Source: Bacteroidaceae bacterium (GTDB lineage: Bacteria > Bacteroidota > Bacteroidia > Bacteroidales > Bacteroidaceae). Taken from it: a stretch of 54,488 nucleotides of DNA. The position numbers were made by a program, and so were the translations under genes. Positions 1 to 54,488 of the stretch are shown one piece after another. The stretch spans positions 1-54,488 of the forward strand of contig JAFWYQ010000057.1 of NCBI GenBank assembly GCA_017517605.1, given 5' to 3'. Each line of letters starts with the position of its first letter. The stretch's first letter is position 1. Below the pieces are notes generated by a model that saw nothing but the letters and a program-made list of their open reading frames with translations, was not told where the DNA came from and made no database searches.

Positions 1-647
1 GGGGCACCTTCACCATTATAATAACAGAGAGCAGTGGAATACAGGCCTTCTTTATGGCCTTGCTCTGCAGATTTCAAAAACCACTCAAAGGCTTTTGAAT
101 AATCTTGAGGAGCACCTTCACCATTATAATAACAGAGAGCAGTGGAATACAGGCCTTCTTTATGGCCTTGCTCTGCAGATTTCAAAAACCACTCAAAGGC
201 TTTTGAATAATCTTGAGGAACTCCTTTACCATAATGATAACAAATACCTAACAGGTATTTCGCACTTAATTCACCTTTTTCTGCAGCCTTTTTTGATAGA
301 TTAAAAGCTAAAGGATAATTTACGCTTATACCTCCGTTCCCATAATAATAAAAATGTGCCAATTGGCTTTGAGCAAAAGCATCATCAGGACATTTTTTAT
401 AATATATCTCAGCCTGTTTCAAGTCTTGCTCTATTCCAGTTCCAGCTGTGTAGTAATTAGCAACCGTAAGACATGCTGATTCATCTCCTTTATCTGCAGC
501 TTTTTTAAACCATTGGAATGCTTGTTTAAAATCCTTACGATTATGGTATTCCACTCCTTTATTATACAATTCTACTGCAGATTGCGAAAATGACAATAAG
601 GATATACAATTCAACATTACCAATAATACAATTTTTTTATAATCCAT
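1..647 (-). CDS. Secreted Sel1-repeat protein, 3' end outside the window
   Basis: Reading the minus strand from the ATG at 647 gives an open frame that runs off the window edge at base 1. It begins with a short hydrophobic signal-peptide-like segment ending near LLSFSQS and continues with Sel1-like repeats of about 36 residues, recognisable by A-x-x-W/Y-F-x-K-A-A-E-x-G and G-x-G-V/A-x-x-D. Sel1 repeats form solenoids that bind proteins; no enzyme domain is visible in the part present. The start lies 12 bp behind the stop of the caspase-like gene, so it is the last visible gene of that operon and probably exported to the same compartment. The final two visible repeats are almost identical at DNA level. 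Function unknown; assignment to the Sel1 family is firm, the C-terminus cannot be judged. Confidence 0.85.
   Translation of the reverse strand, partial: MDYKKIVLLVMLNCISLLSFSQSAVELYNKGVEYHNRKDFKQAFQWFKKAADKGDESACLTVANYYTAGTGIEQDLKQAEIYYKKCPDDAFAQSQLAHFYYYGNGGISVNYPLAFNLSKKAAEKGELSAKYLLGICYHYGKGVPQDYSKAFEWFLKSAEQGHKEGLYSTALCYYNGEGAPQDYSKAFEWFLKSAEQGHKEGLYSTALCYYNGEGA
5..220. repeat. Two tandem 108-bp units, nearly identical (Sel1 repeats)
   Basis: Bases 5-112 and 113-220 are direct copies with a single difference, at the last base of the unit. The 108-bp length is 36 codons, exactly one Sel1 repeat, so the duplication preserves the reading frame of the minus-strand gene. The next repeat (from 221) is clearly diverged, so this is a recent duplication or a homogenised pair, and the array may continue beyond base 1. 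Confidence 0.9.
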
Positions 648-659
648 TTTTTAATTGTT

Positions 660-2153
660 TTAATTGTTTAAAACTCTATTTCTCCACTCATCTGACATAG
701 AAGTAACAATAGTTGGAGTTTGCAATTTGCCGTTATTTATGATTGATGATCTTCTTACTTTATCCGTTACGTAATCGGACAATTCACCTAATGTAGTATA
801 GCCTTTGCTCATTCGCAATTTCTCCAATAAATAATATGTAAACAAACCATGTTTTTTTTCATTGTATGGATAAGCAGTTTCATCTCCTTTTGAAGCTGAA
901 AGTACTACCAAATTTCCTTGTGGTTTTTCTTCCTTGACTTTAATGGCGACACCACGGGCCGAAGCCAACATATCTCCTTCGCGCTTTGATCCACTAAAGC
1001 AAGCATCTAATAATACGGTGACAGACTCAGAAGGGATGGACGACAATGTTTTGTATAATGAACTCAATCCATAGCCAGTACGGGCATTGGAACCTGTTCC
1101 ATCTACAGGTAGTAAATAAGCCGATTGAGTATTTTCGTCTGGAATGCCGTGACCTGCATAATACACCACAACTTTAGCATTCCCATTTGCTATCTGCATA
1201 TTCTGTTTCAACCAATTAAAGCCCCTACGAAGTTCTCCTAATGTTGTATCATAACCGAAACAAATCTGTTCATCAGGAATATGCAGCAGATAACGGCAAT
1301 ACAGATAAAAACCAAAACTATCATAACGGGCATAAGGGACCTTTGCAACATTTTTGTAATTCTCATTTCCTATTATCAATGCATAATTATTTTTTGCATC
1401 TATTTCTGATGATACAGATGTAATATCTATGTCATAAAGATGCTTCATAATATATGGGAAATAGTCATCAAACCCCCTTTCATAAGCTACAATCATTTCG
1501 TTACAGATATAATCCATATAATGATCAATCAGGTTGTACCAGATATCAATAGCATTCTGTTTGTCATCAAACAAAGAATAAATCTCGCCTTTTCCTGCCA
1601 AGTATTGACTTGCCATAGATCCATATTTCCCGCACTTCTCAATAGCTATGTCTATATATTTCAATGCCTCATTTTTATCTTTAAGGACACCTTCACCTTT
1701 CGCATACATGAATGCCAAATGATAGTAACCATAATCGAATCCACCTGCAATGGCTTTTTGTGTCAACTCATACGATTTCTTAAAATCTTTAGTGCAACCT
1801 ATTCCTTCCGAGTAATAAAAAGCTAATTGTCCATAAGCATGAACATTCCCATTTTCAGCAGATTTCTGACACCAATAAAATGCCAAATCGTCATTTCGCG
1901 TGGTATATTCACCGTTTGCATAACAAATGCTAACGTTATACATTGCATCTGAATGTCCCATTTCTGCGGCTTTTAACCACAATTTAAAGCCACTCTCTTC
2001 TTGTTTGTAATTGATACAATCATATCCCACACTAAAATATGCTTCAGAAGTATTCATCCTTTCTGCTTCCTGTATTTTTTCCTCTAACGTCTGTGAAAAT
2101 ATGGCATTGCAATTAAAAAAACATACAATCAATAAGAATAATAACTTTTTCAT
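660..2153 (-). CDS. Secreted Sel1-repeat / caspase-like (peptidase C14) protease
   Basis: The protein has a signal peptide (MKKLLFLLIVCFF to about residue 21), four or five degenerate Sel1/TPR-like repeats (about 35-200) and a caspase-fold domain (about 255-495). The catalytic dyad is visible: His335 in YYAGHG and Cys385 in DACFSG, both in the canonical context, and the start of the domain (YALIIGNENY) is typical of bacterial metacaspase/C14 proteins. I prefer the ATG at 2153 over the one at 2159 because it opens directly onto the signal peptide. The start lies inside the end of the upstream HEPN gene (41-bp overlap), suggesting coupled translation. C14 proteases usually cut after basic or acidic residues and are often toxic effectors or processors; the signal peptide implies that this one acts outside the cytoplasm. 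Substrate unknown. Confidence 0.88.
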   Translation of the reverse strand: MKKLLFLLIVCFFNCNAIFSQTLEEKIQEAERMNTSEAYFSVGYDCINYKQEESGFKLWLKAAEMGHSDAMYNVSICYANGEYTTRNDDLAFYWCQKSAENGNVHAYGQLAFYYSEGIGCTKDFKKSYELTQKAIAGGFDYGYYHLAFMYAKGEGVLKDKNEALKYIDIAIEKCGKYGSMASQYLAGKGEIYSLFDDKQNAIDIWYNLIDHYMDYICNEMIVAYERGFDDYFPYIMKHLYDIDITSVSSEIDAKNNYALIIGNENYKNVAKVPYARYDSFGFYLYCRYLLHIPDEQICFGYDTTLGELRRGFNWLKQNMQIANGNAKVVVYYAGHGIPDENTQSAYLLPVDGTGSNARTGYGLSSLYKTLSSIPSESVTVLLDACFSGSKREGDMLASARGVAIKVKEEKPQGNLVVLSASKGDETAYPYNEKKHGLFTYYLLEKLRMSKGYTTLGELSDYVTDKVRRSSIINNGKLQTPTIVTSMSDEWRNRVLNN

Positions 2154-2586
2154 AATCACTGCTATTTGCTTTAATTAATTGATTTATTAAGGCATATAGT
2201 AAATTTATTTCAATTTGACCTTGCATGGTTTCTTGGTCTTGCTTACCCCTATCTTGTAATGAGGCAATCCTCCCTTTTCCTTTTTTTATCAATCCATGAG
2301 CAATCGAATTTCTTATATGACGAAGCAAATGATGTACTTTATCATCTTTTGAAACTTTATCATCACGCCTTTGTGTATATAGTATTGTATATGAATATTT
2401 TTTGCTTTTCTTTCGTTCGCTATTATTCAATGCTCCTAAATATATTCTATTTGTTTTTAGAAATGTATTTAGCTCATGATGGTTTAGATCAAAAGAACCT
2501 GCCTTGTCTTTCAATTCATATTCATACAGACATAAATAGTCATATAGAGTATTCTTATCTTTCGCTGATAGTTTGTTTGAACTCAT
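2113..2586 (-). CDS. HEPN-motif protein, putative RNase or RNA-binding partner
   Basis: The 157-residue protein has no signal peptide and is predicted mostly helical. Residues 92-97 read RNSIAH, the R-x4-H signature of HEPN domains, preceded by LRHI and followed by GLIKKGKGRI as in HEPN families resembling pEK499 p136. HEPN proteins are frequently metal-independent RNases in toxin-antitoxin, Abi and CRISPR systems, although others are non-catalytic. The ATG overlaps the stop of the DUF4384-like gene by 4 bp (ATGA) and the C-terminus overlaps the caspase gene, so the three are translationally linked. It is the only apparently cytoplasmic product among the five genes, which makes it odd. Catalysis is inferred from the motif only. 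Confidence 0.65.
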   Translation of the reverse strand: MSSNKLSAKDKNTLYDYLCLYEYELKDKAGSFDLNHHELNTFLKTNRIYLGALNNSERKKSKKYSYTILYTQRRDDKVSKDDKVHHLLRHIRNSIAHGLIKKGKGRIASLQDRGKQDQETMQGQIEINLLYALINQLIKANSSDYEKVIILIDCMFF

Positions 2587-3455
2587 TTTTTTATTGTTAT
2601 TACATAATTCATACTCTGCATCTTCTTATCCCTATTCCTTCCCTTCGCCAACCACTTCTGAAACTCTTCAAAAGAGAGTTCTTGCGGAAGCAATTCATCT
2701 ACGTTGTTAGAATTAGCTTTTGCAAATTCGTTGGTGGAGAATATTATATATAAGGTGTTATGTTCTTGCGGGCGACTGCACGTCATGGTGTATTCATCTA
2801 CTAAATGAGCCTTATTACCAGCATGTTTGGCAGAGAAAAAAATGTACGGCTTATCATGTTCAATAGGAGCGACTGCCTCTGATGACCTTTTGTAGGGCAA
2901 CAAACAATAGACCATCTGACTGACATCATCGAGCAGATAGACTGTCAAGTAACCATCTACGGGTGACTGGAAGTAGAGATAGAGGTCATCACCACTCTTG
3001 AAATCAGTACGAGCAAACTTCAGGTCTGTACCGTTGCAAAGAACCTCCGCTTTGAATTCTATCTGTGCACTGACAATCTCACGGATACGTCCGCCTACAG
3101 CTACTTTTACCACCAGCATCTCCTGTTCATAACTGATGCTGTACTTGGGTTCACCAATGGTCTCAATCCACTCACCTTTCACTTCACTACCTGCCAAGGA
3201 GAAGAAATCTGTGTTTGATTCTCCGCTCTGATTGGTTACGAAAGTGGTGTTGCTTTGCGAAACTACAGTACCAAACTCGTCAGCAATGGCTTGCAACTTG
3301 GCACGTTCAAGTGCAGTACGCTTAGCGGCTTCTAAGGTTACGTTTTCTGGAGCATGATAGGTGTATTCGGCACGTACCCGCTCTGTCCGCTGTGCACAGA
3401 GCACAACAGAAAACAGTAGTAAGCATACGGTGAAAGATAACCGGAAACGTTTCAT
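2583..3455 (-). CDS. Secreted DUF4384-like protein of the caspase operon
   Basis: The 290-residue product begins with a clear signal peptide (MKRFRLSFTVCLLLFSVVLCAQ). Residues about 25-130 form an alpha/beta part with a long alanine-rich helix (AAKRTALERAKLQAIADEFG), as seen in LPP20/FlgT-like N-terminal domains. Residues about 150-250 resemble DUF4384: charged strand, DDLYLYFQSPVDGYLTVYLLD, then a strand ending CLLPYKRS. DUF4384 domains are commonly next to, or fused to, bacterial caspase-like proteases, consistent with its neighbours. It starts 6 bp after the upstream gene and overlaps the HEPN start. Likely periplasmic or surface accessory of the caspase-like protein; molecular role unknown. 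Confidence 0.7.
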   Translation of the reverse strand: MKRFRLSFTVCLLLFSVVLCAQRTERVRAEYTYHAPENVTLEAAKRTALERAKLQAIADEFGTVVSQSNTTFVTNQSGESNTDFFSLAGSEVKGEWIETIGEPKYSISYEQEMLVVKVAVGGRIREIVSAQIEFKAEVLCNGTDLKFARTDFKSGDDLYLYFQSPVDGYLTVYLLDDVSQMVYCLLPYKRSSEAVAPIEHDKPYIFFSAKHAGNKAHLVDEYTMTCSRPQEHNTLYIIFSTNEFAKANSNNVDELLPQELSFEEFQKWLAKGRNRDKKMQSMNYVITIKK

Positions 3456-3461
3456 ATCGAT

Positions 3462-4139
3462 TTACCAACCAAGAAGTTCGTCCAACTTGTTATGCAATTC
3501 ATCCCCTTTCTTTTCGAGATCTTCTTTCACGGCTTTGAGGGCTGCTTTCTTGGCCATTTCGCTGTTGTAGGCAATGCGTACAAGTACTTCTTTATTTTTG
3601 TTTTTCAAAGTGCGATATACTTCCATCACTGTAATGGTACGACCAATGCTTTGCGAAATCAAATTCTTGCTGGCCATTACACTGCGGGTCACGCTAGCAG
3701 CCTGTTCAGCATCCAATTGTTCGTTGGCTACGGTATTTTCAATCAAGGCAGTTACTTCGGTTTGAATTTGTCCTGCCAAGTTTTGCTTGGCTAATTCCAA
3801 TGCCTGCATTTTAGCAGCGTCGTAGTTGCTACCAATACTCATAGCTTCTCCCATCAAATATTTAGGGAACATATCTTCATCAAACTCCATTTGCATCATG
3901 TAAGACTTGTCGAGTTGCTTTTCCAAAGGCAGAGCACCAGGAGCGGTCTGCCAACCATCTTTTTTAAGACTTTTTGCCTCTTTGCGAGCAGCTTTCGATG
4001 CCTTTTCATTCAATTCTGTTTTTGAAGCCTTCATCAGTTCTTTACGTTCTTTGACCAATTCTTTGGCCGACTGTGCCAAACAGTCTGTTGTGGCAAATGC
4101 AAAAAGCAGTGCCATAGTGGCAATCATTACCTTTTTCAT
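3462..4139 (-). CDS. Secreted LPP20-like protein, first gene of the caspase operon
   Basis: The 225-residue product has a signal peptide (MKKVMIATMALLFAFATTDCLAQ), a lysine/alanine-rich helical stretch (about 25-60, coiled-coil-like) and an alpha/beta region in which a long helix (DAAKMQALELAKQNLAGQI) precedes strands (ISQSIGRTITVMEVYRTLK, EVLVRIAYN). This arrangement resembles LPP20 lipoprotein-type domains, but there is no lipobox cysteine at the cleavage site, so it is probably soluble or associated with the envelope through partners. It is the promoter-proximal gene and lies 6 bp ahead of the DUF4384-like gene. No enzymatic motif is visible. Confidence 0.6.
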   Translation of the reverse strand: MKKVMIATMALLFAFATTDCLAQSAKELVKERKELMKASKTELNEKASKAARKEAKSLKKDGWQTAPGALPLEKQLDKSYMMQMEFDEDMFPKYLMGEAMSIGSNYDAAKMQALELAKQNLAGQIQTEVTALIENTVANEQLDAEQAASVTRSVMASKNLISQSIGRTITVMEVYRTLKNKNKEVLVRIAYNSEMAKKAALKAVKEDLEKKGDELHNKLDELLGW

Positions 4140-4153
4140 TATAGATATGTTTT

Positions 4154-4185
4154 TAAAGTTAATATTCTGTTCCTCTCAAGACAAA
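4154..4185 (-). promoter_or_regulatory. Probable sigma-70-type (Bacteroidetes) promoter of the caspase operon
   Basis: On the minus strand a TTTG (4185-4182) is followed after 20 bp by TAACTTTA (4161-4154), one mismatch from TAnnTTTG. It would start transcription about 8 bp before the ATG at 4139, giving a very short leader. If it is used, the structured segment upstream is a separate transcript rather than a 5' UTR. Confidence 0.45.
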
Positions 4186-4204
4186 ACGGAAACAAAACAG
4201 TGAA

Positions 4205-4457
4205 TGCAAAATCCTAAGAACCTCATACAAAGAAGAAGCGCAAGCACATCTTTTATGTCTTTGTCTATTGAGGTCTTAGGATACCTGAGTCACTAAAGAA
4301 ATAAGATGTACCTACGCTATACGCAGGCATCTGCCACCTTATTCTTAACCATGACTCTTGTTGAAAGTTCCTAAGTTTCAATAGACGGTTAGAATAATAG
4401 CAAACGCTATATTTTTCCACAATGTCAGTCATCATCGCGCGACACTACGCACTTTGA
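4205..4457 (-). ncRNA. Candidate structured RNA upstream of the caspase operon
   Basis: About 250 bases downstream of a perfect -7 box contain several nested inverted repeats and no open frame. A long hairpin closes the 3' end: 4211-4225 pairs with 4269-4282 (one bulge), with ACAAAG (4227-4232) against CTTTGT (4258-4263) inside. On the minus strand this hairpin is followed by TTTT, so it may terminate the RNA. Further pairings are 4305-4308 with 4328-4331 (with CCT/AGG inside), TTGAAA/TTTCAA (4361-4381), GAGTCA (4287-4292) with TGACTC (4352-4357), and 4339-4350 with 4387-4397; the last two cross each other, so a pseudoknot is possible. I do not recognise an RNase P, tmRNA or SRP signature. 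It could instead be a long regulatory leader of the operon. Confidence 0.45.
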
Positions 4458-4462
4458 CGCGG

Positions 4463-4512
4463 CAAAGATAAAGATTTAAATTAAAAATGAAAAATTAAAA
4501 GTTAAGAATTTT
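4463..4512 (-). promoter_or_regulatory. Promoter module with -7 box TATCTTTG
   Basis: The minus strand carries TATCTTTG at 4470-4463, a perfect Bacteroidetes -7 element. The 42 bases upstream are AT-rich and align without gaps to the region upstream of the -7 boxes at 19301-19308 and 24046-24053. No clear -33 TTTG is present. It would drive the candidate RNA at 4205-4457. Confidence 0.55.
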
Positions 4513-4617
4513 ACAGTTTTATGTTGAAGAACAGAAATTCATGTACAATTTACCAATTACAAGGTATAAACGGGAATTAGTAATGAGCTACAAGCTACGA
4601 GTAACAATCTACAATCA

Positions 4618-4640
4618 GTTGACAAGTTGACAAGGAATGG
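4618..4640. repeat. GTTGACAAG word repeat (intergenic copy)
   Basis: Two GTTGACAAG units occur in tandem here, with further relatives at 4668-4673 (GGTTGACGG) and about 4700-4760 (GTTGAGAAG, GTTGAAGG). The same nonamer family occurs inside the GH35 gene (6129-6180) and the ABC ATPase gene (50336-50374). The surrounding bases 4513-4800 otherwise contain no supported gene. Confidence 0.5.
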
Positions 4641-4862
4641 CACACGGATGAAACGGATGAAACGGTTGACGGGTAACTTCGTTACGGTTGAAATGCAACA
4701 GAGTTGCGTTGAGAAGTTGAAGGGTTGAGGCGATGAAAAGTTTATTCGTTCGACATTGATACGCTTTTCGTTGAAAGGTTGAAGCATTTATACGTTAAAT
4801 GGAGAGCGTTTTTTCAAGAATATCAAGGGTTAGCGCCCTATCTCTTACACTTATTCAAGCAG

Positions 4863-4985
4863 GCTTAAGCGTGGCTGAATAACGCTTAAGACTTAGTTTG
4901 GTAACGCTTAAGCGTTACCAAATTATCGCTTAAGTGATTTCTTGCTAACGCTTAAGTGATTTTTCACTAACGCTTAAGTGATTTC
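4863..4985. repeat. CTTAAG array with 21/22-bp period, locus 1
   Basis: CTTAAG occurs at 4864, 4885, 4907, 4929, 4951 and 4973, giving intervals of 21, 22, 22, 22 and 22 bp. Each unit is mostly of the form AACGCTTAAGYG followed by a variable AT-rich spacer. The array lies in the gap between the minus-strand caspase operon promoter region and the 3' end of the GH35 gene. A matching array is at 18816-18920. Confidence 0.85.
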
Positions 4986-5075
4986 TCGGCAGATTTTACG
5001 GATTTGCATTCTATCTGATTATCAGCTACATAAAGGAATTGTTATTCATATATAAAAGCAATAATAAACGGCTTG

Positions 5076-5195
5076 GGAAGTGAATAACTGTTCACTTGTC
5101 GAGCCGTTAACTGTTCACTTCCCAAGCCGTAAGTTATTCACTTGGGGTAGCCGTAAGTAGTTCACTTGGGTAAGCCGCTAACTGTTCATTTCAAA
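5076..5195. repeat. TTCACTT / GCCGT array with 23-24-bp period
   Basis: TTCACTT (or TTCATTT) occurs at 5091, 5114, 5137, 5161 and 5185, and AGCCGT/AGCCGC alternates with it at 5103, 5126, 5150 and 5174, all with 23-24 bp spacing. A single inverted unit (CGGCTTGGGAAGTGAA) begins the array at 5080. No gene is seen here. Confidence 0.8.
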
Positions 5196-5265
5196 CTCTC
5201 CTGCCCTATCATTCAGCATTTGAAATGCTGAGGATATGAGTATAAGCATCTGTGATGCGATGAAC

Positions 5266-5412
5266 ACAAGCTACGAGTGACAATGTGCTAATGTGCTATT
5301 ATGCCAATATGCTAATATGCCAATGTATAGTGCCGCATGGTTATTGGCATATTGGCACATTAATCCACATTAGCACATTAATTAGCACATTGGCATATAT
5401 ATAATAAGGTAT
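5266..5412. repeat. AATGTGCY octamer repeat element with inverted arms
   Basis: The left arm is built of (G)TGCTAAT/ATGCCAAT octamers (5288-5330), a central core reads TATAGTGCCGCATGG (5327-5341) and the right arm carries the complementary GGCACATT/TTAGCACA octamers (5345-5400). The transcript or single strand could fold into a long imperfect hairpin. The core is found in inverse orientation at about 52750-52767 within a similar element, and a longer version without this core lies at 36191-36417. Confidence 0.75.
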
Positions 5413-5648
5413 ATAGGCGCATTGGAAATGCTCATACTAAAGACTTCCGCATTCGGAGTAGCCATTTCGGTGTAGTCGGTGGTTCTTCTTTTTTGTTATC
5501 TTTTTACTTCTTTCCATAAAGAAGACCATACCTTAATGAACAAATCAAAAGAAGTTTTCGACTGACCGTAGGAAAGTAAAAAAGTAAAATGTAATGCTTA
5601 CGTTCACAGATACTTCCTCCCAAGGTCAGTATGACAAAGACGACATAA

Positions 5649-5699
5649 AAAAAGTTCAAGATTTAAACTTTGAACTTTAAACCTTGAACTTTGAACCCT
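5649..5699. repeat. Heptamer array CTTTGAA/CCTTGAA (intergenic copy)
   Basis: Words of the type CTTTGAA, CTTTAAA and CCTTGAA follow each other with a 7-bp period just behind the stop of the GH35 gene. The same heptamers form eight units inside the ABC ATPase gene at 50496-50551. Bases 5413-5648 contain no supported feature. Confidence 0.65.
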
Positions 5700-5733
5700 C
5701 TGCGTTTAAAATTAGTTAATGTGCTGCGAAATA

Positions 5734-7776
5734 TTATCGGCGAGGCATCACCTTGATGCTTTTCACCCCTTCGCCCGCACGTTTGTCGGCTTCGCGAGGC
5801 AGATAGATGGGCGCACCCTCTTGCGTGGGCAAGATGCGGAGTTGCAATTCGTTCACATCCTTAGGCAACCGCCACAAGCCATAGAGGAAGGGACGTCCGT
5901 ATTGGAAGTTGTCGTTGATGAGTTTTCCATCAGCATAGAGGCGGGCACAATCTCCCTGATACTCAATGCTGAGCAACGCATCTTCGCGCGTAGCGACGGT
6001 ACTGAGGTCGATGGTATAAAGGGCTGCCTGCTTCCACTCCTCTTCCGACGGTGCTTCGGCTACTTTGGCCTTACCTTTCTTGATGGTGCGCAAAGGGCCT
6101 GCCTCTTTAATCTTCGCAAAGGCTATCCCAGTTGACAGGTTGACGAGTTGACGAGTTGACGAGGAATCAGTTGGCAAGTCGAAGTGCTCGGCTTCCTCGC
6201 GGGTGATGAGGTAGAGATTCCTGTAAACGGCCTTCTCCAATCCGCGTGGCTTCACATTCTTCAATGTCTTTCCATCTTGCAACGAGATGGTGGTGGGTAT
6301 TCCCTCGATCTGCATCATGTAGATGTTTCCATCACGACGGGCTACCAATTGAGCCGTTGCATAGCGGATACCATCTATGTTGACGGGGAAAATAGCCATG
6401 GTACCACTGGGGATTGTCATCTTGGGCAATTTCACGCCACAAGCCTCGAGGCGTACACCCTTCTTGGTACTCAAGGGATAGAAGCGTTCGTAGTTGTTGA
6501 CAAAGATGAATCCTTTGCCATCGGCTTCTCTGATGGCCCAACGGAGTTCAGTGTCCTCGCCTTGCTTCAAATCTTGCTTGGAGGGGAATGAGGCCTCCAT
6601 GGTGGCTATCGTCTCTCCCCAATCCTGCATGAAGAGGTGGATGGGGCGCAACTGATAATATTGCGGATAGGTTTGTCCGAACTCACCAAGCGGAGCCTGA
6701 AAGTCGTAGGTGCACACAGGCAGGTCGTTGTTGGCCGTACCTGGCGAGGTTTGTACCTCGTTCAGTGTGTGTAACACACCCTCGGGATTGGTACCTCCGT
6801 GATACATATAATATCCCAAGAGGTTTGAACCACTACCCAATTTGACCAAAGCCATCGAATAGGCATCCTCGGGATAGACATACGGACGACGATGGTAAGC
6901 CGTGGCCATACCTCCACCCAATTCGCATGTGAAATAGGGATAATCTTCATCGCCCTTGTTCACCTTCTCCTCTTGCTTGCCAAGCAAGTCGGTACCAATG
7001 GCCGTTGACGAGCGGAAAGCCTTGAAGTTGAAAGCCTTGTAGTAATTACCTTCACCTTCTCCTATGCCTTTGTCCCAGAAGCCGTCGGCATAATCGCCAT
7101 ACAGGGGTATCATTTCACCAAAAGGTACGGGTGTGCGAAGCTCGGGCCATCCTGTACGTGTATAAAAAGGAAGGTCAAAACCCACTTGAAGGGCAATATT
7201 CTTCAGGGCCATCAGGTATTCGCCACGTCCGCGGTATTCATTGTCGAACTGAACGGCAATCACAGGGCCTCCATCTTTCCATTGAAGCCCTTGCACTTGA
7301 GTGAATATCTGGCGGTAAAGCAATTCGCAATGATGCATGAATGTGGGGTTTTGCTCCCTCAACTTGCATCCTTTGGTAAACATCCAATCAGGGATTCCTC
7401 CGTTGCGCACCTCTCCGTGACAGAAGGGGCCTAAGCGCAATATCACAGGCATTTCCTGCTTTTTGCACACTTCGATAAACTGGCGTAAGGCTCGCTGACC
7501 ATCCCAACGGAAGATGCCCTCCTGCTCCTCAACGTGATTCCAAAAGATATAGGTAGCAAGGATGGTCACTCCACCCTCTTTCATCTTCCGAACCTCTCTC
7601 TCCCACTCGTTGGCTGGGATACGCGAATAATGCACTTCGCCCATGACGGGGCATACGCGCTTGCCATCAATAATCAAACTGTGTCTGTCCCATTTTACCT
7701 CTTTACCGAAATCCGAAGCACTCGTTTTCAAACCTATGAATGCCATCAGAGCGGCCAAAAGAATCGTTTTCTTCAT
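5734..7776 (-). CDS. Exported glycoside hydrolase family 35 beta-galactosidase
   Basis: The 680-residue protein has a signal peptide (MKKTILLAALMAFIGLKTSAS) and a TIM barrel typical of GH35: GEVHYSRIPANEWER near 46-60, RLGPFCHGEVRNGG near 114-127, the acid/base Glu180 in QFDNEY and the nucleophile Glu285 in CELGGG. C-terminal beta-sandwich/jelly-roll domains follow (about 400-680). It removes terminal beta-galactose, probably in the periplasm. An upstream ATG at 7842 would add 22 residues, but the -7 box at 7839-7832 overlaps it, so 7776 is preferred. Residues about 533-549 (LPTDSSSTRQLVNLST) are encoded by a GTTGACGAG repeat tract also seen in intergenic DNA, so a selfish-looking repeat has been tolerated in a linker. 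Divergent from fucO. Confidence 0.9.
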   Translation of the reverse strand: MKKTILLAALMAFIGLKTSASDFGKEVKWDRHSLIIDGKRVCPVMGEVHYSRIPANEWEREVRKMKEGGVTILATYIFWNHVEEQEGIFRWDGQRALRQFIEVCKKQEMPVILRLGPFCHGEVRNGGIPDWMFTKGCKLREQNPTFMHHCELLYRQIFTQVQGLQWKDGGPVIAVQFDNEYRGRGEYLMALKNIALQVGFDLPFYTRTGWPELRTPVPFGEMIPLYGDYADGFWDKGIGEGEGNYYKAFNFKAFRSSTAIGTDLLGKQEEKVNKGDEDYPYFTCELGGGMATAYHRRPYVYPEDAYSMALVKLGSGSNLLGYYMYHGGTNPEGVLHTLNEVQTSPGTANNDLPVCTYDFQAPLGEFGQTYPQYYQLRPIHLFMQDWGETIATMEASFPSKQDLKQGEDTELRWAIREADGKGFIFVNNYERFYPLSTKKGVRLEACGVKLPKMTIPSGTMAIFPVNIDGIRYATAQLVARRDGNIYMMQIEGIPTTISLQDGKTLKNVKPRGLEKAVYRNLYLITREEAEHFDLPTDSSSTRQLVNLSTGIAFAKIKEAGPLRTIKKGKAKVAEAPSEEEWKQAALYTIDLSTVATREDALLSIEYQGDCARLYADGKLINDNFQYGRPFLYGLWRLPKDVNELQLRILPTQEGAPIYLPREADKRAGEGVKSIKVMPRR
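6129..6180 (-). repeat. GTTGACGAG nonamer tract inside the GH35 gene
   Basis: Three to four GTTGACRAG units with a 9-bp period (hence in frame) followed by GAATCAGTTGGCAAG. On the coding strand they give a Ser/Thr/Leu-rich linker. Related tracts are intergenic at 4618 and in another coding region at 50336-50374. Confidence 0.75.
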
Positions 7777-7831
7777 GATTATTACGTGTTTTGAAACGTT
7801 ATTGTTTTTATCTGCATTTTTGATATTGGTG

Positions 7832-7839
7832 CAAATATA
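7832..7839 (-). promoter_or_regulatory. -7 box (TATATTTG) of the GH35 gene
   Basis: CAAATATA on plus is a perfect TAnnTTTG on minus, 56 bp ahead of the preferred ATG at 7776. The -33 position is A-rich with no TTTG. Confidence 0.5.
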
Positions 7840-7982
7840 CACATTTATTATAAAAAAAAAGGTACATAAGGAATAAATAATTTTCTTTTTCCTGCTTTAT
7901 AACATAAAACAGAATGTGCGATTATTGGAAAATTATTCGTTACTTTGTCGCGATTTTAAGCAATACCATTTCATAAACATTA

Positions 7983-9146
7983 ATGAAAACTATGATTAAC
8001 AGATTTGTTTTGAACGAAGTGTCATACTTCGGACCTGGCGCACGCGAAGTGTTGCCTCAGGAAATCAAGCGTTTGGGATTGAACAAGGCATTTGTAGCCA
8101 CCGACAAGGACTTGCTGAAGTTCGGTGTAGCCGACAAAGTGCTGAAAGTGCTTGAAGCAGCCAATATCCCATACGTAGTGTTCAGCGACATCAAACCCAA
8201 CCCCACAGTAAGCAATGTAAATGCCGGTGTGAAAGCATTTGCAGAATCAGGAGCCGACTTCATCCTTGCCATCGGTGGCGGTTCGTCCATTGATACATCC
8301 AAGGCAATCGGTATCATCACAAACAATCCTGAATTTGCCGACGTGGTTTCGCTCGAAGGTGTAGCTCCTACCAAGAAAAAATCAGTACCTATCATCGCCC
8401 TGCCCACTACCGCTGGTACAGCAGCCGAGGTAACCATCAACTACGTGATTACCGACGAAGTGAACGAGAAGAAGATGGTGTGCGTTGACCCCAACGACAT
8501 CCCCGCCATTGCTATCGTGGATGCCGAATTGATGTACACTCTGCCAAAGAGCCTTACCGCTTCAACAGGTTTGGACGCTTTGACTCATGCCATCGAAGGT
8601 TTGATTACCAAGGGCGCTTGGGAAATGAGCGACATGTTTGAAATCAAAGCCATCGAAATGATTGCACGCTACTTGGAAACAGCTGTAAACGAGCCGAATA
8701 ATGCCGAAGCACGCAACGGTATGGCCGTGGCACAATACATCGCAGGTATGGCCTTCTCTAACGTAGGTTTGGGTGTCGTTCACGGTATGGCTCATCCGCT
8801 TGGCGCCATCTTTGACATTCCTCACGGTGTAGCCAACGCTCTGTTGCTTCCCACCATCATGGAGTTCAATGCTCCCGCCGCTCTCGACAAGTATGTTGAC
8901 ATTGCCAAGGCCATGAACGTATATAAAGACGGTATGAGCAAGGAAGAGGCCGCTGCTGCCGCTTGCGACGCAGTTCGCCAACTCTCTATCCGCGTAGGTA
9001 TTCCTCAACACTTGACAGAAATCGGAATCAAGGAGAGCGACCTTCCCAAGTTGGCAAAATCAGCCTTCGCCGATGTCTGCACACCAGGTAACCCACGTGA
9101 AGTGACTGAGGAAATCATTCTCGATCTGTACAAAAAAGTTTTATAA
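7983..9146 (+). CDS. fucO: Lactaldehyde reductase (iron-dependent alcohol dehydrogenase)
   Basis: The 387-residue protein is a group III, iron-activated alcohol dehydrogenase very close in pattern to Escherichia coli FucO: AIGGGSSIDTSKAIGII for NAD binding (about 96-112), TTAGTAAEVTINYVITDE (about 141-158), and the metal ligands in TGLDALTHAIEG and VVHGMAHPLGAIFDIPHG. FucO reduces L-lactaldehyde, formed from fucose or rhamnose, to 1,2-propanediol with NADH in the cytoplasm. It is monocistronic: a strong terminator follows at 9222-9255 and the GH35 gene is divergent. The fucose link agrees with the GH95 fucosidase in this window. ATG at 7992 is an alternative start. Confidence 0.9.
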   Translation: MKTMINRFVLNEVSYFGPGAREVLPQEIKRLGLNKAFVATDKDLLKFGVADKVLKVLEAANIPYVVFSDIKPNPTVSNVNAGVKAFAESGADFILAIGGGSSIDTSKAIGIITNNPEFADVVSLEGVAPTKKKSVPIIALPTTAGTAAEVTINYVITDEVNEKKMVCVDPNDIPAIAIVDAELMYTLPKSLTASTGLDALTHAIEGLITKGAWEMSDMFEIKAIEMIARYLETAVNEPNNAEARNGMAVAQYIAGMAFSNVGLGVVHGMAHPLGAIFDIPHGVANALLLPTIMEFNAPAALDKYVDIAKAMNVYKDGMSKEEAAAAACDAVRQLSIRVGIPQHLTEIGIKESDLPKLAKSAFADVCTPGNPREVTEEIILDLYKKVL

Positions 9147-9221
9147 AGGTGAATAAATCTCCAAATATGGGATTTTTGCTTGCTTCCCTATTTGGAAAAC
9201 TGCGCAAATATTTGTGTACGA

Positions 9222-9255
9222 AAGCGTGTCTCTGTGAAGAGATGCGCTTTTTTTT
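9222..9255 (+). terminator. Intrinsic terminator after fucO
   Basis: AAGCGTGTCTCT (9222-9233) pairs with AGAGATGCGCTT (9238-9249) around a GTGA tetraloop, followed by a run of eight or more T. A weaker hairpin with stem CCAAATA-GGG lies just before it (9163-9196). Confidence 0.85.
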
Positions 9256-9308
9256 AGGATAATAGCGTTAATTCACGTTAACTATTCGTATATTCAATTG
9301 ATAATTAT

Positions 9309-9316
9309 TACTTTTG
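9309..9316 (+). promoter_or_regulatory. -7 box (TACTTTTG) of the GT2-pyrC operon
   Basis: A perfect TAnnTTTG lies 40 bp ahead of the ATG at 9356. No convincing TTTG is found at the -33 distance. Confidence 0.55.
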
Positions 9317-9355
9317 TGCGTTTAAATAAACAAAGGTAAAAAAAATAACAATCGT

Positions 9356-10102
9356 ATGACCGCATCAGATAGCATAGTCATCATCCCCACCTACAACGAG
9401 AAGGAAAACATCGAAAACATCATCCGTGCCGTATTCGGCTTGGAGAAGCCTTTTCATATCTTAGTAATCGAAGACGGTTCGCCTGATGGCACGGCCGCTA
9501 TCGTCAAAGAACTTCAAAAAGAGTTTCCTGAACAACTCTTTATGATTGAACGTACAGGCAAACTTGGCCTTGGCACGGCTTATATCACAGGATTCAAGTG
9601 GGCCGTCGAACACAAGTATGACTACATTTTCGAGATGGATGCCGACTTTTCGCACAATCCCAACGACCTTCCACGCCTCTACTCAGCATGTGCTGACGAA
9701 AGATTTGATTTGGCCATCGGTTCGCGCTATGTCAGCGGTGTAAATGTAGTCAACTGGCCTATGGGACGTGTACTGATGAGCTATTTCGCATCAAAATACG
9801 TGCGCCTCATCACCGGTGTAAAGATTCACGACACCACGGCCGGATTCAAGTGCTATCGTCGCCGTGTGTTAGAAACAATCAATCTCAATGATATCCGCTT
9901 CAAAGGATATGCTTTCCAGATTGAAATGAAATACACGACCTACAAATGCGGTTTCAAAATCAAGGAAGTACCCGTTATCTTCATCAACCGCGAATTGGGA
10001 ACCTCGAAAATGAGCGGAGGAATCTTCAGCGAAGCCATGTTCGGCGTGATACGTCTCCGTTGGGACGGTTGGTTCAAGAAATACCCTAAACCTGCAAACT
10101 GA
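9356..10102 (+). CDS. GT2 polyprenol-phosphate sugar transferase (DPM1-like)
   Basis: The 248-residue protein is a GT-A glycosyltransferase of the dolichol-phosphate-mannose-synthase type: IIPTYNEKENI at the N-terminus, EDGSPDGTA binding the nucleotide, MDADFSHNP carrying the metal-binding DxD-like residues, and RYVSGVNVVNWP / TTAGFKCYRR typical of the family. No C-terminal membrane anchor is present, as in the soluble DPM1-like class. It probably moves a sugar from a nucleotide donor to a polyprenyl phosphate at the inner face of the membrane. The stop codon overlaps the next ATG (TGATG), so pyrC is translationally coupled. Confidence 0.88.
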   Translation: MTASDSIVIIPTYNEKENIENIIRAVFGLEKPFHILVIEDGSPDGTAAIVKELQKEFPEQLFMIERTGKLGLGTAYITGFKWAVEHKYDYIFEMDADFSHNPNDLPRLYSACADERFDLAIGSRYVSGVNVVNWPMGRVLMSYFASKYVRLITGVKIHDTTAGFKCYRRRVLETINLNDIRFKGYAFQIEMKYTTYKCGFKIKEVPVIFINRELGTSKMSGGIFSEAMFGVIRLRWDGWFKKYPKPAN

Positions 10103-11442
10103 TGAGAACAATTATCCGCAATGCAACCCTCGTCAACGAAGGGCAGACATTCCTTGGACATTTGGTAATTGAGAACGAATGTATTTCTGAAATACTTCTT
10201 GAGCATGAATCACCTTCTGCCCCATGTGACACAGAGATTGATGCCACAGGCATGTTTCTTATACCCGGTGTAATAGACGACCATGTCCACTTCCGCGACC
10301 CGGGCCTCACTCATAAAGCCGACATCGTAAGTGAAAGTTGCGCTGCTGCTGCCGGAGGAGTAACATCCTATATGGATATGCCCAACACTGTGCCACAAAC
10401 AACCACTATTGAGGCACTTGAAGCCAAGTTTGCTGATGCAGCCACAAAGAGCATGGTAAACTATAGCTTCTTTTTTGGAGCAACCAACGACAATGCCTCA
10501 CTCCTTCCTCTTCTCGACAAGTCAAAAGTATGTGGTGTAAAGCTATTTATGGGTTCGAGCACAGGCAATATGCTGGTAGACAGGGAAGAAGCCCTAAAAA
10601 ATATTTTCTCCGATGCAGGAATGCTCATCATGACGCATTGCGAAGACCAACAGATAATAGGAGACAATATCCAACGTATAAAAGCCACCGAAGGAGATGA
10701 CCCTGACGTACGTTTTCATCCAATCATCCGCGACACGGAAGCATGTTATCGCTCTACTGCCCAAGCCGTTGAGTTAGCCAAAGCTACCGGTGCACGCCTG
10801 CACATCGCCCATGTGACAACAGAGAAAGAGCTTTCTCTATTCTCTCCCACTCCGCTTACGTCTGAGAAACTCATAACAGCCGAGGCATGTGTGGCTCACC
10901 TCCATTTCACCGATGAAGATTACAAGACTTTAGGTACACGCATCAAATGCAATCCTGCAATCAAGAAAGCCACCGACCGCGAAGCATTGCGCAAAGGACT
11001 CTCGGATGGACGCATCGACGTGATTGGCACTGACCATGCTCCTCATTTGCTTGACGAAAAGCAAGGAGGAAGCCTGAAAGCCGTGTCAGGTATGCCCATG
11101 GTACAATTCTCCCTGGTAACAATGCTTGAGATGGTAGATAAAGGAATACTCAGTCTTCCTCTATTGGTCGAAAAAATGTGCCACGCTCCTGCCCGCCTCT
11201 TCCAAATCAAAAGACGCGGATACCTTCGCACTGGATACAAAGCGGACATTGTACTCATACGCCCTAATACCCCTTGGCAAGTAACATCAGACACCATCCT
11301 AAGCAAATGCGGATGGAGCCCTATGGAAGGACATACCTATCGTTGGAAAGTCGAGCAAACATTCGTCAATGGACAATCAGTGTATGCAGGCGGAAAAGTC
11401 AATGCACAAGTACTCGGCCAATGTTTAGAGTTTGACCGTTAA
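10102..11442 (+). CDS. pyrC: Dihydroorotase
   Basis: The 446-residue cyclic amidohydrolase closes N-carbamoyl-L-aspartate to dihydroorotate, the third step of pyrimidine synthesis. Visible metal-site motifs are DDHVHFRDPGLTHK (about 54-67), MTHCEDQ (about 176), LHIAHVTTEKE (about 232) and GTDHAPH (about 311-317), the pattern of class I dihydroorotases. Length fits the family. It overlaps the GT2 stop by one base and the next gene follows after 16 bp, so it sits in a mixed operon. The aspartate transcarbamoylase genes are elsewhere in this window (32434-33852). Confidence 0.93.
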   Translation: MRTIIRNATLVNEGQTFLGHLVIENECISEILLEHESPSAPCDTEIDATGMFLIPGVIDDHVHFRDPGLTHKADIVSESCAAAAGGVTSYMDMPNTVPQTTTIEALEAKFADAATKSMVNYSFFFGATNDNASLLPLLDKSKVCGVKLFMGSSTGNMLVDREEALKNIFSDAGMLIMTHCEDQQIIGDNIQRIKATEGDDPDVRFHPIIRDTEACYRSTAQAVELAKATGARLHIAHVTTEKELSLFSPTPLTSEKLITAEACVAHLHFTDEDYKTLGTRIKCNPAIKKATDREALRKGLSDGRIDVIGTDHAPHLLDEKQGGSLKAVSGMPMVQFSLVTMLEMVDKGILSLPLLVEKMCHAPARLFQIKRRGYLRTGYKADIVLIRPNTPWQVTSDTILSKCGWSPMEGHTYRWKVEQTFVNGQSVYAGGKVNAQVLGQCLEFDR

Positions 11443-11458
11443 CCCTTCATTGACGCAG

Positions 11459-12352
11459 ATGAACAAGAAGCGTTTCGTCCATCCTATCCATGAAGTGATT
11501 GGATATATAAACTGGACTTACTTCTTTCACGCATGGGGATTTCCTCCACGCTTTGCATCCATTGCCAATGTACATGGATGCGATTCGTGCCGTGCTTTAT
11601 GGTTAGCTTCGTTTCCTGTAGAAGAACGTGCACAAGCTGCCGAAGCCATGCAATTGTTCAAAGAGGCAGAGCGGATGCTATATTCACTCAATGGGCAATT
11701 CTCCACATACGCCATCTGCCGCTTGTGCGAAGCCAATGCCGATGGAGATGACCTGCTTCTGGACAATCTACGCTTGCCACTTCTCAGACAACAAACAAAT
11801 GCCGACTCTGATGCACCTTTTCTATGCCTAAGCGATTTTGTTCGTCCTCTTGCATCGGGAGTGAAAGATTGTGTAGGAGTGTTTGCCACAACGATTGACA
11901 AACAGATGCTGACGCTTTTCACAAACGACCCTTATAAAAACCTGCTTGTACAGACATTAGCTGACCGTTTGGCTGAAGCTACGGCTGAAGTGTTACACCA
12001 ACATGTACGCCGCGAAATGTGGGGATATGCACCCGATGAATGCCTGACTGTAGCACAACTTCATCGCGAAGAATTTCAAGGTATACGCCCTGCGGTAGGT
12101 TATCCTTCGTTGCCTGACCAATCTGTAAATTTCATTCTTGACGAACTTTTGGAGATGAAACACATAGGTATTTCTTTAACCGAACATGGAGCCATGTCCC
12201 CTCATGCCTCAGTTAGCGGATTGATGATAGCCCACCCTGCCGCACACTACTTCGCGGTAGGAAGAATATCGCATGAACAACTTTCTGATTATGCCATCCG
12301 TCGAGGATTACCCGAGAAAAAGATGCAAGCATTTCTTGCCAACATACTTTAA
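11459..12352 (+). CDS. Stand-alone methionine synthase activation-domain protein
   Basis: The 298-residue protein matches the C-terminal reactivation domain of cobalamin-dependent methionine synthase: RPAVGYPSLPDQS corresponds to the conserved RPxxGYPxxPDH loop that binds S-adenosylmethionine, and SVSGLMIAHPAAHYFAVGRI resembles the final conserved block. In Escherichia coli MetH this domain drives reductive methylation of the inactive cobalamin. Here it is a separate protein with no B12, folate or homocysteine domain. ATG at 11459 is preferred over an upstream TTG. Between pyrC and the phosphoesterase (29 bp). The partner MetH is not in this window. Confidence 0.82.
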   Translation: MNKKRFVHPIHEVIGYINWTYFFHAWGFPPRFASIANVHGCDSCRALWLASFPVEERAQAAEAMQLFKEAERMLYSLNGQFSTYAICRLCEANADGDDLLLDNLRLPLLRQQTNADSDAPFLCLSDFVRPLASGVKDCVGVFATTIDKQMLTLFTNDPYKNLLVQTLADRLAEATAEVLHQHVRREMWGYAPDECLTVAQLHREEFQGIRPAVGYPSLPDQSVNFILDELLEMKHIGISLTEHGAMSPHASVSGLMIAHPAAHYFAVGRISHEQLSDYAIRRGLPEKKMQAFLANIL

Positions 12353-12381
12353 TTATTGATTTAACAAAACTTACAAATACA

Positions 12382-13578
12382 ATGATTCACAGAATATTTT
12401 TTCTTTTACTATTCTTAATGTGGCTTCCTGACACATACATTTATTTCCAATTTGTGAAGCCCTGTGTATCTCGTCGCCGATGGGTTCGAATGCTTTGGTG
12501 GTTACCTTCGTTGGTGCTCACAGTAAGCCTCATTTGCCTAATGTTTGGCGACAATTTCACTTCTATGCGAGTTATGCTGACGGGAGTCTATATGGTCACT
12601 TTCCTTACTATAACAGTGCCCAAATGCTTGTTCGTTATTTTTTCTCTGTTAGGAAAAACTTTTTCTCAGATAGGGAAAATACCAATGTTAGGCATACTAT
12701 TCAAATGGCCTATAGAAAGGGTATTCAACATTGTCGGTATCGTAGTTGCTTGTGCAGGAGCTTACATTATTCTATATGGTTTTATTTACGGATGGCGACG
12801 TTATGAAGTCAAAGAAGTCACGTTCAACCACCCCGATATTCCTGAGGCTTTTGACGGATACCGCATCGTACAAATTTCTGATTTTCACTTAGGTACTATT
12901 GCACGATACCCCGACGACATACAACGTGCCGTAAACCTTATCAATGCTCAAGAACCCGATTTGATAGCCTTCACAGGCGACTTGGTAAACAATGAGGCAA
13001 CGGAGTTGAATGTTTCAGAAGAAATCCTCAGCAAACTACATGCACGCGATGGCGTTTTTTCCGTCTTGGGAAATCATGATTACGGCACCTATCGCCGATG
13101 GCCAAGCAATCGTGCAAGGGTCGAGAATCTGAATGATTTGAAGAGGCGACAAATCCTTATGGGATGGCAATTGCTACTGAATGAGAATAAAATTGTCAAA
13201 CGAGGAAACGATAGTATAGCCGTGGTGGGAGTGGAAAACGATGGGAAACCACCCTTCCCTGCCCTTGGCGACCTTCCGCGTGCCACTCAAGGGACAGAAG
13301 GGATGTTTAAGATATTGCTAAGCCACGACCCAAGCCATTGGCGCAGAAAAGTACTTCCAGAAACAGACATCCAACTCATGCTTTCAGGACACACCCATGC
13401 CATGCAATTCCGTTTGGGATGCTTCTCGCCCTCAGCATGGATATATCCTGAATGGGGAGGCCTCTACATAGAAAACGGCCGTGGCTTGCATGTCAATGCC
13501 GGCCTTGGTTCAGTGATGATACCCTATCGCTTTGGAGCATGGCCCGAAATAACCGTCATTACGCTAAAAAGAGAATAG
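12382..13578 (+). CDS. Membrane-anchored metallophosphoesterase (YaeI/YkuE-like)
   Basis: The 398-residue protein begins with about four hydrophobic segments (residues 1-140), then a calcineurin-like phosphoesterase domain: ISDFHLG, FTGDLVNN, VLGNHDYG, LSHDP and GHTHAMQF supply the two-metal ligands. Relatives in Gram-negative bacteria act on envelope phosphodiesters such as lipid or UDP-sugar intermediates; the exact substrate cannot be read. It is the last gene of the GT2-pyrC operon. A separate promoter begins the next gene. Confidence 0.85.
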   Translation: MIHRIFFLLLFLMWLPDTYIYFQFVKPCVSRRRWVRMLWWLPSLVLTVSLICLMFGDNFTSMRVMLTGVYMVTFLTITVPKCLFVIFSLLGKTFSQIGKIPMLGILFKWPIERVFNIVGIVVACAGAYIILYGFIYGWRRYEVKEVTFNHPDIPEAFDGYRIVQISDFHLGTIARYPDDIQRAVNLINAQEPDLIAFTGDLVNNEATELNVSEEILSKLHARDGVFSVLGNHDYGTYRRWPSNRARVENLNDLKRRQILMGWQLLLNENKIVKRGNDSIAVVGVENDGKPPFPALGDLPRATQGTEGMFKILLSHDPSHWRRKVLPETDIQLMLSGHTHAMQFRLGCFSPSAWIYPEWGGLYIENGRGLHVNAGLGSVMIPYRFGAWPEITVITLKRE

Positions 13579-13638
13579 ACGAACAGGCAAGAAAGAAATA
13601 TCGGACAATCCTTGCAAACAAAATATTATAGCGATATT

Positions 13639-13669
13639 TTTGTACTTTGCTTGCGATATAGTATCTTTG
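13639..13669 (+). promoter_or_regulatory. Full Bacteroidetes promoter upstream of the PlsC-like gene
   Basis: TTTG at 13639-13642, a 19-bp spacer and TATCTTTG at 13662-13669. It lies 32 bp ahead of the ATG at 13702 and shows that the acyltransferase is transcribed separately from the operon before it. Confidence 0.75.
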
Positions 13670-13701
13670 CACCGCTAAAATATATATAAAGAGTAACGGA
13701 T

Positions 13702-14421
13702 ATGAAATTCTTATATTATCTTTATCAACTGTTCATCGCCTTACCTCTGATGCTGGTCAGCACCATTCTGACAGCCTTTGTCACTAGCCTTGGGTGTCTT
13801 CTGGGTGGCGGTCATTTCTTCGGATATTATCCAGCCAAAGTGTGGGGTTGGTTTACCATACGCTTGCTTCTACTCCCAATAAAGGTGCGTGGACATGAAA
13901 ATATCGATAAAAAAACATCATACGTATTTGTAGCCAACCACCAAGGTGCATTCGACATTTTTATCATTTTGGGATTCCTTGGACGAAACTTCAAATGGAT
14001 GCTGAAAGCAAGTTTACGCCACGCCCCTCTCATCGGACGTGCATGTTATGATGCAGGATATATTTTTGTAGATAAAAGTGGACCGAAAGCTATCAAACAG
14101 ACCATTGATCGAGCAAGAAATATCTTGCAAGGAGGAACTTCACTCGTTGTTTTCCCTGAAGGAAGCCGTTCATGGGATGGACGCATGATAGCCTTCAAAA
14201 AGGGGGCTTTCCAACTGGCCGACCAATTGCAGATGCCCGTGGTACCCCTCACGATTACAGGCTCTTTCGATGTATACCCCCGCACCCACAAAGGATTTGT
14301 AAACTTCCATCCCCTCACCCTTACAATCCATAAACCTATTCCACCTAAAGGTGAAGGGCCGGAAAATATGAAAGCCACCATGGATGAAGCATACGATGTA
14401 ATCCAAAAAGGTCTGAATTAA
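13702..14421 (+). CDS. plsC: 1-acyl-sn-glycerol-3-phosphate acyltransferase (PlsC-like)
   Basis: The 239-residue protein has an N-terminal membrane segment (about 1-40) and the LPLAT motifs: NHQGAFD (the HX4D catalytic block), GRACYDAGYIFVDKS, FPEGSRS and VPLTITGS. It adds the second acyl chain to lysophosphatidic acid at the inner membrane, making phosphatidic acid. Paralogues acting on other lipids (for example ornithine or glycine lipids in Bacteroidetes) have similar motifs, so the acceptor is inferred. Flanked by its own promoter and terminator. Confidence 0.85.
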   Translation: MKFLYYLYQLFIALPLMLVSTILTAFVTSLGCLLGGGHFFGYYPAKVWGWFTIRLLLLPIKVRGHENIDKKTSYVFVANHQGAFDIFIILGFLGRNFKWMLKASLRHAPLIGRACYDAGYIFVDKSGPKAIKQTIDRARNILQGGTSLVVFPEGSRSWDGRMIAFKKGAFQLADQLQMPVVPLTITGSFDVYPRTHKGFVNFHPLTLTIHKPIPPKGEGPENMKATMDEAYDVIQKGLN

Positions 14422-14440
14422 ATCCCCAATACAGCAATAC

Positions 14441-14490
14441 AGAAAGGCTATGCCTCCAAATATTAGCAAGGCCTTTCTCTTGTTTTTTAT
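14441..14490 (+). terminator. Terminator after the PlsC-like gene
   Basis: AGAAAGGC (14441-14448) pairs with GCCTTTCT (14471-14478), followed by CTTGTTTTTT. The 22-base loop may be partly structured. Confidence 0.65.
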
Positions 14491-14558
14491 ATAGTACATT
14501 CAGTGTAAATATGAATTTATTATCTGAATCATCGTAAAAAATAAAAAATCTATTACCC

Positions 14559-17417
14559 ATGACTCGTTTACAAAAACTAATAACACTTCTGCTCTTATCT
14601 GTGTCAGCCACATTGATGGCCCAAAACACGACCAATCAGACTGCCCTTATTCATCACACAGACAGCACATTACTCGTACACCCGGCACATGGCAGGCACA
14701 CCATACGGCTACAACCTGTAATGGAAAACATCATCCGCGTAACAATCGTTCCGAATGAATCGTTCCCCAAAGACAGTAGCCTTATCGTTGTACCCAGCAC
14801 ATGGGAGAAGCCCTTGTACAAAGTTTCCCAAGACTTACAAACAGCTACATTAACGACAGACAAAGTCATCACAAAGGTAGATTTGAAGGATGGCCGCATA
14901 CGTTTTGTGCGTCCCAATGGCGACCCATTATTGAGTGAGCACCTTCCAACACGTTCATTCACCCCTATAGAGGCAGATGGAAAAAGTGCATACACCACAT
15001 GTTATAGTTTCATAGGCTCCGAAGAAGAAGCGCTTTATGGATTGGGACAACACCAAGCAGACGAGTTCAATTATAAGGGGAAAAGCGAAGAACTTTTCCA
15101 ATACAACACAAAAGTGTCTGTACCCTTCATTGTTTCAACCGAAGGATATGGCATCTTATGGGACAGCTATTCTTTAGGACGTGTAGGCGACCCGCGCGAT
15201 TATACCCAATTGCACCATGCCTTTACCTTATATAATAAAGAAGGCAAAGCAGAGGGTCTCACAGGCACTTATCGCCACAAGCAATTAAAGAATCCTTTCG
15301 TGCGCCGTGAAGATTCCCTTTACTTCGAGAATCTTAAAACCATCAAGAATCTCCCCAAGGAAGTCCCTCTCTATGGTGCAGAAGTAACGTATGAAGGCTA
15401 CCTCGAGCCACACGCTACGGGCACACACGATTTTCTACTTTACTACGCAGGATACATCAGTGTATATGCTGACGGCAAACTCATTGTGCCCGAACGGTGG
15501 CGCACGGCTTGGAATCCCAATGCACACAAGTTCAGCCTCCCCATGCAGAAAGGCAAGCGTGTAAAGCTACGTATCGAATGGAAACCCGATGGAGGGGAGT
15601 CATACTGTGGATTGCGTGTACTGACACCACGTACAGAGGAAGAACGCAATCGTTTGACCATTTGGAATGAAATGGAGGAACAGATTGACTATTACCTTAT
15701 TGCCGGTGAAACGATGGACGAGGTGATTAGCGGATATCGCACACTGACGGGCAAAGCCCCTGTAATGCCCCGTTGGGCAATGGGATATTGGCAAAGTCGT
15801 GAGCGCTATAAGACCCAGAAGGAGCTGACCGAAACCTTGGAAGAGTTTCGCCAACGCCAACTACCCATCGACAACATCGTGCAGGATTGGAGCTATTGGC
15901 CCGAGGATGCTTGGGGAAGCCACGAGTTCGACTCCACACGTTTCCCCGACCCTAAAGGGATGGTGGACGAGGTGCACGAGAAGAATGCACGTCTGATGAT
16001 TTCCGTATGGCCGAAGTTTTATGCCTCCACCGAGCACTACAAGCAATTCGACCGACAGGGATGGATGTATCAGCAAGCCGTGCGCGATAGCATCCGCGAC
16101 TGGATAGGTCCCGGATACATAGGTTCCTTCTACGATGCCTACAGCTACGGTGCACGCAAACTCTTTTGGGAACAATTGCGCGACCACCTCTACCCCCTTG
16201 GCATCGACGCCTGGTGGATGGATGCCAGCGAACCGAACGTGCGCGATTGTACGGATATGGAGTACCGCAAGGCACTTTGTGGCCCTACCGCCCTTGGCCC
16301 TTCGGCACAATATTTCAATGCCTACGCCTTGATGAATGCCCATGCCATCTACACAGGCTTACGCGAAGAGGACCCCGACCGACGTGTCTTCCAGCTCACC
16401 CGCTCGGGCTTTGCCGGACTTCAGCGTTATTCCACGGCCACGTGGAGTGGCGACATTGCTTCGCGTTGGGAGGACTTGAAGGCACAAATCCCCGCAGGCA
16501 TCAACTTCTCACTCAGCGGAGTGCCCTTCTGGACAATGGACATAGGTGGTTTCTGTGTGGAAAACCGCTATGTAAATGCCTATAACAACTACTTGAGAAA
16601 CGGCAAGGAGAGCGAGACACTGGACGAATGGCGCGAATTGAACACCCGCTGGTTCCAATTCGGTGCCCTCTGCCCACTCTTCCGCTCACACGGGCAATTC
16701 CCCTACCGCGAGCCGTGGCACATTGCCCCCGAGGGACACGAGGCTTACGAGAGCATGGCCTACTACCTCAATCTCCGTTACCAATTGATGCCCTACCTCT
16801 ATAGCTTGGCTGGTGCTGCCCATCATGCTGATTACACCCTGATGCGTGCCTTGGCAATGGACTTTACACACGATAAAAACACGTACGACGTGGGCGACCA
16901 ATACATGCTCGGCCCTGCCCTGATGGTGGCTCCCGTCTATGAATACAAGGCGCGTAGCAGAGAGGTTTATCTGCCTGAAGGACGCACGTGGTACGACTTC
17001 TATACAGGAAAAGACTATGAAGGCGGACAGACGCTGAAAGCCGATGCCCCTTACGGACGCATCCCCCTTTACGTACCTGCGGGCAGCATCCTCGTCACCG
17101 GCCAACCCATGCAACACACGGCGGAAATGAAGGCCGACACGCTCACCATCCACGTATATCAGGGAGCCGACGGCACTTTCACCTATTACGAGGACAACGG
17201 AGTGACCTACGCCTACGAGCGTGGCGAGTACCTGCAAATCCCCCTCGCCTACGACGACAAGAAGCAGACATTGCTGATTGGCGACCAACAGGGCACCTAT
17301 CCCCAATCGGTGAAAGAACGAACATTACAGATTCACTGTACCTCACCCAGTGGCCATTTGTATCCCATCAAGACGGTGACGTACAAAGGAAAACGCGTGA
17401 AGGTGAAACTCTTGTAA
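14559..17417 (+). CDS. Exported GH31 alpha-glycosidase with PA14 insert, probably alpha-xylosidase
   Basis: The 952-residue protein has a signal peptide (to about residue 21), an N-terminal beta-sandwich, a PA14 domain inserted at about 270-355 (VTYEGYLEP to GLRVLTP) and a (beta/alpha)8 barrel. The nucleophile is Asp555 in WWMDASEP and the acid/base Asp632 in WSGDIAS. The PA14 insert at this position is characteristic of Bacteroidetes and Cellvibrio alpha-xylosidases acting on xyloglucan oligosaccharides; alpha-glucosidase activity is the alternative. The C-terminal part (about 800-952) is beta-sandwich. GC content rises clearly in the second half. It ends at a bidirectional terminator facing the AbiEii-like gene. 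Confidence 0.88.
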   Translation: MTRLQKLITLLLLSVSATLMAQNTTNQTALIHHTDSTLLVHPAHGRHTIRLQPVMENIIRVTIVPNESFPKDSSLIVVPSTWEKPLYKVSQDLQTATLTTDKVITKVDLKDGRIRFVRPNGDPLLSEHLPTRSFTPIEADGKSAYTTCYSFIGSEEEALYGLGQHQADEFNYKGKSEELFQYNTKVSVPFIVSTEGYGILWDSYSLGRVGDPRDYTQLHHAFTLYNKEGKAEGLTGTYRHKQLKNPFVRREDSLYFENLKTIKNLPKEVPLYGAEVTYEGYLEPHATGTHDFLLYYAGYISVYADGKLIVPERWRTAWNPNAHKFSLPMQKGKRVKLRIEWKPDGGESYCGLRVLTPRTEEERNRLTIWNEMEEQIDYYLIAGETMDEVISGYRTLTGKAPVMPRWAMGYWQSRERYKTQKELTETLEEFRQRQLPIDNIVQDWSYWPEDAWGSHEFDSTRFPDPKGMVDEVHEKNARLMISVWPKFYASTEHYKQFDRQGWMYQQAVRDSIRDWIGPGYIGSFYDAYSYGARKLFWEQLRDHLYPLGIDAWWMDASEPNVRDCTDMEYRKALCGPTALGPSAQYFNAYALMNAHAIYTGLREEDPDRRVFQLTRSGFAGLQRYSTATWSGDIASRWEDLKAQIPAGINFSLSGVPFWTMDIGGFCVENRYVNAYNNYLRNGKESETLDEWRELNTRWFQFGALCPLFRSHGQFPYREPWHIAPEGHEAYESMAYYLNLRYQLMPYLYSLAGAAHHADYTLMRALAMDFTHDKNTYDVGDQYMLGPALMVAPVYEYKARSREVYLPEGRTWYDFYTGKDYEGGQTLKADAPYGRIPLYVPAGSILVTGQPMQHTAEMKADTLTIHVYQGADGTFTYYEDNGVTYAYERGEYLQIPLAYDDKKQTLLIGDQQGTYPQSVKERTLQIHCTSPSGHLYPIKTVTYKGKRVKVKLL

Positions 17418-17476
17418 ACATTTCGTCACTCGCGATATAAAGAAACAGAAAAAAAACTATTTATCTCACTAATCTC

Positions 17477-17525
17477 AAGAAGGTGTGTCAAAATGCATCA
17501 TTACATTTTGTAGACACACCTTCTT
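17477..17525. terminator. Bidirectional terminator between GH31 and AbiEii-like genes
   Basis: A 13-bp perfect stem (17477-17489 with 17513-17525) encloses a second 7-bp stem (CAAAATG with CATTTTG). The flanks are T-rich on both strands, as expected between convergent genes. Confidence 0.75.
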
Positions 17526-17538
17526 GTTGCTTTTCGAT

Positions 17539-18177
17539 TCACTTCAAGCAATCCTTGATGTAAGATTCTATTTCAGCAGTTGTTACATCGTACGTGGGAG
17601 AAAGTTGCTCAAAGTGCGCATCCCGATTGAAACGACTACCGTTTGTAAGCAAGGCTAATAGATTCTTGGACTTCAACCTATGTCCCGAATAAGTCAATGC
17701 CAAAGTTATCAACTCTTCAATGGGAATACCAGTCTTTAGTATGGAGTAAATATCGTAGTAATCCCTAAAATTACTACGACGCAACATCACTTCCATCTTC
17801 ATGGCTCCTATGGACTTGACATCCGCCAATCGCAAATTATAGCAATAAGAAAGAGGTGCTTTAACAGGAGAGTATTTAGGACTTGCATAAAAAGAGACTT
17901 TGACATCGGAAACACGAAACTCCACATGGTCAATATCCAAAATGTCCCTTTGTTGAATTTCTCCAATGGAAGACAATTCCTTTTCAATAGTCGGCCAATC
18001 TACCTCCATGCGTTCATCCTTCTTAGTGCGCCACTTCATGAAATCAAGGTCTTCACTTTGGCGGGTTGCAATTTGGAGGGATAAGGCTGTGCCTCCAACC
18101 AACAAATAGGGTTTGATGCTTTCCATCTGAGCCACACGCTCAAATATCAATCCTGTATGTGAAGCCAATCCTTTCAT
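17539..18177 (-). CDS. AbiEii/AbiGii-type nucleotidyltransferase (putative toxin)
   Basis: The 212-residue protein belongs to the DNA polymerase beta-like nucleotidyltransferases of the AbiEii family: LVGGTALSLQI (residues about 27-37) followed by RQSEDLDFMKW (about 38-50) gives the G-G-T and S-x-D-x-D active-site signature; RRSNFRDYYDIYSIL is a further family block. AbiEii proteins are the toxin halves of type IV toxin-antitoxin or abortive-infection modules and transfer nucleotides to tRNA or other acceptors. The start overlaps the stop of the small upstream gene by 4 bp. The gene ends at the bidirectional terminator. Antiphage activity is inferred from the family. Confidence 0.8.
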   Translation of the reverse strand: MKGLASHTGLIFERVAQMESIKPYLLVGGTALSLQIATRQSEDLDFMKWRTKKDERMEVDWPTIEKELSSIGEIQQRDILDIDHVEFRVSDVKVSFYASPKYSPVKAPLSYCYNLRLADVKSIGAMKMEVMLRRSNFRDYYDIYSILKTGIPIEELITLALTYSGHRLKSKNLLALLTNGSRFNRDAHFEQLSPTYDVTTAEIESYIKDCLK

Positions 18178-18515
18178 TGCAGCATTCTATTATAGTGACG
18201 GGTAGCCATGGATTTGATGTACGCATCAGGGCGCTTGGCATTGAAATAGTACCAGGCAAAGAAACGGTTCAACGTATAAAGGTACTCTTCTTGGGGAACT
18301 AAATGTTCCAACCACACCTGCTTGATTTGTTTGAAAGGATAAAGTTTAAAGAGAAGGTCAATTTCGGGCAAATCGAGGTGCAACAAAGTCTTTTCAATCA
18401 ACATATCGTCAGAGATACGGCGGATTGAATCTTCGTTGTACGACCAGAAACAATGCTCTTGTTTCAACTGTTCCAACAATACCGACTTTATGGAATCATG
18501 CTCTGCCATCTTCAC
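18174..18515 (-). CDS. Small partner of the AbiEii-like gene (DUF6922-like, putative antitoxin)
   Basis: The 113-residue protein is not a classical AbiEi winged-helix antitoxin. It contains a short helix-turn-helix-like start (FWSYNEDSIRRISDDMLIEK) and a lipid-poor helical body ending RHYNRMLQ. Proteins of this type (DUF6922-like) often precede AbiEii-like nucleotidyltransferases in Bacteroidetes, and the 4-bp ATGA overlap with the partner supports a functional pair. A second ATG two codons in is an alternative start. The antitoxin role is inferred from position. Confidence 0.6.
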   Translation of the reverse strand: MKMAEHDSIKSVLLEQLKQEHCFWSYNEDSIRRISDDMLIEKTLLHLDLPEIDLLFKLYPFKQIKQVWLEHLVPQEEYLYTLNRFFAWYYFNAKRPDAYIKSMATRHYNRMLQ

Positions 18516-18528
18516 ACTTACTTTGCCG

Positions 18529-18536
18529 CAAAGATA
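18529..18536 (-). promoter_or_regulatory. -7 box (TATCTTTG) of the AbiEii-like pair
   Basis: A perfect minus-strand TAnnTTTG lies 14 bp before the first ATG at 18515, leaving almost no leader. No -33 TTTG is present. Confidence 0.5.
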
Positions 18537-18683
18537 GTTGATATTTGCGAAATGGCATGAAGAATGAATGAAAAAAATGACAATTCAGAGATTTTCAAAT
18601 GACAAAAGGTGAAACCCTTGTAAACATTTCGTCACTCGCGATGTCAAAGAAAAAGAAAATTCGGTGAGTGGACAATCCGTTGC

Positions 18684-18712
18684 CATCGCCATAGCCAATA
18701 GCCATAGCAGCG
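18684..18712. repeat. GCCATMGCCATA word repeat
   Basis: Five GCC-starting hexamers or heptamers (GCCATC, GCCATA, GCCAATA, GCCATA) follow each other; the same words recur at 19201-19225. No gene is visible between 18537 and the array at 18816. Confidence 0.5.
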
Positions 18713-18809
18713 AAGCCCCTTCTTCGGGGTTCAGCTGAACATCAACCTCTTACGCCCCATTTGAAAAACTCGCGTATTTTCGTCCGAAAAACCTCCAAAG
18801 CCTCATCAG

Positions 18810-18922
18810 ACAACGCTTAAGCGTAATTGGATAACGCTTAAGAGAAAAGTTGGTAACGCTTAAGCGTTTTCATGCTTACGCTTAAGCGTTACCGAACTAA
18901 CGCTTAAGCGATTTTTTGCCAC
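18810..18922. repeat. CTTAAG array with 21/22-bp period, locus 2
   Basis: CTTAAG is at 18816, 18837, 18859, 18881 and 18903: intervals 21, 22, 22 and 22 bp. The first two spacers (ending GGATAAC and TTGGTAAC) match the first two spacers of locus 1 at 4863-4985, and the first interval is 21 bp in both, so the arrays are related rather than convergent. Bases 18923-19075 contain no supported gene. Confidence 0.85.
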
Positions 18923-19077
18923 ACTTAACCACTTGATAATCAATTGCCATAAAAACATATCATTGCCATTTATTAGCGCATCGATTTATCCATACAGCAA
19001 CGTTATATATAGACACATGTCTGAAAGTCTTACTAAAAAACTTTACACATCTTAATTTTATCAACAGAAGGAACATA

Positions 19078-19156
19078 CAGTTTCATAGTCCATCGATACA
19101 GTTTCATAGTCAGTACGCTGACTTCCATAGTCCATAACAATGTTTCCACAGTCCTT
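19078..19156. repeat. TTTCATAGTC array with exact 21-bp period
   Basis: TTTCATAGTC-type words start at 19081, 19102, 19123 and 19144, three intervals of exactly 21 bp, with variable spacers. A heptamer run of TTAGACC (about 19172-19194) follows. Confidence 0.8.
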
Positions 19157-19258
19157 TGACCTTTGTCCTTAGACCTTAGACCTTAGACCTTCAAACATAA
19201 CCATCGCCATAGCCAACAGCCATCGCCCCTAAAATTTGTGTTCTTCAACATATTCCGT

Positions 19259-19308
19259 GAAATTCTTCACTCTTCGTTCTTCATTATTAATTTTAATTTG
19301 TACCTTTG
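19259..19308 (+). promoter_or_regulatory. Promoter module with -7 box TACCTTTG
   Basis: A perfect -7 element at 19301-19308 is preceded by an AT-rich, TTC-rich segment that is nearly identical at its start to bases 24004-24028 and lies at the same distance from the -7 box there. It aligns without gaps to the minus-strand module at 4512-4463. It would drive the candidate RNA at 19315-19552. Confidence 0.6.
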
Positions 19309-19314
19309 CCCGCA

Positions 19315-19552
19315 AATAAAAATAAGTATTAACTCGAGACAAGAGAAGCGTCTCTGTCCGATACTTGAAATATGGATTTTGAGCTTTTGGCTCTTGTTCT
19401 CTTTCCCATGAATACCGCCAAACATTCACGTTCGAGAACAAGCAGAGGAAGGTTCACACTGCTAAGGTGTGAACTATTCGTGCTTGTTGAACGTGCAGGT
19501 CACTTGGCGGTAACCTATGGGAAAGGCGAGTAACGGATAGTTTGCGCCTTTT
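19315..19552 (+). ncRNA. Candidate structured RNA with rod-like fold and terminator
   Basis: About 238 bases with extensive pairing and no supported frame. A 5' hairpin pairs 19325-19346 with 19351-19365 (AGTAT, CG, GACA, GAGA against TCTC, TGTC, CG, ATACT). GAGC/GCTC flanks 19381-19393. A long rod follows: 19401-19409 with 19517-19525, 19413-19421 with 19504-19512, 19427-19433 with 19489-19495, 19437-19444 with 19481-19488, and a tip of GTTCACAC/GTGTGAAC (19452-19474). A terminator (AAAGGCG 19522-19528 with CGCCTTT 19545-19551, then T) shares four bases with the rod, so rod and terminator may compete. A rod with small bulges recalls 6S RNA, but I cannot assign it. It ends 25 bp before a lipoprotein gene and may alternatively be its regulatory leader. 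Confidence 0.6.
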
Positions 19553-19576
19553 TTGTTTCCTAAAACCAATTATCAA

Positions 19577-20926
19577 ATGACAAAATTAAAGTATTTGCAG
19601 AATTTTTTGATTCTGCTGTTTGTCGGCTCTGCGTTGTGTGCAGTGCAGGCATGTGGTGACGATGAAGAGGATGAACCGATTCAAGAACCGAACGAAGAAG
19701 AAGTGGTGAAACCTGATGAAGAACCTAACAAAAAGCCCGGTGACGAGAATGAGAATCATTCATATGACAATGGTGAAATTGCTAAAATATTTAGAGGTAC
19801 GGGAACGGAAAATGACCCATATATCATTAGCTCGGCTGCAGAGCTAAGAAAGCTTGCAAATGATGTTAATTCTGGGATGAAATATAAAGGAGAATATTTT
19901 AGGATGACAAAGAATATCACTTTCAATAGGAATGTCTTAGATGAGGAGGGAAATCTTAAAGGACACCCCTCTGAATATGACGTATGGACTCCTATTGGGG
20001 CTGGCGATAATACTTCATTTAATGGCATATTCGATGGAGGTGGTTTTACAATCTCTGGATTATATATTCCTTCTGGTAGTTTATTTGCAAACATCCCAAC
20101 ATTAAAGAACTTGACATTAAAAGATTCTTATATTGGATCAGGTGCATTTGCGGGTAACTCCGGAACGATTATTAATTGTCATAATTATGCCACTGCTGTT
20201 TATGGAATAACATACTCAAATAGAGGACTTATAGAAAAATGTTCTAATTACGGAAGATGTTCAAAAGCTGGAATCGCTTTTCGGTGCTGGGGTGTTGTTA
20301 ATGAAACCTTGAATGCTGGAATTGTAGATGGAGTGGGATTTGTTGATCAAATGTTCGGTGAAATTCGCAATTCTGCCAATCTTGGTATTGTTTCTTCTTA
20401 TGGTTTTTCACATTATTTACATGACGAAGGAGAGTTATATCCTGATAATAACCCTCATAAATATCCTGCAAGAATCAGAAATTGTTTAAATGCAGGAAAA
20501 ATTAAAAGTGAATCAGAAAAAACAGCATTTGCAGGATTTTGCTATGTAATAAGTTCATTAGTGGACGACCTAGACATGTTTATAGAAAACAATGTCAATT
20601 ATGCAGAATGTGAAGTTGCGGATAAAGAGAACACAGTAGGTATTGTGTATAGATGTGCTCAGCCTAGATCTAATAAATCATGCATTTATATTAGCAATAA
20701 TTATTATATTGAGACTTTTTCCCATATTCCATGGAGCGATTATCGAAATTGGTTATCGGATGTCAATAAATGGGAAGCTGAGAATAATAGGTGCCTTTCT
20801 GCTAAAGAAATGAAAGAGGATTCTTTCTTAGATGAATTAAATGCGAATGCAAGAAAATTAGGGGCAGATTATTGCAAATGGAAAAAAGGAAAAGGCGGTT
20901 TGCCAATTTTGGAATGGATGGAATAA
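19577..20926 (+). CDS. Surface lipoprotein with GLUG-like beta-helix repeats
   Basis: The 449-residue protein starts at the ATG at 19577 with a lipoprotein signal (VGSALCAVQAC) and an acidic, proline-rich linker (DDEEDEPIQEPNEEE...). The body has a pattern seen in Bacteroidetes GLUG-type surface proteins: GTGTENDPYIISSAAELRKLA, FRMTKNITFNR, WTPIGAGDNTSFNGIFDGGG, FTISGLYI, then beta-helix-like turns with N-x-G and C-x-N (INCHNYATAVYG, RNSANLGIV, RNCLNAGKI). It probably sits on the outer membrane surface. Its first 55 residues are almost the same as those of the frameshifted gene at 22256. It follows the structured RNA closely. Confidence 0.7.
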   Translation: MTKLKYLQNFLILLFVGSALCAVQACGDDEEDEPIQEPNEEEVVKPDEEPNKKPGDENENHSYDNGEIAKIFRGTGTENDPYIISSAAELRKLANDVNSGMKYKGEYFRMTKNITFNRNVLDEEGNLKGHPSEYDVWTPIGAGDNTSFNGIFDGGGFTISGLYIPSGSLFANIPTLKNLTLKDSYIGSGAFAGNSGTIINCHNYATAVYGITYSNRGLIEKCSNYGRCSKAGIAFRCWGVVNETLNAGIVDGVGFVDQMFGEIRNSANLGIVSSYGFSHYLHDEGELYPDNNPHKYPARIRNCLNAGKIKSESEKTAFAGFCYVISSLVDDLDMFIENNVNYAECEVADKENTVGIVYRCAQPRSNKSCIYISNNYYIETFSHIPWSDYRNWLSDVNKWEAENNRCLSAKEMKEDSFLDELNANARKLGADYCKWKKGKGGLPILEWME

Positions 20927-20988
20927 TTTTAAATTTATAGAAAAATATTGTATAACGTCCCTGTTAAGGGACACAACTAAATTAATGT

Positions 20989-21609
20989 ATGAGAAAAAAT
21001 AATTTTAAAAGACTTGCAGTGTGCTTGTCATTGGTTGCAGTAAGTATTTCTATGGTTGCACAAGATGCGCCTGTCAATTCACAGAATCCAACTACAGTTT
21101 ATTCCGCCAGCGATGACATTGTTGACAATTCAGACAAAGTAACAGTTGGATATGGTAGTCTTGATTATTACAATTTTGACAATGGATTTACTAATCTTAA
21201 CTATTGGGGATTTACTTTGGGCGCATTTAGCTATACAGGTGGTGGAATGGAATTGAAAATGAAAACTTGTTTTGACTCAGAACCTGGTTCGGGATGTGGA
21301 GTAGACTTATTACTCAACTATTCTGTAGGCTTAACAAGAAAGAATGATAATATGTTGTGTCTGCATGCCAAAGCAGGTCCTTCATTGATGTGGTGGACCA
21401 AATATAAACCGGGGAAGTACATTGGTATAGAAAGTGACGGGCATAAATTTACCGTAGATTGTGTTCTTTCTCTTGGTCTGATAGGTCGTGTCGGTAAATT
21501 TGCTGTTTCTGGTGGATACAATTGGTGGTTCAACAAATTCAAATTCAAAGAAGAGAATATGGTCGACGGCCTATGGGTGTCAGTTGCTTATTGTATGAAC
21601 TCTAAATAA
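20989..21609 (+). CDS. Small secreted outer-membrane-like protein, unknown function
   Basis: The 206-residue product has a signal peptide (MRKNNFKRLAVCLSLVAVSI to about 24) and then alternating hydrophobic and polar stretches rich in Gly, Tyr and Trp (NYWGFTLGAFSYTGGGMELKM, GVDLLLNYSVGLTRK, VLSLGLIGRVGKFAVSGGYNWW), ending VSVAYCMN as expected for a small eight-stranded-type barrel. I recognise no family. It is 62 bp after the GLUG-like lipoprotein and 8 bp before the next gene, so it is in the same cluster. Confidence 0.55.
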   Translation: MRKNNFKRLAVCLSLVAVSISMVAQDAPVNSQNPTTVYSASDDIVDNSDKVTVGYGSLDYYNFDNGFTNLNYWGFTLGAFSYTGGGMELKMKTCFDSEPGSGCGVDLLLNYSVGLTRKNDNMLCLHAKAGPSLMWWTKYKPGKYIGIESDGHKFTVDCVLSLGLIGRVGKFAVSGGYNWWFNKFKFKEENMVDGLWVSVAYCMNSK

Positions 21610-21617
21610 TAAAAAAT

Positions 21618-22208
21618 ATGAATAAGATTAAGTTTTTATCATCCATGTTACTTCTGATAGTAATGGGATTTATATTTGCGACTTGTTCCGATTCTGATTC
21701 TGACTCGAGCGGAAATAGTGGATTGAAAGGATGGTACTTGAATTTGAACAGTGTGGCTAAACAGTCTGATTTTGATGAAATCAATAAAGCTATACGGAAT
21801 AAAGAAGTACTGACATCCTACAAATATAATGAATATATAGCATCGCGTGATTTGTTTATCAATAGTGATGGTAGTTACAATGATTCAGATTCTCATTTTG
21901 GTCGATTACGTTTTAGTATTGATTTTTTAATTAATGTTGTTCGCATTTTAGACGATCAGACATTGGTGTTTTACATTGGCCACCTATATGAAGATGGCGC
22001 AAGCCATAATGAAGCTCTTTATACTTTCTATGCAGGCAGTATATTCGGTAATATGACTTATTATGGTACTCCTACTTATTACACCTACGCTAAAGTTGGT
22101 AACAAACTGATCGTTAGCAATGGAGATGTTTATACCGTTACATCAAATGGCCTGATTAAAGACGGAAGTTCTGCCATTTGGAGTAAATATGACCCAAAGA
22201 AGAGGTAA
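21618..22208 (+). CDS. Small lipoprotein, unknown function
   Basis: The 196-residue protein has a lipoprotein signal peptide ending in FATC with a Ser/Asp-rich linker (SDSDSDSSGNSG), a pattern typical for Bacteroidetes surface-exposed lipoproteins. The body is predicted mainly beta, rich in Tyr, Asp and Asn, without known motifs. It begins 8 bp after the preceding stop. AT content is higher than in the neighbouring housekeeping genes, like the rest of this cluster. No function can be assigned. Confidence 0.5.
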   Translation: MNKIKFLSSMLLLIVMGFIFATCSDSDSDSSGNSGLKGWYLNLNSVAKQSDFDEINKAIRNKEVLTSYKYNEYIASRDLFINSDGSYNDSDSHFGRLRFSIDFLINVVRILDDQTLVFYIGHLYEDGASHNEALYTFYAGSIFGNMTYYGTPTYYTYAKVGNKLIVSNGDVYTVTSNGLIKDGSSAIWSKYDPKKR

Positions 22209-22255
22209 ACAAATGCATCAACAAAACATTTATTAATTCTTTAAAAAACATTTAA

Positions 22256-23016
22256 ATGAAAACATTAAAGTATTTGCAGCGATTTTTTATCCTGCTGTTT
22301 GTAGGCTTTGCGTTGTGTGCAGTGCAAGCATGTGGTGACGATGAAGAGGATGAACCGATTCAAAAACCTGAAGAAGAGGAAGTGGTGAAACCTGATGATG
22401 AAGAAGAAAAAGATGAATCAGACACTTTTACCGGAACTATCAATGGACATGAATGGATAGACCTCGGCCTCTCTGTAAAATGGGCGACTTGTAATGTAGG
22501 TGCTTCCAAGCCAGAAGATTACGGAGGCTATTACGCTTGGGGAGAAGCCACAACAAAGAGCGATTGCAGTTGGAAAACGTACAAATGGGGCAAGGGAACA
22601 GATGACACCATGACCAAATACTGTACAGATAATGACTATGGCACGGTGGATAACCGTACCAAGTTGACCTCTTCCGACGATGTAGCTACCGTGAAATGGG
22701 GTAGCAAATGGCGTATGCCGACCAAAGAGGAATTGGAAGAACTGTGTGATGAATGCACTTGGAATGGACTACCCAAAGCGGAGTTGATGGAATGAAAGTA
22801 ACAGGCCCTAATGGTAATAGTATCTTCTTGCCTGCTACGGGCTACAAAGACGGTACGGTTATCGACGAGCGTGGCTCGTACGGTGCCTACTGGTCTGCTA
22901 CGTTGGACGAGGACTACAACAACTTTGCATTTAACCTCAGCTTTTATGACAGCCGCTGTAACCATTACAGCGACTACCGTTACAGCGGATTTGCCGTTCG
23001 CCCTGTCACTGAATAG
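22256..23016 (+). pseudogene. Frameshifted lipoprotein with FISUMP domain
   Basis: The first frame (22256-22795) encodes a lipoprotein signal, the acidic linker and the start of a Fibrobacter-succinogenes-major-paralogous (FISUMP) domain: WIDLGLSVKWATCNVGASKPEDYGGYYAWGE and WGSKWRMPTKEELEEL. After CTW at about 22762 the frame switches; the other frame continues with EWTTQSGVDGMKVTG, NSIFLPATGY and AYWSATL, ending with SGFAVRPVTE at 23016, which is the usual end of the domain. A single missing base between 22762 and 22765 explains it. Either a recent mutation, a sequencing error or phase variation. Its first 55 residues nearly match those of the gene at 19577. Confidence 0.8.
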
Positions 23017-23114
23017 AAGCGGGGCGCATTCGACTATTTGATTCATTTCATAAATGTAATATAGGTTTCAGTCCGTTGGCTTCTACATTCAAGTTGGTAA
23101 GAAGTTTATCGTGA

Positions 23115-23309
23115 AATGATGCAGAGTTCCTATTCACCGCTCATCCCGAGATAGCAGGAATGTGGACCAATCAATTACCTTCCGCTCGAATTGCCGACGG
23201 TGAAAAGATAACCTTCACATACGAACTTGACACAAAAGGCTATGTCACAAAAATCGTTGAAAAGAGTGAGGATAATGAAACAAAAACTCTTTATCTGACT
23301 TGGCAATAA
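23115..23309 (+). pseudogene. 3' fragment of a DUF4595-like beta-domain protein
   Basis: An open stretch without a start codon gives a short C-terminal fragment: GMWTNQLPSARIADGEK, ITFTYELDTKGYVTKIVE and TKTLYLTWQ before a TAA at 23307. The pattern of a strand, D-G-Y-V-T-K-I and a final strand is seen at the end of Bacteroidetes lipoproteins of the DUF4595-type. The 5' part is missing, probably lost in a rearrangement within this cluster. Confidence 0.5.
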
Positions 23310-23321
23310 CAGTGCGTGTGT

Positions 23322-23383
23322 GAACAATTAACTCCGCTCGCGAACCGTGTTTGTTCGGTTCGCGAACGGAGTTAATTCTGTTC
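23322..23383. terminator. Large perfect-armed hairpin, probable terminator or inverted repeat
   Basis: AATTAACTCCG (23326-23336) pairs with CGGAGTTAATT (23367-23377) and CGCGAACC (23339-23346) with GGTTCGCG (23357-23364), leaving a 10-base loop. GAAC and GTTC extend it by 4 bp with small bulges. There is no long T tract, so it may be another kind of element. Confidence 0.55.
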
Positions 23384-23527
23384 AGCCGAACATTATAATA
23401 ATGTAAGGACGCAACGAATATAGTGCAAAGCCGAAAGCTGTATAGTATGGAAGTGAGGTATAAAGACACTATTTTTGTGATATGCAGATTTGATTTGGAC
23501 TAAAAATTAAAGAAAAACGTGATTTTG

Positions 23528-23559
23528 TTTGTTTATTCACAAGAAACTCTCTACTTTTG
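23528..23559 (+). promoter_or_regulatory. Full Bacteroidetes promoter of the small 48-residue gene
   Basis: TTTG at 23528-23531, a 20-bp spacer and TACTTTTG at 23552-23559. It lies 22 bp ahead of the ATG at 23582, giving a leader of about 16 bases. Confidence 0.75.
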
Positions 23560-23581
23560 CAGAAAAGAATCAAGTTGACCT

Positions 23582-23728
23582 ATGGATAAGACTGTTGCAC
23601 ATAAAGGAAAATCTATCTTCCAACAGATATTGGAAGACAAACGTGCTATACGTCAATGTATCCAATCAGGTGGAGACATTAAAAAAATAGCACAGGAACG
23701 TGGAATCAAATTCGCTACTCCCATATGA
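23582..23728 (+). CDS. Small 48-residue basic protein, function unknown
   Basis: ATG at 23582 opens a 48-residue frame (start MDKTVAHKGKSIFQQILED, end GIKFATPI) ending at TGA. It is basic and helical with a loop GGD in the middle, resembles short basic proteins found in several Bacteroides genomes by memory, and is preceded by a textbook promoter at 23528. The next frame starts at 23747 with a strong Shine-Dalgarno (AAAGGAG), so a small operon was or is present. No function is known to me. Confidence 0.6.
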   Translation: MDKTVAHKGKSIFQQILEDKRAIRQCIQSGGDIKKIAQERGIKFATPI

Positions 23729-23746
23729 AATAATAAAGGAGAACGA

Positions 23747-23803
23747 ATGGAATTATTCCTTTATAACGAAGCATGGTATCGTATATCATGCTTATTTTAT
23801 TGA
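23747..23803 (+). other. 18-codon open frame with strong ribosome binding site
   Basis: ATG at 23747 is preceded by AAAGGAGAACGA, one of the best Shine-Dalgarno sequences in the window. The frame is only 18 codons and stops at 23801-23803, inside a second frame that begins at 23773. It may be the truncated start of a lost gene following the 48-residue protein. Confidence 0.3.
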
Positions 23804-23961
23804 TTTTTCCAATTATCACTCCTTATTTGAGCATGTTTATACATTCGTTGACTCAGGAGCAAAATAAAGTCCTGATTTGTGGTATAACTTACGGTATTCA
23901 TATAGTGATATATTACTATTTAGTTGCAAAAATACAAATAAATATCCATATAACACTATAA
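23773..23961 (+). CDS. Possible small membrane protein (62 residues)
   Basis: The frame gives two hydrophobic segments (LILLIFPIITPYLSMF and VLICGITYGIHIVIYYYLVA) joined by a polar loop, a pattern of small bitopic proteins. The start at 23773 lacks an obvious ribosome binding site and overlaps the 18-codon frame; translation might be coupled to it. AT-rich DNA makes hydrophobic frames likely by chance, so this is a weak call. Confidence 0.3.
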   Translation: MVSYIMLILLIFPIITPYLSMFIHSLTQEQNKVLICGITYGIHIVIYYYLVAKIQINIHITL

Positions 23962-24003
23962 AAGCAGCCTATTTTATATGAGACAATGAAAACAAGTATT
24001 TTT

Positions 24004-24053
24004 GAAATTCTCCACTCTTCGTTCTTCACTCTTTATTTTATTTATTATCTTTG
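24004..24053 (+). promoter_or_regulatory. Promoter module of the GH95 gene, -7 box TATCTTTG
   Basis: A perfect -7 element at 24046-24053. Bases 24004-24028 differ in only one position from 19259-19283 and lie at the same distance from the -7 box. The leader (to 24149) contains a small hairpin AGTGTT/AACACT (24068-24093) and a Shine-Dalgarno AAAGGAG ahead of the ATG. Confidence 0.65.
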
Positions 24054-24149
24054 TCCGTTGATTTGGAGTGTTGGGATGTTTTTGACAACACTTAATGATT
24101 CCATATTATGAGATACAGACAAGAACTAAACCTATTTGAATAAAGGAGA

Positions 24150-26567
24150 ATGAAAAGAACAGCGTTTATGCTCTGCTTAGCCATGATGGGAGCAGGGATG
24201 ATGGAGGCAAATGACAAATCGCTGAAATTACACTATGACAGGCCGGCGGAGTACTTTGAAGAGGCACTGGTGATAGGCAATGGCCGCATGGGAGCCATTG
24301 TGTATGGTGGAGTAGGCAAAGAGGTGATTTCACTGAATGACCTTACCCTGTGGACGGGCGAACCTGACCGCCAGGTGTATGCGCCCGATGCACACAAGGT
24401 GATACCCGAAATCAGAAAGGCATTAGACAACGAGGATTATCGCAAGGCTGATGAACTGAACTACAAGGTGCAGGGACACTATAGCGAGAACTATCAACCG
24501 TTGGGAAGGCTGACTATCCAACACATCGGTGAGGAGGCAACCCGCGAGGTGACCGCCTACCAACGTTGGCTGGACATCAGCAATGCCACGGCTCAGACGC
24601 AATACTTGAAGAAGGGACAATTGGTGACGAGCGACTATTTTGCCTCGGCACCCGACTCGGTGATTGTCATCCGTTTGAAGTCAAACGTGCCCGAGGGAAT
24701 CCATGCCATCGTATCTTTTGACTCGCAACTCCCCTACTCGACTTCGGCGGAGGGAAACACTTTATCGGCTGAAGGATATGCGGCCTATCACTCCTACCCC
24801 AACTATCACCGTGCACGACACTACTATGACCCCGACCGTGGTATCCGCTTCGGGGCGAAGGTGTGCATCGTCACTCCCAAGTCCAATCAGGTGAAGGCTT
24901 ATCCTGCCGGAGAATTGCGCATCAATGGAGCCAAGGAGGCGCTGATTCTTATATGTACGGCCACCAGCTTCAATGGCTTTGACAAAGACCCGGCGAAGGA
25001 GGGAGCAGACTATCGTTCAATTGTACACAGACGTATGAAACTGGCTTCCGTAAAGGGGTATGATATACTTCGTAAGGCTCATGTGGAGGACTACAAACGG
25101 ATGTTTGACCGTGTGTCGCTTGACCTTGGGCGCACGGATGCACAGATAGCCTCATTGCCTACAGACAAGCAACTGAAACTCTATACGGACGAAGAACAGA
25201 CGAATCCCGAATTGGAGGCACTCTACTTCCAATACGGACGATACTTGCTCATCTCCTGTTCGCGCACGCCGGCCGTACCTGCCAATTTGCAGGGATTGTG
25301 GAATGAAAGTCTGTTGCCTCCATGGAGCAGTAACTATACCACGAACATCAACATGGAGGAGAACTATTGGGCGGTAGAGACGACCAACTTGGGCGAACTG
25401 CACTACCCGCTATTGGACTTCATCGTGAACCTGAGCAAGACGGGAGGCGAGACGGCCAAGGCTTACTACGGAGTGGACAGAGGATGGTGTTTGGGACACA
25501 ATACGGACATCTGGGCAATGACCTGCCCCGTGGGGATGAGCGACGGGCATCCCTCATGGGCATGTTGGAATATGGGAGGGACATGGGCTTCCACCCACAT
25601 TTGGGAGCACTACACCTTCTCGGGCGACAAGGATTTCCTCCGTCAATATTATCCCGCACTGAAGGGAGCGGCAGAGTTTTGTCTCGGTTGGCTTGTCGAA
25701 AAGAATGGCAAGCTGATGACCTCGCCGGGCACTTCACCCGAAAACGTTTATGTGACGGACGACGGATACGCTGGTGCTACCTTGTACGGAAATGCATCGG
25801 ACTTGGCCATGATACGCGAATGCCTCACTGATGCACGCGATGCAGCTAAGGAGCTGGGCATTGACAAGGCTTTCCGCAAAGAGGCGGACAAGGCTTTGGC
25901 TCGATTGCAACCCTATCAAATAGGTAAGAACGGCAACCTGCAGGAGTGGTATCACGATTGGAGTGATAAAGACCCTCGCCATCGTCACCAGTCGCACCTC
26001 TTCGGCCTCTATCCCGGGCATCATATCTCGGTGGACGAAACTCCCGACCTTGCCCAAGCATGTGCCAAGACACTTGAAATCAAGGGTGACAACACTACAG
26101 GATGGAGCACCGGATGGCGCGTGAATCTCTTCGCACGTCTGAAGGATAGCAAGAATGCTTACCACATCTATCGCAAGTTGTTGAAATATGTAAGCCCCGA
26201 CGGATACAAAGGTGACGATGCGCGACGCGGAGGAGGCACCTACCCCAACCTGTTGGATGCACACTCGCCTTTCCAGATTGACGGGAACTTTGGCGGATGT
26301 GCCGGTGTGGTGGAGATGTTGATGCAATCTACACAAGAGAGTATCACCCTGTTGCCTGCCCTGCCTGAGCAATGGAAGGATGGAAGCGTGAAGGGCATCT
26401 GTGCACGCGGAGGCTTTGTGGTGAATATGGAGTGGAAGGATGGCAGGGTAACCTCGCTCACACTGACGGCCCGCAACAATGCAAGGACAAAACTCATCGT
26501 GAACGGAAAGACGCTGAGCGTGAAGATGAAGAAGGGAGAGGTCTTTTCCAAGGAATTTGTGTATTAG
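24150..26567 (+). CDS. Exported GH95 alpha-L-fucosidase
   Basis: The 805-residue protein carries a signal peptide (MKRTAFMLCLAMMGAGMMEA), the N-terminal beta-domain start YDRPAEYFEEALVIGNGRMGA and the (alpha/alpha)6 barrel of GH95: ANLQGLWNESLLPPWSSNYTTNINMEENYW, HNTDIWAMTCPVG, MTSPGTSPEN (acid/base region) and the final HSPFQIDGNFGGCAGVVEML with the catalytic Asp. GH95 enzymes are inverting and cut alpha-1,2-linked fucose (or galactose) from host glycans or xyloglucan. It has its own promoter and is not in a SusCD locus. Some family members are alpha-galactosidases, so fucose specificity is likely but not certain. Confidence 0.88.
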   Translation: MKRTAFMLCLAMMGAGMMEANDKSLKLHYDRPAEYFEEALVIGNGRMGAIVYGGVGKEVISLNDLTLWTGEPDRQVYAPDAHKVIPEIRKALDNEDYRKADELNYKVQGHYSENYQPLGRLTIQHIGEEATREVTAYQRWLDISNATAQTQYLKKGQLVTSDYFASAPDSVIVIRLKSNVPEGIHAIVSFDSQLPYSTSAEGNTLSAEGYAAYHSYPNYHRARHYYDPDRGIRFGAKVCIVTPKSNQVKAYPAGELRINGAKEALILICTATSFNGFDKDPAKEGADYRSIVHRRMKLASVKGYDILRKAHVEDYKRMFDRVSLDLGRTDAQIASLPTDKQLKLYTDEEQTNPELEALYFQYGRYLLISCSRTPAVPANLQGLWNESLLPPWSSNYTTNINMEENYWAVETTNLGELHYPLLDFIVNLSKTGGETAKAYYGVDRGWCLGHNTDIWAMTCPVGMSDGHPSWACWNMGGTWASTHIWEHYTFSGDKDFLRQYYPALKGAAEFCLGWLVEKNGKLMTSPGTSPENVYVTDDGYAGATLYGNASDLAMIRECLTDARDAAKELGIDKAFRKEADKALARLQPYQIGKNGNLQEWYHDWSDKDPRHRHQSHLFGLYPGHHISVDETPDLAQACAKTLEIKGDNTTGWSTGWRVNLFARLKDSKNAYHIYRKLLKYVSPDGYKGDDARRGGGTYPNLLDAHSPFQIDGNFGGCAGVVEMLMQSTQESITLLPALPEQWKDGSVKGICARGGFVVNMEWKDGRVTSLTLTARNNARTKLIVNGKTLSVKMKKGEVFSKEFVY

Positions 26568-26596
26568 CCACTTTGCCTATGGCTGATGTGGCCAAT

Positions 26597-26672
26597 GGTT
26601 AAGGCTACCTCATCCCAGGGTTAAGGCTACCTCATCCCAGGGTTAAGGTTACCTTAAGCCAAGGTTAAGGTT
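26597..26672. repeat. GGTTAAGG array with exact 22-bp period
   Basis: GGTTAAGG occurs with TTAA cores at 26599, 26621, 26643 and 26665 (three 22-bp intervals), and an extra CCTTAAG core at 26654 lies exactly half-way. Two spacers are identical (CTACCTCATCCCAG). It immediately follows the GH95 stop; bases 26673-26800 hold no supported gene. Confidence 0.85.
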
Positions 26673-26810
26673 TATTAAATATTGCATAAGACCTGAAAAA
26701 GGGGGCACAGATGCTGACTCTGTTGCCCCTTTTTCCCTTTTTGTTCGTCACTTTTCCCTTTTTCTACATTTTCTTGTTTAACAAAGTGCCGTTTTCTCAT
26801 GTTTTTGAAG

Positions 26811-26818
26811 TAACTTTG
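26811..26818 (+). promoter_or_regulatory. -7 box (TAACTTTG) of the PLD-family gene
   Basis: A perfect TAnnTTTG 35 bp ahead of the GTG start at 26854. No TTTG at the expected -33 distance. Confidence 0.5.
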
Positions 26819-26853
26819 CGGTTCGTTTGATGAAATAATAAGTAGAATAGACA

Positions 26854-28119
26854 GTGGATAGACGGATATATAGCCTGTTTTTAATCCTTTTACTTGCCTT
26901 TCCTTCATGTCGTCTTTGGGCAACAGATGGTGTGTGTAGCGACTCGTCAATGGTGGCTTTTCTCCGAAGCGAGGGGGTGACTATTACGGAAGGCAATCGC
27001 GTGTGCCTGTTGAAGAGTGGCGAGGAGAAGTTCGATGACCTTTTCATGGCCATCCGCAAGGCCAAACACTACATCCATCTCGAATACTTCAACTTCCGCA
27101 ACGACTCCATTGCCGCCCTGCTCTTCACTGAACTGGACAAAAAGGTGCAGGAGGGAGTGAAGGTGCGCGCCATGTTCGATGCCTTTGGAAACTGGAGTAA
27201 CAACAAGCCCTTGAAGAAAAAGCATCTGAAAGAATTGGCCAAGCGCGGCATTGAGATAGTGAAGTTCGACCCGTTGAACTTCCCCTTCATCGGTGATTTT
27301 CTGAGCCGAGACCATCGCAAGATTGTCATCATCGACGGACAGACGGCCTACACGGGAGGTATGAATGTGGCCGATTACTACATCGAGGGACTTCCTGCCT
27401 TTGGTGATTGGCGCGACATGCATATACGTATCGAGGGACCAGCCGTGGACGAACTTCAGCGTATCTTCCTCTGCATGTGGGAAAAGGCCACAGGAGAGCG
27501 TCTGATTGACAGCATTTATTATTACCCTCCGAAAACAGACCAAATCCACCTCGCTGGTACCATAGACGATGTTACCATCGGCATTGTTGACCGCGTACCG
27601 CGCAAAACACCCAAATTGATGCGCGAAGCTTATGCCCATGCCATCCTTTCAGCAAAGAAGAAAATAGAACTCATCAACCCTTACTTTGTACCTACACGCA
27701 CCGTACGGCGTGCCTTAAAAAAGGCAGCTCAAAACGGGGTAGATGTACAAGTGATGGTATCAGTGAAGGGCGATATCCCCATTACCCCTGATGCATCAAT
27801 GCACGTTGCCCGTCAATTGAACAAGTGTGGGGCCACTATCTATCAATTTGAGGGCGGATTCCACCACTCCAAAATAATGATGGTGGATGACACATTCTGC
27901 ACCATAGGTTCCACCAACCTCAACAGCCGTAGTTTGCGCTACGATTACGAGGTGAACGCGTTCATCTTTGACCCTCGTGTCACTGACCAACTATCCGACA
28001 TATTCAATGCCGACAAGCAACAAAGTACCATCATGACGGATGAGAACTGGAAACAACGCTCATGTTGGCACCGCTTCGTCGGCTGGTTTTCCAATTTGAT
28101 ACTAACCCCATTTTTATAA
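26854..28119 (+). CDS. cls: Exported phospholipase D-family protein (cardiolipin-synthase-like)
   Basis: The 421-residue protein starts with GTG and a hydrophobic leader (IYSLFLILLLAFPSCRLWA). Both HKD motifs are intact: HRKIVIIDGQTAYTGGMN (near 150-168) and HHSKIMMVDDTFCTIGSTNLNSRS (near 333-357), with LEYFNFRND at the start of the domain as in bacterial cardiolipin synthases. It would join two phosphatidylglycerols or act as a related transphosphatidylase. The leader is followed by a cysteine (PSC), so lipidation or membrane anchoring is possible. Cls is more often integral; a shorter secreted PLD role is the alternative. It ends ahead of the TCTAGA array. Confidence 0.82.
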   Translation: MDRRIYSLFLILLLAFPSCRLWATDGVCSDSSMVAFLRSEGVTITEGNRVCLLKSGEEKFDDLFMAIRKAKHYIHLEYFNFRNDSIAALLFTELDKKVQEGVKVRAMFDAFGNWSNNKPLKKKHLKELAKRGIEIVKFDPLNFPFIGDFLSRDHRKIVIIDGQTAYTGGMNVADYYIEGLPAFGDWRDMHIRIEGPAVDELQRIFLCMWEKATGERLIDSIYYYPPKTDQIHLAGTIDDVTIGIVDRVPRKTPKLMREAYAHAILSAKKKIELINPYFVPTRTVRRALKKAAQNGVDVQVMVSVKGDIPITPDASMHVARQLNKCGATIYQFEGGFHHSKIMMVDDTFCTIGSTNLNSRSLRYDYEVNAFIFDPRVTDQLSDIFNADKQQSTIMTDENWKQRSCWHRFVGWFSNLILTPFL

Positions 28120-28137
28120 AAAGATTATCACAGATAT

Positions 28138-28209
28138 ACTAGACAATCTAGAAAATCTAGAAGCTCTAGATAATCTAGATAATCTAGACAATCTAGAAAC
28201 CTTAGAAAC
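28138..28209. repeat. TCTAGA array with exact 9-bp period
   Basis: TCTAG (or ACTAG/CTTAG) occurs at 28138, 28147, 28156, 28165, 28174, 28183, 28192 and 28201, intervals all 9 bp, between the PLD and ispE genes. Spacers are AA/AC/AT-rich. Because TCTAGA is a palindrome the array reads similarly on both strands. Confidence 0.85.
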
Positions 28210-28233
28210 CCTATAAAAAAACAATAGCATCCC

Positions 28234-29100
28234 ATGATTACCTTCCCCAATGCCAAAATCAACCTCGGATTGAACGTCGTAGAACGTCGCCCTGACGGAT
28301 ACCACAATTTGGAAACCGTGTTTTATCCCATCCCTTTGCAGGACATATTGGAAGTAACAACCTTTGACGAAGTTGCTGAACATGAAGACCCTACAAATAC
28401 GGATGTCGTGCTCCACACTGGAGGAATTGTGATTGCTGGTGGTGTAGAAGACAACTTGGTAGTGAAAGCATATCGTTTGCTGAAAGCTGAGTTTGACCTT
28501 TCGCCCGTGCATATCCACATCTTCAAGCACATCCCTTCAGGAGCCGGATTGGGTGGTGGTTCTGCCGATGCCACTTATATGTTGCGCCTGTTACGTGAGA
28601 AGTTTTCACTCCCCCTCACCGATGATGAGTTGGAAGAGCGCGCTGCGCGCCTTGGCGCTGATTGTGCATTCTTTGTGCGCAATACCCCTGCCTTTGCTAC
28701 AGGCATAGGCAATATTTTCACTCCCCTGCCCGATTTTTCTCTGAAAGGGTATTGCATCCTGTTGGTGAAACCTGATATTTTTGTATCTACCCGCGATGCT
28801 TTTGCCCTTATCCGTCCCCATAAGCCCGAGCGGCCATTGACAGAAATAATCACGTTGCCCGTCAATCAATGGCGCGAAGCCGGCATGTGTAACGACTTTG
28901 AAGAGAGTGTGTTTGCCAAATATCCTGCCATTGGTGAGATTAAAGACAAAATCTATCATTTGGGTGCAGAATATGCAGCGATGTCGGGTAGTGGCTCGTC
29001 GCTATTCGGGTTGTTCAAGAAGAATAATATTGCTGATGACACTTCCCTTCGTGAAATTTTCCCAAACTGTTTCTGTTGGCAAGGTTTGTTGGAGGTTTAG
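28234..29100 (+). CDS. ispE: 4-diphosphocytidyl-2-C-methyl-D-erythritol kinase
   Basis: The 288-residue GHMP kinase phosphorylates CDP-methylerythritol in the non-mevalonate isoprenoid pathway. Seen: the family start [22 protein letters not shown], the ATP loop [14 protein letters not shown] (about 92-105), [17 protein letters not shown] (about 143-159) and [14 protein letters not shown] near the end. Length fits. There is no promoter-like signal between the TCTAGA array and the ATG, so it may be read from the PLD gene. Confidence 0.93.
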
Positions 29101-29173
29101 TTGTTTGGATTTTGTTTTTCGTCTATTAAACAGGGCTTTTCGTCGATAAATATCTCGAATAAGGAGAGCAGGA

Positions 29174-29205
29174 TTTGGAGATTCGGCAGAGTTGTTTTAT
29201 TTTTG
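29174..29205 (+). promoter_or_regulatory. Full Bacteroidetes promoter of the LytS/LytR pair
   Basis: TTTG at 29174-29177, a 20-bp spacer and TATTTTTG at 29198-29205. It overlaps the longest possible frame of the kinase, which therefore starts downstream (29256 or 29262). Confidence 0.75.
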
Positions 29206-29255
29206 CCACATTTAGCATTGAGAACAATTTATGTAATCGCGATTCTTGCAATATT

Positions 29256-30398
29256 ATGGTAATGAATAAACAGATGTCCTTGAACACACCCCGTTGGATG
29301 GAGGTGCTGGTACATGTGGTAGCTTGGCTATTGATATTCGGTTTTCCGCTGGTGCTGATGGAATACAACAGCTTCATCAAATGGAATCCCATTGACTATT
29401 TGCGCCAATTGCGTATGCCGTTGGCCTTTGGTATTGTGTTCTACACCAACTATTTCTGGTTGGCTTCGTGCATTCTTTTCAAGCAAGGGCGCAGGTCTAA
29501 GTATCAGGGATTGAAGCCATATCTTTTCTATAATCTGATTTTGCTGACAGTAGTGGGCTTGTTGATTCATTTCTCATCCCAATGGCTTTATCCGCATCTT
29601 CAATTGAACACCCCTCTTCCACGCGTACCCCACATGCGCCACGAAACACCGATGATTTCTCCGCGTCTGATATTCTATGTCCGCAATATCATATTGCTTG
29701 GGTGTACCGCTGCATTGGCCTTAGTTATCCGCATGAGCCGCGAGTGGCGCAATGCAGAAGAGGCGCGACGCGAGGCGGAAAATGCCCGTACGGATTCAGA
29801 GTTAAAGACACTGCGCAACCAACTCAGCCCTCACTTCCTGCTGAACACGTTGAATAACATCTACGCCCTCATAGCCTTCGATACCGACAAGGCTCAGACG
29901 GCCATACTCGAGTTGAGCAAGATGCTGCGCCATATGCTATACGACAACCACCAGAAGTTTGTCCCGTTACAGAGCGAAGCCGACTTTATCCGTAATTATG
30001 TAGAGTTGATGCGATTACGACTTCCCCATGAAGTAAAAGTTGAAGTAAACATCAAGGTTAATTCCGGACGGAGCACTCTGATTGCCCCCTTGATTTTCAT
30101 CTCGTTGGTGGAGAATGCATTCAAGCATGGCATAAGCCCTACTGAGCCAAGTTTTGTCCATATCTGCCTCACAGAGGAAGAGGAGCAAGTGCATTGCCAC
30201 ATCCGCAATAGCAACTTCCCCAAAAAGCGCGAAGACAAGAGCGGAAGCGGCATAGGATTGGAGCAAGTAAAACGTCGTTTGGAGTTGCTCTATCCCGATT
30301 GTCATAAATGGACACGTGGCCCTGTAGATGAAGGTCGTGTATATGTTTCGGATTTGATAATAAAGACAGATTATGACACTGAATTGTGCAATAGTTGA
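29256..30398 (+). CDS. LytS-type sensor histidine kinase
   Basis: The 380-residue protein has four membrane segments (about 15-165 in this numbering), a short coiled coil and a His_kinase domain of the LytS class: LRNQLSPHFLLNTLNNIYALI with the phosphoacceptor histidine, then a HATPase with LIFISLVENAFKHGI (N box) and SGSGIGLEQVKRRLELLYP (G box). It phosphorylates the LytTR regulator encoded next; such pairs control envelope or polysaccharide genes in Bacteroidetes. A start at 29256 or 29262 is chosen because the promoter sits further upstream. It overlaps the regulator gene by 26 bp. Confidence 0.88.
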   Translation: MVMNKQMSLNTPRWMEVLVHVVAWLLIFGFPLVLMEYNSFIKWNPIDYLRQLRMPLAFGIVFYTNYFWLASCILFKQGRRSKYQGLKPYLFYNLILLTVVGLLIHFSSQWLYPHLQLNTPLPRVPHMRHETPMISPRLIFYVRNIILLGCTAALALVIRMSREWRNAEEARREAENARTDSELKTLRNQLSPHFLLNTLNNIYALIAFDTDKAQTAILELSKMLRHMLYDNHQKFVPLQSEADFIRNYVELMRLRLPHEVKVEVNIKVNSGRSTLIAPLIFISLVENAFKHGISPTEPSFVHICLTEEEEQVHCHIRNSNFPKKREDKSGSGIGLEQVKRRLELLYPDCHKWTRGPVDEGRVYVSDLIIKTDYDTELCNS

Positions 30399-31101
30399 CG
30401 ATGAACCGTTGGCTCTCGACTTGCTGGAAAGCTATGTGCGCCGCACTCCCTACCTGAATCTTGTAGGGCGCTACTCCAGTGCTGTAGCGGCAATGAAGGG
30501 ACTTGAGCAACACAAAGCCGACCTGTTGTTTCTGGACATTCAAATGCCCGAATTGGATGGGTTGGAATTTGCCAAAACGGTGAATGCCGACACACGTATT
30601 GTCTTTACCACCGCCTTCAGCCATTATGCCGTCGACGGCTATCGGGTAAATGCATTGGATTATCTGCTTAAACCTTTCGGCTACAAGGATTTCCGCGAAG
30701 CATCAGACAGAGCACTCGAATGGTTCACCTTGAAGAATACCCAAACACAGGCACCCGAAGGCGAAGCACCACAAGCAGAAGAATGCATCTATGTGAAGAG
30801 CGAATATAAATTGATACAGATATACTTAAGCGACATTCTCTACATTGAAGGATTGAAGGACTATGTAAAGATTTATACCGAAAGCAATCCCCGTCCCATC
30901 CTGTCGCTCTGTAGCATGAAATCCATGGAAGAGCGTCTCCCCTCTGACCGCTTCATGCGTGTACATCGCTCCTACATCGTAAGCAAGCAACAAGCACGGG
31001 TAATCGACCGCGGACGCATCGTCTTCGGCAAAGCCACCATCCCCGTATCCGACAGCTATAAACAAGAGTGGCAAGCATTCCTCAACGAACGTGCACTCTG
31101 A
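30373..31101 (+). CDS. LytTR-family response regulator
   Basis: The 242-residue protein combines a receiver domain (acidic pair DDEPLAL, Asp55 in LLFLDIQMP, Lys in LLKPFGYKDF) with a LytTR DNA-binding domain (about 130-240: YVKSEYKLIQIYLSDILYIEGLKDYVKIYT, SLCSMKSMEERL, FMRVHRSYIVS). It is the partner of the preceding kinase by overlap. A TTAA-core repeat array lies right after its stop. Confidence 0.92.
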   Translation: MTLNCAIVDDEPLALDLLESYVRRTPYLNLVGRYSSAVAAMKGLEQHKADLLFLDIQMPELDGLEFAKTVNADTRIVFTTAFSHYAVDGYRVNALDYLLKPFGYKDFREASDRALEWFTLKNTQTQAPEGEAPQAEECIYVKSEYKLIQIYLSDILYIEGLKDYVKIYTESNPRPILSLCSMKSMEERLPSDRFMRVHRSYIVSKQQARVIDRGRIVFGKATIPVSDSYKQEWQAFLNERAL

Positions 31102-31103
31102 AT

Positions 31104-31145
31104 ACCTTAAGCGTCAGTTAAGGTCACCTTAACCGTCACTTGAAT
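31104..31145. repeat. TTAA-core array with 11-bp period
   Basis: Cores CTTAAG, GTTAAGG and CCTTAAC have TTAA at 31107, 31118 and 31129, with a degenerate TTGA at 31140; the spacing is 11 bp, half of the period in the other TTAA arrays. GTTAAGGTCACCTTAAC (31117-31133) is a perfect palindrome. Confidence 0.7.
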
Positions 31146-31265
31146 CCGCTTCATGCGAGAATAATATCCCTCTCTTCCTGATAAGAAGTATTATCCTCAC
31201 CAAAGAAAATCAAAGCTCAACATTCAAAAAATCCCCATTTCTCTCCATTTTTCAGAAAATAGTAT

Positions 31266-31273
31266 TACCTTTG
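31266..31273 (+). promoter_or_regulatory. -7 box (TACCTTTG) of the corA-like gene
   Basis: A perfect TAnnTTTG followed by TGCG; transcription would begin near 31280, leaving a leader of about 125 bases before the preferred ATG at 31407. No -33 TTTG. Confidence 0.55.
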
Positions 31274-31287
31274 TGCGCTCTTTTCAT

Positions 31288-31313
31288 GTGAGGGAGCCTC
31301 CAGATTCCCTCAC
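31288..31313 (+). promoter_or_regulatory. Leader hairpin ahead of the corA-like gene
   Basis: GTGAGGGA (31288-31295) pairs perfectly with TCCCTCAC (31306-31313) around a 10-base loop, just after the predicted transcription start. Two related words (ACGGGGCAAGAGAG at 31323 and ACGGGGCAAAAAAGAG at 31384) follow in the leader. It could be a regulatory leader; no known magnesium riboswitch pattern is recognised. Confidence 0.4.
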
Positions 31314-31406
31314 GACAAAATGTTACGGGGCAAGAGAGACTTAGAAAACAAACTTGCAAACCGCTCCCGAACGCAAAGAGTGCGACGGGGCAAAAAAGAG
31401 AAATGT

Positions 31407-32339
31407 ATGCGTGCATTCTGGAAAATCAAACCGCAAATCGAACCGCTGGAAAAGTGGGAATCAAACTGCTGGATACAGATAACCAACCCTTCAGAAGAAG
31501 ATGCCGATTATCTGATTAACGAGTTGAAAATGCCCGACTATTTCCTGTCGGATATTGCCGACGTGGACGAGCGTTCGCGTGTAGAAACCGAAGACGGATG
31601 GACCATGATTATCCTCCGTGTCCCCTATATGAATCCAAACAAGGGAGTTTCGCGCTCACCTTACACCACCGTCCCTCTTGGTATCATCCTGAAGAAGGAC
31701 ATCTGCATCACCGTATGTTACCATATTACCAAGATGATGAACGACTTCCTCGGACATTATCAGCGCAAGGGAAAAGGCTTTACCGACTCTGTCGATATGA
31801 CCTTCCGCCTCTTCCTGTCCTCATCCGTATGGTACTTGAAGTTCTTGAAGAAGATTAATTATGAAATCGAAGAAGCCAAGCGCGACTTGGACAAGAGCAT
31901 CGACAACGAGGACCTCATCAACCTCAGTTCGTTGCAGAACTCACTGACATTCTTCATGAACTCCATCCGTGGTAACGAGACACTGCTTGCACAAGTGAAG
32001 TTCAAACTCCCCGTCGATGAACTGGATGCCGAACTTATCGAGGACGTGAACATCGAGATGAAACAGGCACGCGAAAGTGCCTATATCTACAGCAATATCC
32101 TTGAAAGCGCCGTCAATACCTACGCCAGCGTTATCAACAACAACATGAATACAGTAATGCGACTGATGACCTCGGTAAGCATCGTCCTCATGTTTCCCAC
32201 GCTGATAGCCAGCCTCTATGGTATGAACCTCAAGAACGGCCTTGAAGACAGGCCCTTGGGATTCTACGGCGTACTCGCTTTCTCGCTACTCGTCAGCGGA
32301 GCCATCATCTGGATATTCCGCCGTCGCCGATGGCTATAA
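31407..32339 (+). CDS. corA: CorA-family divalent metal ion transporter
   Basis: Using the ATG at 31407 the protein has 310 residues (an upstream ATG at 31320 adds 29 basic residues without family resemblance). It has the cytoplasmic alpha/beta funnel and long helices, and two C-terminal membrane segments with the pore motif YGMN (SLYGMNLKNG) between them. CorA forms pentamers that take up Mg2+, Co2+ or Ni2+. The hairpin leader upstream may control it. It ends before a weak hairpin (GTACGAA/TTCGTAT, 32349-32367). Confidence 0.88.
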   Translation: MRAFWKIKPQIEPLEKWESNCWIQITNPSEEDADYLINELKMPDYFLSDIADVDERSRVETEDGWTMIILRVPYMNPNKGVSRSPYTTVPLGIILKKDICITVCYHITKMMNDFLGHYQRKGKGFTDSVDMTFRLFLSSSVWYLKFLKKINYEIEEAKRDLDKSIDNEDLINLSSLQNSLTFFMNSIRGNETLLAQVKFKLPVDELDAELIEDVNIEMKQARESAYIYSNILESAVNTYASVINNNMNTVMRLMTSVSIVLMFPTLIASLYGMNLKNGLEDRPLGFYGVLAFSLLVSGAIIWIFRRRRWL

Positions 32340-32433
32340 AAAAAGCCCGTACGAAAGCCCTTCGTATGAATTAAATTTTGTACCTTTACACCGAATTACG
32401 TAAAACTGAATAAAACGTACATACCTAAGTTAT

Positions 32434-33381
32434 ATGGAAAACAGAAGTTTAGTAACCATTGCGGAGCACTCCAAGGAGAAAATCATGTACCTCCTGGAGA
32501 TGGCCAAACTTTTCGAAGAACATCCTAACCGTAAGATTTTGGATGGTAAAGTAGTGGCCACGTTGTTTTTTGAACCTTCTACCCGTACACGACTGAGTTT
32601 CGAAACGGCAGCCAACCGCCTCGGAGCACGTGTCATCGGATTTACCGACCCGAAGGTGACCAGTTCATCAAAAGGTGAAACATTGAAAGACACCATCATG
32701 ATGGTATCCAACTATGCCGATGTCATCGTCATGCGTCATTATCTCGAAGGTGCAGCACGCTACGCCAGCGAGGTGGCTCCCGTGCCCATCCTCAATGCCG
32801 GCGACGGTGCCAACCAACACCCTTCGCAAACAATGCTCGACCTCTACTCCATCTACAAAACACAAGGTACATTGGAAAACCTGAACATCTACTTGGTGGG
32901 CGACCTCAAGTACGGACGCACCGTACACTCGCTGCTGATGGCCATGCGCCACTTCAACCCAACCTTCCACTTCATTGCTCCCGAAGAGCTGAAGATGCCC
33001 GAAGAGTACAAGGCATATTGCCGCGCACAAGGCATCCGCTATGAAGAACACACAGAATTCAATGAAAACACCATTGCCGAAGCGGACATCCTCTATATGA
33101 CCCGCGTACAACGCGAGCGCTTCACCGACCTGATGGAATACGAACGTGTGAAGGATGTGTATATCCTCAAAAACAGCATGTTGGAGAAGACACGTCCCAA
33201 CCTCCGCATCCTGCACCCCCTGCCTCGCGTGAACGAAATTGCCTACGATGTGGACAGCAACGAGAAGGCATACTACTTCCAACAGGCACACAACGGTCTC
33301 TTTGCCCGCCAGGCACTCATCTGCGACAGCTTGGGCATCACCATCGAGGATGTGAGAAACGATAAGACAATCATTCAGTAA
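32434..33381 (+). CDS. pyrB: Aspartate carbamoyltransferase catalytic chain
   Basis: The 315-residue protein makes N-carbamoyl-aspartate from carbamoyl phosphate and aspartate. Visible family motifs: [15 protein letters not shown] (carbamoyl-phosphate site, about 49-63), [14 protein letters not shown] (about 128-141), [12 protein letters not shown] and [10 protein letters not shown]. Followed after 12 bp by pyrI, giving the classical holoenzyme pair. A possible promoter (TACCTTTA, 32381-32388, one mismatch) lies upstream. Confidence 0.95.
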
Positions 33382-33393
33382 AACAATCAAGTC

Positions 33394-33852
33394 ATGGACA
33401 AGAAAGAACTTCAAGTAGCCGCCCTCGAAAACGGTACGGTTATTGACCACATACCTGCAGAGAAAGTCTTCACCGTGGTATCGCTCCTCGGCTTGCAGGA
33501 CATGAAGACCCCCATCACCATCGGTGCCAACCTCGAAAGCAAGAAACTCGGCCGTAAGGGAATCATCAAAGTAGCCGACCGCTTCTTCACCGATGAGGAA
33601 ATCAGCCGTCTCTCCGTAGTAGCCGATAGCGTAAAACTCAATATCATCCGCAACTACGAAGTGGTAGAAAAGAAAACCGTCAGCATCCCCGACGAATTGC
33701 GTGGCATCGTCAAATGCGGCAATCCCAAGTGTATCACCAACAACGAGCCAGGAATGGACACCCTCTTCCACGTGGTGGATAAGGAAAAAGGCATCCTCCG
33801 TTGCCACTATTGTGAAAAGACTCAACGGATTGAAAAGGTTAAATTGGTATAA
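33394..33852 (+). CDS. pyrI: Aspartate carbamoyltransferase regulatory chain
   Basis: The 152-residue protein has the allosteric nucleotide-binding domain ([31 protein letters not shown]) and the C-terminal zinc domain with Cys in [10 protein letters not shown] and CHYCEK (four ligands). It gives CTP/ATP control to PyrB. Its presence predicts a feedback-regulated dodecameric enzyme. Confidence 0.95.
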
Positions 33853-33865
33853 TCACACATGATTT

Positions 33866-33922
33866 AGGCACGAATTTCACAGATTACACAGTTTGATTAT
33901 TTTATCCGTGCAATCCGTGCCT
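33866..33922. repeat. GGCACGAATT inverted-repeat element
   Basis: AGGCACGAATTTCACAGATT on the left faces AATCCGTGCCT on the right with about 30 bp between them. The related element at 48843-48910 has the same ends (AGGCACGGATTACACGGAT ... ATTCGTGCCT). Both lie in short intergenic gaps, behind pyrI and glyA. Confidence 0.7.
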
Positions 33923-33936
33923 AATAATAACAAGCA

Positions 33937-34503
33937 ATGAAACAAGATTGGAAACCGGGGACAATGATTTATCCCCTACCCGCAGCACTCGTAAGTTGCG
34001 GAAGTACTCCCGAGGAATACAACATCCTCACCGTTGCTTGGACAGGTACCATCTGCTCCGAGCCGGCCATGTGCTATATCAGCGTACGTCCCGAGCGACA
34101 CTCCTATCCCATCCTGAAAAAGAATACGGAGTTTGTCATCAACCTTACAACCAAGGATATGGCCTTTGCCACTGACTGGTGTGGTGTACGTTCGGGCAAG
34201 GATTACAACAAGTTCGACGAGATGCACCTTACTCCCGGTAAAGCCAAGTGCGTGCAATGCCCCATCATCGAAGAGTCGCCCCTCTGCATCGAATGCCGTG
34301 TCAAGGAGGTCATTCCCCTTGGTTCGCACGACATGTTCATTGCCGAAGTACTCAACGTAAAGGCCGATGATAAGTATCTTGATGAAAAGACAGGCAAGTT
34401 CGACCTCGTTGCCAGCGGCCTTATGGCATACGTCCACGGCGGTTATTACGAACTCGGCCAGAAGATAGGCAAATTCGGTTGGTCAGTAGAGAAAAAGAAA
34501 TAA
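33937..34503 (+). CDS. Flavin reductase-like FMN-binding protein
   Basis: The 188-residue protein has a split-barrel flavin-binding fold of the flavin reductase/NADH:FMN oxidoreductase family: MIYPLPAALVSCGS at the start, EYNILTVAWTGTICSEPAMCYISVRPERHSY and FVINLTTKDMAFATDWCGVRSGKD (cofactor-contact segments), then PLCIECRVKEVIPLGSHDMFIAEV. In Bacteroidetes such proteins are short and of unsettled substrate. It stands between the pyrI repeat and a strong hairpin. Confidence 0.8.
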   Translation: MKQDWKPGTMIYPLPAALVSCGSTPEEYNILTVAWTGTICSEPAMCYISVRPERHSYPILKKNTEFVINLTTKDMAFATDWCGVRSGKDYNKFDEMHLTPGKAKCVQCPIIEESPLCIECRVKEVIPLGSHDMFIAEVLNVKADDKYLDEKTGKFDLVASGLMAYVHGGYYELGQKIGKFGWSVEKKK

Positions 34504-34534
34504 ACCGTTATTTACAGATACAATCAAATCATAA

Positions 34535-34570
34535 AGAATGCCATTCTTCCACGTGGAGGAATGGCATTCT
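34535..34570. terminator. Long near-perfect hairpin between flavin reductase and HAD genes
   Basis: Bases 34535-34570 read AGAATGCCATTC...GAATGGCATTCT, a palindrome with one mismatch pair over 36 bases and essentially no loop (CCACGTGG centre). T tracts are short on either side. It lies between convergent genes and likely ends both transcripts. Confidence 0.6.
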
Positions 34571-34651
34571 TGTATAGAGAAGATTAGTAATCTTATACTC
34601 TTTTGAATCATCAATCCAAAAGGTTAACAAACTGTTGAAAACTACAGATTA

Positions 34652-35464
34652 TTACGGTTTTAACATGAACCGTTCCACCACATGGGCCACACCATCTTCG
34701 TCGTTGGAAAGAGTAATGAAGTCTGCCGCCTCGCGCACAATGGGTTGGGCATTCTGCATGGCTACTCCAAGGCCGGCATAACGAATCATGGAAAGGTCGT
34801 TGAAACCATCGCCACAAGCAATGACCTCCTCGCGTGAGATTCCGATTTTCTTTAGCAACACTTCCAGAGATTGGGCCTTATCGATACCCTTAGGAACAAG
34901 TTCAAGAAAATAGGGTTCGGAGCGATAGACCTCGTTCGTCTCCTTCAATTGCTCGTACATCACCTTTTCAAGTTGGTGAAGGCGCTCAGCTTCGCCAACA
35001 ATCAAGCATTTAGGAATAGGGAAGTCGATGTATTCAAGGAAGTTATCTACCCGCAAAGTTTGCATTACATTGAGGATTGCCTCCTTCTGTACATACTCGT
35101 CATCAGGTGTTTCGGTAATGACGTAATTGTCACGATAGGTAACGATAGCAAAGCCGTTTTCATGAGCACATCGGTACATATAAGGTATCACTTCGGGAGC
35201 AAGCACTTGGGCATGGAGTACTTCGCGTGTCTTCCAATCAATGATTTCGCCACCGTTATAAGCAAGTATGTATCCGCCATAGACGTCCAGCTCCAATTGG
35301 TTGGCAATGGGGGCAATACCGTATGTAGGGCGGCCGGATGCAAGAACAACTTTGATACCCTGCTGTTGTGCACGGATGAGAGTTTCGCGGGTGCGAGGAG
35401 TGATTTCTTTACGGCTATTTGTCAGTGTACCGTCAAGATCTAATACAATTATTCGGTAAGGCAT
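34652..35464 (-). CDS. Cof-type HAD-superfamily phosphatase
   Basis: The 270-residue protein has the HAD signature: VLDLDGTLTNS (nucleophile Asp in DLDGT), ASGRP (motif II), K at KGIDKAQSLE, and GDGFNDLSMI (motif IV), with a type IIB cap as in Cof/YidA proteins that hydrolyse sugar phosphates or pyridoxal phosphate. I start at ATG 35464; the longer frame up to 35590 overlaps a minus-strand -7 box at 35491-35484. It is divergent from sod. Confidence 0.85.
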   Translation of the reverse strand: MPYRIIVLDLDGTLTNSRKEITPRTRETLIRAQQQGIKVVLASGRPTYGIAPIANQLELDVYGGYILAYNGGEIIDWKTREVLHAQVLAPEVIPYMYRCAHENGFAIVTYRDNYVITETPDDEYVQKEAILNVMQTLRVDNFLEYIDFPIPKCLIVGEAERLHQLEKVMYEQLKETNEVYRSEPYFLELVPKGIDKAQSLEVLLKKIGISREEVIACGDGFNDLSMIRYAGLGVAMQNAQPIVREAADFITLSNDEDGVAHVVERFMLKP

Positions 35465-35483
35465 ATCTTTTACTATTTCCCTG

Positions 35484-35491
35484 CAAAGATA
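35484..35491 (-). promoter_or_regulatory. -7 box (TATCTTTG) of the HAD phosphatase gene
   Basis: CAAAGATA on plus, 19 bp from TTCG (minus) at 35514-35511, one mismatch from the -33 consensus. It supports the ATG at 35464. Confidence 0.6.
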
Positions 35492-35604
35492 ATTCTTTCC
35501 ATCCGAACAACGAACATATTGGAGCGAAAACTTGTTGGTATATATATAGTAATAATGAATAATAATAAAAAATGAATTGTCTAACCACATTGATTGTAAG
35601 CATT

Positions 35605-36189
35605 ATGAATAATTTTATGCCTGTCCTGCCCTACGATACCGACGGGTTGGCACCTGTCATCAGCAAAGAGACTATTGAATACCATTATGGTAAACATCTG
35701 CAAACTTACGTGAACAACTTGGAGAAACTGACCCGCGGCACTGCATTGGAAGGGGAAGAGATTGAGGACCTTGTGATAGAATCTCCCGAGGGGCCAGTAT
35801 ATAACAATGCCGGACAGGTGCTGAACCACCAATTGTACTTTCTGCAATTCACACCTAATCCACGTACCGACCGACCTGAGGGGAAGCTGGCAACACTGAT
35901 TGTGCGTGACTTCGGCAGCTTTGAAGAATTAAAGAAAAAGATGACGGAACAGAGTATCATCCTCTTCGGATCGGGATGGGTATGGCTCTGCATGAACGAG
36001 CATGGGGGATTGGAAATAACCTCATGTCCAAATGGTGACAATCCTCTTCGTCATGGAAAGCTCCCTTTGTTGGGATTCGATGTGTGGGAACATGCCTACT
36101 ATCTGGATTATCAAAACCGACGAGCTGACCATATTGCCCGTTTGTGGGAAATCATCAATTGGGATGAGGTGAGCCGACGGGCAGAATAA
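35605..36189 (+). CDS. sodB: Superoxide dismutase, Fe/Mn type
   Basis: The 194-residue enzyme is close in pattern to the Bacteroides fragilis cambialistic SOD: PYDTDGLAPVISKETIEYHYGKHLQTYVNNL at the N-terminus with the first His ligand, NNAGQVLNHQLYFLQF with the second His, and LLGFDVWEHAYYLDYQNRRADH with the Asp and third His. It converts superoxide to oxygen and peroxide in the cytoplasm. ATG at 35605 gives the usual MxxxMPxLPYD start; ATG at 35572 is an alternative. Followed by the octamer element at 36191. Confidence 0.9.
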   Translation: MNNFMPVLPYDTDGLAPVISKETIEYHYGKHLQTYVNNLEKLTRGTALEGEEIEDLVIESPEGPVYNNAGQVLNHQLYFLQFTPNPRTDRPEGKLATLIVRDFGSFEELKKKMTEQSIILFGSGWVWLCMNEHGGLEITSCPNGDNPLRHGKLPLLGFDVWEHAYYLDYQNRRADHIARLWEIINWDEVSRRAE

Positions 36190-36190
36190 T

Positions 36191-36417
36191 AATGTGCGAA
36201 TTAATGTGCTAATGTGCCAATTTTAATGTGCCAATGTGCTAATGTGCCAATGTGCTAATAAAACAATACCACATAGTCATTGACACATTAGTACATTAAT
36301 CGCATTAGCACATTAATCACATTGGCACATTGGCACATTAATCACATTGGCACATTAGCACATTGGCACATTGGCACATTAATCACATTAGCACATTGGC
36401 ACATTAATCACATTATG
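36191..36417. repeat. Octamer (AATGTGCY) element with long inverted arms
   Basis: AATGTGCC/AATGTGCT octamers occur at 36191, 36203, 36211, 36225, 36233, 36241 and 36249 (mostly 8-bp steps), and the complementary GGCACATT/TAGCACATTA words fill 36280-36417. It could form a 90-bp imperfect hairpin. Related shorter elements are at 5266-5412 and 52735-52822. Confidence 0.85.
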
Positions 36418-36461
36418 CATATTTTTCATGGGAAAAACGTATCTGATGTTGTTTTTATGCT

Positions 36462-36469
36462 TATCTTTG
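36462..36469 (+). promoter_or_regulatory. -7 box (TATCTTTG) of the degenerate kinase gene
   Basis: A perfect TAnnTTTG 29 bp ahead of the GTG at 36499. No clear -33 TTTG. Confidence 0.55.
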
Positions 36470-36498
36470 CATCAAATTTTGAAGCGTACAGATAAACC

Positions 36499-38475
36499 GT
36501 GAAAACGAAATCGTTATATTTAACCCACATTATCAGCCTGTTACTGGTATTATTCTTTTCTCTCCCGTCGCAAGCATTTGATAAGGACGGACTTATCAAG
36601 AAGATTCTATGTATCAGTTCCTTCGGTTCTGAGAACCTGTATGTACAGGAGGAGTTGTTGTCCTTTGTGCGCGATGCCGGACGGGATGACACATCCTTTA
36701 TGCCCATTTTTGAACTGATGAATTGCCGCTCACTGAACAACATATCAGCCTGGCAAGAGTCCATGCAGGAAATTCTGACCAGGCATAAGAATCCTGACAT
36801 CGTAGTATTGTTGGGCAACGAAGCTGCCATCACCTACTTCTCCATGCCCGAGGAGCAATACCGCAAGATTCCCGTATATGTGTTGCAATGCAACAATTCG
36901 CTGGCGTGTCTGACCAAGCCCTACGGCATTACTTCGGTACAGACGGAGAAACGAGGAAGCATCCGTGACATAAAGGAGATTATGAAGGGATTCAACGTAC
37001 GCTATGCCGAGTTGAAGGATTACGACGTGGTTGCAAACATTGAATTGATTCAGCGCCTGTATGGTCACACACATAACATTGCCGTATTGACGGACAATTC
37101 CTACACGGGCCTCTGTATGCAATATGCGGTGAAGAAGGTGGAGGAACGCTTCCCGAAGTTCAAGTTCCACTATTTGGACGGACGCAATCTGGATATGGAA
37201 CAGGCACTCGAACGTGTCCGCAGACTTCCGAGCCGCACCATCCTGCTACTGGGCGGATGGGAGATTGACAAGAATGAATCCACCTATTTGAGCAATGCCG
37301 TGTATGCTTTCAAGAATGCACGTTCCAACGTGTTGCTCCCCGTATTCAGCTTTTCCGGAGCAGGCATTGGCTATTGGCCCATTGGCGGATATATACCTTG
37401 GGAACCGACGGAACGGGAGCATCTGAGCAAGTTTTTCCATGAAGACCTGGAAACAGGCATGAGCCAAAAGGCTGAGATACACATCCTGCCCAAAACATTC
37501 GTGTTCGACGAAACCGTGCTGGAATCTATGGAAATAAGCAAGGAAGAAGTGCCCGAAAACTCCATCTTCCTGAACGGTAAGATGAGCGGAAAGGACTTTG
37601 TAAGAGAGTACAAATGGTATGCGATACTCGGATTGAGCCTTATCGCTCTGCTGGCCATCATCGCCCTGACGGCGGTAGCCTACTCCATCCGCATATCACG
37701 GTTGCGCAAGACACTACAGGCTTCGGAAGAACAGCTCCGCAAGGAGAAGGAAGAGTTGCAGAAGTCTGAATACAAACTACGGATAGCCAAAGAACGGACC
37801 GAAGAGGCTGAACGGGCCAAAAGCCTGTTCATCTCGAACATCAGCCACGAGATACGCACTCCGCTGAACTCCATTGTAGGATTCGCACAGGTGATGACGG
37901 AGATGATGAAGGAGCAACCTGAAGTGGCTGAGTTTGCCAGAATCATACAAAACGACTCGGAGAAATTGTCCAAACTGATTGACGGATTGCTCGAGGTGTC
38001 TGACATCCAATCAGGAAACAAACGTATCAATAAGGAGCGTGTGAACATCATATCCTTCATTGCCAGCATGGTGGACAACATGAAGCAGAGCATGAAGGAG
38101 GGCGTCACACTGAGTTTTACCTCGCCCTACCCTGCAATGGATATGGATACGGACATCAACCGATTGATACAAGTGCTGATGAACCTGATACAATACTCCA
38201 TGAGGAATACCGATAAGGGATACATCATTGTGGCCGTAGAGAAGGATCCGGCAAACACCATGGCCCAAATTTCGGTAACCGACACAGGGCAAGTCTTGCC
38301 AAAGGAGGTACAGAAAGTGCTGTTCAACCGATTCGAGAAGAAGGAAGAGTTCATCCAAGGGGCCAATATGGAACTCACCATTTGCCAGACAATAATCGAG
38401 TCCTTGGGAGGAAACATCTGGTTGGACGAATCGTATGAAGGCGGTACACGCTTCGTATTCTCGCATCCGCTATAA
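36499..38475 (+). CDS. Periplasmic-sensor histidine kinase with degenerate ATP-binding boxes
   Basis: The 658-residue protein (GTG start) has a signal peptide, a long periplasmic domain (about 25-370) resembling ABC-type (TrpX-like) ligand-binding proteins, one membrane segment (WYAILGLSLIALLAIIAL, about 373-390), a coiled coil (about 400-440) and a HisKA domain with an intact H box (SNISHEIRTPLNSIVGF). The HATPase part is altered at three places: the N box reads VLMNLIQYS, with Tyr where the catalytic Asn of NLxxNA is expected; the first G box reads DTGQV instead of DxGxG; and the second reads GANMEL where GxGLGL is usual. Autophosphorylation should be impaired. No response regulator is adjacent. 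Confidence 0.85.
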   Translation: MKTKSLYLTHIISLLLVLFFSLPSQAFDKDGLIKKILCISSFGSENLYVQEELLSFVRDAGRDDTSFMPIFELMNCRSLNNISAWQESMQEILTRHKNPDIVVLLGNEAAITYFSMPEEQYRKIPVYVLQCNNSLACLTKPYGITSVQTEKRGSIRDIKEIMKGFNVRYAELKDYDVVANIELIQRLYGHTHNIAVLTDNSYTGLCMQYAVKKVEERFPKFKFHYLDGRNLDMEQALERVRRLPSRTILLLGGWEIDKNESTYLSNAVYAFKNARSNVLLPVFSFSGAGIGYWPIGGYIPWEPTEREHLSKFFHEDLETGMSQKAEIHILPKTFVFDETVLESMEISKEEVPENSIFLNGKMSGKDFVREYKWYAILGLSLIALLAIIALTAVAYSIRISRLRKTLQASEEQLRKEKEELQKSEYKLRIAKERTEEAERAKSLFISNISHEIRTPLNSIVGFAQVMTEMMKEQPEVAEFARIIQNDSEKLSKLIDGLLEVSDIQSGNKRINKERVNIISFIASMVDNMKQSMKEGVTLSFTSPYPAMDMDTDINRLIQVLMNLIQYSMRNTDKGYIIVAVEKDPANTMAQISVTDTGQVLPKEVQKVLFNRFEKKEEFIQGANMELTICQTIIESLGGNIWLDESYEGGTRFVFSHPL

Positions 38476-38525
38476 GCCCTCATTTACAGACTCCTACAAA
38501 ATCCCTACACATTGAAACCGTAAAG

Positions 38526-38742
38526 GTAGTACTTTGATACGATGAAAGTGCTACCTTTGTAGCATAAAAGTAATGCTTTCATACCCTTTTCACAGTTGTG
38601 AAAAGGCTTTATTACATCTGTGAAAGGACTTTATCACAACTGTGAAAAGACCTTTTGACAGCTGTGAAAAGGGTATAAAGTCGGCACTTTGAGCGTGCAA
38701 AAGTAGCACATTGACGGTGTAAAGGTACTGACTTTGTGATAT
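38526..38742. repeat. TGTGAAA / CTTTG array with 21-23-bp period
   Basis: TGTGAAA lies at 38597, 38619, 38641 and 38663 (exact 22-bp steps), each within an imperfect palindrome CTTTTcacaNNTGTGAAAAG. Flanking CTTTG/CATTG/CTTTC words continue the spacing (38532, 38555, 38576 and 38687, 38709, 38732; steps of 21-23 bp). No gene is visible in 38476-38783. Confidence 0.8.
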
Positions 38743-38783
38743 AAAGACTGGGAATCCGATTTGTTGTGGTATAATTAGCACCC

Positions 38784-39266
38784 TCAATCCTCAGGCACAT
38801 CCTCCAGCAATTGACGGATGGCTTGGCGGGCAATCTCCATTTCGATGCCACGGCTTGAGGCAAAGCGCATCAGCTTGGCATAGAGTTCGTAAGCATTATC
38901 GGCCCGCACACTCTTCAGCTTGGCGGACAACAGTTCGCGGGCAGCAACGAGGGAATCATCGTCACTCACCTCCTCCAACGCCTCTGCAATCAGCGCAGAA
39001 GGCAGGCGCTTTTGAGAAAGATACAGGGCAATCTTCTGCCGTCCCCAATGGTTGAACTGAAATTTGTCGTGCACAAAAGCACGGCAGAAACGCGCCTCAT
39101 CAATATACCTCCCTTCCATCAACCGACACACAATGCGTTGTTGCATTTCCGTATCAGAAACTCCCCACTGACGGAGCTTCTCACACACCTCCGAGGCGCA
39201 ATGCTCGCTTCGCGAACAATATATGGCGGCCTTGTTATAGGCCTCATTCTCAGTCAACTCCTTCAT
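38784..39266 (-). CDS. recX: RecX-family regulator of RecA
   Basis: The 160-residue protein has the three helical repeats of RecX: SRSEHCASEVCEKLRQWGVS, YIDEARFCRAFVHDKFQFNHWGRQKIALYLSQKRL and LRFASSRGIEMEIARQAIRQLL, with the characteristic G-R-x-K-I. RecX binds along RecA filaments and blocks recombination. It follows the DUF6057-like gene by 15 bp and is probably co-transcribed with it. Confidence 0.85.
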   Translation of the reverse strand: MKELTENEAYNKAAIYCSRSEHCASEVCEKLRQWGVSDTEMQQRIVCRLMEGRYIDEARFCRAFVHDKFQFNHWGRQKIALYLSQKRLPSALIAEALEEVSDDDSLVAARELLSAKLKSVRADNAYELYAKLMRFASSRGIEMEIARQAIRQLLEDVPED

Positions 39267-39281
39267 AAATTCCCTACTTAT

Positions 39282-40454
39282 CTACTCACCATAACAATAG
39301 TACCACCAATACGTATCTCCGAACCGGCGACGCGTGTAATTACTCTGATGCAGAGGCTCTTGATACTCTTTCTGTAAATCAATGAAGGCACGATGGCGAA
39401 CCTTTATATCTTCGCCACACTTGGCAAACAGAGCAGGTTCATTACCAGTCAATTGACCATAAACCAGCAAAGCCTCCTGATAGTGACGGGGCAATGGCGA
39501 CGATTGGTCGGCATAAGACGAAAGAAGAACATTGTAAAACTCCTCCAAGCGTTTTTCAAGCAGTAAAGCACACAGATAGTAATCAATCACCTTGGCAGAA
39601 GCACAACTGTCCTCACTATAAAGCCTTTGCAGATATTCCACGGCCGGCTCATCTGTGTGCCGAAGTTCACAACCCAAATAAACCTGAAGATTTTCATCCG
39701 ACACAGATGAAGCGTCTCCTTGCCCCTCATTCAAGAACAAGCCGTCTGCCCCATAACCTTGAGGATAACAGAACAGACGTTGCCCCAACGAATCGATATT
39801 CGACAAGGCAAAGGCACGCAAAGCCGTCAGCGTATGACTATTGTGCAACGACTTTTGTCCTACTCCCAAGGCTTTTTCAAACTCTCCCACACGGATATAC
39901 CGAGCCACGGCCAACTCATGGTGCAGTATAACATTGTCATTTCCTACAAACCCTGTAGCATACGAACCCATAATCACAACAATCAGATTGGGCAACAATG
40001 TCTCATTCAGCCTATTACGCGCTCCATAACTCCTTCTATACAGGAATTTACGATACCAACACCCTATGGCGACGTATGCAACCACAGCTATCCAAATACC
40101 CGGAAAGCCAATGGAAAAAGCCTTGCCGTCCACGACTCCCTCATTGGGATGTACACACGTGAGAAATGACAATATACAATAAGCCGGAAGGTAAGAAAAA
40201 GCCAACCAAGAGCCTCGGAATCGTGTAACCTTATTGAACAGCCATCGTATAATGCACAATGCCAGTGTCAGAATTACAGCTCCCCAAAAAGGTGAGTAAG
40301 AGAATCTTCCCTGAAAATAGGTTTCAAATACGAAACGCATTACCTCACCCTGAAACAGATAGAGATAAACGAAACTGAAGCTGACAAACAATATTCCACA
40401 AATGATTGCAATGATGGGATTATCCCTTCGGACAGTTGCAAAATAGGGCTTCAT
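39282..40454 (-). CDS. Multispanning membrane protein (DUF6057-like)
   Basis: The 390-residue protein has five or six membrane segments in the first 170 residues (IIAIICGILFVSFSFVYLYL, FWGAVILTLALCIIRWL, LPAYCILSFLTCV, IWIAVVAYVAIG, LIVVIMGSYATG), then a soluble helical part with TPR-like pattern (VGEFEKALGVGQKS, YLQRLYSEDSCASAKVIDYY). It ends CGEDIKVRHRAF with aromatic-rich tail. I recognise no enzyme. The C-terminal half suggests protein-protein contacts in the periplasm or cytoplasm. First gene of a two-gene operon with recX; the glgB terminator lies upstream. Confidence 0.55.
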   Translation of the reverse strand: MKPYFATVRRDNPIIAIICGILFVSFSFVYLYLFQGEVMRFVFETYFQGRFSYSPFWGAVILTLALCIIRWLFNKVTRFRGSWLAFSYLPAYCILSFLTCVHPNEGVVDGKAFSIGFPGIWIAVVAYVAIGCWYRKFLYRRSYGARNRLNETLLPNLIVVIMGSYATGFVGNDNVILHHELAVARYIRVGEFEKALGVGQKSLHNSHTLTALRAFALSNIDSLGQRLFCYPQGYGADGLFLNEGQGDASSVSDENLQVYLGCELRHTDEPAVEYLQRLYSEDSCASAKVIDYYLCALLLEKRLEEFYNVLLSSYADQSSPLPRHYQEALLVYGQLTGNEPALFAKCGEDIKVRHRAFIDLQKEYQEPLHQSNYTRRRFGDTYWWYYCYGE

Positions 40455-40490
40455 ACAATCGGAGATTTACGAATATTCAATAAAACAATA

Positions 40491-40545
40491 AACCGATATG
40501 AAATGCCAGGAAATCGACTCTCCCATCTACATCTTCATATCGGTT
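40491..40545 (-). terminator. Probable terminator of glgB
   Basis: AACCGATATGAA (40491-40502) and TTCATATCGGTT (40534-40545) are 12-bp perfect inverted repeats separated by 31 bases, located behind the glgB stop on the minus strand and followed there by TTATTGTTTTATT. Confidence 0.6.
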
Positions 40546-40560
40546 CATTCAAACAATTTC

Positions 40561-42576
40561 TTACTTTTTCACCTTACGGAGCACCATGGCCGAACGTGCA
40601 GGGATATATAGTTTCAGCCACTCCTTACGCGCCTTTTTGTACAAGGGGTCGTGATTGGTGAAGTGACGGATAGAATCATCAGTCAAACCAAATCCTCCGA
40701 ATGCCGGTGAATCAGAGTTAAGCACCACATCGTAAGCACCAGTAGATACCAGGAAACCATAGTCGGTATACGAACGGTCAGGGCTAAAGTTGAAGACAAA
40801 TATCAAATCGCCACGCTTATAGGCAAGCACTTGGTCTCCATCGTTATGCCATATCTCCACCACCTCTGTACGTTGGAAGTTGCGGACACTACGGATAAGA
40901 TGAATCATCTCTTTATCAAAATCACCTAAATAGTGATAACACAACTCTTTATCGTCTACCAAATTCCATTGACGACGAGCATACTTGTGCGACCATCCAT
41001 TGCCTTCGCGTGGGAAGTCAATCCATTCGGGATGACCAAATTCATTACCCATAAAGTTCAGATAACCTCCGTTGATGGTAGTAGCCGTCAACAAGCGAAT
41101 CATCTTGTGAAGGGCAATACCACGGGTGGCCATAAAGTTCTCGTCGCCCTTCTTGAAGTGCCAATACATATCGGCATCCACCAAACGGAAGATGATGGTC
41201 TTGTCGCCCACCAATGCCTGGTCGTGACTTTCGGCATACGAAATGGTTTTTTCATCCTCGCGGCGATTGGTCACTTCCCAGAAGAGGCTGCTCGGTTTCC
41301 AATCCTCATCCTTCTTCTCCTTGATAGTCTTAATCCAATAATCGGGGATATTCATGGCCATGCGGTAATCGAATCCATAACCACCGGCAATAAAGGGAGC
41401 AGCCAATCCAGGCATACCTGAAACCTCTTCGGCAATGGTAATGGCACGAGGATTCACTTCGTGGATAAGCAGATTGGCCAACGTCAAGTAGCAGATGGCA
41501 TTATCATCCTGTCCACCATTGTAATAGTCGGCATAGTTGCAGAAGGCCTCACCCAATCCGTGGCTATAATAGAGCATGGATGTCACTCCATCGAAACGGA
41601 ATCCATCGAATTTGTACTCTTCCATCCAATATTTGCAATTGGAGAGCAGGAAATGCAACACCTCGTTCTTGCCGTAATCGAAGCAGAGCGAATCCCATGC
41701 CGGATGTTCGTGGCGCTCACCAGGATAGAAGTATTGGTTTGGATCGCCTGCAAAATTGCCAAGTCCCTCTACCTCGTTCTTCACGGCATGAGAGTGAACG
41801 ATGTCCATGATGACGGCAATACCCATACCATGAGCCTCATCGATGAGTTGCTTCAACTCTTCCGGAGTTCCGAATCGGGACGATGCCGCAAAGAAACTGC
41901 TCACATGATAGCCAAAGCTACCATAGTAAGGATGCTCTTGAATGGCCATAATCTGAATACAGTTATACCCATCTGCGGCAATACGCGGAAGTATCTGTTC
42001 GCGAAACTCGGTGTAGGTTCCGACCTTCTCTTCCTGAGCGGCCATACCGATGTGGCATTCGTAAATGAGCAATGGCTCTGCTTTGGGACAGAAAGTACGG
42101 TTCTTGAATTTATACGGCTCAGCAGGACTCCACACCTGAGCACTGAAGATATGAGTAACGGGGTCTTGTATCACCCGACGTGCACACGCGGGAATGCGCT
42201 CTCCTTCGCCACCTTCCCATCGTACCTTCAGCTTATAAAGGTCGCCATGCTTGATGGCATCAGCAGGGAGTTTTAGTTCCCAATTTACTACATTCTTACA
42301 ACGCAACTTGTATTTTGGATGCTCTTGCCAATTGTTGAAATCTCCAATCAAGTAGATTTCGGTAGCATTGGGTGCCCATTCTCTGAAGACCCATCCGTCC
42401 TTTGTACGATGCAAGCCGAAATAGAGGTGCCGGTTAGCTATACCTGACAACAACAGTTTTCCATTGTTAGTCAACTCCTTCAGTTTGTTCTTTACAAATT
42501 GATGTCTTCCATTGATGGCCTCTTCATAAGGAGCCAACCAAGGGTCGTTCTTGATAAGTGTCAACTGAGTATCCAT
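40561..42576 (-). CDS. glgB: 1,4-alpha-glucan branching enzyme (GH13)
   Basis: The 671-residue protein has an N-terminal CBM48 region (WAPNATEIYLIGDFNNWQEHP), the GH13 barrel with the conserved regions DIVHSHAVKNEVEG, GFRFDGVTSMLY (nucleophile Asp329), ITIAEEVSGMPG (acid/base Glu383 or 384) and YAESHDQALVGDK, and a C-terminal beta domain with VFNFSPDRSYTDYG. The layout resembles eukaryote-like short branching enzymes (GH13_8) common in Bacteroidetes. It inserts alpha-1,6 branches into glycogen. It follows the YhcH-like gene by 39 bp and may be co-transcribed with it. Confidence 0.92.
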   Translation of the reverse strand: MDTQLTLIKNDPWLAPYEEAINGRHQFVKNKLKELTNNGKLLLSGIANRHLYFGLHRTKDGWVFREWAPNATEIYLIGDFNNWQEHPKYKLRCKNVVNWELKLPADAIKHGDLYKLKVRWEGGEGERIPACARRVIQDPVTHIFSAQVWSPAEPYKFKNRTFCPKAEPLLIYECHIGMAAQEEKVGTYTEFREQILPRIAADGYNCIQIMAIQEHPYYGSFGYHVSSFFAASSRFGTPEELKQLIDEAHGMGIAVIMDIVHSHAVKNEVEGLGNFAGDPNQYFYPGERHEHPAWDSLCFDYGKNEVLHFLLSNCKYWMEEYKFDGFRFDGVTSMLYYSHGLGEAFCNYADYYNGGQDDNAICYLTLANLLIHEVNPRAITIAEEVSGMPGLAAPFIAGGYGFDYRMAMNIPDYWIKTIKEKKDEDWKPSSLFWEVTNRREDEKTISYAESHDQALVGDKTIIFRLVDADMYWHFKKGDENFMATRGIALHKMIRLLTATTINGGYLNFMGNEFGHPEWIDFPREGNGWSHKYARRQWNLVDDKELCYHYLGDFDKEMIHLIRSVRNFQRTEVVEIWHNDGDQVLAYKRGDLIFVFNFSPDRSYTDYGFLVSTGAYDVVLNSDSPAFGGFGLTDDSIRHFTNHDPLYKKARKEWLKLYIPARSAMVLRKVKK

Positions 42577-42615
42577 AATTCAGACAAGGGGGGCGTTTTA
42601 TTAGAGATTAAAAAA

Positions 42616-43056
42616 TTATGCCAATACTTTCACGATGATTTTCTTTACACCTGTTTCGGTGATACCAGGTGCGTGTCCGTCTTGCGGGAAGAAGATGGCA
42701 AACATGCCGGGCTTTACAGTAAAATAACTTTCTGCCAATCCTTCAAAGAAGGTGACATCCTTCTCGGCATTGTATTCAGCTTCAGGCAGGTCATTTTCAG
42801 GGGTATATCCCATCACTTCATTTCCCGAGAGAGGAATCTGAATGTCAACGAATTTGTTATGAGTTTCCAACTTTGCATCTTCTTTTACTTTCGGTGAGGT
42901 CTGATTCACGTTTACCACAAGGTCGTCGCCTTGCAATTTGATTTTACCCACTTCCAACGCGTTCAAGTCGGTATTTTTCAAGTATTCAATTGCTTGTGCA
43001 AACAAGGGATTCAAAGAAGCATACTTCTCCAGATTGTCGAGTGTGTCGAGTATCAT
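42616..43056 (-). CDS. YhcH/YjgK/YiaL-family protein
   Basis: The 146-residue cupin-like protein (DUF386) shows DILDTLDN-like start, LETHNKFVDIQIPLSGNEVMGY, FAIFFPQDGHAPGIT and KKIIVKVLA, with two His and acidic residues that could bind metal. Relatives are linked to sialic-acid or uronate use as anomerase-type or sensor proteins. Located between the IMPase gene and glgB; own -7 box upstream at 43115-43108. Substrate unknown. Confidence 0.82.
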   Translation of the reverse strand: MILDTLDNLEKYASLNPLFAQAIEYLKNTDLNALEVGKIKLQGDDLVVNVNQTSPKVKEDAKLETHNKFVDIQIPLSGNEVMGYTPENDLPEAEYNAEKDVTFFEGLAESYFTVKPGMFAIFFPQDGHAPGITETGVKKIIVKVLA

Positions 43057-43107
43057 GTTATTCTATGTATTAAGTTAATAAATATGTTATATTTTTTAAA
43101 ACGTCGA

Positions 43108-43115
43108 CAAATATA
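43108..43115 (-). promoter_or_regulatory. -7 box (TATATTTG) of the YhcH gene
   Basis: CAAATATA on plus is a perfect minus-strand -7 element, 51 bp before the ATG at 43056. No -33 TTTG. Confidence 0.5.
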
Positions 43116-43150
43116 GAAAGAAAAAAGGGAAAAACCACGTTTTCCCTCTT

Positions 43151-43942
43151 TTATTTTTGTATTTCAGCAATAATTTCAAGCAATTGTGAGTGAATCAAGC
43201 CATTCGAAGCCAATACTTCGCGTCCTGAATAGAAGGAGTCTCCTCCACTGAAATCGGTCACTTTTCCTCCTGCCCGTGTAAGGATTATTGTACCCGCAGC
43301 TATATCCCAAGGGCCGAGCAAACCTTCGAATCGGGCCTCAAACCTTCCTGCAGCAATATAGCACAACTCCACGGCCGCCGAGCCTAACAATCGCAATCCG
43401 CCAACACGACCATACAAGCGTTCAATCAAGCGAGTGATGATGGGACGGAAGTGTTCGGCATCGTAAGGGAAGCCCAATTCGATGAATGCCTCGTTGAGGT
43501 TGTCTATGGGAGTGACGTGTATCTCCTTGCCATTCAAGTATGCAGGGCTATCCTTCCATGCCCAGAAACATTCGTCCCGACACACCTCGTACACCACGCC
43601 CAATAATATCTCCTCCCTATTCCGCAAAGCGATGCTTACGCAAAAGGGAGCATTCTGATGAATGAAATTGGTAGTGCCGTCCAAAGGGTCTACCACCCAG
43701 CAATAATCCTCAGTAGTAAAACTCCCACTACCCTCTTCGGCAATGAATCCTGCTTCGGGAAGCAACTCGCGCAAACGGGCAACGATGCGTCGCTCGGATT
43801 CTTTATCGACATACGACACGTAGTCGTGAGCGTTCTTCTCCTGTACTTTGTCGCGTTGGAAATGGAGGCTCTCTTCTCTGAGGAAAGTCCCTGTCTCTAT
43901 GGCCAATTCACGCACTTGGGCGGTCAATTCTTGCAGATTCAT
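43151..43942 (-). CDS. Inositol monophosphatase-family phosphatase (SuhB/CysQ-like)
   Basis: The 263-residue protein shows the metal-binding motifs EEGSG, WVVDPLDGTTNFIH and WDIAAG, plus FCVSIALRN. It hydrolyses myo-inositol-1-phosphate or related phosphates (3'-phosphoadenosine-phosphate or fructose-1,6-bisphosphate are alternatives). It begins 19 bp after the stop of the MORN gene and is likely in the same transcript. Bacteroides inositol-lipid synthesis needs such an activity, but the link is only inferred. Confidence 0.82.
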   Translation of the reverse strand: MNLQELTAQVRELAIETGTFLREESLHFQRDKVQEKNAHDYVSYVDKESERRIVARLRELLPEAGFIAEEGSGSFTTEDYCWVVDPLDGTTNFIHQNAPFCVSIALRNREEILLGVVYEVCRDECFWAWKDSPAYLNGKEIHVTPIDNLNEAFIELGFPYDAEHFRPIITRLIERLYGRVGGLRLLGSAAVELCYIAAGRFEARFEGLLGPWDIAAGTIILTRAGGKVTDFSGGDSFYSGREVLASNGLIHSQLLEIIAEIQK

Positions 43943-43961
43943 GGTTTTCTATGGACTTATT

Positions 43962-45104
43962 CTATTTCTTTGTTTCGCTCACAAGTCTTCCATCCCTGTA
44001 TGTGCCTCGTCGGATTTCCTTGCCATCGGCATCGGTTTCTATGAAATCGCCATGCTTCAAATCGGCCTTGAATCCACCTTTGTAGCGCACTCCATCTGCA
44101 TTCTCCAACAATCCGTCGCCCTCTTTCTTTCCATCCACAAATCCTCCTTTGTATTTCATTCCGTTTGTTTGGATGAGGGTTCCTTGACCATTTTCTTTAT
44201 TATTTTTCCATTCACCCACATATTCGTCGCCATTGGCCCATGTGTAGGTGCCTTTGCCTTCGCGCCTATCGTTTTTCCACGTGCCTTTGTACACGGCTCC
44301 GTTTTTCCACGTATAGGTACCTTCACCATGAGCTACGCCATTCAGCATCTGACCGGTATATACATCGCCATTTTCGTAAGTGACAGTGCCCTTTCCTGAG
44401 CGTTCGCCCTGCTTGTACTCTCCTTCGTAATGTTCACCGTCACTGGCAATGAAGACCCCTTGACCATGCATCTTGTCGTTCTCCCAACCACCGGTGTAGG
44501 TGTCACCATTGAAATACAGATAAGTTCCCTCGCCATGCATCATGCCGCCTTTCCAAAGGCCTTCATAGCTCTCGCCATTTTCCCAATTGTAAGTACCTTT
44601 GCCTTCGCGCTTGTCGGCCATCCATCCACCCACATACTGAGCACCGTTTGCCCACGTGTAGGTGCCTTCACCCTCGCGCATGTCGGCTATCCATCCACCT
44701 ACGTACTTGTCGCCATTGAAGTAGTACATGGTGCCTTGTCCCTGTTGGTAATCCATATACCATTCGCCTTCATACCGATTGTTGTTGGCCATGAGGAGGG
44801 TGCCTTTTCCGTGTTGCATATCGTCCTTCCACTCCCCTTCGTAGCGTTCGCCATCGGAGAATTGGTAAATGCCGTATCCTTCGCGCTTGCCATTCACATA
44901 TTCCCCTTCATAGGTGTCGCCATTCTTGAACTTTGTCTTGCCATATCCGTGAGGTTTGAAGCCCAGCACGGGCAATCCCTTCAGTTCTCCTGTATACACA
45001 TCGCCGTTCTTGAAGGTGTAGGTGCCAACCTTCTTACTTTGAGCCTGTGCCGACGAAATGGATACGGATAGTATAAATAATAATAGGTATATCAGTCTTT
45101 TCAT
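43962..45104 (-). CDS. Secreted MORN-repeat protein
   Basis: The 380-residue protein has a signal peptide (MKRLIYLLLFILSVSISSAQAQ) and about 14 MORN repeats of 23 residues (pattern YxGEWKNGxxHGxGTYTWANG). MORN arrays bind membranes or act as scaffolds; here export to the periplasm or surface is predicted. The repeats are diverged, not recently duplicated. It precedes the IMPase gene and lies 120 bp behind the M16-like gene, with its own -7 box. Confidence 0.88.
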   Translation of the reverse strand: MKRLIYLLLFILSVSISSAQAQSKKVGTYTFKNGDVYTGELKGLPVLGFKPHGYGKTKFKNGDTYEGEYVNGKREGYGIYQFSDGERYEGEWKDDMQHGKGTLLMANNNRYEGEWYMDYQQGQGTMYYFNGDKYVGGWIADMREGEGTYTWANGAQYVGGWMADKREGKGTYNWENGESYEGLWKGGMMHGEGTYLYFNGDTYTGGWENDKMHGQGVFIASDGEHYEGEYKQGERSGKGTVTYENGDVYTGQMLNGVAHGEGTYTWKNGAVYKGTWKNDRREGKGTYTWANGDEYVGEWKNNKENGQGTLIQTNGMKYKGGFVDGKKEGDGLLENADGVRYKGGFKADLKHGDFIETDADGKEIRRGTYRDGRLVSETKK

Positions 45105-45141
45105 TCTTTGAAATCTCTCTTCATTTTTTTAAATCTACGGG

Positions 45142-45149
45142 CAAAGATA
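45142..45149 (-). promoter_or_regulatory. -7 box (TATCTTTG) of the MORN gene
   Basis: CAAAGATA on plus, a perfect minus-strand -7 box 37 bp before the ATG at 45104. The -33 region has no TTTG. Confidence 0.55.
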
Positions 45150-45224
45150 CAACATCTTTAGCATCCAACTCTCCTCCGTTAAGTTTTCTTTTGTTTTTTA
45201 TGGTGAAGGCATACGGCGAAGTCT

Positions 45225-46511
45225 CTACATTTTTTTGCCTGCCACCACCTCCAACATATCATCGGGACGGAAGTACTTGATGGCTAAATCGCGCAACTCA
45301 TCTGCCGTTACACTACGGATTTTTTTCGCGTGCGTCAGGAAAAAATTTTTCTCCAACCCGGCAGTTTCCACGAATATCCAAGCATCGGAAAGCGAGAAGG
45401 GTCCTTCGTAACTCCGACACATCTCGCCCATCATATAGTTCTTCACCATGGTCAACTCCTGTTCGGATATGCGCTCTTCCTGAAGACGCCGTATTTCGTT
45501 CTTCACTTCGCGTATGCAAGGCTCTACATATTCGTTGGCCGTCTCGGTGCCGATGGCCAAATACCCTTGAAAGGGATATGAGGCAATGGTTGCGCTGATG
45601 CCGTAAGTGTACCCCTTCTCCTCGCGGATATTACTCATCAGACGACTTCCGAAGTATCCTCCCAACACCGTGGTCAGCACCTTCATGCCCGAAAAGTCGG
45701 GATGATTCCTATCCATCAGCGGACACCCTAACCGCACACTGCTCTGCACGGCCGTAGAATACTCGATATGGATACGTCTGCCCTCAAATACGGGCGTAGG
45801 AAGGGGTGTCAACGGTTCACACAACGAGGGTTCTCCCCAAGGAGCAGAGCCGAATTCGTTGCGGATTTGATTCAAAATGGCCTCGGTGACATATCCCGAA
45901 AGGTAGATGGAACAATTCTCTGAATGATAAAAGCGCCGATAGAACCCCTTCAAGTCTTGCGTTGTCAACCGGTCGTAATCCTCCAACACCGCGTGGCGTC
46001 CACACGGATGATGCTCTCCGAAGATGACTTTGTTGAACTCCTTGCGTGCCATCACATCCACTTTTGTACTATTCACAATGAATTGCTGGCGATTGCTCTC
46101 CACCGTCACTTTCATCTCTTCTTCGGGAAAGGTTGCTTCCTTCATCATGGCCGAAAGAATCGCCAACGACTGGGGGAAGAACTTATTCAACGAATAGAGT
46201 GTCAAGAAGTTGCAATTCATGGAGGTACTCAACTCCATCCATGCGCCATAGAAGTCGAGCCGCTCAGCAATTTCGGACGAAGTCAGATGCAATGTTCCCT
46301 CGCGCAACATGCGGTTGGTGAACAAGGCTTGCAAGGGAAGCGCCTGATGCCATGTGCCCGCGCCTATCAGTATATCCATGCGGAGCACCTCCTCGTTGCC
46401 TGCACGAAGGATGTTCAAGGGGACTCCGTTAGGCATAATCTCCCTCTCGGGTTGTTGAATATCAAGGTCCGTCAACGGATTGATGACGGGGCATTGTGTA
46501 CGGTCAAGCAT
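45225..46511 (-). CDS. M16-family protein lacking the zinc-binding motif
   Basis: The 428-residue protein has the two-domain M16 fold, but the position of the HxxEH motif reads LFTNRMLREGT (about 61-71), without histidines or the catalytic Glu, so it is not a zinc peptidase by itself. The substrate-binding end is preserved: SNIREEKGYTYGI (about 289-301) and an F/Y-rich end. M16 pairs often contain one active and one inactive subunit that form a clamp; the partner is not in this window. It follows kdsB by 18 bp. Confidence 0.82.
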   Translation of the reverse strand: MLDRTQCPVINPLTDLDIQQPEREIMPNGVPLNILRAGNEEVLRMDILIGAGTWHQALPLQALFTNRMLREGTLHLTSSEIAERLDFYGAWMELSTSMNCNFLTLYSLNKFFPQSLAILSAMMKEATFPEEEMKVTVESNRQQFIVNSTKVDVMARKEFNKVIFGEHHPCGRHAVLEDYDRLTTQDLKGFYRRFYHSENCSIYLSGYVTEAILNQIRNEFGSAPWGEPSLCEPLTPLPTPVFEGRRIHIEYSTAVQSSVRLGCPLMDRNHPDFSGMKVLTTVLGGYFGSRLMSNIREEKGYTYGISATIASYPFQGYLAIGTETANEYVEPCIREVKNEIRRLQEERISEQELTMVKNYMMGEMCRSYEGPFSLSDAWIFVETAGLEKNFFLTHAKKIRSVTADELRDLAIKYFRPDDMLEVVAGKKM

Positions 46512-46529
46512 TGTGTATGTGCGTATGAT

Positions 46530-47285
46530 TTACAGATTTCGAGCAGCAAGGAATTTTTCCGCCTTTTCCAAATCCTCGGGAGTATCGATTCCGATGGTTT
46601 CGGTGTGTGTGATACCTACTTTGATACAATATCCGTTCTCCAACCAACGGAGTTGTTCGAGCGACTCGGCCAACTCGAGCGACGATTGTGGCAATCGGGT
46701 AATCTCCCTCAACACCTCAGCACGGTAGGCATAGAGGCCGATGTGCTTGTAGTAGGTATGTCGTTTGAGCCACTCTTCCTTATCTACTCCGCGCATGTAA
46801 GGGATTACCGAACGACTGAAGTAGAGGGCATTCATCTGTCCGTCCACCACCACTTTGGGCGAATTTGGATTGCACAAAGCCTCCCATCCATCAGCTTCAG
46901 CAAAAGGTTTTACTAACGTGGCAATCTGCGTCCGTTCGTCCTCGAAGCAGGCTTTCACAGCCTCCAGTTGCGAAGGTTGGATAAAGGGTTCGTCACCTTG
47001 TATGTTCACCACTACGTCGTATCCGGCTCCCACCTTTTCGAAAGCCTCCTGCACACGGTCGGTACCGCTCTTGTGTTCCGTAGAGGTCATCACCACCTTG
47101 CCACCGAATGCCTTCACAGCTGCTTCGATACGTTCGTCATCTGTAGCCACACAAGCATCGTCGAGTATACCGTTCACTTGTTCGTACACTCGCTGAATCA
47201 CCGGCTTTCCGCCCAACATGGCCAATGGCTTGGCCGGAAACCTTGTAGAAGCATATCTTGCAGGGATTATTCCTATGAATTTCAT
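46530..47285 (-). CDS. kdsB: 3-deoxy-manno-octulosonate cytidylyltransferase
   Basis: The 251-residue enzyme activates Kdo as CMP-Kdo for lipopolysaccharide inner core. The start IIPARYASTRFPAKPLAMLGGKPVIQRVYEQ, ACVATDDERI, TEHKSGTDRVQEAF and NIQGDEPFI (with the metal-binding DEP) are family signatures. It heads a two-gene operon with the M16-like gene. A minus-strand -7 box lies at 47360-47353. Confidence 0.95.
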   Translation of the reverse strand: MKFIGIIPARYASTRFPAKPLAMLGGKPVIQRVYEQVNGILDDACVATDDERIEAAVKAFGGKVVMTSTEHKSGTDRVQEAFEKVGAGYDVVVNIQGDEPFIQPSQLEAVKACFEDERTQIATLVKPFAEADGWEALCNPNSPKVVVDGQMNALYFSRSVIPYMRGVDKEEWLKRHTYYKHIGLYAYRAEVLREITRLPQSSLELAESLEQLRWLENGYCIKVGITHTETIGIDTPEDLEKAEKFLAARNL

Positions 47286-47293
47286 ATTGTTTT

Positions 47294-47325
47294 GAGTTTA
47301 TGAGTCCTTGAGTTTATGAGTTTAT
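47294..47325. repeat. GAGTTTAT octamer array
   Basis: Four octamers (GAGTTTAT, GAGTCCTT, GAGTTTAT, GAGTTTAT) in direct tandem just upstream of kdsB, in the 5' leader of its transcript. Confidence 0.6.
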
Positions 47326-47352
47326 AACGGGGATGCATTATGATAAACATTG

Positions 47353-47360
47353 CAAATATA
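47353..47360 (-). promoter_or_regulatory. -7 box (TATATTTG) of kdsB
   Basis: CAAATATA on plus, 67 bp ahead of the kdsB ATG. It would place the GAGTTTAT array in the leader RNA. Confidence 0.5.
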
Positions 47361-47465
47361 GCAATAATTTGGTTTGCGGGGATAAAAAAGTATGTTTTTT
47401 CTTCCAACAACCTCTGCTTTTACCAAAAACTTCACATATATCGCCACATTCTGAAATAAATGTTG

Positions 47466-47473
47466 TACCTTTG
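47466..47473 (+). promoter_or_regulatory. -7 box (TACCTTTG) of glyA
   Basis: A perfect -7 box 41 bp ahead of the glyA ATG, followed by TTCGCG. No -33 TTTG. Confidence 0.6.
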
Positions 47474-47514
47474 CTTCGCGAAAATGAAAAAAACTGTATA
47501 AAAAACAAATAAAA

Positions 47515-48795
47515 ATGAAAAGAGACGAACTGATTTTTGACATTATCGAGAAGGAACACCAGCGCCAATTGAAAGGTATTGAGCTGATTGCTTCGGAGAA
47601 TTTTGTGAGCGACCAAGTGATGGAAGCTATGGGTAGCTGCCTCACCAACAAGTATGCTGAGGGTTATCCTGGCAAGCGTTATTATGGAGGTTGCGAAGTG
47701 GTTGACCAAAGCGAACAGATTGCCATCGACCGTCTGAAGGAACTCTTCGGTGCCGAATGGGCCAACGTACAGCCTCATTCAGGTGCTCAAGCAAATGCTG
47801 CCGTATTGTTGGCTTGCTTGAACCCTGGCGACAAGTTCATGGGCTTGAACCTTGCACATGGTGGACACCTTTCTCACGGTTCATTGGTGAACACTTCAGG
47901 TATCCTCTACACTCCCTGCGAGTATAACTTGAACAAGGAAACCGGTCGTGTAGATTATGATCAGATGGAAGAAGTAGCCCGTCGCGAGCGCCCGAAATTG
48001 ATTATCGGTGGTGGTTCGGCTTATTCACGCGAGTGGGATTATGCCCGTATGCGCCGTTTGGCCGACGAGGTGGGTGCCTTGTTGATGATTGACATGGCTC
48101 ACCCCGCAGGTTTGATTGCAGCAGGCTTGTTGGAGAATCCCGTGAAGTATGCCCACATCGTTACCTCTACCACCCACAAGACATTGCGCGGTCCTCGTGG
48201 CGGTATCATCATGATGGGTAAGGACTTCCCCAATCCTTGGGGCAAAACCACTCCGAAGGGCGAAATCAAGATGATGTCCCAACTCCTCGATAGCGCCGTA
48301 TTCCCCGGCCAGCAAGGTGGTCCGTTGGAACACGTGATTGCAGCTAAGGCCGTAGCCTTCGGTGAGGCTCTCCAACCCGAATACAAGGAATATCAGGCAC
48401 AAGTGCAGAAGAATGCCAAAGTGTTGGCACAGGCTCTTATCGACCGTGGCTTCACTATTGTGAGCGGTGGTACTGACAATCACTCGATGCTTGTCGACCT
48501 GCGCGAAAAGTATCCCGACTTGACAGGTAAGGTGGCAGAGAAGGCTCTCGTAGCTGCTGACATCACCGTAAACAAGAACATGGTGCCATTCGATTCTCGT
48601 AGCGCTTTCCAAACATCAGGTATCCGCCTCGGTACTCCCGCCATCACCACTCGTGGTGCGAAGGAAGACCTCATGCTGGAGATTGCCGAAATGATTGAAA
48701 CCGTACTCAATAGCCCCGAAGACGAAGCCGTTATCGCCAGTGTTCGCCAGCGCGTGAACGAGACGATGAAGAACTATCCCATCTTCGCGTATTGA
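47515..48795 (+). CDS. glyA: Serine hydroxymethyltransferase
   Basis: The 426-residue PLP enzyme converts serine and tetrahydrofolate to glycine and methylene-tetrahydrofolate. Signature segments: [52 protein letters not shown], the PLP lysine Lys222 in [15 protein letters not shown], and KNMVPFD. Length and order match the family exactly. Monocistronic, with a GGCACG inverted repeat behind it. Confidence 0.96.
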
Positions 48796-48842
48796 TAAGT
48801 TAGTGAATAGCTACTAATGAATAGTGGCATCATTATATAATA

Positions 48843-48910
48843 AGGCACGGATTACACGGATTTTAGCTGATTCTTTTACTCATTGAATCGCATCTGTATA
48901 ATTCGTGCCT
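48843..48910. repeat. GGCACGGATT inverted-repeat element and CTACAAG words
   Basis: AGGCACGGATTACACGGAT (48843-48861) faces ATTCGTGCCT (48901-48910). Directly after it (48922-48988) short words GCTACAAG, GTTACGAG and GACAAGCTAC repeat; similar words occur at 4583-4612 and 5269-5281. Confidence 0.65.
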
Positions 48911-48992
48911 GTTATCTGTTTAGCTACGAGCTACAAGTGACAAGCTACAAGTTACGAGCTACCAGTCAGTACTTGTCACTCGTAGCTGACAA

Positions 48993-50210
48993 TCACCAGC
49001 TCCACGATGCTGAAAGTCCGATGGAAAGGCCCTGATTGTCTATCCCTTCAGAGGGAGTTGACCACGATTGATAATCGGCCACAAGGTTGATAGAGACATC
49101 CTTGCGAGTGAGATAAGTGATTGACAATCCTCCTTCGTACCCCCATCCCTTTTCACCTCCCAGGAGGAGTGTTTTTTCGACCGAAAGGGGCACTTCTGTA
49201 AATGGATAGAAGCCGTATCCGCCATGTATATGAATGCCTGCGTAGAAGCACCCGAGCAAGGGAGTCCTAAATTGAGGGCCGACCATGAAAGTTACATGGT
49301 CGAGCGGAGATTCGGCCACCTTCCCCTCCACCTCTATCTGCGAACTAGTGATGCCTAAGCGCCCGCCAAAGCCAAGATAAGGGTTAAAGAAATGCGAAGC
49401 CTCCATACCTGCCGAATAGCCGAATAGCGAACGCACCCTAAGGTCTCCACACACTCCTTCGATGGCATCGGGCAACAGATACTTCATATACACTCCGGCC
49501 ATGGATGAGGGCTGTTCAAGCCAAGGATAAGGTCCCCTCAAGCGTCGCTTGTTGTCCGATGAAGCGTAAAACATATCCGCCAACGCATACCCCAACTCGG
49601 CGGAAAGGATGCCGATGCCTGCCCCCACCATCACATCGCCCATCCAATGATGGTTGTTCACACGACGGAGCATAGCCGTGGAGGTGGCCACTCCGTATGC
49701 TCCCACGGAGTACCACGGACTCAGGTGTCCGTACTCCTTGGCAAAGAGCGAAGCTGTGAGGAAGGCCGTGGCCGAGTGTCCGCTGGGAAACGAACGGTCG
49801 TCGCTACCATCGGGCCGTACACGTCCAACGAGCCGCTTCGTACCCTCAACGCTCACCCCCATAATGGCCGTACTGGCCACACTACGTACAATCAGCTCGC
49901 TCCACCGCTCGGTGCGGCTCTCCATGCCGAAAGCCTTCATCCCCACCAATGCCACGGCGGGTACAAAACGCAGCACTTCGTCGGCCTTGTAGCTGAAGGC
50001 CGATGGACAGTTTTCCCCCAACTGGCGCCCCCCGTGGTCGAAGTCGAGCAACGAACCGGCAAGCACCAATCCACCACCCACCGACACCTTGTAGGGCGAT
50101 ATGGCAAACGATTTGCCAAGGGTGTCGCCAACCAAAACCTCTGCTTTAACAACCATCGGCAATATACAGAGCAACAAGGCGATAAATATACAACTTTCTC
50201 TTTGTTTCAT
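48993..50210 (-). CDS. Exported PAP2-family phosphatase with C-terminal barrel-like domain
   Basis: The 405-residue protein has a signal peptide and a PAP2 (type 2 phosphatidic acid phosphatase) domain: KRLVGRVRP (motif 1, about 125-133), PSGH (about 141-144) and RRVNNHHWMGDVMVGAG (motif 3). The remaining 180 residues form a beta-rich region with repeated aromatic strand ends (GAGYFSAT-like, GLSIGLSASWSW terminal Trp), as in an outer-membrane barrel. It removes phosphate from lipid or isoprenoid substrates on the periplasmic side (lipid A, PG-phosphate or undecaprenyl-diphosphate are options). It starts 5 bp after the ABC ATPase stop. Confidence 0.8.
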   Translation of the reverse strand: MKQRESCIFIALLLCILPMVVKAEVLVGDTLGKSFAISPYKVSVGGGLVLAGSLLDFDHGGRQLGENCPSAFSYKADEVLRFVPAVALVGMKAFGMESRTERWSELIVRSVASTAIMGVSVEGTKRLVGRVRPDGSDDRSFPSGHSATAFLTASLFAKEYGHLSPWYSVGAYGVATSTAMLRRVNNHHWMGDVMVGAGIGILSAELGYALADMFYASSDNKRRLRGPYPWLEQPSSMAGVYMKYLLPDAIEGVCGDLRVRSLFGYSAGMEASHFFNPYLGFGGRLGITSSQIEVEGKVAESPLDHVTFMVGPQFRTPLLGCFYAGIHIHGGYGFYPFTEVPLSVEKTLLLGGEKGWGYEGGLSITYLTRKDVSINLVADYQSWSTPSEGIDNQGLSIGLSASWSW

Positions 50211-50215
50211 ATCCT

Positions 50216-51244
50216 TTAGAATTTGATTCTAAAACGCATTTCGTCTTTTTCGAACGTGAAAGCCTCGCCCGCGAAGAAGTTCTCCAATGCTCCATTATCG
50301 GTCAATTCGCGTGGCGAACCGATGGTCAAGGGGGCAATTGTCGAGGAGTCGGTTGACGGGTTGACGAGTTTTTTTTCGTCCAACGTAGGGGCCGACCTAT
50401 GTGTCTGCCCTAATATGATTTGTTCTGCATTTTCGGGCGAACACATAGGTTCGCCCCTACGGCTTGCATCTGCTTCTTCTTGAACTCCCTCATCGCTTGA
50501 ACCTTGAGCCTTGAGCCTTGAACCTTGAACTTTGAGCCTTGAACCTTGAACCTCATCCCCTCTTCCCTCTTCACCTCTGACTCTCCGCATGAGCCAAAGG
50601 GTGTCAGCCGTTTGCATGGCCAGCTCCACATCGTGGGTCGACAGGAAGATGATTTTCCCCGTCTCGTGCGCTAACCTTCGGAGCAGGAGCATGGTATCGA
50701 CTTTGCTCGGATAGTCGAGAAAAGCGGTCGGTTCGTCCAGGAAGATGACGGGTGTCTGTTGAGACAAAGCCTTGGCAATCATCACTTTCTGCCGTTCACC
50801 ATCGCTCAAGGTATCCACCATGCGCGTGGCCATAGTGTCCATGCCCACCATGCGGAGGGCTTCGCCGACAAGGGTGTTGTCCTCCCTTGAGAGCCTTCCC
50901 CAAAAGCCGGTGTAGGGCGAGCGTCCCATGCCGGCCAATTCGTGCACGGTCATGTGTTGCAACTCGGGTCTCTCGGTCAGCACCACACCGATGAGGCGTG
51001 CCCGTTCAGTGCTTGTATACCCCATCAGGGGCTTCCCTTCAATCAGCACATCACCTCCCAACGGCGGAATAAAGGCCGAAAGGGTGCGCAAGAGCGTGCT
51101 TTTTCCTGCACCGTTCTTCCCTAACAGACAGGTGAGTTGCCCGCCATAGAGCATGGCACAGATGCCTTGTGCTATGATTTTCTTCCTCGCCCCCTTCTCG
51201 GAATATCCGATGGTGAGGTCTTTCAGTTGGATGGTTTTGTGCAT
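50216..51244 (-). CDS. ABC transporter ATPase (FecE/BtuD-like) with repeat-derived insertion
   Basis: The 342-residue ATPase shows Walker A GKNGAGKST (42-50), a Q/E-loop region LTERPELQHMTV, signature LSDGERQK (146-153), Walker B VIFLDEP (166-172) and H-loop STHD (202-205), as in iron-siderophore or cobalamin importers. Residues about 223-306 are inserted between the normal core (ending TLWLMRR) and the normal C-terminal tail (IGSPRELTDNGALENFF). This insert consists of three repeat types: the heptamer array (VQGSRLK units), a REP-like palindrome (RRGEPMCSPE...RSAP) and a GTTGAC tract (LVNPSTDSST). The core is intact, so it may still work. No permease gene is adjacent. Confidence 0.85.
   Translation of the reverse strand: MHKTIQLKDLTIGYSEKGARKKIIAQGICAMLYGGQLTCLLGKNGAGKSTLLRTLSAFIPPLGGDVLIEGKPLMGYTSTERARLIGVVLTERPELQHMTVHELAGMGRSPYTGFWGRLSREDNTLVGEALRMVGMDTMATRMVDTLSDGERQKVMIAKALSQQTPVIFLDEPTAFLDYPSKVDTMLLLRRLAHETGKIIFLSTHDVELAMQTADTLWLMRRVRGEEGRGDEVQGSRLKVQGSRLKAQGSSDEGVQEEADASRRGEPMCSPENAEQIILGQTHRSAPTLDEKKLVNPSTDSSTIAPLTIGSPRELTDNGALENFFAGEAFTFEKDEMRFRIKF
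50336..50554 (-). repeat. Three repeat families inside the ABC ATPase gene
   Basis: 50496-50551 holds eight CTTGAAC-type heptamers with an exact 7-bp period. 50384-50463 is a REP-like palindrome: GTAGGGGCCGACCTATGTGT faces ACACATAGGTTCGCCCCTAC. 50336-50374 contains the GTTGACGGGTTGACGAG tract. All three remain in frame with the ATPase. Confidence 0.8.
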
Positions 51245-51279
51245 TGTGGTTTATTTTTTATTTTTTTCGCTCCTACCCC

Positions 51280-52581
51280 CTATTCAGGGATACTTTCCCC
51301 CCTTCTCGCCTCCTCAAACTTGGCTGTCATGGTGGGATTTCCGCGAGTCAGGCGCTTTACGGTCAGCATTTCGGCCTTGTCGTTGGCCAATCGGAGGTTG
51401 TTTTCCGAGCCAATGAGGGCATCCTTTATCTTCTGCAAGTGCAGGATGGACTTGTCGATTTCGTCGATGGCGGTCTTGAACTTCTCGCTTGCCAAGCGAT
51501 AATTCCGTCCGAATTTTTCCTTAAAATCTTTCAATTGGCTCTCGAAGTTTGTCACATCCACCGACTGGCTCCGTGCCACGGCCAACTGCTTCTGATACTC
51601 GAGGCTTTTCTTCGAAGTCTGCACCAGTAGGGTTATCAATGGGATGAAGAATTGCGGACGGATGACGTACATCTTCGGATAGCGGTGCGACATGTCCACA
51701 ATGCCCGTGTTGAAGAGCTCGCTATCGGGTTCGAGCAACGACACGAGCACGGCAAATTCGCACCGTTTGCGTGTGCGGTCCTCGTCAAGTTTCTTCAAGA
51801 AATCCTCGTTCTTGTGCTTCGTGGCCGTCTCGTCCGACTCGTTTTTCATCTCGAACATGATGGAGACATACTCCGTCCCTTCCTCGTAATCGCGGAAGAT
51901 GAAGTCGCCCTTGCTACCTTGCGAAATGTCATTATCTTTCTCAAAATATGCATTAGGGAAAAGTGGACGCATACGGTTGAACTCCGTGCTGCAATGTATC
52001 TCCAGTGTCTCGCCCACCATTTTGGTGGACATCTTGGCCTTCATGTCCTTGTAGTAATCAATCTGATCCTGCTTCAGCTTCAGCTCCATGGCATATTGCT
52101 CCTTGAGGCTGTTTTCGCGAATAGAGGCTTCGCTTTTCTCCGATTTCACCCGCAATTGCAGTTCGGCAATCTCCGCCTCTTTCTGGCGCAGGGTCTCTTG
52201 CGCACGCGCCCTTTCCTCCAGCACGGCAATCTTCAGGCGGTCGTCGGCTTGCGTGATGGACGATTTCAGTTGCACAATCTCCTGCTCCCTGCGGTTCCGT
52301 TCGGCATCCACCTCCATCTTCTTGGCCTGTGTCAAGGCAGCCAGTTGCTCCTTCATCTGCACAAGGGCAGCCTCCTTGGCACTCAGTTGCCTTTGGAAAT
52401 TCTGCTCGGCCTTGACCCTGTCCGCCTGCTGCTCGGCCCGATGGAGGCTGTTCAGTTCCTTCATGCGGCGCTCCAACTCCTGTTGGAATTCCTGCGTCTT
52501 CACTTGGTTTACAATGGATGCATAATCCTCCTCGTCCACCGTAAACAAGGCTCCACACTTCGGGCATTTCAGTTCTTTCAT
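51280..52581 (-). CDS. DUF2130 coiled-coil protein
   Basis: The 433-residue protein begins with a zinc-ribbon-like pair (CPKCGALF), continues with a long coiled coil (about 20-200, rich in Glu, Lys, Gln) and a globular domain ([62 protein letters not shown]) of the DUF2130 type, predicted to be related to restriction-endonuclease folds. Function unknown. It is the first gene of the DUF2130-ABC-PAP2 series, 35 bp ahead of the ATPase, with a full promoter upstream. Confidence 0.8.
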
Positions 52582-52605
52582 ATCGCGTAAATTATATTTT
52601 GCCTA

Positions 52606-52636
52606 CAAAGATACATCAAGTTGAGTGAAATGCAAA
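52606..52636 (-). promoter_or_regulatory. Full Bacteroidetes promoter of the DUF2130 operon
   Basis: Minus strand: TTTG (52636-52633), 19-bp spacer, TATCTTTG (52613-52606), 25 bp before the ATG at 52581. Confidence 0.75.
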
Positions 52637-52734
52637 GCGTGGGGGGCAGAAAAAACATTAATCCATGTACGATGTACCATTTACAAAGTACAAATTATTG
52701 AATACCGCGTGGCTGAAATGGTTTCCGTACATCT

Positions 52735-52822
52735 GCATGTGCTAATGACCATGCGGCACTATACATTAGCATATTGGCAAATTAATCACATTGGCACATT
52801 AGTTCATTAATCACATTGGCAC
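52735..52822. repeat. Octamer element, inverse orientation
   Basis: The core ACCATGCGGCACTATACATTAG (part) at 52749-52770 is the reverse complement of the core at about 5318-5342; TTGGCACATTA-type octamers follow. Bases 52823-53030 contain no supported gene. Confidence 0.7.
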
Positions 52823-53039
52823 CTAAAGTCACAATTATCACAAAGGGTAAACAAGGTAAGCAGCATTCTCCCCTCCCCGAAATTTCTACCCCCCTGCCGA
52901 AGAGAATTTCTTCTCATTCAGTTGCTTCTCTGAATTTTACTTACAAATCCATAAAAACCAATTGTTAAACGAACACTTTTTTTCACCCCTCAAAGAATGC
53001 CTCATTTTGAGCCTTGGCGAAAAGTCTGTAAACGTCCAC

Positions 53040-53120
53040 CGTAAGGGCAATCCCTTGTGGTTGCCCATTATGGTTTTCAATGCGTTAGGTGTGTGGACAC
53101 CCACAAGGAATGTCCCTACG
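53040..53120. repeat. REP-like inverted repeat, intergenic copy
   Basis: CGTAAGGGCAATCCCTTGTGG on the left is complementary, with a few mismatches, to CCACAAGGAATGTCCCTACG on the right, with about 35 bases between. The same family, with more different inner bases, is inside the ABC ATPase gene (50384-50463). Confidence 0.65.
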
Positions 53121-53188
53121 ATTTTGCGTCATCAGATGCTTCACTACGCTCAGCATGACAAGGCGACGGAGTGTTAAATTTCGGCGTA

Positions 53189-53290
53189 TAGCTCAAATTG
53201 CAGGATGATGTTGAGTAGTAGGTGGCCAATAGCTCAAATTGCAGGATGATGTTGAGTAGTAGGTGGCCAATAGCTCAAATTGCAGGATGA
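53189..53290. repeat. Triplicated 41-bp unit containing the IS left end
   Basis: TAGCTCAAATTGCAGGATGA starts at 53189, 53230 and 53271, exactly 41 bp apart; the 21 bases behind the first two copies (TGTTGAGTAGTAGGTGGCCAA) are identical, while the third runs into the transposon. Confidence 0.85.
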
Positions 53291-53307
53291 CTTTTCTTCA
53301 TCTATTC

Positions 53308-53338
53308 ATTGTCAGATTAAATAAGATTTGTACCTTTG
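53308..53338 (+). promoter_or_regulatory. Promoter inside the IS, reading toward the transposase 3' end
   Basis: ATTG at 53308-53311 (one mismatch from TTTG), 19-bp spacer and TACCTTTG at 53331-53338. Transcription would begin near 53345. Confidence 0.55.
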
Positions 53339-53344
53339 ACCCGC

Positions 53345-53452
53345 AGTCTGAAGCATAGTGGAGCTCTGCTGGGGAGCAACTCCATGAGGAATAGGATTGT
53401 ACAAAACGACAAGCATGTGCAGGAGCCTCTATCAATACGGCTCCTGCTTTTT
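53345..53452 (+). ncRNA. Candidate antisense RNA within the IS, with terminator
   Basis: About 108 bases with two hairpins: TGGAG...CTCCA with an inner GCT/AGC (53359-53385) and a terminator GCAGGAGCC/GGCTCCTGC (53419-53427 with 53439-53447) followed by TTTTT. The last 21 bases are antisense to the end of the transposase gene. It may regulate transposase expression or be a protein-independent part of the element. Confidence 0.55.
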
Positions 53453-54385
53453 CATGCTAGGAGTTTCTGTCAATGCCAAGAAAAACCCAGAAATGAACCG
53501 CTTGCGGTTCTCCATCGTCAGCCCGCTGTGGTTGTTAAGGTTCTTCTTCAAATCGGTGAACGTGCCCTCAATCTTGTTGTTCGTGTTAGGCATTCCCCTA
53601 CAGTCTTCCCGTTGGAAGGTGAAGAGATAGGGCAGGTAGAAGTTCAGACTGTTCACCGCAGATCTCAAGCGCCGGTGCGTATAGTGCATCTTTCCATCCT
53701 TGTGGAGGCTTTTGTGGTTAATCGTGCCCGTCCATTTCTCCTTCCACTCCTGATAATCCTTCTTGAAGTCATCCTCATCCATCTTATGTAATTTTGAAAT
53801 CAGCTCTTTCAAGCACCTACTGGACAGCATCTTAGGATTTTGCGTAAGGTAACGCTTCACAATCTGCTTCATGTGAAATTGGCACATCTGTATCGGATAG
53901 CCTGAGAATGTTTTGAACAGGTCCTGTTTCCCGTCTATAATAAGCCCCCGTATGGAATAGCCACGTTCTACAATGCTGCTGACGGCATCTTCGTAGTCCT
54001 TCACTGTCTCGCTCTTCACGAAAGCCATGTACAGAGGGCTTCCTGTCTGGTTATCCAAAGCCAATAGTACACCGAAACCACGTCCCCAGCAGGTTACGTC
54101 CAAATGTACATATCCACCACCATAGAGTGGAGGCTGAAACCATTCACGCTTGATGTCGTGCAGCCTGCGTTTGATGGTGGAAGTACTTACACCGAAGTGT
54201 GCGGAGAGTTCATTGATAGTTTGTTTACCCTGTTGATAGGCACTCCATAGTTCATTCTCGCTCACATTGCTTCCTGCACGGAATTGATAGCCGCAATCAC
54301 GACATTTATACAACTGGACACCATTGCGTGTGCCATTCTTTACGGTATGGGAAGAACCGCATACTTCACATCTTTTCTTGTTCAT
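53432..54385 (-). CDS. IS256-family transposase, variant zinc-ribbon type
   Basis: The 317-residue protein begins with a zinc ribbon (CEVCGSSHTVKNG...YKCRDCGYQF), a helix-turn-helix (TINELSAHFGVSTSTIKRRL) and a DDE domain: Asp in YVHLDVTCWG, Asp in GLIIDGKQDL and Glu in NNKIEGTFTDLKKNL. CQFHMKQI is the usual conserved block. ATG at 54385 with GGAG ahead of it is preferred over 54421. The gene fills most of the element. Confidence 0.9.
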   Translation of the reverse strand: MNKKRCEVCGSSHTVKNGTRNGVQLYKCRDCGYQFRAGSNVSENELWSAYQQGKQTINELSAHFGVSTSTIKRRLHDIKREWFQPPLYGGGYVHLDVTCWGRGFGVLLALDNQTGSPLYMAFVKSETVKDYEDAVSSIVERGYSIRGLIIDGKQDLFKTFSGYPIQMCQFHMKQIVKRYLTQNPKMLSSRCLKELISKLHKMDEDDFKKDYQEWKEKWTGTINHKSLHKDGKMHYTHRRLRSAVNSLNFYLPYLFTFQREDCRGMPNTNNKIEGTFTDLKKNLNNHSGLTMENRKRFISGFFLALTETPSMKKQEPY

Positions 54386-54488
54386 ACTAACTCCGCTTTT
54401 TGGCTTTTGAAATGCCTGCAAAGTTAGTGGCTATAAGAGAAGGAGCAGAGTCGCATCCTGCAAAATGAGCTATTGAGCAATTTCAAAC

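Follow-up and report, generated by a model that had tools for sequence, protein, structure and literature searches.

HEPN RNases are typically encountered as parts of defence or toxin-antitoxin units in the cytosol. The pEK499_p136-like HEPN family (PF18736), as presented in the available part of Anantharaman et al. (2013; PMC3710099), has the motif and is encoded next to restriction-modification (R-M), ART, Macro, NamA and Pgl genes; neither "leucine-rich" nor "caspase" appears in the main text of the paper. The same source proposes that surface signals could lead to RNA degradation through other HEPN domains that have an inner-membrane anchor. The C14 caspases of conflict systems, in the accessible portions of PMC7159879 and PMC8195603, belong to cytosolic-type NTPase, vWA-MoxR, STAND or death-like adaptor systems, with HEPN also among the effectors named for them. 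In PMC7159879 Sel1 occurs once, with peptidoglycan-associating domains, and LPP20 and DUF4384 do not appear.

The window analysed here is a whole contig of 54,488 bases, starting at base 1, and the region considered lies at its beginning and is composed of four complete genes and one fragment (Table 1). The first-pass annotation had described a five-gene operon on one strand with small gaps or overlaps, and this arrangement is borne out: all five genes are on the minus strand, separated by gaps of 6 bp (LPP20-like to DUF4384) and 12 bp (Sel1-caspase to Sel1) and joined by overlaps of 4 bp (DUF4384 with HEPN) and 41 bp (HEPN 3′ end with the Sel1-caspase ATG at 2153; a GTG at 2159 is a possible alternative start). 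The genes are as listed there, but the set is not conserved and the last member is a fragment: because the window is the whole contig, the Sel1 gene is truncated where the contig ends, within near-identical 108-bp tandem repeats at 4–242, and further operon genes beyond it may be missing. Genes were called as the longest open reading frames with ATG starts, so small genes were possibly missed. At least three signal peptides had been claimed, and a signal-peptide-like hydrophobic N-terminus is present in four of the five proteins, all but HEPN, as scored by simple hydropathy and not by a dedicated predictor. An Rfam scan of the window gave 0 matches.

Table 1. Coordinates of the genes and motifs at the start of the window.
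Feature	Position	Strand	Basis
LPP20-like exported protein, 225 aa	3462..4139	-	ORF; first gene of operon
DUF4384 exported protein, 290 aa	2583..3455	-	PF14326, just under cut-off
HEPN protein, 157 aa, without signal peptide	2113..2586	-	PF18736 E 1.3e-4, below cut-off
HEPN motif RNSIAH	2313-2296	-	R-x4-H intact
Exported Sel1-repeat caspase (C14), 497 aa from ATG 2153	660..2153	-	PF08238 and PF00656, over cut-off
Catalytic His337 codon (499-aa numbering from GTG 2159)	1149..1151	-	Alignment, 16/16
Catalytic Cys387 codon (DACFSG; 499-aa numbering)	999..1001	-	Alignment, 16/16
Exported Sel1-repeat protein, at least 215 aa, cut by contig end	3..647 (647-<3)	-	PF08238 135.3 bits

The product of the first gene has 11 relatives, 33–84% identical, and none of the 12 members scanned matches the LPP20 Pfam family at E 0.01; the window protein is without any Pfam family over cut-off. 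Its AlphaFold2 model (pLDDT 79.7) has as its best PDB match 5ok8, the Lpp20 protein of Helicobacter pylori (Foldseek probability 0.99, E 0.01; 16% identity; TM-score 0.27 by query/0.49), and the name LPP20-like is taken solely from this tentative fold match. The second product scores 25.1 bits against PF14326, under the gathering cut-off of 27, and a relative 61% identical to it (L024) is over that cut-off at 27.4 bits; DUF4384 relatives are present in 17 of 121 genomes of the bacterial family, its own included.

The earlier claim of a C14 protease with intact His and Cys is well founded. The protein exceeds the cut-offs of both PF08238 (76 bits) and PF00656 (68.3 bits against 21.4), and His337 and Cys387 are the same residue in all 16 aligned sequences, the window included; by profile and dyad it is a candidate protease. 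It scores 33.8 bits against the PADLOC caspase model, and the Sel1-caspase relatives in L259 and L266 show 37% identity across nearly the full length. LRR_5 was detected in 17 of 40 related caspase ORFs with a profile built in this analysis.

Comparison of related loci reveals a recurring order in part of the relatives: LPP20-like, DUF4384, and then an exported gene designated FR, whose product has repeated segments of the type F-R-x-x-x-N-x-x-Y and whose sequence search against the PDB gave one match at E 0.023. These genes are not fixed everywhere, since in 20 DUF4384 regions LPP20-like was found in 11 and FR in 12. What lies between DUF4384 and FR is variable. In the 16 loci with both genes on one strand this slot is empty in seven (1–228 bp) and loaded in nine, one of them doubtful (L029, where the 211-aa middle gene is weakly LPP20-like). 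Found in it are caspases whose N-termini carry LRR_5 or Sel1 repeats, outer-membrane barrels, one pentapeptide protein, proteins of unknown type and, once, an Abi_2 gene (L025; opposite strand, GC3 47), so a conflict-type gene has entered the slot elsewhere too. The L266 order is LPP20, DUF4384, a 347-aa gene, Sel1-caspase and FR, and the 347-aa gene, with an exported-type leader, stands at the position that HEPN has in the window.

HEPN itself is absent from all 40 related regions, 20 around DUF4384 and a further 20 around caspase relatives that were hand-picked from a longer list; with several per genome and all from one bacterial family, these regions are not independent. HEPN was on this count rejected as a core operon gene. 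The proposal that the five genes form one conserved system does not hold: homologous loci without HEPN were found, a result the first-pass annotation had named beforehand as contrary to it, and the genes between DUF4384 and FR vary. Its pairing of the caspase with DUF4384 and LPP20-like partners fares better, as a recurrent exported module of this kind does exist; we found no description of it in literature titles and abstract openings among the matches listed.

Base composition divides the genes in the same place. GC3 is 43.4% in LPP20-like and 44.7% in DUF4384, and 29.7% in the caspase, 23.7% in Sel1 and 19.0% in HEPN, the lowest of the 42 window ORFs of at least 150 aa. Slot GC3 is below flank GC3 in nine of nine loaded loci (Wilcoxon p 0.004; 8/8 without the doubtful L029), the slot caspase of L026 having a GC3 of 43, and in all 27 HEPN loci compared HEPN has a lower GC3 than its other neighbours have on average. 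HEPN, caspase and Sel1 thus look like slot cargo behind LPP20-like and DUF4384. Acquisition of the three as one AT-rich block was considered and dropped; the claim is limited to slot cargo because AT-rich slots are also seen in L266, L267 and L273. AT-richness could also reflect weak constraint instead of transfer.

The HEPN protein scores 22.1 bits against PF18736, below the gathering score of 26.6 that its relative in L047 attains (26.6 bits), and eight of 16 members, the window included, match at E 0.01. The R-x4-H motif noticed earlier is present, and H90, R92, N93, H97 and D112 are invariant in 16 of 16 aligned sequences, window included; loss of the motif among relatives, a possible refutation, was not found. 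PADLOC models for CARF-HEPN, RTasHEPN and HamC give 13–15 bits only, and a sequence search of the PDB returned no match. The family is patchy (21 of 399 genomes of the bacterial family, its own included), and the window protein clusters with the LRR_5-linked HEPN of L062 (support 96/90). Three other identities were set aside. First, plasmid, phage or viral cargo: searches of plasmid and phage collections and of viral contigs gave, at their given sensitivity, no match. Second, a HEPN-MNT toxin-antitoxin pair: an adjacent nucleotidyltransferase is absent, the neighbours being DUF4384 and the Sel1-caspase. Third, a recurrent HEPN-caspase pair: no caspase or Sel1 relative occurs among the 414 ORFs of the 29 other HEPN regions.

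The family is found predominantly beside another kind of gene. Of the 22 HEPN places in the bacterial family, 17 have a BspA-type LRR_5 gene within 1.5 kb, and in a held-out set six of eight do, as counted with our own profile of eight sequences, seven of them from HEPN loci; Pfam LRR_5 is over cut-off in eight of 10 HEPN neighbours tested. The corresponding figure for two controls, AbiH (26/121 genomes) and Abi_2 (54/121), both likewise patchy in the bacterial family, is one in 30 each among the loci listed, a subset of their places with some shortened by contig ends (Fisher p 1.9e-8 for HEPN against each). A general linkage of Abi genes to LRR_5 was rejected for want of support from these controls, and being a generic defence hitchhiker would not alone explain the HEPN-LRR_5 pairing. 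Of the five HEPN places without LRR_5 within 1.5 kb, L065 has an apparent LRR_5-gene tail at a contig end. Neighbours without LRR_5 include apparent lipoprotein genes in L047, L105, L106 and L108, and in L116 alone HEPN adjoins apparent R-M genes (membrane, lipoprotein, R-M and sigma-factor labels of neighbours were assigned by eye). Of 10 LRR proteins tested, one (L114) scores high enough to pass the cut-off for the type IX sorting domain TIGR04183, so for the rest a surface location is inferred from the leader and the family. Genes seen beside LRR_5 in single cases are putAbiC (L140), AbiH (L156), RES (L073) and a PLD-LRR_5 fusion (L069); L112 has a DUF2971-like gene there, below the Pfam cut-off and with 80.5 bits to PADLOC PDC-S31. 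The mixed location of the products, singled out earlier as puzzling, is real, but it is tied to the habit of this HEPN family of adjoining exported LRR_5 proteins, not caspases, and is thus a repeated theme with exported repeat proteins. We found no description of HEPN with surface proteins in titles and abstract openings among the literature matches listed.

The best explanation, to which we give a probability of roughly 0.55, is an exported-caspase operon with a variable slot, in which HEPN is an accessory cytoplasmic conflict-type RNase captured as cargo. The region would be the front of such an operon, probably of a gut-type, Prevotella-like bacterium. Comparison shows, for part of the relatives, the pair LPP20-like and DUF4384, then the slot, then FR; in the window HEPN, Sel1-caspase and Sel1 come after DUF4384, the contig ending before FR. 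The exported proteins probably work in the cell envelope or at the cell surface, and the variable repeat domain of the caspase may select its cleavage target. HEPN would remain in the cytoplasm as an accessory RNase, its gene having been captured from a family that accompanies cassettes for exposed proteins. Most likely it would serve in conflict, cleaving RNA in the manner of an abortive-infection protein or a toxin, and would not be a step in a pathway with the protease. Counting against this explanation are the overlaps on both sides of HEPN, the five of 22 HEPN places lacking a nearby LRR_5, the rarity of LRR_5 near AbiH and Abi_2, the alternative reading of AT-richness as weak constraint, and the DUF4384 regions in which LPP20-like or FR was not found. 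The overlaps suggest translational coupling, for which a mere passenger would have no need.

A more tentative reading, and in our view a doubtful one, is that HEPN is a dedicated cytosolic partner of the adjoining exported repeat protein, co-translated with it, and that in the window this partner is the Sel1-caspase. Such a HEPN might cut the mRNA of its own cassette, or guard synthesis or export, firing when these are disturbed, for example by phage. The LRR_5 counts above and their rarity in both controls favor this, as does the spacing: of the 17 HEPN-LRR pairs, 10 are overlapping or at most 40 bp apart, the overlap measuring 4 bp in both L066 and L074; in L068 there is a 4-bp overlap between HEPN and an exported-type transpeptidase gene; the LRR_5-less neighbours include the apparent lipoprotein genes; and the window fits, DUF4384 and caspase overlapping HEPN on either side. 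However, the pair is not a fixed one. LRR leaders 96–100% identical can have different HEPN proteins as partners, 30% identical (L071 and L111), or a HEPN in one case and none in the other (L074 and L119). Few LRR_5 genes have a HEPN: another 40 regions, together containing 45 LRR_5 ORFs, showed none, but these were hand-chosen with known HEPN neighbours excluded. Finally, the PLD-LRR_5 partner in L069 is without a leader, so partners are not all exported.

Neutral hitchhiking, in which AT-rich slots among surface genes are recombination hot spots where HEPN genes accumulate, is unlikely. It would account for AT-rich cargo of many kinds and for constant leaders with abruptly differing bodies, as in L071 and L111, whose DNA is 97% identical for about 1.6 kb and then diverges. 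(Their similar 3′ flanks were dropped as cassette borders, since this stretch matches 14 times in one genome and is a scattered repeat.) The LRR_5 spot is nevertheless no random collector of such genes, because AbiH and Abi_2, likewise patchy, are hardly ever near it. The integrated self-destruction or stress system of the first-pass annotation, with exported caspase and cytosolic HEPN as joint effectors, agrees with the co-orientation, the overlaps and the intact active sites of both proteins but is very improbable given the absence of HEPN from the related regions and of caspase or Sel1 relatives from the other HEPN regions, the different compartments predicted for the two effectors, and the lack of any STAND, TIR or cyclase domain by Pfam in the five genes.

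The main value of the analysis is that two stories merged in the earlier annotation, the caspase operon and the HEPN family, are now separated. The operon, whose ends recur around an AT-rich slot of changing content, points to deletion targets and to the domain of the caspase that may decide its substrate. The recurrence of one HEPN family alongside surface-protein genes would connect RNA cleavage with the cell surface or, alternatively, would identify cassettes of surface genes as vehicles for conflict genes. It is conceivable, though we would not expect it, that this is a new two-part system of the Bacteroidales, in which a small cytosolic HEPN RNase is co-translated with an exported surface repeat protein (an LRR_5 protein, lipoprotein or caspase), HEPN partners are interchangeable, and production or export of surface proteins is coupled to RNA cleavage. 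If so, it would guard against phage or tune surface-antigen expression, and the window would be the first example whose exported half is a protease.

Among described systems, the pEK499_p136-like HEPN proteins, in the available part of PMC3710099, are the nearest to the window HEPN, with which they share R-x4-H, length and a weak direct profile match; they are likewise stand-alone genes in mixed neighbourhoods, but unlike the neighbours given there, those of most members here are LRR_5 proteins. The link from surface signals to RNA degradation proposed in that source resembles the two-part arrangement, but concerns fused membrane proteins, with no separate exported partner. Helicobacter pylori Lpp20 (5ok8) is the best PDB match for the predicted fold of the first gene product, though that product is no sequence member of its family. 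The LRR_5 repeats of BspA-type surface proteins (PF13306) occur in most HEPN neighbours tested and in many related caspases; the window caspase differs in having Sel1 repeats instead. With the C14 caspases of conflict systems, as covered by the accessible portions of PMC7159879 and PMC8195603, it shares the caspase domain and His/Cys dyad, and it differs from them in having a leader and exported partners.

Five closely spaced genes occupy the left end of the window, which is a complete contig (G000:C59) of a genome that is 80.5% complete. From the first gene to the last, the junctions are a gap of 6 bp, overlaps of 4 and 41 bp, and a final gap of 12 bp, and a hydrophobic leader is present at the start of four of the products, HEPN being the one that has none. 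The Sel1 gene ends at the contig edge in near-identical 108-bp repeats, and these may be the reason that the assembly stops there. Neither LPP20 nor any other curated Pfam family matches the first gene in any of the 12 members scanned (the window included), and Helicobacter pylori Lpp20 is the top structural match to a model of its protein (pLDDT 79.7). The non-coding region upstream of the operon (4880-5190) carries short tandem repeats, with 22-bp units at 4927-4987 and units of about 23 bp at 5085-5188.

Genes of the window operon, in order of transcription
Gene	Coordinates	Strand	Basis
LPP20-like	4139-3462	minus	ORF
DUF4384	3455-2583	minus	Pfam score just below cut-off
HEPN	2586-2113	minus	PF18736, E 1.3e-4, below cut-off
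Sel1-caspase	2153-660	minus	Sel1 and C14 domains above cut-off
Sel1	647 to past contig end	minus	Sel1 domain above cut-off

The operon is real, and the five-gene set is not conserved. Relatives of DUF4384 are present in 17 of 121 genomes in the family (own included), giving 20 other places, and these regions contain a caspase in 17 cases, an LPP20-like gene in 11, and in 12 a gene that we label FR, encoding an exported protein mostly of 480-750 aa. The first-pass annotation had proposed the five genes as one system, which is not supported: HEPN is absent from all 20 regions in any frame of at least 40 aa (best E 0.07, in a 59-aa frame) and from 20 further regions chosen among the best caspase places, these regions not being independent and some being shortened by contig ends. 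Weak transglutaminase likeness, below cut-off, is seen in the FR member at locus L266 (E 0.0085) and in the FR-like protein at L036 (E 0.013). At L033:4786-8666, directly after LPP20 and DUF4384, two FR-type genes lie around a putative sigma-factor gene (by eye) and a small partner.

The position between DUF4384 and FR is a variable slot. The two genes are on the same strand within 9 kb in 16 of 40 regions, adjoining in seven (1-228 bp) and with one to four genes between them in nine. Among the slot genes are caspases, outer-membrane barrels (L026 and L267, above cut-off), a pentapeptide protein (L272), an Abi_2 gene and proteins of no assigned family; the caspase relatives also vary at the N-terminus, with LRR_5 on 17 of 40 caspase ORFs and Sel1 on four. 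Third-position G+C (GC3) of slot genes is below that of LPP20, DUF4384 and FR in all nine loci (Wilcoxon p 0.004), a count slightly weakened by L029, whose middle gene is weakly LPP20-like and only marginally lower (57% versus 58%); without this doubtful locus the difference holds in 8 of 8. At L026 the caspase has a GC3 of 43% and its neighbour 30%, against 43% in the flank. The window is similar, with values of 19.0 for HEPN, 29.7 for Sel1-caspase and 23.7 for Sel1 after DUF4384 (44.7) and LPP20-like (43.4), the mean of 42 ORFs being 50.6 (s.d. 12.3). L266 has the gene order of the window, except that the HEPN position is taken by a 347-aa gene. HEPN could be read as slot cargo, a reading slightly favored by the slot gene of L025 in another genome (L025:1813-2706), which is Abi_2, a known abortive-infection family, on the opposite strand (GC3 47% versus a flank mean of 61%). 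Neither L029 nor L025 shifts the balance between this reading and its rivals.

HEPN itself is patchily distributed. A single-sequence search of 61 genomes matches its own genome only, and a search of genome_contigs adds one Segatella copri relative (39%), near which no caspase relative was found. Profile searches identify it in 14 and then 21 of 399 genomes in the family, and in 6 of 393 in the order (own included in each). All 16 aligned sequences carry the same motif residues (H, R, N, H and D), which is partly circular since the profile search favors the motif, and HEPN GC3 is lower than the mean of the surrounding genes at 27 of 27 loci.

There are several striking features of the HEPN neighborhoods. 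First, an LRR_5 ORF lies within 1.5 kb at 17 of 22 places in the family (1 of 6 in the order), as against 1 of 30 for AbiH and 1 of 30 for Abi_2 in genomes of the same family. Second, the association is seen at 6 of 8 places that entered the set only once the pattern had been recognized, and with Pfam's own model in 8 of 10 HEPN neighbors tested. Third, 10 of 17 listed pairs overlap or are at most 40 bp apart. Fourth, the window HEPN groups in a tree with LRR-linked L062 (support 96/90), and with L047, L063 and L064 (93/93, under the tool's star mark). LRR_5 is missing within 1.5 kb at L063, L065 (a contig edge, with an apparent tail of an LRR-protein relative upstream), L068 (where a transpeptidase gene adjoins HEPN), L116 (restriction-modification genes by eye) and L118 (a doubtful match with stops); neighbors lacking LRR_5 also include lipoprotein genes by eye (L047, L105, L106 and L108). 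The strongest points against HEPN being purely a passenger are that the association is specific relative to AbiH and Abi_2 and that the overlaps are tight.

That HEPN is instead a dedicated partner of the exported repeat protein is countered most strongly by partner swapping and by its rarity among LRR_5 genes. In genome G351, two LRR lipoproteins share 96% identity over 402 residues, and their respective HEPN partners share 30%. In G338, two LRR genes carry the same 60-residue leader; the neighbor of one is HEPN and that of the other a 258-aa protein with no Pfam match. In the reverse direction, HEPN is found in none of 40 further LRR_5 regions.

Several neighboring features were also recorded. 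An intergenic repeat (L071:6340-6640) with 14 partial matches in G351 lies downstream of both HEPN-LRR loci. Directly after HEPN at L069:4845-6874 comes a leaderless fusion of a PLD-nuclease domain with LRR_5 repeats, apparently a cytosolic LRR_5 protein, and two small genes downstream of HEPN at L114:5915-7512 are by eye a putative Panacea-type antitoxin and partner. A putAbiC gene overlaps an LRR_5 gene (L140:3046-5632) and AbiH follows another by 62 bp (L156:3354-6388), although the AbiH control does not support such pairing as a general rule. The window has a second AT-rich block, so such blocks are not unique: small exported-type proteins are encoded at 19553-22795, with GC3 of 27-32% at 19577-22208. 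Two lipoproteins of this region, with starts at 19553 and 22256, have an almost identical leader and acidic stretch and different bodies, resembling the constant leaders seen among the LRR genes.

The mixed location that had seemed puzzling, a cytoplasmic HEPN among exported partners, is real and repeated, but the recurring element is the pairing of HEPN with a neighboring exported repeat protein. Distinct from this is the caspase operon, some parts of which recur while others vary, and the two coincide in the window. We infer an RNase activity for HEPN, an extracytoplasmic site of action for the caspase, and no cooperation between the two proteins. Among the literature matches listed, with most subscription journals outside the coverage, neither a pairing of HEPN with surface proteins nor this operon is described. 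We place the window HEPN with PF18736, as a divergent relative whose neighborhood is new, and regard the operon as a caspase operon of a type for which the literature searched gave no description.
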